A stretch of DNA of 34,082 nucleotides from Bacteroidota bacterium (GTDB lineage: Bacteria; Bacteroidota; Bacteroidia; Flavobacteriales; Flavobacteriaceae), in the NCBI GenBank assembly GCA_003650305.1, contig QMOV01000014.1:1-34082 (forward strand), given 5' to 3'. The notes under the pieces were generated by a model, which did not search any database, was not told the origin of the DNA, and saw nothing but the letters and a program-made list of their open reading frames with translations. The position numbers were made by a program, and so were the translations under genes. Position 1 is the first letter of the stretch, and each line of letters begins with the position of its first letter. Shown here piece by piece: positions 1 through 34,082 of this stretch.

Positions 1-30
1 AACTAAACTATTTATTATTTTAGATATAAA

Positions 31-298
31 TTAAGGACACCTCTAAAACTCCTTCACATCAAAATTTTCAGAACTTTTCAAAGACAAGGAAAAATTTTGA
101 AACACTATCGAGATAATGTGATAAATTTTGAAGCAGTATTTGGAAAGCTCTGAAAACCCTATAGGAACGAATATAATAAACAATCTGATTGCGTTATATT
201 TTTTTTCAATAGCTAAGGCTATTCAAAAAAAATACACCTTACATCTTATTCATTATCTTTGTTTTTTGAAAGAAATGAGTTTTTAGAGGTGTCCTTAA
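31..298. mobile_element. MITE-like element with terminal inverted repeats
   Basis: The ends are nearly perfect inverted repeats. The left end (31-51) reads TTAAGGACACCTCTAAAA then CTC. The right end (277-298) is its reverse complement, with one extra A in the A-run. TTAA occurs at both outer edges (31-34 and 295-298), as expected for a 4-bp target duplication or a TTAA that belongs to the repeat. The 268-bp interior has no meaningful ORF. It holds a second inverted pair (65-82 with 139-156, two mismatches in 18) and a hairpin at 199-232. This is the architecture of a non-autonomous element mobilised in trans by a transposase elsewhere in the genome. The IS family is not recognised. Confidence 0.75.
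199..232. repeat. Hairpin inside the MITE-like element
   Basis: Eight T, C, AATAGC, a 4-nt loop TAAG, GCTATT, C, then eight A. The arms are complementary except for the C/C pair. On either strand it resembles an intrinsic terminator (stem followed by a T-run on the minus strand, where DUF5686 transcription arrives). It may stop transcripts entering from 304-2781. Confidence 0.6.
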
Positions 299-303
299 GA
301 AAA

Positions 304-2781
304 TCAATCAATAATATTTAAAAACTTTATACCAAAAATAAAGGCATCACTTTTAAATCCGTTTTGGTAAGAACGCACATAATCCAACCGTAAAAAACGA
401 AACTTTTTAAAGCCAATATTATCTATTCCTATCGAAAATTCATGGTAAGGTGTGTTGTTATTGGTAGAAAGCGTATGCGCTCCAATAACCAAATTGTAAT
501 TAAGTGTATTTAACAACGGTATTTTACCCAAAATATAGCCTTTAAAATCGTGTTCTGCATGAAACTCAAAATACGATTTATTAGTACTCAATGCATAGTA
601 TGGCAAATTATTAAAGACATTGGTGTAACTGCTAGAGCTTCCTATATGAGTTTGGTTTCCGTTAAAATGCTTGAAATCTATAAAAGCAATGTCATCGGCA
701 TTAAAAAAGGTGCCTGCTCTTAAATTATATTGTAAATAGCCTTTGTTAGCAACATTAAAACCTTGATACAAACGCGCTTTTATTTGGTCGAAATTATAGT
801 CACTATCAGTTGCTCCAAAACCTTTTTCGTATCCTAAAAACAGTGTTGGATATTTGCTATTAGGAATGTTGAATTTACTATTAGGATAGCTTAAATATTC
901 TTGTCCAAAATTGATGCGAGCAGATACATTTAGTTTAAAAATGTTATGTGGGTTAAAAGATGCAATACCAAAAGCAGTTTCATTTAAAGGGTTATTGCTT
1001 GTATATGTATTGTTTTTATCGTTAATGAAAGTTTGATTTGTGGTATTTAATAGTGGGTTTCGTCTTTCATAGCTTAAAGTAGAGTAGAAGCGAAAGCCAT
1101 TAAACCATTCTTGCGAATACGAAATTTGTGCAAAGCTCTTATCGTACAACTTCATATAATTATCTTCAAAAAACAGAGTGCTTATTGAGTTTACTAAAGG
1201 AGAAATAGGTTGGCTGGCATTAAATTGCTGTGTGGTAATTCCGCCAGAAAGCGTTACAAAAGGGCTACTTATATTATTAAGTTTATAGGTTAGCGATCCT
1301 GTTATTCGTAATCGTTTATCATCTACACCATAATTTAAAGTTGTATTGACGTTAAAATAGCGTCTAAACTCGTCTAAATTCTTTCTGTAATTAATACTTA
1401 TTTGGCTGTTGTAACCTTGAACTGTATTAAAATTAAGATTTAAAAGTGGAGAACCAAAGTTTAAATTCCAGTCTTTATACGAGTTTTGGTAATTGTAACC
1501 AAACAAAATATTTGGAAGCTTAAACGTATTGTTTTTTGCATCTATCGAATCTAAATAGCTTTTAGATTCTCTAACCACTTGTATGCTGTCCTTTGTAACA
1601 TAATCGTTTATTTCTTCGTTGGTTAAGGGTACAGGTCTAATGCTGTTCCAATAAGTAGAATCTTTTTTGTTGGCTTCGTTTTCAAAAGACAAGACTTCTT
1701 TAGTAAATGTGTTTTTTGTGAAGCTAGGATTGAAATTATAAGTACTATAAACAGCAGTAAAACGACCATCGCCTTTTATGCCAAAAATACCATATTTAAA
1801 ATCGATACTTTGCGAGATTAAAGCCCAGAGCTTATCTTTTTCAGAAAAGGAGAACGTTTGTTTAAGCGTAATAATATCTGCAGCAGGAATTTGTGCTTGC
1901 TGTCCTGTAATGTCCAATTCCAAAGCATAAATAGTCCATTGGTCTTCAACAATATATATGGTTCCTGTAAAAATCCTATCGTTTTCTCGTCGAGGAATTA
2001 CCTTAATTTTATTGATGAGATTTCCGCTTTCATCATAAAAAATGCCTTCCAGTTTATAACGATAATAATTAAATGCATAATCGGCAATTGGCGATACGAT
2101 TTGGTTACCCAACTCTACAGTATTGTTGTAAAAATTATAATCGACATCGCTTGCATTATTAAAACTAAAGCCATTATCATTGCCACTTACTTTAGACGCA
2201 ATTATTTTTTCTTTTAGTTTGTCTGGACGTTGAAATTCTATTTTAGAAATGGTTTCCGAAAGGTAAATAATGCCGCTTCTGGTAGAATCTAATCCACCAC
2301 CAAGATCACCAATTTCCTGACCTAAAATTTTTTCTGGAGCATTCTTTATTCGTATCAATCCACGAGAGTAGAAATCGGCTTTGTAAGACTTTATACTTTC
2401 AAGCATTGCCTTTCTGTTTGCAATAGTTTGCCTTATAATTCTGTTTGCTGGATTATGGTTTGAATTAATTATAACTTCATCTAAAGTTATTTGTTCTTCT
2501 TCGAGAGATACATCTACAACATATGGAAACGCATCAATATTTAATTCATTCTTTAATGTTTTATAACCTAAATATTTAAATACTATGGTAAACCTCTTTT
2601 TTTCTGAAACATTTAATTCATAATTACCTTCATCATTACTTGTTGTGCCAATGTAAGTGCCTTCAATATAAATATTAACAAATGCCAGAGGATTGCCATT
2701 TGTATCGTTTACGTTTCCAATAATTTGAGAAAACCCTTGAATAGTTACAAGAAAAGTTAGTAGGAGTAAAGCGTGCTTCAT
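304..2781 (-). CDS. DUF5686 / carboxypeptidase-regulatory-like outer-membrane protein
   Basis: About 825 aa. A cleavable signal peptide (MKHALLLLTFLVTIQGFSQ) is followed by a CarboxypepD_reg-like beta-sandwich at about residues 20-100 (IIGNVNDTNGNPLAFVNIYI, typical of TonB-receptor-like N-termini). A long region matching the DUF5686 family follows, and its second half alternates short beta strands and turns, as in an outer-membrane barrel. The C-terminus ends in an aromatic/hydrophobic strand. The family is common in Bacteroidota, and its biochemical role is unknown. I chose the ATG at 2781 because the upstream alternatives (TTG 2802, ATG 2799) lie on or next to a TATGTTTG promoter box; ATG 2787 is also possible. 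The gene stops just beside the MITE. Confidence 0.85.
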   Translation of the reverse strand: MKHALLLLTFLVTIQGFSQIIGNVNDTNGNPLAFVNIYIEGTYIGTTSNDEGNYELNVSEKKRFTIVFKYLGYKTLKNELNIDAFPYVVDVSLEEEQITLDEVIINSNHNPANRIIRQTIANRKAMLESIKSYKADFYSRGLIRIKNAPEKILGQEIGDLGGGLDSTRSGIIYLSETISKIEFQRPDKLKEKIIASKVSGNDNGFSFNNASDVDYNFYNNTVELGNQIVSPIADYAFNYYRYKLEGIFYDESGNLINKIKVIPRRENDRIFTGTIYIVEDQWTIYALELDITGQQAQIPAADIITLKQTFSFSEKDKLWALISQSIDFKYGIFGIKGDGRFTAVYSTYNFNPSFTKNTFTKEVLSFENEANKKDSTYWNSIRPVPLTNEEINDYVTKDSIQVVRESKSYLDSIDAKNNTFKLPNILFGYNYQNSYKDWNLNFGSPLLNLNFNTVQGYNSQISINYRKNLDEFRRYFNVNTTLNYGVDDKRLRITGSLTYKLNNISSPFVTLSGGITTQQFNASQPISPLVNSISTLFFEDNYMKLYDKSFAQISYSQEWFNGFRFYSTLSYERRNPLLNTTNQTFINDKNNTYTSNNPLNETAFGIASFNPHNIFKLNVSARINFGQEYLSYPNSKFNIPNSKYPTLFLGYEKGFGATDSDYNFDQIKARLYQGFNVANKGYLQYNLRAGTFFNADDIAFIDFKHFNGNQTHIGSSSSYTNVFNNLPYYALSTNKSYFEFHAEHDFKGYILGKIPLLNTLNYNLVIGAHTLSTNNNTPYHEFSIGIDNIGFKKFRFLRLDYVRSYQNGFKSDAFIFGIKFLNIID

Positions 2782-2799
2782 TAACATTGTGTTATGCAT

Positions 2800-2828
2800 C
2801 AAACATAGTAATATTATTAAAGGTTGAA
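2800..2828 (-). promoter_or_regulatory. Candidate promoter of the DUF5686 gene
   Basis: On the minus strand, TATGTTTG (2807-2800) fits the Bacteroidota -7 consensus TANNTTTG. TTC lies 18 nt upstream, where TTG would be expected. The predicted transcript start would then leave only a short leader before the ATG at 2787 or 2781. Confidence 0.4.
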
Positions 2829-2847
2829 TGTTAGAGTAGTCCTAAAG

Positions 2848-3306
2848 TTATTTAAAATTTTTCTTAATACGATCTAAATCTCGCTTGTTATCTCTGTCTT
2901 TAATAGTATCACGCTTGTCGTAGAGTTTCTTCCCTTTTGCCAAAGCAATATCTAGTTTTGCAAACCCTTTTTCATTAATAAACAAACGCAACGGAACAAT
3001 TGTAAGTCCAGTATTTTTAACTTCTTTTTCTAATTTTTTAAGTTCACGCTTGTTTAACAGTAATTTTCGTTCGGCTTTTGGTCTGTGGTTATAATGTGTG
3101 CTATGACTATATTCTTCAACCGACATATTTATTACAAAAAGTTCGTGTTGTTCATTAAATTCGCAAAAACTTTCTGCAATTGAAGCTTTACTTTGTCTAA
3201 TAGATTTTATTTCGGACCCAGTTAATACAATACCAGCAGTATATTTATCGCGTATTTCGTATTCAAAACGTGCTTTTTTGTTTCGTATGTTTATGTTTTT
3301 CTGCAT
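2848..3306 (-). CDS. smpB: SsrA-binding protein SmpB
   Basis: 152 aa, the normal length. SmpB binds tmRNA and brings it to stalled ribosomes for trans-translation. Visible family features are the N-terminal NKKARFEYEI and the strand TAGIVLTGSEIKSIRQ. The central IAESFCEF, the LLLNKRELKKLEKEV helix and the basic tail KGKKLYDKRDTIKDRDNKRDLDR follow. The start is ATG 3306; a TTG nine bases upstream only extends the frame. A TAGCTTTG box (3320-3313, minus) lies immediately upstream and fits TANNTTTG, but no TTG is at the right distance, so a very short leader is possible rather than shown. No tmRNA gene is visible in the window. Confidence 0.97.
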   Translation of the reverse strand: MQKNINIRNKKARFEYEIRDKYTAGIVLTGSEIKSIRQSKASIAESFCEFNEQHELFVINMSVEEYSHSTHYNHRPKAERKLLLNKRELKKLEKEVKNTGLTIVPLRLFINEKGFAKLDIALAKGKKLYDKRDTIKDRDNKRDLDRIKKNFK

Positions 3307-3383
3307 GAAGTACAAAGCTACATATTTTTAATATAGTGCTATGTATAAGATTTTAGCATTATAACAATGCAATAGTTTAATAT

Positions 3384-3403
3384 CGTAATATTGCAATATT
3401 ACG
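3384..3403. promoter_or_regulatory. Perfect 20-bp palindrome between smpB and the DUF6503 gene
   Basis: CGTAATATTGCAATATTACG is an exact palindrome with no spacer. It sits in the divergent region, about 78 bp from the smpB start and 91 bp from the lipoprotein start. It could be an operator for a dimeric regulator or a cruciform. No regulator gene is adjacent. Confidence 0.5.
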
Positions 3404-3493
3404 CTGATAAAATGATGAAATTTAAGTATTAACTTTTTTTTCAGAATTAATTAATCGTATTAAATTATTTTTACAGCAGAATATAATTAAACT

Positions 3494-4228
3494 ATGAAAA
3501 AAATAATTTTCACTCTTATTGTGATTTTAATAACATTGTCCTGTAAAAAAGATGCACAACCAATTGCTCAAGATATAATTGATGATGCTATTGAAGTTGC
3601 TGGCGGAAACATTATAGCAAAATCTATAATTGATTTTGATTTTAGAGCGATACACTATAAGGCAATTCGAGATAATGGTGAATTTCAATTAGAAAGAGAG
3701 TTTTTAGATTCTATTAATGTCGTTAAAGACGTTTATACTAATAACAGTTTCACAAGATTTATAAATAATAATGCTGTTGTTCTTGAAGATACTATGGCTG
3801 TAAAATATACAAACTCTGTTAACTCTGTGCATTATTTTTCGGTACTGCCTTATGGGTTAAACGATCCAGCAGTAAACAAGACTTATTTAGAAAAAGTAAC
3901 AATTAACAGGACCGAATATCATAAAGTTAAAATAACCTTTAATAAAGAAGGAGGCGGAAAAGATTATGAAGATGTTTTTGTGTATTGGATTAATACTGGA
4001 ACTAACAAGACAGCATTTATAGCTTACTCTTATATTACAGATGGAGGCGGAATGCGATTTAGAGAAGCTTATAACGAGCGTTATGTAAATGGAATACGTT
4101 TTGTAGATTACAACAATTATAAACCGATAGATAAAGATGTAGATTTGTTGGATTTAGCCAGTTTGTTTGAAAAGGGCGAACTGAAATTATTATCTAAAAT
4201 CGAAATTAAAAATATTGTAGTGGAGTAA
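3494..4228 (+). CDS. DUF6503-like lipoprotein
   Basis: 244 aa. The N-terminus MKKIIFTLIVILITLSCKKD is a lipoprotein signal with lipobox LSC, so the mature protein is anchored through Cys17. The rest is a soluble, beta-rich domain (DIIDDAIEVAGGNIIAKSIIDFDFRAIHY, then repeated strand/turn segments such as DYEDVFVYWINTGTNKTAFIAYSY). The opening 'DAIxxAGG' motif and the overall pattern match DUF6503 and related outer-membrane lipoprotein-sorting-like folds (LolA-like), which is an assignment from memory. It is monocistronic, with convergent genes downstream. The function is unknown. Confidence 0.75.
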   Translation: MKKIIFTLIVILITLSCKKDAQPIAQDIIDDAIEVAGGNIIAKSIIDFDFRAIHYKAIRDNGEFQLEREFLDSINVVKDVYTNNSFTRFINNNAVVLEDTMAVKYTNSVNSVHYFSVLPYGLNDPAVNKTYLEKVTINRTEYHKVKITFNKEGGGKDYEDVFVYWINTGTNKTAFIAYSYITDGGGMRFREAYNERYVNGIRFVDYNNYKPIDKDVDLLDLASLFEKGELKLLSKIEIKNIVVE

Positions 4229-4232
4229 TTTT

Positions 4233-4288
4233 ATTCCAGCTTCCAGCCTCCAACTTCCAACTTCCAGCTTACAACTTCCAGCTTCCAA
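4233..4288. repeat. Tandem CTTCCAR heptamer array
   Basis: Eight consecutive 7-bp units lie between convergent genes. They are attccag, cttccag, cctccaa, cttccaa, cttccag, cttacaa, cttccag and cttccaa. It begins 5 bp after one stop codon and ends 10 bp before the next, so it fills the intergenic gap. Low-complexity heptamers of this type occur between genes in flavobacterial genomes, as I recall. Confidence 0.85.
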
Positions 4289-4297
4289 CAGTTTTCT

Positions 4298-4831
4298 TTA
4301 ATCCACAACCAAAAGTGTATCCGAAATCTCTCCACTACTAGAAATAGTAACAATATAAAGATTTGCATTATTACTATCGTCTATAGATTCATATTTTTCT
4401 TTGCCTAAAATAGTATTAACAAACATTGGAGTCGTGTTACTATGTCCTACTATAAGTACTGTTTTACCTTTAGTATTTTTTATAAAGTCTTCCGAATAAA
4501 GCGTTCTAGGATTGTAAATGCTAATGTCCAGATTGTTTTTTTCTGCAGTAGGTTGTGCAGTTTGTTTTGTGCGATTATAATCGGTAGAATACACAGCATC
4601 AAATGTTACATGTTCTAAAACATAACTCCATTTAGCAGCACGAAGAATTCCATTTTGAATAAGATTAGGATTTGTATTATTGGCATCGCTTCTATCTTTT
4701 TCGGCATGACGAATAAAATAGTAGGTTGTTGTTTCTTCTGCTAAATGCGTTGCAATTTCTTCAGTGTGTTCTTGCGAAAAAGTTGGTACTATAAATAGGG
4801 CAGTTAATATAAGTGTAAATATTTGTTTCAT
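4298..4831 (-). CDS. Exported histidine phosphatase family protein (phosphoglycerate mutase-like)
   Basis: 177 aa with a signal peptide (MKQIFTLILTALFIVPTFSQ). The catalytic motif is RHAEK at residues 41-45 (His42 would be phosphorylated). The second catalytic histidine is in IVGHSNT (His130). An SxDxxRTxQTA segment at about 82-92 is also typical. The size and the RHAEK variant resemble SixA-like members. It is the last gene of a minus-strand operon, 11 nt after the cupin gene. Its substrate is unknown, and an exported location argues against phosphohistidine signalling proteins as targets. Confidence 0.88.
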   Translation of the reverse strand: MKQIFTLILTALFIVPTFSQEHTEEIATHLAEETTTYYFIRHAEKDRSDANNTNPNLIQNGILRAAKWSYVLEHVTFDAVYSTDYNRTKQTAQPTAEKNNLDISIYNPRTLYSEDFIKNTKGKTVLIVGHSNTTPMFVNTILGKEKYESIDDSNNANLYIVTISSSGEISDTLLVVD

Positions 4832-4842
4832 TTTAGAATATT

Positions 4843-5226
4843 TTATTTTGGTTCAATAATTAAAAAAACTGCAGTACTGTCTCCAATGTTTAATACTTCA
4901 TGCCAATCGGTACCTTCACTATAAAAACTGCTTCCTGTTGTAACATTTACTTCTCTAGTTCCATCAGCATCTATCATTCTAAATTTACTACCTGCCAATG
5001 TATAACCAAAATGCGGTTTATGGTAATGTTTTTCGTGTCCAACTCCAGGTTCAAAAGTACATTTTAAAACTCTAATCTTTTCATTTTCTTCTACCAATTC
5101 GCAAACCGCTTTATTATTCCATCCTGCTTGTAAAGGATCTGGCAGATTATTATCGGTTTTGCAAGCCATTAATACCAATGACACCAAGAAAAGTTGAATG
5201 ATAATTTTAAAATTAGTATGCTTCAT
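4843..5226 (-). CDS. Cupin-domain lipoprotein
   Basis: 127 aa. The signal peptide ends in lipobox LMAC (Cys22), and a single cupin domain follows. Metal-ligand candidates are in the first cupin motif (GVGHEKHYHKPHFGYTLAG: several His) and in GTDWHEVLNIG in the second. It starts 1 nt after the stop of the DUF3179 gene, so translation is probably coupled. It may be a small metal-dependent enzyme or a binding protein in the cell envelope. No substrate is evident. Confidence 0.85.
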   Translation of the reverse strand: MKHTNFKIIIQLFLVSLVLMACKTDNNLPDPLQAGWNNKAVCELVEENEKIRVLKCTFEPGVGHEKHYHKPHFGYTLAGSKFRMIDADGTREVNVTTGSSFYSEGTDWHEVLNIGDSTAVFLIIEPK

Positions 5227-5227
5227 T

Positions 5228-6373
5228 TCAGTTTTTATATATTTCAGATTCTGGATGAAATGTTAACCATGCAAAAGCAAAATGATTACTATGTGCTTCT
5301 GGTATTAGGATTTTCCCTTTTAGTTTTCCATCTATACAACGTCCTGTAATATCCCAAACACTTTTAGTTTTGGTGTCAATAAACACACCATTCTTCTTTT
5401 TAAAAATGAGATGTTTTCCCTCTAAAATAGAAGAGAATACAGTTGCCGATCCAATAGCTTTAGATTTAGAAATATCCTTGCTATCCAGAACTGAAACAGT
5501 TCCTTCTTTATAAAAAATTACTATATTTTTACCACTATAAACATCGTTAATTACGCCTTTTTTAGCTATTATTGAAAACGGATAGATTTTATAACCATCT
5601 GTGCCTTTAATATCAATAATGCGTTCCATAGGTAAAAGTCTAGAATCTAACTTTTCTAGATCAAAATACATATCGTAAGGTAAGTTGTCCTTGCTGTCGT
5701 AATTTACATAAGGGTTTTTACCATAACTGGATTGTGCATTGGTTCCAGTTTTTGGCGATAAAATTTTTCCTTTAGGATATCTTTCAAAAAAATCGTTAAC
5801 AGATATAACCATCGACGGAATTATAGTTAAATCTGCTCCTGCTAATACGCCAACTAAACCAGTACCCATTAATTGTTGCCACCAAGTTTCAGTTTGCTTA
5901 TCTGCCATTATCATATCGCTATTTCTTAGCATTCCAGATACTTCGAAATCTAAAAGATATTCTTTACCTTTATGTGTTAATCTTCTATCGTAAACCATAC
6001 TAGAGTTACATAAAGGGCAATAGGTTGGCAAAATAGGAATACCTCCTAAACTATCATTAGAAATTTCATGCATGGTTAACATATTAAGTGGATATGCTTT
6101 GGCTTCACCTTTTATATAAACTGAAATAACTGGCTCATGTTTAAAGAATGAATTTAAGCCCTCTGTTTTACCAATAAAATTCGGATAATCTATTGCTGGA
6201 AATGTATTGCGAGGTACAGCAACAGTAATTTCTGATAGGTTTAAGGTTTTATTTAAAGTATCTGTTTCCCATTTGTAAGGTATGTTTTTCGGATTTTTTA
6301 ATTGTGCATTTAAACTGAAAAATGGAATGCAAAAAAGAAGAAAAGTAATTATTTGAAAAAATATATGTTTCAT
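5228..6373 (-). CDS. DUF3179 domain-containing exported protein
   Basis: 381 aa from ATG 6373, with a signal peptide MKHIFFQIITFLLFCIPFFSLNAQ. An in-frame frame extension upstream to 6457 would overlap the divergent gene and is rejected. DUF3179 hallmarks are the AYPLNMLTMHEI segment, the PTYCPLCNSSMVYDR cysteine pair, and the FEVSGMLRNSDMIMADKQTETWWQQ block. The C-terminal half repeats similar strands (FKKKNGVFIDTKTKSVWDITG; HFAFAWLTFHPESEIY). The CxxC pair suggests metal or redox binding, which is unproven for this family. It is the first gene of the operon with the cupin and phosphatase genes. Confidence 0.88.
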   Translation of the reverse strand: MKHIFFQIITFLLFCIPFFSLNAQLKNPKNIPYKWETDTLNKTLNLSEITVAVPRNTFPAIDYPNFIGKTEGLNSFFKHEPVISVYIKGEAKAYPLNMLTMHEISNDSLGGIPILPTYCPLCNSSMVYDRRLTHKGKEYLLDFEVSGMLRNSDMIMADKQTETWWQQLMGTGLVGVLAGADLTIIPSMVISVNDFFERYPKGKILSPKTGTNAQSSYGKNPYVNYDSKDNLPYDMYFDLEKLDSRLLPMERIIDIKGTDGYKIYPFSIIAKKGVINDVYSGKNIVIFYKEGTVSVLDSKDISKSKAIGSATVFSSILEGKHLIFKKKNGVFIDTKTKSVWDITGRCIDGKLKGKILIPEAHSNHFAFAWLTFHPESEIYKN

Positions 6374-6455
6374 TTGTTTTGGATTTTGGAGAATGGAAAT
6401 TATAATAATTTCCATAAAATTTAAAGATACTAAATAGTATAGTTGTGTGTAAACC

Positions 6456-7028
6456 ATGAAAATTACAATAAAGTCAGCTTTTATAACAATTAAAACAATT
6501 ATTATTACATTTTTAGCATGCTTAACAATATTTAATGGTTTTGCACAAGAAGAAGAAAACCAAGGCTTAAAAGGAGCTTCGTGGACTTTAGGTCAGTTAC
6601 AATTTACCGATAGTGAAGCTGATGATACTAGTACATTTACAATTTTGCCAGTTGTTGGTACATTTGTAAGTCCAACTGTAACAATTGGATTAGGTCTTGG
6701 TTACACGAGCACTAAAGTAGGTGATGCTGATGTTGCTGACGCATTTATTGTTATGCCATTAGTAAGAAATTATTGGGGAATAAATGACAAACTCTACATT
6801 TTTGGTCAAGCAGATGTACCAATGATGTTCTTTGATGATGCTACAGCTTGTGGATTTAATGTACGTCCAGTAATAGATTATTTCTTATCTGGTAAAGTAA
6901 CTATTGAAGCTACTTTTGGACAATTTGGATATAATGCTGTAAAGCCAAGGGATGGAGATGCAGTAGGGACTACTTCTTTAGGATTTAATTTAATGGAAGT
7001 GAACTTTAGTATTAAGTTAATCCTGTAA
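6456..7028 (+). CDS. Small outer-membrane beta-barrel protein
   Basis: 190 aa. The signal peptide runs to about residue 30 (ending FNGFAQ), then alternating beta strands (WTLGQLQFT, PTVTIGLGLGYTST, LYIFGQADVPMMFF, VTIEATFGQFGYNA) and a terminal strand ending in FSIKLIL, as in 8-strand barrels. It is divergent from the DUF3179 operon, with only 82 bp between the start codons, so the two promoters share this space. A good intrinsic terminator follows. No specific function is visible. Confidence 0.8.
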   Translation: MKITIKSAFITIKTIIITFLACLTIFNGFAQEEENQGLKGASWTLGQLQFTDSEADDTSTFTILPVVGTFVSPTVTIGLGLGYTSTKVGDADVADAFIVMPLVRNYWGINDKLYIFGQADVPMMFFDDATACGFNVRPVIDYFLSGKVTIEATFGQFGYNAVKPRDGDAVGTTSLGFNLMEVNFSIKLIL

Positions 7029-7048
7029 AATATAGATATATTATTTTT

Positions 7049-7074
7049 AAAAGCCGCTTTTGTGGCTTTTTTTT
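7049..7074 (+). terminator. Intrinsic terminator of the outer-membrane barrel gene
   Basis: Stem AAAAGCCGC / GTGGCTTTT around a TTTT loop with one G-T pair, followed by a run of T to 7074. It lies 20 nt after the stop codon. Confidence 0.9.
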
Positions 7075-7085
7075 ATTAAGAAAAA

Positions 7086-7131
7086 GCAACACGCATCATC
7101 CCGATAACTATCGGGACAAGATTTGTGTTGC
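7086..7131. repeat. Nested hairpin with TCCCGATA repeated palindrome
   Basis: The inner palindrome TCCCGATAACTATCGGGA (7099-7116) has perfect 8-bp arms. The outer arms are GCAACAC (7086-7092) and GTGTTGC (7125-7131), flanked by A-run and T-rich sequence. It lies between convergent genes and may be a bidirectional terminator. The inner palindrome recurs inside pheT at 25110-25127. Confidence 0.8.
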
Positions 7132-7227
7132 CTTTTACACTAACCAACCATTTATAAGACTGTTATTAAATGATATTGTTACAATTAATACGTTTCTCAC
7201 ATTGCGAAACACTCTTGTGACTTAATA

Positions 7228-9834
7228 TTAAAATTCTTCTGAAACCAAATCGCCTTGATTTCTAAATACTAACTTGTCATCAAATGCATCTAAAAGTATT
7301 ATACTATCTGTTGTAATAGTTCCTGCTAATATTTCTTTACTTAACTGGTTTAAGACTTCTTTTTGAATCACTCTTTTTACAGGTCTGGCTCCATATTCTG
7401 GATTGTAACCTTTCTCTGCTAAATAATCAACCGCTTCTTGAGTAGCATCAAAAGTGATGCCTTGTTGTGCAATCATTTTGGTAACATGTTTAAGTTGTAA
7501 ACCAACAATTTTAGTTATGTTTTCTTTGCTTAAAGGCGTAAACATAATGGTATCGTCTATTCGATTTAGAAATTCTGGTCTTACACTTTGCTTTAATAAT
7601 GCTAATACATCTACTTTTGCAGCTTCTATTGCAGAATCAATATCCTTTGTTGCTTCAAAACGTTCGTGAATAATTTGACTGCCAAGATTTGATGTCATGA
7701 TTATTATGGTGTTTTTAAAATCTGCCACACGACCTTTATTGTCTGTTAAATGTCCTTCATCCAAAACTTGTAATAAAATATTGAAAGTGTCTGGATGTGC
7801 TTTTTCAATTTCGTCTAAAAGTACTACAGAATATGGTTTACGTCTCACGGCTTCGGTTAATTGTCCACCTTCATCGTAACCAACATATCCTGGAGGTGCA
7901 CCAATTAATCTGCTTACAGCATGGCGTTCTTGGTATTCGCTCATATCAATTCTTGTCATAGCATTTTCGTCATCAAAGAGATATTCGGCTAAAGCTTTAG
8001 CCAACTCGGTTTTACCAACTCCTGTTGTTCCTAAAAACAAGAAAGTACCTATCGGCTTTTGCGGATTTTGTAAACCAGCACGACTTCGTCGTACAGCATC
8101 ACTCACAGCTATTATAGCCTCATTTTGTCCAACCACACGCTTATGGAGTTCGTCTTCAAGCTTTAGCAACTTATCACGTTCGCTTTGTATCATTTTGGTA
8201 ACAGGTATTCCTGTCCATTTAGCAACTACATCTGCAATGTCTTCATAAGTAACTTCTTCTTTAATAAGTGCGGTTTCTTGTTGATCTTGCATTTGCTTTT
8301 GAAAAACCTCTAGTTGCTCTTGTGCTTTTTTAATTTTTCCGTAACGTAATTCGGCTACTTTGCCATAATCGCCTTCACGTTCGGCACGTTCGGCTTCAAG
8401 TTTGTAATTTTCAATATTAGATTTTACAGTTTGTATATTATCGACCACTTCTTTTTCACTTTTCCATTTGGCATTTACTTCATTACGTTCTTCTTTAAGA
8501 TTTGCTAAATCTAATCGTAATGTTTTCAATTTAGTCTCATCCTTTTCACGTTTAATCGCTTCTATTTCTATTTCTAGCTGCATCACTTTTCTGTCTAAAA
8601 CATCGAGTTCTTCTGGTTTAGAGTTGATTTCCATACGTAATTTTGAAGCAGCTTCATCCATTAAATCAATGGCTTTATCTGGTAAAAAACGGTTTGTAAT
8701 GTAGCGTTCGGATAATTTGACAGCACCAATAATAGCCTCATCTTTAATACGAACTTTATGATGTGTTTCGTATTTTTCTTTAATACCACGTAGTATAGAA
8801 ATTGCATTTTCGGTATCTGGCTCTTCAACCATTACTTTTTGAAAACGTCTCTCTAATGCTTTGTCCTTTTCAAAATACTTTTGATATTCGTCAAGTGTTG
8901 TTGCACCAATAGCGCGAAGTTCTCCACGAGCTAAAGCAGGTTTTAAAATATTTGCAGCATCCATAGCACCTTGACCACCACCAGCACCAACAAGCGTATG
9001 TATTTCGTCTATAAATAGGACAACATCACCATCGCTTGTAGTAACTTCTTTAATAACGGCTTTTAAGCGTTCTTCAAACTCGCCTTTATATTTAGCACCA
9101 GCAATTAATGCTCCCATATCCAAAGCAAAAATTTGCTTGTCTTTTAAATTTTCAGGAATATCTCCATCTATTATTCTATGCGCTAATCCTTCAGCAATTG
9201 CAGTTTTCCCAGTTCCTGGTTCACCAACTAAAATGGGATTATTTTTTGTACGACGTGATAAAATTTGAAGGATTCTACGAATTTCTTCATCACGACCAAT
9301 AACAGGATCTAACTTACCATCTTTTGCCATCTGATTTAAATTTTTGGCATATTTGCTGAGTGCATTGTAGGTTTCTTCCTGACTTTGAGACGTTACTCTA
9401 TCACCTTTACGCAATTCATTTATAGCAGATTGCAAACCTTTTTCGGTTACACCTTGATCTTTTAGTATTTGAGCAATCTTACTTTTAGATTTAAAAACTG
9501 CAAGAATTAAATGCTCTATTGAAACATAGTCATCTTTCATTTTTTTAGCTATAATATTTGCCTCATTGAGGCTTTTTCCAGTAGTTTGAGACAGCATAAT
9601 ATCTCCGCCTGAAACTTTTGGAAAGCTTTCAAGCGCTGCATCTAAAATTTGTTTTAGCATTGCAACATTAACATTCAATTTTTTTAAAATGAATGGCAAC
9701 ACATTCTCATCAACTTCAAAAATGGCTTTAAATAAATGTTCATTTTCAATATGTTGATGCGCTAAACTTTGAGCAAGCTGTTGCGCTTGTTGTATGGCTT
9801 CTTGCGATTTTATGGTATAATTATTAAAATTCAT
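7228..9834 (-). CDS. clpB: ATP-dependent disaggregase ClpB
   Basis: 868 aa, the normal full length. ClpB is a cytoplasmic hexamer that threads aggregated proteins together with DnaK. The Clp-N repeats are at about 1-145. The first AAA+ domain has Walker A GEPGTGKT at 204-211 and Walker B VVLFIDE at 271-277. The coiled-coil middle domain at about 400-530 is rich in E/K (EIEAIKREKDETKLKTLRLD), which separates ClpB from ClpA/ClpC. The second AAA+ domain has Walker A GTTGVGKT at 602-609. The C-terminal D2-small domain includes GYNPEYGARPVKRVIQ. It is monocistronic. The start at 9834 is supported by the family N-terminus MNFNNYTIKSQEAIQ. Confidence 0.98.
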   Translation of the reverse strand: MNFNNYTIKSQEAIQQAQQLAQSLAHQHIENEHLFKAIFEVDENVLPFILKKLNVNVAMLKQILDAALESFPKVSGGDIMLSQTTGKSLNEANIIAKKMKDDYVSIEHLILAVFKSKSKIAQILKDQGVTEKGLQSAINELRKGDRVTSQSQEETYNALSKYAKNLNQMAKDGKLDPVIGRDEEIRRILQILSRRTKNNPILVGEPGTGKTAIAEGLAHRIIDGDIPENLKDKQIFALDMGALIAGAKYKGEFEERLKAVIKEVTTSDGDVVLFIDEIHTLVGAGGGQGAMDAANILKPALARGELRAIGATTLDEYQKYFEKDKALERRFQKVMVEEPDTENAISILRGIKEKYETHHKVRIKDEAIIGAVKLSERYITNRFLPDKAIDLMDEAASKLRMEINSKPEELDVLDRKVMQLEIEIEAIKREKDETKLKTLRLDLANLKEERNEVNAKWKSEKEVVDNIQTVKSNIENYKLEAERAEREGDYGKVAELRYGKIKKAQEQLEVFQKQMQDQQETALIKEEVTYEDIADVVAKWTGIPVTKMIQSERDKLLKLEDELHKRVVGQNEAIIAVSDAVRRSRAGLQNPQKPIGTFLFLGTTGVGKTELAKALAEYLFDDENAMTRIDMSEYQERHAVSRLIGAPPGYVGYDEGGQLTEAVRRKPYSVVLLDEIEKAHPDTFNILLQVLDEGHLTDNKGRVADFKNTIIIMTSNLGSQIIHERFEATKDIDSAIEAAKVDVLALLKQSVRPEFLNRIDDTIMFTPLSKENITKIVGLQLKHVTKMIAQQGITFDATQEAVDYLAEKGYNPEYGARPVKRVIQKEVLNQLSKEILAGTITTDSIILLDAFDDKLVFRNQGDLVSEEF

Positions 9835-9860
9835 ATCATTATTTTTATAATATTGTATTC

Positions 9861-9944
9861 AATAACCTTACCAATTCAAATCAATAGACATTGTGTCTAT
9901 AAAAGTCAATAAAAGCGTGACTTTTAGTCAGTTGTAAGGTTATT
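9861..9944. promoter_or_regulatory. Multibranched inverted-repeat structure between clpB and ytxJ
   Basis: Outer arms AATAACCTTAC (9861-9871) and GTAAGGTTATT (9934-9944) are perfect 11-bp complements. Inside are two adjoining hairpins: ATAGACA-TTG-TGTCTAT (9884-9900), and AAAAGTC (9901-9907) with GACTTTT (9919-9925). The whole could fold as a closed junction with two arms on DNA or RNA of either strand. Its lower edge is 27 bp from the clpB start, so it would lie in the clpB leader or promoter. It could be a regulatory RNA element or a small palindromic repeat. No tRNA or known riboswitch fits. Confidence 0.6.
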
Positions 9945-9979
9945 AAAGTTTATCGACTTATTGTAAAAACAATTAGTTT

Positions 9980-10372
9980 ATGGGAATATTTAATAGTTTG
10001 TTTGGTGCTTTTAAGAGTGTTAAAACGGTAAGCGAAAAATTGCCTTGGAAGGACTTAAATTCTTTAGATCAGCTTAATATTATAGAAAAAAAATCGATAA
10101 CAAAGCTTCAAGTTATCTTTAAGTATTCTACTAGATGTGGTGTGAGTAGAATGGTTTTAAATCAGTTTGAAAATAGTTACAATCTTTCTGAAGATGATTT
10201 AGATTTATACTTTTTGGATTTAATTAATTATAGAGATGTTTCTAACCAAGTAGGTTATAAGTTTCAAGTCCTACACGAATCTCCACAATTACTTGTGATT
10301 AAAAATGGAGTAGTGGTTGCTCATGAATCTCATGGTGGAATAAATGGTATTGATTTGAGTAGTTTTGTTTAG
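9980..10372 (+). CDS. ytxJ: Bacillithiol-system redox protein YtxJ-like (monothiol bacilliredoxin family)
   Basis: 130 aa with a thioredoxin fold and no signal peptide, so cytoplasmic. The family motif is TRCGVSRMVL around residues 51-60, with a single active cysteine (Cys53) instead of CxxC. The N-terminal KLPWKDLNSLDQLN and the cis-Pro segment HESPQLLVIKNGVVV are characteristic. Members are proposed to remove bacillithiol from protein thiols. That role follows from the family and is not shown here. It is divergent from clpB across the multibranched region, so the two may respond to the same stress. Confidence 0.88.
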   Translation: MGIFNSLFGAFKSVKTVSEKLPWKDLNSLDQLNIIEKKSITKLQVIFKYSTRCGVSRMVLNQFENSYNLSEDDLDLYFLDLINYRDVSNQVGYKFQVLHESPQLLVIKNGVVVAHESHGGINGIDLSSFV

Positions 10373-10403
10373 TATCAGAATGATTATATGTAAAATTCAA
10401 TAG

Positions 10404-10440
10404 TTCCAACAAAAGACTTAAGACCGCTACGCTGTTGGAA
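10404..10440. repeat. Short inverted repeat, intergenic
   Basis: TTCCAACA (10404-10411) and TGTTGGAA (10433-10440) are perfect 8-bp arms around 21 nt (kaagacttaagaccgctacgc type). It is followed by taaagaatcaagactg, a low-complexity motif that I recall from flavobacterial intergenic repeats. It may act as the ytxJ terminator or be repeat debris. Confidence 0.5.
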
Positions 10441-10575
10441 TAAAGAATCAAGACTGTATTATAATTATTTGATGATGTTATGGTTCTAATTTATAAAATT
10501 ATTAAAATTTCTGAATGAATATTTGTAACAATTATTACCTAGTTTCTACTAATAAATAAAGAATATTTAAGAATT

Positions 10576-10848
10576 ATGGGTGGAGAAGGAAGCATGTCTG
10601 CTGCAAATTTAAGTTTAAAACAAAATAGAACCCTTTTAAAAAGGAACAGTTTCAAGGGTGGTACAAATCTATATCTTCAAAGTTCTGGGAAAACAAAAAT
10701 AGAATTTAAAAAGGTTAGCCCTGAAGAATAAGAATTGATAATAGAAAAGATTAGAAAACAACATAAGAAAAAAGTAAAAAATGAAATTATTTTTTTTATT
10801 GTCTCTATTTTTCTAACAATTGCTATCGTTTATTATTTTATTACCTAA
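10576..10848 (+). pseudogene. MGGEGS-type small membrane protein gene with in-frame stop
   Basis: ATG at 10576 opens a frame starting MGGEGSMSAANLSLKQNR, which I recognise as the N-terminus of a small flavobacterial protein family of about 85-90 aa. After codon 51 (FKKVSPEE) a TAA stop occurs at 10729-10731. The same frame then continues without interruption to 10848 with a basic helix (EKIRKQHKKKVKNE) and one membrane helix (IIFFIVSIFLTIAIVYYFIT), the expected family C-terminus. The combined length of 90 codons is normal, so a single substitution (for example TTA to TAA) would explain it. Alternatives are readthrough or a separate 38-aa peptide from the TTG at 10735. The lack of a frameshift suggests a recent event or a sequencing error. 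Confidence 0.75.
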
Positions 10849-10875
10849 TTTGATGAATTATTAATATTACAATTA

Positions 10876-12153
10876 TTACTTATAAACAGGAAGCAGTTTC
10901 GTTTTTACCTCACCAAAACCAATTCGTGTGCCATCTTTTTCGCAGTATCCACGCATAATAACTGTATCGTTATCATTTATAAATTTGCGTTCGGTACCAT
11001 CTTTCATTTTAATAGGTTTTTCGCCACGCCAAGTCAATTCTAACATAGAACCATAAGAATCTGGAGTAGTACCAGAAATCGTTCCGCTTCCCATCATATC
11101 ACCCGAATTTACAGGACAACCATTAGACGTATGATGTGCTAACTGCTGCGCCATATTCCAGTACATATATTTAAAGTTTGTATTGCTAACTATAGTTTCT
11201 TTAGCACCTTTGGGTTGTATGGCAGCTTCAAGGCTAATATCAAAGCTCTTTTTTCCTTTATATTGTAAATAAGGTAATTGCTGTTTTATAGGTTTCGGAC
11301 TTTCAACTCTGAAAGGATCTAGAGCATCTAAAGTAACAATCCAAGGAGAAATTGAAGACGCAAAACTTTTAGATAGAAAAGGACCAAGTGGCACATATTC
11401 CCATTTTTGGATATCGCGAGCAGACCAATCGTTAAATAACACCAAACCAAAAATGTATTCTTCAGCTTCTTGAATAGGAATTGGTTCTCCTAAATCGTTA
11501 GCATCTGTAGTAATAAAAGCCATTTCTAATTCGAAATCTACTAATTTTGAAGGTCCAAAAACAGGTTCTTTAGCTCCAGCAGGAAGCGTTTGTCCTTGTG
11601 GTCTGTGTACAGGAATTCCGGAAGGTATTATAGAAGAACTACGACCATGATAACCTACTGGAATATGCAACCAGTTTGGCAACAAGGCATTATCAGGATC
11701 TCTAAACATTGTTCCAACATTAGTAGCATGTTCTTTGCTAGAGTAAAAATCGGTATAATCTCCTATTTGTACTGGTAATTGCATTTCAATTTCATCTAAT
11801 CTAAAAAGAACAATCTCTTTTTGTTTGGTGTTGTTTTTAAGTGTTGAATTGTTACTGTCAAATATTTCAGCAATTCTATTTCTAACCAACCTCCAGGTTT
11901 TTCTACCATCTGCAATAAAATCGTTTAAAGTGTCCTGAAGGAAAATATCTTCCGTTAAAGGAATTTCATCAAAATAACCTAATTGATGTAGAGCACCTAA
12001 ATCTATTGCAGTATCTCCAATTCGAGTTCCAATTGTTATAATGTCATTTCTTGTTAAAAATACACCAAAAGGAATATTTTGTATTGGGAAATCGGAATTT
12101 TTACCGACGTGAAGCCACGATATTCTATCTGGATTGTTAGCTGATAATGACAT
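10876..12153 (-). CDS. fahA: Fumarylacetoacetase
   Basis: 425 aa, the normal length. It hydrolyses fumarylacetoacetate to fumarate and acetoacetate, the last step of tyrosine/phenylalanine (homogentisate) catabolism. The N-terminal SH3-like domain (about 1-115) has FGVFLTRNDI and GDTAIDLG. The catalytic domain contains DYTDFYSSKEHATNVG (metal ligand Asp and catalytic His), PVGYHGRSSSI, LVDFELEMAF, LFNDWSARDIQKWEY and GSGTISGTTPDSYGSMLELTWRG. No homogentisate dioxygenase is nearby. It is divergent from glyA. A TATATTTG box (12195-12188, minus) fits the -7 consensus, but no good TTG lies upstream of it. Confidence 0.97.
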   Translation of the reverse strand: MSLSANNPDRISWLHVGKNSDFPIQNIPFGVFLTRNDIITIGTRIGDTAIDLGALHQLGYFDEIPLTEDIFLQDTLNDFIADGRKTWRLVRNRIAEIFDSNNSTLKNNTKQKEIVLFRLDEIEMQLPVQIGDYTDFYSSKEHATNVGTMFRDPDNALLPNWLHIPVGYHGRSSSIIPSGIPVHRPQGQTLPAGAKEPVFGPSKLVDFELEMAFITTDANDLGEPIPIQEAEEYIFGLVLFNDWSARDIQKWEYVPLGPFLSKSFASSISPWIVTLDALDPFRVESPKPIKQQLPYLQYKGKKSFDISLEAAIQPKGAKETIVSNTNFKYMYWNMAQQLAHHTSNGCPVNSGDMMGSGTISGTTPDSYGSMLELTWRGEKPIKMKDGTERKFINDNDTVIMRGYCEKDGTRIGFGEVKTKLLPVYK

Positions 12154-12187
12154 ATTTATTGTTGATTAGTTGTTATTAAATTATATT

Positions 12188-12195
12188 CAAATATA
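12188..12195 (-). promoter_or_regulatory. Candidate -7 box of the fumarylacetoacetase gene
   Basis: TATATTTG on the minus strand matches TANNTTTG and lies 35 bp upstream of the ATG. The -33 position holds TAG rather than TTG, so this is only a partial promoter match. Confidence 0.3.
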
Positions 12196-12263
12196 TGTTT
12201 TTTGGAGTATTAAACTAAATGTATTTATTATTTTTGGCTTTAAATTTAATGTAAAAATAATTT

Positions 12264-13538
12264 ATGCAACGCGACGAACAAATTTTCGAATTAATACACG
12301 CTGAGAATGACAGACAATTAATGGGTTTAGAGTTAATTGCTTCAGAAAATTTTGTAAGTGACCAGGTTATGGAAGCTGCAGGTTCTGTATTAACAAATAA
12401 ATATGCTGAAGGCTTGCCAGGGAAAAGATATTATGGAGGCTGTGAAATAGTTGATGAAGTAGAGCAGATAGCAATTGATAGAGCAAAAACATTATTTGGA
12501 GCAGTTTGGGCAAATGTGCAACCACATTCTGGAAGTCAAGCAAATACTGCTGTTTTTGCTGCATGCTTAAAACCTGACGATACAATTTTAGGATTCGACT
12601 TGTCGCATGGCGGACATTTAACACATGGCTCACCAGTAAATTTTTCAGGTAAATTATATAACCCTGTTTTTTATGAAGTAAAGAAAGATACAGGAATAAT
12701 TGATTATGAACATGTTGAAGCCGTTGCTAAAAAAGAACAGCCAAAACTTATTATTGCAGGTGCTTCGGCATATTCTCGCGATATGGATTTTAGACGTTTT
12801 AGAGCAATAGCAGATAGTGTTGGTGCTATTTTAATGGCAGATATTTCGCATCCTGCAGGTTTGATTGCCAAAGGAATTTTAAACGACCCAATTCCGCATT
12901 GCCATATTGTAACAACAACTACGCATAAAACTTTGCGAGGTCCAAGAGGAGGAATGATATTAATGGGAGAAGATTTTGATAATCCGTTTGGAATACGCTT
13001 GAAGAATGGTAATCTTCGTAAAATGTCTTCTTGGTTGGATTCTGCTGTGTTTCCTGGAAATCAAGGAGGACCATTAGAACATATTATAGCGGCTAAAGCA
13101 ATTGCTTTTAGTGAGGCTCTAACCGATGAATTTTTGCATTATATAATTCAAGTTAAGAAAAATGCTGAAACCATGGCAAAGGCATTGGTTAAAAGAGATT
13201 ATAACATAATTTCTGGAGGAACTGACAACCATATGATGCTTATAGATTTGCGTAACAAGAACATTACTGGTAAAGATGCCGAACAAGCTTTAGTTAAAGC
13301 AGACATTACAGTAAATAAAAATATGGTACCTTTTGACGATAAATCGCCATTTGTAACATCTGGAATTCGTGTTGGTACAGCAGCAATTACTACCAGAGGA
13401 TTAAAAGAGATTGATATGGAAGGAATTGTAGATTTAATGGATGAAGTAATAAACAATTATGAAAGTGAAATTGTTTTAGAGTCTGTTGCAATAAGAGTGA
13501 ATGCGATGATGGAAGATTTACCTTTGTTTGAGTTATAG
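12264..13538 (+). CDS. glyA: Serine hydroxymethyltransferase
   Basis: 424 aa. This cytoplasmic PLP enzyme interconverts serine and glycine and charges tetrahydrofolate with a one-carbon unit. Visible motifs are LIASENFVS near the N-terminus, [17 protein letters not shown], the HSGSQAN phosphate-binding turn, [12 protein letters not shown], and [14 protein letters not shown] with the PLP lysine Lys222. The length and motif order are normal. A TATTTTTG box at 12229-12236 is 27 bp upstream of the start, but its TTG spacing (24 nt) is too long, so the promoter is uncertain. No terminator is evident downstream. Confidence 0.98.
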
Positions 13539-13657
13539 CTTTTTGTTAAATGTGAATTTAACCCAGTCTTGAGGATATATTTGTTTTATTTATAATAACA
13601 CGTATTTAATATTTTAAAAGTTATTTCAAAAGAGCTATTATTCTGTTGTCAAGTAGT

Positions 13658-14158
13658 CTAAATCTCTAATATTCGATCTAGTGTTTCTTGTATGTTCAAT
13701 TTAGTAGTATCTATAATATTAAGATATTCAGGCCATTTGTATTCTGAAAGTTCTGTGTTTAAAATATCCACTCTGTCTTTCATTTGGTTTTCAATTATTC
13801 GCAATTTATCTCTTCGATGATTTTCTTTTAAATCACATTTTAACAAAACACATTTTATGTTTACATTTCTAAATTCATTTTCAAGGTTGTTTTTGAGTTT
13901 ATCCAAACCCAGAGGAGTCCAAACATTTTCGATTGCAACAGGCATATTATGTTTTAGATATTCTTTAGTTGATACAAAACTCAAATCGGCAATTAACAAT
14001 TCTTCTTTTATTGAAAAACGATCGTAGATTTTGTTATGTATCCAATTCCTAAAATAATCAGATTCAATTACTACTCCTTTTTTTAGTTTAGCCCATTTTT
14101 TTGAAATTGTTGATTTTCCAACTCCACACCCTCCTGTAAGTATTAGAATTTCTTTCAT
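13658..14158 (-). CDS. Small P-loop kinase-like protein
   Basis: 166 aa from ATG 14158; a TTG at 14167 would only add three residues. Walker A is GGCGVGKST (residues 9-17). Next comes KKGVVIESDYFRNWIH, in which the acidic IESD resembles the substrate/lid region of small kinases such as gluconate or shikimate kinase types (AAA_33). The internal VAIENVWTPLGLDKL and CVLLKCDLKENHRRD fit a lid with basic residues near RRD. No substrate can be assigned. The gene begins 5 nt after the stop of the beta-helix lipoprotein, so they are probably cotranscribed. It could also be a nucleotide or antibiotic kinase-like protein, which cannot be decided here. Confidence 0.7.
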   Translation of the reverse strand: MKEILILTGGCGVGKSTISKKWAKLKKGVVIESDYFRNWIHNKIYDRFSIKEELLIADLSFVSTKEYLKHNMPVAIENVWTPLGLDKLKNNLENEFRNVNIKCVLLKCDLKENHRRDKLRIIENQMKDRVDILNTELSEYKWPEYLNIIDTTKLNIQETLDRILEI

Positions 14159-14163
14159 TATAA

Positions 14164-15729
14164 TCAATCTTCAAACTCAATACTTTCATAAGCTCCAAGA
14201 TCTGGAGTTGCACTTCGAGTGGTGTTTAAAATATCAATGTTTAAATTTCCAAAAATAATTCCAATATTGTCTGCAGATGAGCCATTCGGAATTTGAAGCC
14301 TATTATTATTAGGATCTAAAAATTCAGGATCTTCATTAAAAATTACATTTTCATATAATGCGACATTGTCAAAATCGTAAATATCTCCTGTAAAATTGTT
14401 ACTACTATTATCAAACCGAATTAAGCAATTCGTGAATTTAAAATTAAATGTTTCAGAATCATCCTTATCTAATATTAGCTCTGGATTATCATTTCCGTAA
14501 ATAATACAGTTTGTAAAGTTGGCTTCATCTAAAGGATTTGTAAATGTTGTATTCTCTTCATCTATAATAAAATTGTTTAATAAAACAGAAGGAAATTGTC
14601 TAAAACTATTATTCCAATAGTTTGCAAAGGTGGAATGTACAAAGTTGTAACTGCCACCAAAAGTGCCACCAAAAGAGGATTGTCCACTGTTATTTATTAC
14701 TACATTTTCTCCGTTAATAGAAGTTCCTCTTCCTAAAATCCCAAAATTACTGGAGTTGTAAATTTGTGTATTTGTTATGGTTAGTTTACTGTTAATATCT
14801 TTATTACCATCACTTAAAATTCCAACTGTACTGTTTTTAATTGTAGCATGATTAAATTCGTTATCTACACTACCATTAAACAGCCAAATGGTTTGCCATT
14901 GTCCTGGAACGTCTTCAAAACTAGGTTCTAATCGGTCGCCAGAAAAAACAACTTCGCCTTCCATAAGGTCTAGGTCGTTACTTGGTAATCCATTTACTTT
15001 AAGCGATCCTCCATCAGTAATAAGCAAACCAGAATTGGCATGAAAATGAACTCTTGCTCCAGCATTAATTGTTAAGGTTTTACTATCATCTACAGCTGCA
15101 TAACCATAAATTACATGAGGTTTTTCGTTTGTGAAGGTAAGTTCAGTATCTGTTAAAAAGCGTCCTTGTATTGTGGTTTCATCATCATTACCATCGCCAT
15201 CAATATCAAAAGTTAAGGTTTCAATAATACCTTCTGCTGAACGTTGCGGAAAAATAAAAACAGCATCTTTTACAAGCGTAACTAATTCTACTTTTTGAAG
15301 ATTTTCTCCAGCATCAAACTCAATAGCATCAGTATATAAAAATTGTGTTTGTAAAGCTGCTAATGCTTGAATATCTATAGTAGTTTCAATAAAAATAAAC
15401 ATACTGTCTTTAGCTAGAATTTCGACGTTTTCAAACTCTTTACCTAAAGTTGAGCCTGAACCAGTCATTCCATCTACATTTAAACGATACATTGAATTTT
15501 GTCCTTGACTTAATCTTAAAGCCGGAATGACAATATCTGTATTACTTCTATTATACACTTTAAGGTTATAAGTACTCGAACCAATATTTGTAAAAACGGT
15601 ATCGAGATAAACAGTATCTTTTGAAAACTGAAGACTTCCTGTACTTGGATTAAAATCAAAATCTTTTCGACAAGAACTCCATAAAATTAATACTGTAATG
15701 CAAAGGGTAAAATATAAGTAGCGTTTCAT
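14164..15729 (-). CDS. Right-handed beta-helix lipoprotein
   Basis: 521 aa. The signal ends in lipobox WSSC (Cys20), so it is membrane-anchored. The first 130 residues hold Ig-like strands (DTVYLDTVFTNIGSSTYNLKV). A run of short strand/turn coils with many Asn and Ser follows (HATIKNSTVGILSDGNKDIN, LTITNTQIYNSSNFGILG, ENVVINNSGQSSFGGT), which is the pattern of a parallel beta-helix. The C-terminus has the PDLGAYES segment often found at the end of such 'parallel beta-helix repeat' proteins. No catalytic signature is visible, so polysaccharide binding or lysis cannot be claimed. It is the first gene of a two-gene unit with the P-loop protein. Confidence 0.8.
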   Translation of the reverse strand: MKRYLYFTLCITVLILWSSCRKDFDFNPSTGSLQFSKDTVYLDTVFTNIGSSTYNLKVYNRSNTDIVIPALRLSQGQNSMYRLNVDGMTGSGSTLGKEFENVEILAKDSMFIFIETTIDIQALAALQTQFLYTDAIEFDAGENLQKVELVTLVKDAVFIFPQRSAEGIIETLTFDIDGDGNDDETTIQGRFLTDTELTFTNEKPHVIYGYAAVDDSKTLTINAGARVHFHANSGLLITDGGSLKVNGLPSNDLDLMEGEVVFSGDRLEPSFEDVPGQWQTIWLFNGSVDNEFNHATIKNSTVGILSDGNKDINSKLTITNTQIYNSSNFGILGRGTSINGENVVINNSGQSSFGGTFGGSYNFVHSTFANYWNNSFRQFPSVLLNNFIIDEENTTFTNPLDEANFTNCIIYGNDNPELILDKDDSETFNFKFTNCLIRFDNSSNNFTGDIYDFDNVALYENVIFNEDPEFLDPNNNRLQIPNGSSADNIGIIFGNLNIDILNTTRSATPDLGAYESIEFED

Positions 15730-15789
15730 TTGTTAAAGATAAATTTTCAAACTAAATATCATTTTATTTTTTAGAAAAAAAAATTAAAT

Positions 15790-15802
15790 GCCCATTATGG
15801 GC
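15790..15802 (-). terminator. Intrinsic terminator after the thioesterase gene
   Basis: On the minus strand GCCC-ATAAT-GGGC is followed by atttaattttttttt. The stem is short (GCCC/GGGC, possibly extended by A-T pairs) but the T-run is good. It lies 46 nt past the thioesterase stop. Confidence 0.6.
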
Positions 15803-15847
15803 TAAAAATATAACTTTTGAAAACATGAAATAGTATAAAGTCATTTT

Positions 15848-16237
15848 TTAATTAAACAAATTCGCAATTTCAGAATTGATTCTTGTTGGACGTAAAGTTT
15901 TATAACTCATTAAACACCATTTGGTTTCAGAAATTATAAGAAGTTTTTGGGATTTGTTATGATACATTTCTACAATACGAGTAGAAGTAATACCATCTGT
16001 TTTTATGACATAGGTTTTAAGCTTAACTATATCGTTTAATAATGCCGAATTCTTGTATTGAATTTTATGACTTAAAAGCACCCAGAAATATTCTTCACAA
16101 AGATCTTTTGAAGCATTTTGTAGCCAATGCTCTTTTGCAACATCATTTACCCATTTTACATAACGCACATTATTAACATGGTTTAGCTCGTCTAAATCAT
16201 CTTTGGTAACAGTTATAAATTTTTCAAATACTTGCAT
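15848..16237 (-). CDS. Acyl-CoA thioesterase (hotdog fold, 4HBT-like)
   Basis: 129 aa from ATG 16237; a TTG 15 bases upstream would overlap the previous gene. Hotdog features are DLDELNHVNNVRYVKWVNDVAKEHW (the D-x-x-x-HVNN catalytic region), VLLSHKIQYKNSALLNDIVKLKTYV, and SRIVEMYH-type strands. These match the YbgC/FadM-like thioesterases that hydrolyse acyl-CoA. The substrate is unknown. It lies 4 nt after the glutaminyl cyclase stop, so the two form an operon, though no functional link is obvious. Confidence 0.88.
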   Translation of the reverse strand: MQVFEKFITVTKDDLDELNHVNNVRYVKWVNDVAKEHWLQNASKDLCEEYFWVLLSHKIQYKNSALLNDIVKLKTYVIKTDGITSTRIVEMYHNKSQKLLIISETKWCLMSYKTLRPTRINSEIANLFN

Positions 16238-16241
16238 TGGT

Positions 16242-17276
16242 TTATTGTTCAATAATTTCTATTTCAAACAATTTATCCCAACGTTTTCCGGTTACAAAAA
16301 TGGTTTTAGTTTCTGAGTTATAGGCTATACCATTTAAAACATCTAATCCTTTATGTTGAGTGACTTTCTTTTTTAAAGACCTAAAATCTATAACACCTTC
16401 AATAGCTCCATTATTAGGGTTTATAATAGCAACACCATCTAACTGATATCTGTTTGCATAAATTTTTCCTTCAACCCATTCTAGTTCATTCATACCAACA
16501 ATTTTCCCTTTGTTAGTATAGGTTTGAATAAACTCTTGCTCTTCTAAAGTCTCAGGTTCAAGAATCCAAATCTTATCTGTGCCATCAGATTTATAGAGTT
16601 GTTTTCCGTCATTACAAATTCCCCAACCTTCTTTACTTTTACCATAATTGAAACTGCTTTTTTTATCAAATGTTTCTAAATCATAAATAAAGCCTACATT
16701 ATTTTGCCATGTCAACTGGTAGATATTGTTATTTAAAATAGTGAGTCCTTCACCAAAATATTCCTTTGCTAAATCAATATTTTTCAACACTTCACCAGTT
16801 TTATAATCTACTTTTCGAAGTTTGGATTCTCCATGCTGTCCAGTGCTTTCATAGAGTTCTCCATTAAAAAACTCTAAGCCTTGCGTATATGAAGTAATAT
16901 CGTGTGGATATTCGTTAACAATTTTGTAGGTATAAACTTTTGGTGGTTCACTGTTTAAAATAGTAATTGATGTTGAAGTAATTTGAGTTTTTCCTTCAAA
17001 AAATATAGTAGCATCTATAGTTTGCTTTCCTAGTTTAAAATCGTCTAGATTTTGGTCATTGCCTATTTGTTTTCCATCAAGAGTATAAACAACAGAATCT
17101 ATGCTATATTGTTTTTGGTTTTTAATTGAAAGGTTAAATGTTTCATTATTAACAATAGTTTTTCCTTTAATATTAGTAACTATAGAAAAATCATTTTTTT
17201 TGTGATTAGAATTACTTCCACATGACAGTACAATTACGCTTAAAATAATGATAGATAGAAATTTAAAAACACGCAT
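16242..17276 (-). CDS. Glutaminyl-peptide cyclotransferase lipoprotein
   Basis: 344 aa. The lipoprotein signal ends at VLSCGS (Cys19). An Ig-like segment (about 40-110) precedes a five-bladed beta-propeller of the plant-type glutaminyl cyclase family (Glu_cyclase_2), from about residue 120. Family motifs are YPHDITSYTQGLEFFNGELYESTGQHGESKLRKVD, EYFGEGLTILNNNIYQLTWQN and VEGKIYANRYQLDGVAIINPNNG. It converts N-terminal Gln into pyroglutamate on exported proteins. Such enzymes are well represented in Bacteroidota, where many signal-peptidase products begin with Gln (several proteins in this window have FSQ, FAQ or NAQ at the cleavage region). Confidence 0.93.
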   Translation of the reverse strand: MRVFKFLSIIILSVIVLSCGSNSNHKKNDFSIVTNIKGKTIVNNETFNLSIKNQKQYSIDSVVYTLDGKQIGNDQNLDDFKLGKQTIDATIFFEGKTQITSTSITILNSEPPKVYTYKIVNEYPHDITSYTQGLEFFNGELYESTGQHGESKLRKVDYKTGEVLKNIDLAKEYFGEGLTILNNNIYQLTWQNNVGFIYDLETFDKKSSFNYGKSKEGWGICNDGKQLYKSDGTDKIWILEPETLEEQEFIQTYTNKGKIVGMNELEWVEGKIYANRYQLDGVAIINPNNGAIEGVIDFRSLKKKVTQHKGLDVLNGIAYNSETKTIFVTGKRWDKLFEIEIIEQ

Positions 17277-17330
17277 GAATTTGATAATTTATTGAGCAAG
17301 TTATTTATTTAAATTCAGATTAAAAAATCA

Positions 17331-17360
17331 TTGTCCAACTATTAAAAGATTGTATCTTTG
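17331..17360 (+). promoter_or_regulatory. Promoter of the SRP RNA gene
   Basis: TTG (17331-17333), then 19 nt, then TATCTTTG (17353-17360) match the Bacteroidota primary sigma consensus TTG-N19-TANNTTTG exactly. The RNA begins a few bases later. Confidence 0.92.
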
Positions 17361-17362
17361 CA

Positions 17363-17468
17363 GTCGGCAAGTCCTACACAACTAGCTCCTGTTGAATCCT
17401 CCAGGGCGGGAACGCAGCAAAGGTAAATGGTTGTAGCAGTGTGATGTAGGTAGCTTGCCTTTTTTTTT
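17363..17468 (+). ncRNA. ffs: Small bacterial SRP RNA (4.5S type)
   Basis: About 100 nt. The end stem pairs GGCAAG (17366-17371) with CTTGCC (17454-17459), and inner strands CCTACAC / GTGATGTAGG continue it. The apical domain carries the conserved asymmetric loops and tetraloop (CAGGGCGGGAACGCAGCAA), the binding site for Ffh. A T-run at 17460-17468 ends it, with the end stem serving as terminator. It has its own consensus promoter. The RNA works with Ffh and FtsY in cotranslational membrane targeting. Confidence 0.95.
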
Positions 17469-17482
17469 GTGCTTATCCTAAA

Positions 17483-17501
17483 TCCTTTCCAACGGAAAGG
17501 A
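17483..17501. repeat. TCCTTTCC / GGAAAGGA hairpin
   Basis: TCCTTTCC-AAC-GGAAAGGA, perfect 8-bp arms, just after the SRP RNA and before the SDR gene. I recall this palindrome as a repeated intergenic unit in flavobacteria, but copy number cannot be judged from this window. Confidence 0.6.
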
Positions 17502-17575
17502 CTATTTTCTCTTTCATCAATTCGTTTCTTTATTTTATTTCAATAGTGTATTTTTGAAGTCTTTAATGTTCAATT

Positions 17576-18379
17576 ATGTCTAAAGTCGTTTTAATAACTG
17601 GTGCTTCTTCAGGAATAGGAAAATCAATTGGCGAATATCTTACCCAAAAAGGCATGACTGTTTCTGGCACGAGTAGAAATCCTCAAAATTATCCTGACAG
17701 TAAGTTTCCTATTATTGCTTTAGATGTAGCAAATAATGATAGTATTTTAAGTTGTATTCAAACTGTATTAGATGCTGAAGGAAGAATAGATGTAGTTATT
17801 AATAATGCTGGAGCAGGTATTACAGGACCAATAGAAGAAATTCCTGAAGCAGAAATTAAACGAAATTTTGAAACCAATTTTTTTGGTCCAATTAATGTGA
17901 TTAAGGCAGTTCTGCCTCAAATGCGAAAACAAAATTCTGGATTAATTATTAATATAACCTCTATTGCAGGTTATATGGGATTACCTTATCGTGGCATTTA
18001 TACTGCAAGTAAAGGCGCGTTAGAGCTTATTACTGAAACCTTTAGAATGGAAATAAAAGATTTTAATATTCAAATGACTAATATCGCTCCAGGTGATTTT
18101 GCAACCAATATTGCTGCTGGACGTTTTCATGCTCCTATAAAAGAAAATTCACCTTATAAAGAAAAATATGGAAGTGTTTTAAAAGCAATTGATGAAGATG
18201 TAAATAAAGGAAACAATCCTATTGACATGGCTAAAACTGTTTATAAAGTTATAAAAACTAAAAAGCCAAAAATACACTATAAAGTAGGTGCATTTATGCA
18301 AAAATTTTCAATTGTATTAAAGCGGATTCTTCCAGATAAAGTTTATGAAAAGCTATTACTTAATCATTATAAATTATAA
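17576..18379 (+). CDS. Short-chain dehydrogenase/reductase (SDR)
   Basis: 267 aa, classical SDR. The NAD(P)-binding motif TGASSGIG is at about 7-14. NNAG follows at about 82-85, and a Ser in INITSIAGYMG. The catalytic pair Tyr/Lys is in YTASKGALE at about 142-150. The C-terminal helix-rich segment PDKVYEKLLLNHYKL is typical of the 'oxidoreductase' SDRs acting on lipids or sterol-like substrates. The substrate is unknown. It is monocistronic. A TATTTTTG box (17549-17556) lies 20 bp upstream of the start but lacks a matching TTG. Confidence 0.92.
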   Translation: MSKVVLITGASSGIGKSIGEYLTQKGMTVSGTSRNPQNYPDSKFPIIALDVANNDSILSCIQTVLDAEGRIDVVINNAGAGITGPIEEIPEAEIKRNFETNFFGPINVIKAVLPQMRKQNSGLIINITSIAGYMGLPYRGIYTASKGALELITETFRMEIKDFNIQMTNIAPGDFATNIAAGRFHAPIKENSPYKEKYGSVLKAIDEDVNKGNNPIDMAKTVYKVIKTKKPKIHYKVGAFMQKFSIVLKRILPDKVYEKLLLNHYKL

Positions 18380-18492
18380 AGAATTGCGCTTTAACATTTC
18401 TTATAAAATAAGTTGATTAGATTCAGAAACGGATTCAGAATAAATTGTAAATTCGCAACAAATTATAACACAACTAAAAACACCACCACATA

Positions 18493-19146
18493 ATGAAATT
18501 TTTTATTGATACAGCTAATTTAGATCAAATAAAAGAAGCTCAAGATCTTGGAGTTCTTGATGGTGTAACAACCAATCCTTCATTAATGGCTAAAGAAGGC
18601 ATTACAGGACATGACAATATTTTAAAACACTATGTGGACATTTGTAATATTGTAGATGGAGATGTAAGTGCAGAAGTGATTGCTACAGATTTTGAAGGCA
18701 TGATAAGAGAAGGAGAGGTATTAGCCGAATTGCATGAACAAATAGTTGTAAAACTGCCAATGATTAAAGATGGTATAAAAGCAGCTAAATATTTTAAAGA
18801 TAAAGGTGTTAAAATCAATGTTACTTTAGTATTTTCTGTAGGTCAAGCATTATTAGCTGCAAAAGCAGGTGCGACTTATGTGTCTCCTTTTATTGGGCGT
18901 TTAGATGATGTTTCAACAGATGGATTAAATTTAATTTCTGAAATTCGTCATATCTATGATATTTATGGTTTCGAAACTCAAATTTTAGCAGCTTCCGTAC
19001 GTCATACAATGCATATAATAGATTGCGCTAAATTAGGAGCAGATGTTATGACAGGACCTTTAAGTGCTATTGAAGGCTTATTAAATCATCCGCTTACAGA
19101 TATTGGTCTTGCAAATTTTTTAGCAGATTATAAAAAAGGAAATTAG
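18493..19146 (+). CDS. fsa: Fructose-6-phosphate aldolase / transaldolase (FSA-type)
   Basis: 217 aa, the small transaldolase subfamily (TalC/MipB/FSA). The start MKFFIDTANLDQIKEA, DGVTTNPSLMAKEG, the Schiff-base lysine Lys87 in VVKLPM, and INVTLVFSVGQALLAAKAGATYVSPFIGRLDD are all diagnostic. It acts in the cytoplasm in pentose phosphate metabolism. Small members may be true transaldolases or aldolases. Residues that separate them cannot be judged here, so the symbol is tentative. A probable terminator follows. Confidence 0.93.
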   Translation: MKFFIDTANLDQIKEAQDLGVLDGVTTNPSLMAKEGITGHDNILKHYVDICNIVDGDVSAEVIATDFEGMIREGEVLAELHEQIVVKLPMIKDGIKAAKYFKDKGVKINVTLVFSVGQALLAAKAGATYVSPFIGRLDDVSTDGLNLISEIRHIYDIYGFETQILAASVRHTMHIIDCAKLGADVMTGPLSAIEGLLNHPLTDIGLANFLADYKKGN

Positions 19147-19172
19147 AAAGTTTATGCTCTAAAATAAGAATA

Positions 19173-19201
19173 TAAAAAAAGCGCAATTTGTGGTTTTTTT
19201 T
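19173..19201 (+). terminator. Probable intrinsic terminator of fsa
   Basis: An A-run, then GCGC-AATTT-GTGG, then a T-run (19194-19201): stem c-g/g-t/c-g plus A-T pairs, with one mismatch. The T-run reaches the stop codon of the convergent lipoprotein gene, so the terminator overlaps that gene's 3' end by about two bases. Confidence 0.65.
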
Positions 19202-20609
19202 ATTTCAGTTTGTTTAATTCTTTTTTAAAGTTTCTGTTAAACATATTGGCATTAGATGCAACAATGTATTTGTCTTTATTAACTATCATAACTTTATAGA
19301 TATAGTTAATAGCTAAAATCTTTTTTGCTGCTTCAGGATTTCTAAATCTAAATTCATTATCCAATACAAAATTATTCTCTTTCAACAATCGTTTCCAAAC
19401 AGATGAACTACCAGAATTAATATTAATAGAAATAAAGTCTAGGTTAGGGTATGCTTCTTGTAGCTCTAAAACTTTTTTGTGGCTATTCTTAAAATGACTT
19501 TTACTGGCTTTAGTCCAAAAATAAACTACTGTTGGTTTGCTAAAAATGGTATTAATATTAGAAGTTTCATTTATATTATTAACAATTTCAACATCAGGAA
19601 ATCTATTTCCTGGTCGTAATTTTTTTAGTGTGCTATATAAATTAGTGATTTGTTCAGTATGTTCACTATCTGTACTTTTTTCTATGTAAGAGTTAAATAA
19701 AACATCAGAATCTTTAACAGATTTGCAATACGATAAAAAGTTACGAGTTGCATATTTTAAAAGATTATTCTTAATAGCTTTATTGCCTACAAGACTATCA
19801 ATTAAATGTATTTTGTTTAAATTATAATCTATAGAGTTTCTATCAAAAATAGAATCATTTGTAGTTTCAAAATACTTGTCTAAAGCTAAATTGTTAAAAT
19901 GAGGAAATAAGAAATTGTAATAAGGATAAAAATCTTTTAATTCTTCATCGTTATAATTTATTGTTTTTCTAAACGCATAAAAATCTTTTGGTAATGAATC
20001 ATGTTTTACTAGCTTATAATTACCGTAATATCTAAAAGGATACAGTTCTTTTTGAGCATAATAACTAAAGTCAATACTTGCTTTTGCAACTTTATTAAAC
20101 AACTCCGAGTTAGGATAATTTTCGTCATAAACTTTAAGATTGTTATACTTGTTTAACCTTAAAGAATCTATTTTATGTTGAAATTGTTCTGGGGCTAACT
20201 TGCTAAATTTGTACATCATCTTATCTTCAGAATCAAGTGACAAATATAAATTTATTAGATAGTTGTTTTTTTTAGATCCTTTGCCAGTAAACACAAGAGA
20301 TTCATCAAAATCTATGGTATTAAGCCTTAACATGATACTATCGTTTGGCTCTAAAATTACTATCTGGTATTCTCCTCCATGAACAAACGAATGTAAACCA
20401 GAGTTAAGATTTTCAACTTTATGAAGAAACCTATTATTTTCATCCAAGTATAGTGTATCTATTGGAACTGCATTATCATAGAGTACTAAATAATCATTAT
20501 TCGGATTAATTATTTCACCACCAAAATAAGCTTGTCCACAACTGTTATCTTTGGTATTACAGCCTAATAGTGTTATAGATAATAAAATATATACTATTAA
20601 ATGTTTCAT
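19200..20609 (-). CDS. Lipoprotein with C-terminal thioredoxin-like domain lacking CxxC
   Basis: 469 aa from ATG 20609; an upstream frame extension to 20672 is not supported because it has no ATG context and crosses a hairpin and -7 box. The lipobox is LLGC (Cys17). A DUF4369-like N-terminal beta domain (GGEIINPNNDYLVLYDNAVPIDTLYL) is followed by a helical middle. A thioredoxin-fold C-terminus from about 335 has KPTVVYFWTKASKSHFKNSHKKVLELQEAYPNLDFISINI. Where TlpA/ResA proteins have WCxxC, this has WTKAS (365-369), so it cannot do dithiol chemistry. A structural or binding role in the envelope is likely, as an inference. It is divergent from the ABC-F gene. Confidence 0.8.
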   Translation of the reverse strand: MKHLIVYILLSITLLGCNTKDNSCGQAYFGGEIINPNNDYLVLYDNAVPIDTLYLDENNRFLHKVENLNSGLHSFVHGGEYQIVILEPNDSIMLRLNTIDFDESLVFTGKGSKKNNYLINLYLSLDSEDKMMYKFSKLAPEQFQHKIDSLRLNKYNNLKVYDENYPNSELFNKVAKASIDFSYYAQKELYPFRYYGNYKLVKHDSLPKDFYAFRKTINYNDEELKDFYPYYNFLFPHFNNLALDKYFETTNDSIFDRNSIDYNLNKIHLIDSLVGNKAIKNNLLKYATRNFLSYCKSVKDSDVLFNSYIEKSTDSEHTEQITNLYSTLKKLRPGNRFPDVEIVNNINETSNINTIFSKPTVVYFWTKASKSHFKNSHKKVLELQEAYPNLDFISININSGSSSVWKRLLKENNFVLDNEFRFRNPEAAKKILAINYIYKVMIVNKDKYIVASNANMFNRNFKKELNKLK

Positions 20610-20619
20610 ATTAAAATTT

Positions 20620-20648
20620 ATTAGAGAATACACTTTACGTTCTCTAAT
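20620..20648. promoter_or_regulatory. Inverted repeat in the leader of the thioredoxin-fold lipoprotein
   Basis: ATTAGAGAA (20620-20628) and TTCTCTAAT (20640-20648) are perfect 9-bp arms around 11 nt. It starts 11 bp upstream of the ATG. A minus-strand -7 box TATTTTTG (20662-20655) would place the transcript start at the hairpin, so it would be a 5' leader stem or an operator. Confidence 0.5.
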
Positions 20649-20679
20649 TTCGTACAAAAATATACTTTGCATACTAAAA

Positions 20680-20701
20680 GCGTTGTTAAGGCGTTGTTAA
20701 A
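20680..20701. repeat. Tandem 11-bp repeat in the divergent region
   Basis: GCGTTGTTAAG followed directly by GCGTTGTTAAA. The pair spans 24-45 bp upstream of the ABC-F promoter's TTG. It could be a paired binding site for a regulator, on helical phase (one turn apart). Confidence 0.45.
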
Positions 20702-20724
20702 TCTTATTTAAGGATAGCTTTTAT

Positions 20725-22402
<1,678 letters not shown>

Positions 22403-22497
22403 TTAGTATATATAAAACAAAATTTCCCATTGTTAATAGCCTATTTTAACTGTCTGAAATATAATGACATAGCATTTAATTTATATTATTTTATGCA

Positions 22498-22521
22498 TTA
22501 TGTTGCATATATACAACATAA
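22498..22521. promoter_or_regulatory. Candidate operator palindrome upstream of the XRE gene
   Basis: TTATGTTG (22498-22505) and CAACATAA (22514-22521) are perfect 8-bp arms, and the middle ATATAT is also palindromic, so 11 of 12 base pairs match. It lies 17 bp upstream of the XRE start, the usual position for an autoregulated operator. Confidence 0.7.
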
Positions 22522-22538
22522 TGTTATATATTTATACT

Positions 22539-22790
22539 ATGGAAAGTAGAAATATTTATAATAGAATTGCTGTTCTTCGCAAAGAGAAATTACTGACAAG
22601 AAAAGAACTTGCGGATAAAATTGGAGTTAATTTTCAAACGATTGGTTATTTGGAACGTGAAGAATATAATCCGAGTTTAGATCTGGCCTTTCGCATTGGC
22701 AAAGTATTTGATTTGCCAATTGACATCATTTTTTCTACTGAACCATTAAAACCCTTAAGTCAATTGTTAAATAATAATAAAGAAAAATAA
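22539..22790 (+). CDS. XRE-family helix-turn-helix regulator (small)
   Basis: 83 aa from ATG 22539; a start at 22500 would translate through the operator palindrome. The single HTH_3 domain (about 5-58) reads IAVLRKEKLLTRKELADKIGVNFQTIGYLEREEYNPSLDLAFRIGKVFDLPIDIIF. It is a near match to the short YozG/YgzD-like regulators that often precede a small membrane protein. It is followed 2 nt later by such a gene, so both are coexpressed. The palindrome upstream suggests autoregulation. The signal sensed is unknown. Confidence 0.9.
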   Translation: MESRNIYNRIAVLRKEKLLTRKELADKIGVNFQTIGYLEREEYNPSLDLAFRIGKVFDLPIDIIFSTEPLKPLSQLLNNNKEK

Positions 22791-22792
22791 TT

Positions 22793-23206
22793 ATGGCACT
22801 AAAAAAATCAAATAATAGTAGAAAAGTTGGAGTAGCTCTAACTTTATTCAGCTTATTAGCTATGGTAATTGTATTCGAATATTATAAAATTGATCGAGGA
22901 CATATCAATTTTATAATCATTGAAATAATTGTTTTCATTGTGTTTTTAGTAAGCTTCACTAAAACTTTTATTAAAACCGGCTTATGGAAATTTACCCACA
23001 AACCATTGAAAAAACTGGATGAAAGAGAAATCGAATTAACAAGTAAATCATTAAGATATGCTTATGGGATTTTTACAGTACTCGTATTGGGTTTGTTATT
23101 ATCATTAGCAGTAACCAATTTGTCAATAGATGTTGTGTTAGTAGCATCATTAATACTGTTTGCACATATCTTACCTGCATCTGTAATTGCGTGGACTGAA
23201 AAATAA
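22793..23206 (+). CDS. Four-helix membrane protein, DUF2178-like
   Basis: 137 aa. Predicted membrane segments are at about 12-30 (VGVALTLFSLLAMVIVFEY), 38-58, 88-106 (YGIFTVLVLGLLLSLAVT) and 111-129. The loop LDEREIELTSKSLRYAY at about 75-90 matches the DUF2178-type signature 'DERE...K...R.AY', which I recognise only as a family pattern. It starts 2 nt after the XRE gene, forming a regulator plus membrane-protein module. It may sense or signal at the membrane. No function is established. Confidence 0.7.
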   Translation: MALKKSNNSRKVGVALTLFSLLAMVIVFEYYKIDRGHINFIIIEIIVFIVFLVSFTKTFIKTGLWKFTHKPLKKLDEREIELTSKSLRYAYGIFTVLVLGLLLSLAVTNLSIDVVLVASLILFAHILPASVIAWTEK

Positions 23207-23214
23207 GTTTTACT

Positions 23215-23269
23215 AAATGTACATCAACAGGAGGAACAAAATATATAACCTGTTAAAAACCATACATTT
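23215..23269. terminator. Bidirectional hairpin between convergent genes
   Basis: AAATGTA (23215-23221) pairs with TACATTT (23263-23269), and AACAGG (23226-23231) pairs with CCTGTT (23249-23254). Arms of 7 and 6 bp enclose an 8-nt bulge. Followed by GGTGAGTTTTTTA on the plus strand, so it may end the membrane-protein transcript. Confidence 0.5.
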
Positions 23270-23279
23270 GGTGAGTTTT

Positions 23280-23513
23280 TTATATCTGCATTTCCGCTTT
23301 AACATTTTCAACAACAGGAACAGCTTTCTCCAATTCATCATTATGGACATAAATTTCAATCAATCTAGGATAATCAGTTACTAAAACTGCTCGTAAACCA
23401 GTTTTAAAATCATCTTTTAAAATGGGTTCTATACCAATATCTTCAAGACGTGATTGAATAAGTTGAGCAATAATAAAACTTCCAGTGAATATTTTTGTAT
23501 AATGTGTTTCCAT
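23280..23513 (-). CDS. DUF2007 small protein
   Basis: 77 aa, the family's normal length. METHYTKIFTGSFIIAQLIQSRLEDIGIEPILKDD matches the DUF2007 (putative signal-transducing protein) pattern, in which a strand, a helix and 'LxxxGI' precede a second strand. No signal peptide, so cytoplasmic. It is preceded by a perfect hairpin that abuts the start codon. Role unknown. Confidence 0.88.
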   Translation of the reverse strand: METHYTKIFTGSFIIAQLIQSRLEDIGIEPILKDDFKTGLRAVLVTDYPRLIEIYVHNDELEKAVPVVENVKAEMQI

Positions 23514-23533
23514 AACTTAAAAGGGTTTAAGTT
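23514..23533. promoter_or_regulatory. Hairpin immediately before the DUF2007 start codon
   Basis: AACTTAAA-AGGG-TTTAAGTT, perfect 8-bp arms, lies directly against the start codon (minus strand ATG at 23513). In mRNA it would cover the initiation region, so it could limit translation. Confidence 0.5.
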
Positions 23534-23692
23534 CTCTTTTAAAGATACAAAAAAACAATTCAACTTGTTAATTTTAGATAAAGAATAAAAAATTAAAAAG
23601 GCATTAATTCAAGCTGATTTTCAAAATTATCGTGTAGTTTATTCTTAATCTTAAGAGCTGAATAGTTACGTTATAAACTTTTATAAAAGTTT

Positions 23693-24546
23693 TTAAAATG
23701 TACCAACAATTCCTATTTGATTTGTGCTAAACTTAAAATTCCACGAAATGGTCTTTTCTTTTTTTGGATAGGAATAGGCATTGGAGTTGAATAAATAATT
23801 ATCAATACAATCTACTACAATAATACTCAAAGCAGTACTAAATGTAATATCTGTGAGCCAATGAGCACCATCTAACAACCTTGATATTGGAGCGATAGAA
23901 CCTAAAGTATAAATTCCGATTTTAGTCAAAGTACCGTCAAACTGTTTAGCAATAGAATGTGCTTAGTTATAGATAGTATAGTATGTCCAGAAGGAAACGA
24001 ATGAAATTCAGAAGCTTTAGAAAAAGGATCAAAAGAAGCACTTCCAATATTTGCAGTTGGACGTGCTCTACCTATTACATTTTTTCCTATACTTTGAAGT
24101 AATCCTGATGTAAAAGATGATGCAATAATTAGTACTCCCGTTTTTCTTACTTTCTCATTTTTACTAAATAATCCATAGCCATAAATACTAGCAGTAGCAA
24201 CAAAATAGTTTTGCGGATTTCCTACATACCAACCAAAGTCTTTAATAATTTTAGGAACATTAGGCTCCTGTCTTGCAAAAAAGGTATTGGTTTCATCATC
24301 AATACTGGACATTACCACAGAGCCTAGCACCATGATACCTAGAGTGGTAAAGTCTTTTTTCTTCCAGTATGCAGGACGTGTAAATGAATGCTTTATTCCT
24401 CGAAATGCGGTTTTAGCATCATACTTTAACAATTGCCAGATTGTAGTTGTATCACTTGTCTTGTTAAGTTGTAATTGTTGTGCGCACACTTTAGTAAAAC
24501 AAAGCATAAATAAGAGCGATATAAGAATTACTGTATTATTACGCAT
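23693..24546 (-). pseudogene. PAP2-family phosphatase, frameshifted
   Basis: Two out-of-frame parts make one normal protein of about 284 aa. The first part (24546-23926) has a signal peptide (MRNNTVILISLLFMLCFTKVCAQQ) and the PAP2 motifs KxxxxxxRP (KNVIGRARP) and PSGH (FPSGHT). It ends soon after with a stop at the wrong frame. The second part (frame shifted, from about 23962 down to 23693) continues HSIAKQFDGTLTKIG and holds the third catalytic motif SRLLDGAHWLTD. Restoring one base near 23963-23964 (minus ACT AA GCA) gives an uninterrupted PSGHTILSIT-x-AHSIAKQF. The phosphatase would act on lipid phosphates in the envelope; as read it is inactive. It lies 4 nt after pheT. A sequencing error is possible. 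Confidence 0.88.
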
Positions 24547-24550
24547 ATTA

Positions 24551-26992
24551 TTATCTCAATTCTGCTCCAAGCTGTTTTTCAAAGTTGGCTTGCAGCTTAC
24601 TCATAATCTTATCAATCTGCTTATCTGTAAGGGTTTTACGCTCGTCTTGTAATGTAAAACTAACCGCATAACTCTTTTTGCCTTTAGGTAAGTTTTTACC
24701 TTGATATACATCAAATAAATTAATGTCTTTTAGTAATTGATTTTCGGTTTGTTTTGCAATAGCTTGTATGTCACTAAAGTTTACTGCATCGTCAAGAAGT
24801 AATGCAAAATCACGTTTTACTGCTGGATATTTAGGAATATCTTTAAATGTAATTGCATTGTGCTTGGCAGCTTCTAAAACAGCATCCCAATTAAAATCGG
24901 CATACAAAACCTCTTGAGAGATTCCGAAATGCTTTAAAATCGATTTTTTGACCAATCCAAATTCTACAAGTTTGATTTTACTTAAGCTAAGTTGCAAGCC
25001 TTCACTAAATACATCGTTTTCAATTGTTGATTCTTTAAAACGTGTAATTCCTAAACGTTCTAAAGTTGAGATAATCGTTCCCTTTAAATAAAAGAAGTCG
25101 CTTTTTTGATCCCGATAGCTATCGGGAGGAGTCGTCCAACTATCAGTAGTTTTATTTCCTGTAACCAAAAGACTTAAATGTTTGTATTCTTCGCGATTAC
25201 CATTGTAATCATGATAAGTTTTACCAAACTCAAATAATTTTAGATTGTTCCGTTTTCTATTTAAATTATAAGATATTGCTTCTAATCCTGAAAATAATAA
25301 AGACTGTCGCATGACGGACAAATCATTGCTTAAAGGATTTAACATAATTACATTATATTCTTCTTTTAGTTGTTCGCTTAATGCAGTGTAATTTGGTGTA
25401 GTAAGCGAATTGGCCATAATCTCATAAAATCCTTGAGAGACTAATTGATTACCAATAATATTCTGCAATTTATAATCTTCAAATCTTGAAGAATTAGAAA
25501 TTGATGCGTTTAGTTTTTCGGTAGTATTTATGTTATTATAACCATACACACGCAATATTTCTTCAATAACATCAGCTTCACGTTGTACATCATTTCTGTA
25601 GGCTGGAACGGTTAATCCTAAACCTGTTTCGGTAACATTATTTACTTTAATGTCGAGTGATGTTAAAATGCGTTTTATAATTTCATGCGGAATTTCCTCA
25701 CCAATAAGGCTTGTAGCTTTATCGAAACTTAATCTTACCTGAAAGTCTTCAATTTTATTTGGGTAAATATCTACAATATCGCTTGTAATTTCTCCTCCTG
25801 CAATGTCTTGTATCAATAACGCAGCACGTTTTAAAGCATACTCTGTAATGTTTGGGTCGATACCACGCTCAAATCTAAATGAAGCATCAGTATTTAATCC
25901 ATGTCGTTTTGCACTTTTACGAATACTTACAGGATTAAAGTATGCACTTTCTAAAAAGATACTTGTTGTACTTTTAGAAACTCCAGAATCTATACCACCA
26001 AACACACCAGCGATACACATTGGTTTTTCGCCATCACATATCATTAGGTCTTCTTCATGAAGCTCACGTTCTATCTCATCTAAAGTTATAAACTTTGTAC
26101 CAGATTTAAGGGTTTTAACTTCAATTTCACCACTTTCAATTTTTGATGCATCAAATGCATGGAGTGGTTGCCCAAGCTCATGTAACACATAATTAGTAGC
26201 ATCAACAATATTATTTATTGGAGTTAGACCAATAGCTTCTAAGCGATGTTGTAACCAAGCAGGAGAGTCTTCTACTGTAAGTCCAGTAATGGTCACACCA
26301 CAATATCTAGGTGCTAAATCTTTATTTTTAACATCGACATCAATTATTAAAGTCCTGTTATCTACATGAAACGCACTAATAGATGGCGTAATGAGTTCTA
26401 AATTAACCTCTTTTTGTAAGAGACCAGCTTTTAGGTCTCGAGCTATCCCTAAATGACTCATGGCATCAGCGCGATTAGGTGTTAAACCAATTTCAAAAAC
26501 TTGGTCGTTTTCAATATCAAATATTTCAGAAGCAATAGTTCCAACTTTTATTTTTTCATCCAAAACCATGACTCCATCATGAGATTTACCAAGACCTAAT
26601 TCGTCTTCGGCGCAAATCATTCCGTGACTTTCTTCACCACGAATCTTTCCTCTTTTAATGGTCCAAGCTTCACCATCTTCAGCATACAATGTAGTTCCAA
26701 TAGTAGCTACAGGAACTTTTTGACCTTTTGCAACATTAGGTGCACCACAAACAATTTGCAAAGGTGTTTCGCCACCAATATTTACAGTTGTGAGTTTTAA
26801 TTTATCGGCATTAGGATGTTTCTTACATGTTAAAACTTCTCCAATAATTACACCTTCTAAACCACCTTTTACAGATTGATAGGATTCTATGCCTTCAACC
26901 TCTAGCCCTAAATCTGTAAGTAATTCACTTGTTTGTTCGGGAGTCCAATCTGTTTTTATGAATTGTTTTAACCAATTGTATGAAATCTTCAT
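24551..26992 (-). CDS. pheT: Phenylalanine--tRNA ligase beta subunit
   Basis: 813 aa, normal length. With PheS it charges tRNA-Phe; the beta subunit also edits mischarged tRNA. Order of domains: N-terminal KISYNWLKQFI and EMAP-like tRNA-binding domain (about 39-150, HPNADKLKLTTVN), B3/B4 editing domain (about 200-390), B5 (about 400-480), catalytic-like core, and C-terminal FDX-ACB anticodon-binding domain (from about 720, FKDIPKYPAVKRDFALLLDD). No pheS lies in the window. An 18-bp perfect palindrome encodes residues near 622-628 (PPDSYRD). The next gene downstream, the PAP2 gene, begins 4 nt after the stop. Confidence 0.97.
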   Translation of the reverse strand: MKISYNWLKQFIKTDWTPEQTSELLTDLGLEVEGIESYQSVKGGLEGVIIGEVLTCKKHPNADKLKLTTVNIGGETPLQIVCGAPNVAKGQKVPVATIGTTLYAEDGEAWTIKRGKIRGEESHGMICAEDELGLGKSHDGVMVLDEKIKVGTIASEIFDIENDQVFEIGLTPNRADAMSHLGIARDLKAGLLQKEVNLELITPSISAFHVDNRTLIIDVDVKNKDLAPRYCGVTITGLTVEDSPAWLQHRLEAIGLTPINNIVDATNYVLHELGQPLHAFDASKIESGEIEVKTLKSGTKFITLDEIERELHEEDLMICDGEKPMCIAGVFGGIDSGVSKSTTSIFLESAYFNPVSIRKSAKRHGLNTDASFRFERGIDPNITEYALKRAALLIQDIAGGEITSDIVDIYPNKIEDFQVRLSFDKATSLIGEEIPHEIIKRILTSLDIKVNNVTETGLGLTVPAYRNDVQREADVIEEILRVYGYNNINTTEKLNASISNSSRFEDYKLQNIIGNQLVSQGFYEIMANSLTTPNYTALSEQLKEEYNVIMLNPLSNDLSVMRQSLLFSGLEAISYNLNRKRNNLKLFEFGKTYHDYNGNREEYKHLSLLVTGNKTTDSWTTPPDSYRDQKSDFFYLKGTIISTLERLGITRFKESTIENDVFSEGLQLSLSKIKLVEFGLVKKSILKHFGISQEVLYADFNWDAVLEAAKHNAITFKDIPKYPAVKRDFALLLDDAVNFSDIQAIAKQTENQLLKDINLFDVYQGKNLPKGKKSYAVSFTLQDERKTLTDKQIDKIMSKLQANFEKQLGAELR
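25110..25127. repeat. TCCCGATAGCTATCGGGA palindrome inside pheT
   Basis: A perfect 18-bp palindrome, one base from the intergenic copy at 7099-7116 (AA/AG centre). In pheT it is read in frame as PPDSYRD, inside a loop segment just before the conserved KSDFFYLKG. It looks like a repeated palindrome inserted into a coding gene without breaking it. Confidence 0.8.
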
Positions 26993-27113
26993 AAACGATA
27001 AGCTGTATTTAAGTCTGTAAAGATAATAATACTTGCCTGTTAACGAAACTCTAACAATTTTTTTATGTAAGTATTTTGTTGTTTATTCGATTACCAATTT
27101 TAAAAACGATAAC

Positions 27114-28325
27114 ATGAAAAATTTTATGGTCTTTCTTTTAGCTGTTTTATTGTTTTCTTGTGTCGAAAATAATGGGGTTAAGAAACTGGAGATTGGAACG
27201 TATAGAGGCTATTTAGTAGCCCAAGACCACCAGGAAATGCCTTTTATTTTTGAAGTTATATCCGAACATAAATTAAATATTTACAATGCAGAAGAAGTTA
27301 TTGAGGTGGACGAAATAGAGTATGTAAACGACTCTGTATATATTAAGTTGCCTTATTTTGAAACACTTATTGCTGCTAAGTTTGAAGGCAATAATTTTAA
27401 AGGACAATGGATAGAAGAAGACCGAGATAGGAGTGTGGCAATTGTTGCAGAATATAATAAAACACAACGCTTTGCTGAAACTAAAACAGAAAATGCTATT
27501 GATGTATCTGGAGTTTGGGAAGTAGCGTTTAACGATTACGGAAGACGCTATCCTTCTAAAGGTGTGTTTGAGCAAGAAGGCAATATCGTTACAGGAACCT
27601 TTAGAACTCCTTCTGGAGATTATCGTTTTCTTGAAGGTGTTGTAGATGCCGATACCTTAAAGATCTCTACTTTTGATGGTGCACATGCATTTTTGTTTAA
27701 AGCACATGTAAGCGATTCTACAATGCTTGGCGATTTTTATTCAGGAAACCACTCTAAAGAAACCTTTGTTGCAAAGCGTAATGCTAATTTTGAATTGCCT
27801 GATGCAAACACTTTAACGTTTATAAATGAAGGCTACGATACGTTTAATTTTTCGTTTCCAGATATCGAAGGTAATATGGTATCGTTTACAGACCAGCGTT
27901 TTAAAAATAAAGTAGTGTTGGTACAGTTAATGGGATCGTATTGCCCTAATTGTTTAGATGAAAGTAAATTTTATTCAAAGTTTTACGAGGCTAATAAAGA
28001 TAAGGGTTTAGAGATTATTGCTTTAGCATTTGAAAATGCCAAAACCAAAGCAAAAGCCATAAAAGGGATTAAGCGCATGAAAGCACGTGTTGGTATGAAT
28101 TACCCTATTTTATTGGCGCAAATAGGGACAAACGATAAAGGTAAAGCACAAGAAAAAATGCCAATGTTAAACAAAGTGCTATCTTATCCTACAACCATTT
28201 TTATAGATAAAAAAGGCTTGGTAAGAAAAATACATACAGGCTTTAATGGACCTGCAACTGGAGAAAAGTATATAAGTTTTAAAAAGGAGTTTACAGAATT
28301 TATTGATACACTTTTAGCGGAATAA
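27114..28325 (+). CDS. TlpA-like thioredoxin-domain lipoprotein
   Basis: 403 aa from ATG 27114; a TTG frame start at 27033 is rejected because it lies outside the signal peptide. The lipobox is LLFSC (Cys14). A two-part beta domain (about 20-230, with KLEIGTYRGYLVAQDH and GTFRTPSGDYRFLEG) precedes a TlpA/ResA-type redox domain with GSYCPNC, Cys277 and Cys280. The cis-Pro loop is LSYPTTIFIDKKGLV. The domain would be an envelope disulfide reductase, perhaps for cytochrome maturation; this is an inference from the fold. It is divergent from pheT. Its last codons are part of the 33-bp direct repeat. Confidence 0.88.
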   Translation: MKNFMVFLLAVLLFSCVENNGVKKLEIGTYRGYLVAQDHQEMPFIFEVISEHKLNIYNAEEVIEVDEIEYVNDSVYIKLPYFETLIAAKFEGNNFKGQWIEEDRDRSVAIVAEYNKTQRFAETKTENAIDVSGVWEVAFNDYGRRYPSKGVFEQEGNIVTGTFRTPSGDYRFLEGVVDADTLKISTFDGAHAFLFKAHVSDSTMLGDFYSGNHSKETFVAKRNANFELPDANTLTFINEGYDTFNFSFPDIEGNMVSFTDQRFKNKVVLVQLMGSYCPNCLDESKFYSKFYEANKDKGLEIIALAFENAKTKAKAIKGIKRMKARVGMNYPILLAQIGTNDKGKAQEKMPMLNKVLSYPTTIFIDKKGLVRKIHTGFNGPATGEKYISFKKEFTEFIDTLLAE

Positions 28326-28344
28326 ATTTTAAATAGCGCTTATC
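28312..28344. repeat. Left copy of 33-bp direct repeat (TlpA gene 3' end)
   Basis: Contains the last codons of the TlpA gene (L A E stop) and 20 bp of downstream sequence. It matches 29179-29211 at 30 of 33 positions. The copies are 867 bp apart and enclose the SDR gene. Confidence 0.85.
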
Positions 28345-28412
28345 TATGGACTAAACATACCAGAGGTCATTGAAACTTAAGTGTTTTAACATCTCTTTTT
28401 ATACGAAAAGGC

Positions 28413-29165
28413 TTAGTGTAAATAGCTTGCAGCATTTATATCTATAGTTGTGCCAGTCGCATGATCTGCTAATCCACTTGCTAATAATGTAACAATTGGT
28501 GCAATATCTTTGGGTTCAGTAAATCTATCAAATGACAGATCTTTTAAAATATACTCTTCTCCATGCTCTTCAATTGTTTTTTGTATCATATCAGTTTTAA
28601 CCCAGCCAGGCGCTAATACAAAGCAGGTAATACCATCCTTACCAAACTCCTTTGCTATTGATTTACTTAATGAAACCACTCCTCCTTTTGATGCTGCATA
28701 AGCTAGAAATTTTGCCGTCTCTCCTCTAAAAGCTGAACGAGAAGCCATATTGATTATTCTTCCGCATTTTCTAGTTTTAAAATGTTGAATGGCTAAGTTA
28801 CAGAGGATACCAATTGCTCTTAAGTTTATCGACATTGTTTTATCCCATTCGTTAACCCAATTTTTACTATTTAATGGAGACGATATTGCAATTCCTGCAT
28901 TATTTACAATTACATCAATATGGCCAAATTCTTTTAGTACACTATTGAATAACATTTCGCATTCAATAGGATCTTCCAAATCTGCCTTAAATATTTTTGA
29001 CTTATTACCTATACTCTGCATAACTGTTTCAGCCGATTCTTTATCATTGTTATAATGTATTGCAATTCTTGCACCAGATTTACCTAATTCTTTTGAAATA
29101 GCTGCACCTATTCCACGACTGGCACCTGTAACCAGGATATTTTTTGTGTGTAAGTCAATTTTCAT
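28413..29165 (-). CDS. Short-chain dehydrogenase/reductase, FabG-like
   Basis: 250 aa from ATG 29165 (TTG 29174 is less likely). NAD(P)-binding TGASRGIG at about 12-19, the NNAG motif at about 90-93, Ser in NMASRSAF, and YAASKGGVVSLSKS with the catalytic Tyr and Lys. Ends DINAASYLH. Similar to 3-oxoacyl-ACP reductases and other FabG-like SDRs, but no fab genes are nearby, so the substrate is unknown. It lies between two copies of a 33-bp direct repeat, which suggests insertion of this segment into a TlpA-gene 3' flank. Confidence 0.92.
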   Translation of the reverse strand: MKIDLHTKNILVTGASRGIGAAISKELGKSGARIAIHYNNDKESAETVMQSIGNKSKIFKADLEDPIECEMLFNSVLKEFGHIDVIVNNAGIAISSPLNSKNWVNEWDKTMSINLRAIGILCNLAIQHFKTRKCGRIINMASRSAFRGETAKFLAYAASKGGVVSLSKSIAKEFGKDGITCFVLAPGWVKTDMIQKTIEEHGEEYILKDLSFDRFTEPKDIAPIVTLLASGLADHATGTTIDINAASYLH

Positions 29166-29178
29166 AATTGTCAAAATA

Positions 29179-29211
29179 TTTTAGCTGAATAAATTTTAAA
29201 TAAGGCTTATC
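29179..29211. repeat. Right copy of 33-bp direct repeat (fossil TlpA gene 3' end)
   Basis: Reads TTTTAGCTGAATAAATTTTA, then AATAAGGCTTATC. It differs from 28312-28344 at three positions. The bases corresponding to the coding part keep the codons L A E and a stop, with a synonymous Ala codon change (GCG to GCT), so it looks like a duplicated gene end. Confidence 0.85.
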
Positions 29212-29345
29212 GTCTCGTATAACGTTTCTTAACGGATTTAAATCTTTAAATATTCCGCCTTTTTCTTCAAAACTACAAAGAAAGGTTGGATTCTCCAGCA
29301 GGAAATTCAGCCGTTACGAACGTTATGCGTTGTTGTACGCTGGCT
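29206..29345. mobile_element. Imperfect inverted-repeat element, possibly MITE-like
   Basis: Left arm ATAACGTT (29219-29226), TCTT, AACGG (29231-29235). Right arm CCGTT (29311-29315), ACG, AACGTTAT (29319-29326), followed by gcgttgttgtacgc. About 108 bp are bounded by these arms, and the interior has no ORF. Similar elements ending in GTTGT(A/G)CGC occur between flavobacterial genes, from memory. It resembles an attC in having a folded imperfect inverted repeat, but the core-site rules are not met. Confidence 0.6.
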
Positions 29346-29346
29346 T

Positions 29347-29922
29347 TTATCTTAAAAATTTAATTTGAGGATAATACATCAAATCTTTTTCATTACTAAT
29401 TCTTAATGTATTTAATAATACATAAATTAAATTAATGAAATACATAAATCCAGTCACAGTAAAGACTATGCTTAAAGTAAGACTTTCTAAAAGTCCGATT
29501 TTTGAAAGGAGAAACAATAAAAAAGGAATAAAGAACAGAAGTATTGTCCATGTTATCTCAAAGTTAATCACATCTCTTCCTAATTTTTTGATGTTTTTGA
29601 TTTTGTCTTTTCTTGATGTCCATAATATGAATGGCACTAAAATCCCAAGCATTGGAAAAAACAAAAATGTAAGTGCAGAAAGATTTAGAAATATCAAATA
29701 TCTTTTGTCCTCTTTTATTACCCAATCAATTAATTCATCTGGATTTACATTCAATGCATTTGATAATCGTTTGAGTGAGTCTCCAGTTGGATTTGTATCG
29801 CCATTTTCAATCCGTTGAATAGTTCTTAAACTTAGACCTGATTCATCGGCAAGAACTTCTTGAGACTTACCTTTTTGATTTCTTAATTCTTTTAATCTTA
29901 TTGCTAAGTGGTTCTTATTCAT
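29347..29922 (-). CDS. XRE-HTH regulator fused to DUF4870-like membrane domain
   Basis: 191 aa. HTH_3 at about 8-62 (IRLKELRNQKGKSQEVLADESGLSLRTIQRIENGDTNPTGDSLKRLSNALNV). A hydrophobic C-terminal half has three or four predicted membrane segments, with LGILVPFILWTSRKDKIKNIKKLGRDVINFEITW, which matches the DUF4870 pattern. It is therefore a membrane-tethered DNA-binding protein. Its first codons overlap the last codons of the preceding membrane-protein gene by 8 bp, so both are cotranslated. It ends beside the inverted-repeat element. Confidence 0.85.
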   Translation of the reverse strand: MNKNHLAIRLKELRNQKGKSQEVLADESGLSLRTIQRIENGDTNPTGDSLKRLSNALNVNPDELIDWVIKEDKRYLIFLNLSALTFLFFPMLGILVPFILWTSRKDKIKNIKKLGRDVINFEITWTILLFFIPFLLFLLSKIGLLESLTLSIVFTVTGFMYFINLIYVLLNTLRISNEKDLMYYPQIKFLR

Positions 29923-30406
29923 TTTCTATAGTATTAGTTTTCATTGCTACAGTTTTTTTGTTTCGCATGATAGCAAGTGTTATTGAACCCAGTAAAAATC
30001 CAGGGATAATTTGAATCAGAGAACCGTAAACCACTTGATTTAATATTGCTTGTGCAAAATTATTAAAATAAAAGCCATAATGAGTTCCTATTTCCCATTT
30101 AGTATCAATCCACCAAAGTATAGAGACAGGAAATCTTGAAATTGGTGAAAATATAATTAAACTTAAAAGGAGTAATAGATATGGGTGTTTTTCATTATAT
30201 AATTTAATCCCCCAGTAAATGGCAAATACCAATGATAACCATAGTAATCCAATAATGAAAATAACACTTTCTGGTAGTCCAGAAAGTTCAAGGAAAAAAC
30301 GAATTGGTGTAACAAACAACGCAACTATTATTGGTGTTTTTGCAAGGCTAAGTGCATGTTGAAATATTGTTTTTCGAGTTGTTACTTCTTTTTCTTTATT
30401 CTTCAT
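29915..30406 (-). CDS. Hypothetical four-helix membrane protein
   Basis: 163 aa from ATG 30406; a longer frame to 30490 has no initiation support and runs over the promoter and operator sites. It has about four membrane segments (IIVALFVTPIRFFLEL, VIFIIGLLWLSLVFAIYW, LLLLLSLIIFSPIS, and QIIPGFLLGSITLAIM), and short loops. No family is recognised. It overlaps the regulator gene by 8 bp, so the pair forms a module like 22539-23206, but with gene order reversed. No function can be given. Confidence 0.75.
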   Translation of the reverse strand: MKNKEKEVTTRKTIFQHALSLAKTPIIVALFVTPIRFFLELSGLPESVIFIIGLLWLSLVFAIYWGIKLYNEKHPYLLLLLSLIIFSPISRFPVSILWWIDTKWEIGTHYGFYFNNFAQAILNQVVYGSLIQIIPGFLLGSITLAIMRNKKTVAMKTNTIENE

Positions 30407-30431
30407 TGTATAGATGTTTTTTTGTTCGAAA

Positions 30432-30490
30432 CAAAAGTACTTCAGTGTACCGACATTGATGACGTCATAGTTATGACATCTTTGCGTCAT
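30432..30490 (-). promoter_or_regulatory. Promoter with GTCAT/ATGAC half-sites for the second XRE module
   Basis: A minus-strand TACTTTTG (30439-30432) fits TANNTTTG 26 bp upstream of the ATG; its -33 position holds CAT, not TTG. Next to it lies ATGACGTCAT (30459-30468), a perfect palindrome, then ATGAC (30473-30477) and GTCAT (30486-30490). Four half-sites occupy 32 bp over the -33 region and upstream. They may bind the encoded regulator or another dimeric protein. Confidence 0.55.
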
Positions 30491-30847
30491 CTATGCTACA
30501 TCCTTTAAAAGCAGACAAATAAATAGTCTTTTTTGTTTGGGGATGAAGAATTAATGAGTTGAAAAATCAGAATGAAACTTCATTTTCAGCTTGCGTAGAA
30601 AGGTTAAGAGATATTCAGTTTCAATTGATTATATCGTCCGATACTGAAACAAGTTCAGCATAAATAAGCGAAGTTAGTTTTTTAAATTTAAGATTCAATT
30701 TAAATATTAATGATTTTGAAACGAGATATAACTGCAAATTAATTACACGCCATATTTCTTAAAGAATAGTTAATTAACAATACTCTAACAAGACCCAGTT
30801 TTATAAGTGGCTACTTTAGTGCTATAACAATCAAACAAAAATTTCTT
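30491..30847. other. Gene-free intergenic region
   Basis: No ORF of note on either strand. It holds small palindromes, AATGAA-AC-TTCATT (30571-30584) and TTCAGT/ACTGAA (30614-30619, 30643-30648), which may be terminator remnants or regulatory. Promoters of the second XRE module (left) and the DUF2911 gene (right) lie at its borders. No consensus promoter was found for the latter. Confidence 0.5.
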
Positions 30848-31960
30848 ATGAAAAAAATCAATCATTATCTAACCCTCGGAACATTGGTAATGTCTTTGTT
30901 TCTTTTAACAATTGATGCTAATGCACAATTAAAAACACCTAGAGGAAGCCAAAATGCTTCTGTAACACAAACTGTTGGAATTTCAAAAATTCATATTAAT
31001 TACTCAAGACCAAGTGTAAATGATCGCGAGATTTGGGGAAAATTAGTGCCTTATGGCATGAACAATCTCGGATTTGGAACAGCTAAAGAATCGCCTTGGA
31101 GAGCTGGAGCCAACGAAAACACAATTATTAAATTTACAAGCGATGTAACTATTGAAGGTCAGCCTTTAGCAGCAGGAAAATATGGATTGCATATGATTGT
31201 GCATGAAGATAATAAGGCAACAGTTATTTTCTCAAAAAACCACACAGCTTGGGGAAGTTTCTTTTATGAGCCAACCGAAGATGCTTTACGAGTTGATGTA
31301 CAAACTAATGCTATTCCGCATACCGAACAATTAACCTTTGACTTTATTAATGTTGATGCTACTTCTGCAACGGCTGTACTTAATTGGGAGCAAAAACAAA
31401 TTCCTTTTAAAGTTGAGGTAGATGTTACTAACATTGTACTAGCAGATATTAGACATAAACTACAAAATCAGCCAGGATTTAATCGTCAAACTTGGGAACA
31501 AGCAGCTAATTTTTCATTGAATAATGGTGGCGATTTAGATGAGGCTTTAGGCTGGATTAATGGTGCTATTGCTGGACAATTTTTCAGTCAAAAAACATTT
31601 GCTAATCTTCAAATTAAATCTAACATTCTTGTAAAGCAAAGTAAAGAAGATGAAGCAGTTGCAATTATGGATAAAGCTTTGCCTCTGGCAACTATTTTTC
31701 AAGTACACCAATATGGAAGAACACTAATTGGTCTTGGTAAAAAAGATAAGGCTTTAGAAGTGTATAAAATGAATGCCGAAAAGAATAAAGACACTTGGCC
31801 TGTACATTATGGATTAGCGAGAGCATATTCTGCTTTAGGTAATTATAGCACTGCACTTACTCATTTAAATAAGGCATTAGAGAATGCACCTAATGCTGCA
31901 AGTAAGGGTAGAGTACAAGCTAATATCGATAAACTTGAAAAAGGAGAAGATATCAATTAA
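30848..31960 (+). CDS. DUF2911 domain protein with TPR repeats
   Basis: 370 aa with a signal peptide (MKKINHYLTLGTLVMSLFLLTIDANAQ). The DUF2911 domain (about 30-200) shows SVTQTVGISKIHINYSRPSVNDREIWGKLVPYG, PWRAGANENTIIKF, LAAGKYGLHMIV and WGSFFYEPTEDALRV, which are family hallmarks. The C-terminal 160 residues hold two or three TPR-like helical pairs (LDEALGWINGAIAGQFF, EDEAVAIMDKALPLATIF, YSTALTHLNKALENAPNA). It is exported and probably periplasmic. The function is unknown; the TPR part suggests protein binding. A hairpin terminator follows. Confidence 0.92.
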   Translation: MKKINHYLTLGTLVMSLFLLTIDANAQLKTPRGSQNASVTQTVGISKIHINYSRPSVNDREIWGKLVPYGMNNLGFGTAKESPWRAGANENTIIKFTSDVTIEGQPLAAGKYGLHMIVHEDNKATVIFSKNHTAWGSFFYEPTEDALRVDVQTNAIPHTEQLTFDFINVDATSATAVLNWEQKQIPFKVEVDVTNIVLADIRHKLQNQPGFNRQTWEQAANFSLNNGGDLDEALGWINGAIAGQFFSQKTFANLQIKSNILVKQSKEDEAVAIMDKALPLATIFQVHQYGRTLIGLGKKDKALEVYKMNAEKNKDTWPVHYGLARAYSALGNYSTALTHLNKALENAPNAASKGRVQANIDKLEKGEDIN

Positions 31961-31984
31961 AACACGAATAGTTTTTCTGTTTTG

Positions 31985-32027
31985 AAGCTCAGCTTCCAAA
32001 ATTTTTTGGAATAGTTAAGCTTTTTTC
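31985..32027. terminator. Hairpin between DUF2911 and recG genes
   Basis: Inner palindrome TTCCAAAATTTTTTGGAA (31994-32011) and outer arms AAGCT (31985-31989) and AGCTT (32018-32022), followed by a T-run on the plus strand. On the minus strand the mirror has A-rich sequence before it. It lies between convergent genes and is likely a terminator. Confidence 0.75.
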
Positions 32028-32056
32028 TGTGTTAATATTTTCCTTTTTCTAAGTCT

Positions 32057-34082
32057 TTAAGAAATGTAATTCCAAATGTTTTTATACTTACTTAATTGCT
32101 TATAAGTGTGTAAAATTGCTTTGTTTTCGGGGTTTGTTAGCGAAGGGTCTTTTTTCAAAATCTTTTTTGCGTAATGTCTTGAGTGTTGTAAGATGTCGTT
32201 ATCTTTTATAATATCTGCGATTTTGAGATTTAATATACCACTTTGTTGTGTTCCCATAATATCTCCAGGACCACGAAGGCGAAGATCGACTTCTGCTATT
32301 TCAAAACCATCGTTTGTTCTTACCATAGTTTCTAATCGAGTTTTACTATCGTTACTTAATTTGTGGCTTGTCATTAAAATACAAAAGCTTTGTTCATATC
32401 CACGACCAACACGTCCACGAAGTTGATGTAATTGTGATAAACCAAAGCGTTCGGCACTTTCTACTATCATAACGGAAGCATTTGGTACATCTACGCCAAC
32501 CTCAATTACAGTAGTCGCTACCATAATTTGCGTTTCACCTTTTATGAAACGTTGCATTTCAAAGTCTTTATCGACTGGTTTCATTTTTCCGTGTACAATA
32601 GAGATTTGATAGTCTGGCAAAGGAAAATCTCTAACAATACTTTCGTAACCATCCATTAAATCTTTATAATCTAGTTTCTCACTTTCTTGTATTAATGGAT
32701 AGACAATATAAATTTGTCGTCCTTTTTTAATTTCATCACGAATAAATCGGAAGACTTTCAGTCGGTTTTTGTCGTAGCGATGAACCGTTATTATGGGTTG
32801 TCTTCCAGGTGGTAATTCATCAATTATAGAGATGTCTAAATCGCCATAAAAAGACATTGCTAAAGTTCTTGGTATTGGTGTAGCCGTCATTACTAAAATG
32901 TGCGGAGGAGACGTGTTTTTTTTCCATAATTTACTGCGTTGTGCAACTCCAAATCGATGTTGCTCATCAATAATGGCGAGCCCCAAATTCTTGAATTTTA
33001 CCTTATCTTCGAGTATGGCATGAGTGCCAATTATGATTTGTAATTCACCATTTTCGAGCGATTCGTGAATTTTCCGTCGTTCTAAAGTTTTACTTGAACC
33101 AGTTAACAGTTTTATACTGATGTTCAGCTTATTACAATACTCTAGTAATCCGTTATAGTGTTGGACTGACAAAATTTCAGTCGGAGCCATAAAGCACGCT
33201 TGAAAACCGTTGTCAAGTGCTATTAACATTGACATTAGGGCTACTATGGTTTTACCAGAACCAACATCACCTTGCAAAAGCCGATTCATTTGTGCATTGC
33301 TTCCTAAATCGTTTCTAATTTCTTTAAGAACTCGTTTTTGTGCATTGGTTAATTCGAATGCCAAATAGCTTTTAAAAAAGGTATTAAAGTAGTCGCCAAC
33401 TTTTGTAAACGGAAAGCCTTTAATTTTTGATTTATGGATTAAATTTTTGCGAATTAATTGCAACTGAATGTAAAATAATTCTTCAAATTTTAATCGATAT
33501 TGAGCCTTCGCTAACAGCTCTTGATTTTTTGGAAAATGGACATTAAAAAGGGCTTCAGATTTTGAAATTAATTTTAATTCAGAAATTAAATTATCAGATA
33601 GTGTTTCAACAAATTTCCCTTTGGTTTCTGTAAACAATTGTTGCATTATTTTGCTAATCACACGATTTGAAATGCCTTTATTCGATAATTTTTCAGTTGA
33701 AGGGTAAATAGGTTGCATTGCAGAGCGCATACTTTTTTTATAATCTTCAAGTAATTCCATTTCGGGATGAGGCATATTGTATTTGCTATTAAACCAATTT
33801 GTTTTTCCGAAAACGACATAATCTTTATCAAATTTTAAACTCTCTCTTATCCATTTATGACCTCTAAACCAAACCAATTCCATGTCTCCACTATCATCTT
33901 GAAACCTTGCTACCAGACGTTTGCTGCGTTTTTGAGGAACTTCTTTAACATCAACTATCTGTCCAATAATCTGCACATCTGCATTATTGCGCTGTAATTG
34001 ATTTATCTTATAAAATTGTGTTCTGTCTATATAACGATTTGGAAATAAATTAATTAAATCTTGATAGGTATGAATGCCTAAC
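32057..34082 (-). CDS. recG: ATP-dependent DNA helicase RecG (partial, N-terminus cut)
   Basis: The frame is open to the window edge, with 674 aa visible; RecG is about 700 aa, so roughly 25 N-terminal residues are missing. A GTG at 33976 is internal to the frame. Upstream codons read LGIHTYQDLINLFPNRYIDRTQF, the wedge-domain start. RecG remodels stalled replication forks and branched DNA. Motifs in order are GDVGSGKT (Walker A), AIIDEQHRFG (DEQH box), TATPIPRTLAM, VATTVIEVGVDVPNASVM, HQLRGRVGRG and GPGDIMGTQQSG. It converges on the DUF2911 gene. Confidence 0.96.
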   Translation of the reverse strand, partial: LGIHTYQDLINLFPNRYIDRTQFYKINQLQRNNADVQIIGQIVDVKEVPQKRSKRLVARFQDDSGDMELVWFRGHKWIRESLKFDKDYVVFGKTNWFNSKYNMPHPEMELLEDYKKSMRSAMQPIYPSTEKLSNKGISNRVISKIMQQLFTETKGKFVETLSDNLISELKLISKSEALFNVHFPKNQELLAKAQYRLKFEELFYIQLQLIRKNLIHKSKIKGFPFTKVGDYFNTFFKSYLAFELTNAQKRVLKEIRNDLGSNAQMNRLLQGDVGSGKTIVALMSMLIALDNGFQACFMAPTEILSVQHYNGLLEYCNKLNISIKLLTGSSKTLERRKIHESLENGELQIIIGTHAILEDKVKFKNLGLAIIDEQHRFGVAQRSKLWKKNTSPPHILVMTATPIPRTLAMSFYGDLDISIIDELPPGRQPIITVHRYDKNRLKVFRFIRDEIKKGRQIYIVYPLIQESEKLDYKDLMDGYESIVRDFPLPDYQISIVHGKMKPVDKDFEMQRFIKGETQIMVATTVIEVGVDVPNASVMIVESAERFGLSQLHQLRGRVGRGYEQSFCILMTSHKLSNDSKTRLETMVRTNDGFEIAEVDLRLRGPGDIMGTQQSGILNLKIADIIKDNDILQHSRHYAKKILKKDPSLTNPENKAILHTYKQLSKYKNIWNYIS

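Follow-up and report, generated by a model that had tools for sequence, protein, structure and literature searches.

A predicted sigma-54 promoter with putative palindromic operators in the inverted-repeat region upstream of clpB in a Flavobacteriaceae genome

Introduction

What should we make of a strong inverted-repeat structure that sits next to a chaperone gene? We analyzed a stretch of 34,082 nucleotides (contig QMOV01000014.1, hereafter the window) from a draft Flavobacteriaceae genome of ~95% completeness. In it, clpB (868 aa; 7228..9834, minus strand; an ORF scoring above the cut-off of NCBIfam TIGR03346 chaperone_ClpB) is divergent from ytxJ (9980..10372, plus strand), which encodes a bacilliredoxin-like protein of 130 aa that matches Pfam BrxC PF11009 and scores above the cut-off of NCBIfam TIGR04019 YtxJ. 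The original prediction, made from this sequence alone, called attention to the 84 bp at 9861-9944, where exact 11-bp arms were said to enclose two adjacent hairpins. It placed them in the leader or the promoter of clpB, and offered as candidates a thermosensing RNA, an attachment or replication-like site, and a small palindromic element. Is this region an RNA, a mobile element, or a DNA control region?

The inverted repeats and their conservation

The inverted repeats are indeed there. The left outer arm AATAACCTTAC (9861-9871) matches exactly the right outer arm GTAAGGTTATT (9934-9944), the two inner hairpins are found between them, and the 84-bp region folds more strongly than its dinucleotide shuffles (z = -4.8 for the plus strand and -5.8 for the minus strand, with 0 of 200 shuffles as strong). 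By itself, the 11-bp outer arm is not rarer than expected by chance in this AT-rich window, which has three distinct perfect inverted repeats of at least 11 bp whose spacers measure no more than 70 bp (6 seed hits), where Markov sequences produce ~2.4 seed hits (range 0-6) under the same criterion. The two other repeats have short spacers and are found at 22881-22917 and 3462-3509. As for known structural RNAs, the sole Rfam match in the window is a Bacteroidales small SRP RNA at 17358-17464 (RF04183, 100.1 bits).

The strength of the single-sequence fold on both strands is what would recommend a structured clpB leader or an RNA thermometer, but the comparative evidence goes the other way. RNAalifold finds no consensus structure in an alignment of 17 relatives, and on the same alignment the covariation score of the originally proposed structure is equalled or exceeded in 81 of 500 shuffles, with 69.0% of its cells paired vs. 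67.8% in the shuffles. A permutation of the outer arms results in p ~0.013-0.018, which becomes ~0.10 when our own genus is left out, and these sequences are not independent of each other. In the second hairpin, which forms the third helix, one half of a conserved palindrome is matched with spacer sequence that varies among relatives; the conserved unit is TGACTTTTAGTCA (9918-9930). Moreover, the structure would lie upstream of the clpB transcript, because the clpB start is predicted at 9847. Thus the thermosensing RNA finds neither a consensus fold nor clear covariation among the 17 relatives, and we consider any structured RNA at this position very improbable. A small mobile or attachment-type palindromic element has the right inverted-repeat anatomy, but it is the least credible reading of all: the 84-bp element has one copy in our genome, on which ground a REP or MITE-like element was rejected, and across many genera its parts stay at this locus with a fixed spacing. 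For an attachment or replication-like site we see no evidence.

Altogether, the full arms are not conserved, there are no multicopy matches, and the clpB start is predicted below 9861, a prediction supported by the sigma-54 start that has been mapped for this gene in F. psychrophilum (PMC9723704); these are, for the most part, the outcomes that the original prediction had named as counting against itself. Of its "leader or promoter," the leader becomes improbable, as the predicted start is downstream of the structure, while the promoter survives, and with it the link to heat regulation. Real as the inverted repeats are, their conservation is not that of an RNA or a mobile structure, and the 84 bp are most likely a DNA control region of clpB, neither RNA nor mobile element.

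A predicted sigma-54 promoter with two palindromes

The divergent clpB-ytxJ pair is present in many related genomes, and we compared 33 distinct clpB-ytxJ intergenic regions from relatives. Reading the plus strand, most of them present the same order of blocks, CAA-N6-TACCA, GACAAAATGTC, GACTTTTAGTC, and often TGTAAG-N15-CGAC, at near-constant distances and with freely varying spacers. Read on the clpB strand, the first of these is TGGTA-N6-TTG, which is the -24/-12 signature of sigma-54. In the window this block is TGGTAAGGTTATTGA (9859..9873, minus strand), an exact match to the pattern of a -24 GG (9872-9871) and a -12 TTG(C/A) (TTGA, 9862-9859) at fixed spacing, which is kept in the relatives. 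Because of the position of these -24/-12 elements, we predict the clpB transcription start at 9847 on the minus strand, with a 13-nt leader.

The two hairpins contain palindromes of the form GACNNNNNGTC. The proximal one is ATAGACATTGTGTCTAT (9884..9900; core GAC-N5-GTC at 9887-9897), centered at ~-45, and the distal one is the conserved unit given above (core at 9919-9929), centered at ~-77 and 32 bp from the proximal palindrome. In the 33 relatives, the proximal palindrome begins 24 bp upstream of the TGG in 25 counts and the distal palindrome 56 bp upstream in 22. The spacing between palindromes is 32 bp in 23 of the counted pairs, while shuffles never have more than one pair at any spacing. 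As 32 bp are three helical turns, both palindromes are on one face of the helix. With their 32-bp spacing and 24-bp offset, the palindromes have the dyad symmetry and the fixed helical phase upstream of a promoter that are expected of sites for a bacterial enhancer-binding protein (EBP), an activator that uses ATP to open the closed complex of sigma-54. Both components are available: rpoN (PF04552) and EBPs (PF00158) are found in 40 of 40 genomes, ours included.

We thus propose that the region of the left arm is a -24/-12 promoter from which sigma-54 RNA polymerase would drive clpB, and that the two palindromes are EBP binding sites. Judging from these sequence patterns, we hold it to be very probable that clpB has a sigma-54 promoter with two palindromic EBP sites, which would belong to a common heat-shock operator and have a groES-linked EBP as their putative reader. 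Some observations count against this reading. The proximal site at ~-45 is nearer to the promoter than typical EBP sites. In addition, a few relatives have no clear palindromes at clpB, and groES in most relatives has a degenerate form of the unit only. A different palindromic repeat, of the CCCGATAGCTATCGGG type, is found at differing positions in three of the clpB-ytxJ intergenic regions (L004, L035 and L040), where it looks like a dispersed repeat. The CIRCE operator of HrcA, TTAGCACTC-N9-GAGTGCTAA, is absent from 9500-10300.

The fourth block, TGTAAG-N15-CGACTTA (9933..9960, plus strand), has constant spacing in many relatives and is probably the promoter of ytxJ, which we would assign to the ECF type. 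With the strict pattern TGTAAG-N15-CGAC there are 15 matches in the 40 genomes vs. 5 for controls, mostly at ytxJ, and a wide regulon for this block is unsupported. The block is also found just upstream of an msrA-like gene in one genome (G016, L278), an occurrence suggestive of an ECF promoter for redox repair. The left outer arm falls within the predicted sigma-54 promoter and the right outer arm within this ytxJ block, and from there we can suggest where the perfect outer arm came from: it would have arisen because the -24 region of clpB (GGTAAG) and the ytxJ block (TGTAAG) have a common core on opposite strands, a core presumably lengthened by chance in our genome.

The same arrangement at other heat-shock genes

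A search for the two-site pattern with its promoter results in 22 matches in 16 of the 40 genomes vs. 3 for a reversed-pattern control. Six of these are beyond the known clpB regions, five of them ahead of hsp20 genes and one ahead of a clpB. The single-site pattern (palindrome, N13, sigma-54 promoter) has 109 matches in 36 of the 40 genomes vs. 8 in reversed-pattern controls, and the best 30 of these 109 loci precede, without exception, grpE, dnaK, clpB, htpG or groES. In a further chosen set of 20 loci, most are at dnaK and htpG, and the others include lemA, yidC, a rhomboid protease gene, a gene for a DUF2795 protein, and some probable chance matches. Our genome has four sites, ahead of clpB, grpE, dnaK and htpG. 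The unit upstream of grpE is nearly invariant: TGACATTTTGACA-N11-TGGCAGTACTTTTGC, that is, GAC-N5-GAC, N13, TGG. In a draw of 118 genomes from the whole phylum, we find 25 exact matches vs. 3 for controls, 23 of the 25 ahead of heat-shock genes, all in the same class. Most heat-shock chaperone genes of related bacteria have this same arrangement of palindrome, N13 and sigma-54 promoter ahead of them.

Apart from the chaperones, the unit with one mismatch is found in single genomes ahead of lemA, DUF2795, yidC and rhomboid protease genes (L264, L265, L266, L267, L268). A rhomboid protease is likewise a sigma-54 target in F. psychrophilum (PMC9723704).

A candidate activator

Which protein would read these palindromes? 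Our genome has four strong EBP matches. One of them is a 419-aa protein with an AAA+ domain, a Fis-type HTH and no receiver domain, encoded upstream of lptE, secG and groESL. It has the domains of a PspF-type protein, that is, a sigma-54 AAA+ domain with a GAFTGA loop, an HTH and no receiver, and in its orthologues the loop is GAFTGA or GSFTGA and the recognition helix, ELGISERTLYRKIK, hardly varies. It misses the PspF equivalog cut-off (TIGR02974, 272.3 vs. 443.55 bits), and it is a candidate that would work like PspF but is not classed as PspF. Another EBP, of 387 aa, is encoded close to grpE in relatives and combines a receiver with an AAA+ domain but lacks an HTH. The remaining two have receiver domains, and one of them is cut by a contig end.

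The EBP near grpE (L197:1760-2923 on contig C27 of our genome) and its orthologues form a conserved family, in many genomes close to grpE-dnaJ and to a mechanosensitive-channel-like gene. It was rejected as a reader of DNA, as the protein ends after the AAA+ lid.

Four genomes (G031, G034, G035 and G039) have a single strong EBP match each. In three of them (G034, G035 and G039) this EBP is confirmed to be the PspF-like protein, and in G031 it is located near groES. Operator-like sites are retained in these genomes ahead of grpE, htpG or groES, the one in G039 displaced outward by 11 bp, close to one turn of the helix. By elimination, and assuming that the reader is an EBP at all, we infer that the PspF-like EBP linked to groES is likely the reader of the palindromes.

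Discussion

Two other readings accept the palindromes as DNA sites and assign them a different role. The palindromes could bind a repressor or some other regulator, for instance a response regulator of the RprY type, in which case the sigma-54 promoter would answer to an EBP with binding sites elsewhere or with none at all, the HTH-less EBP linked to grpE being one candidate. RprY of Porphyromonas gingivalis binds and represses the promoters of groES, dnaK and clpB, but it does not bind the htpG promoter (PMC3646045), whereas the operator described here is found at htpG. An EBP without a DNA-binding domain is conserved near grpE-dnaJ, and the closeness of the proximal palindrome to the promoter is unusual for an EBP site; on the other hand, none of the four genomes with a single strong EBP match has such a match to the grpE-linked EBP, and we consider this reading unlikely. 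Slightly less doubtful, though still tentative, is the possibility that the divergent ytxJ, too, is under the control of the distal palindrome or of both, the region being a shared two-way switch. Between the distal palindrome and the TGTAAG block there are just a few bases, a distance that is near-constant in many relatives, but the ytxJ side has no sigma-54 motif, the two-site layout is present at hsp20 genes as well, and some relatives keep the palindromes and have lost the TGTAAG block. A two-way switch would supplement the sigma-54 reading and does not exclude it.

How does the sigma-54 reading compare with what is known? Sigma-54 and an EBP contribute to heat-shock gene expression elsewhere, as for E. 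coli ibpB and, with HsfA, for Myxococcus lonD. Those are single genes, while here one operator-promoter unit is found for most of the chaperone set. CIRCE is likewise a palindromic operator at chaperone genes, with a different sequence, and it serves a repressor at sigma-70-type promoters. The candidate resembles PspF, the EBP of the phage-shock response, in having no receiver, an N-terminal AAA+ domain and a C-terminal Fis-type HTH. It differs from PspF in falling below the NCBIfam cut-off, in the ~120 residues between its AAA+ lid and HTH, and in being linked to groESL and not to psp genes.

The sigma-54 control of clpB is already known from F. psychrophilum, in which start-site mapping assigned the starts of groESL, lon, dnaK, grpE-dnaJ, htpG and clpB to a sigma-54 motif (SM4), with -24/-12 elements at the same genes as here (PMC9723704). 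A survey from 2025 predicts the same sigma-54 enrichment in Flavobacteriia (PMC12316311). In the main text of the F. psychrophilum study no operator is named and any of three EBPs could be the activator (PMC9723704); our proposal adds a common palindrome with its geometry, and one EBP as the candidate. We did not find the operator, its geometry or the candidate activator in the literature searched, which consisted of the main texts of open-access papers.

There is also a more general caution for the analysis of structural RNAs: operator palindromes together with promoter boxes can yield a strong single-sequence fold.

How far does this mechanism extend? The PspF-like EBP encoded near groES would read the palindromes and may become active upon the build-up of unfolded protein. 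We give about even chances to the broader proposal that this class of bacteria runs its main heat-shock response via one dedicated EBP, groES-linked and PspF-like, which acts on a TGACANNNTGTCA operator abutting sigma-54 promoters, in place of sigma-32 or HrcA (the replacement being background knowledge), and which senses, itself or through a partner, the availability of chaperones. The heat-shock promoters of these abundant marine, soil and gut bacteria had been assigned to sigma-54, with the activator unnamed in the papers that we found. To this we add an operator that is defined in sequence and in its geometry at most of the chaperone genes, together with a single gene as candidate for the activator, and the question thereby becomes testable.
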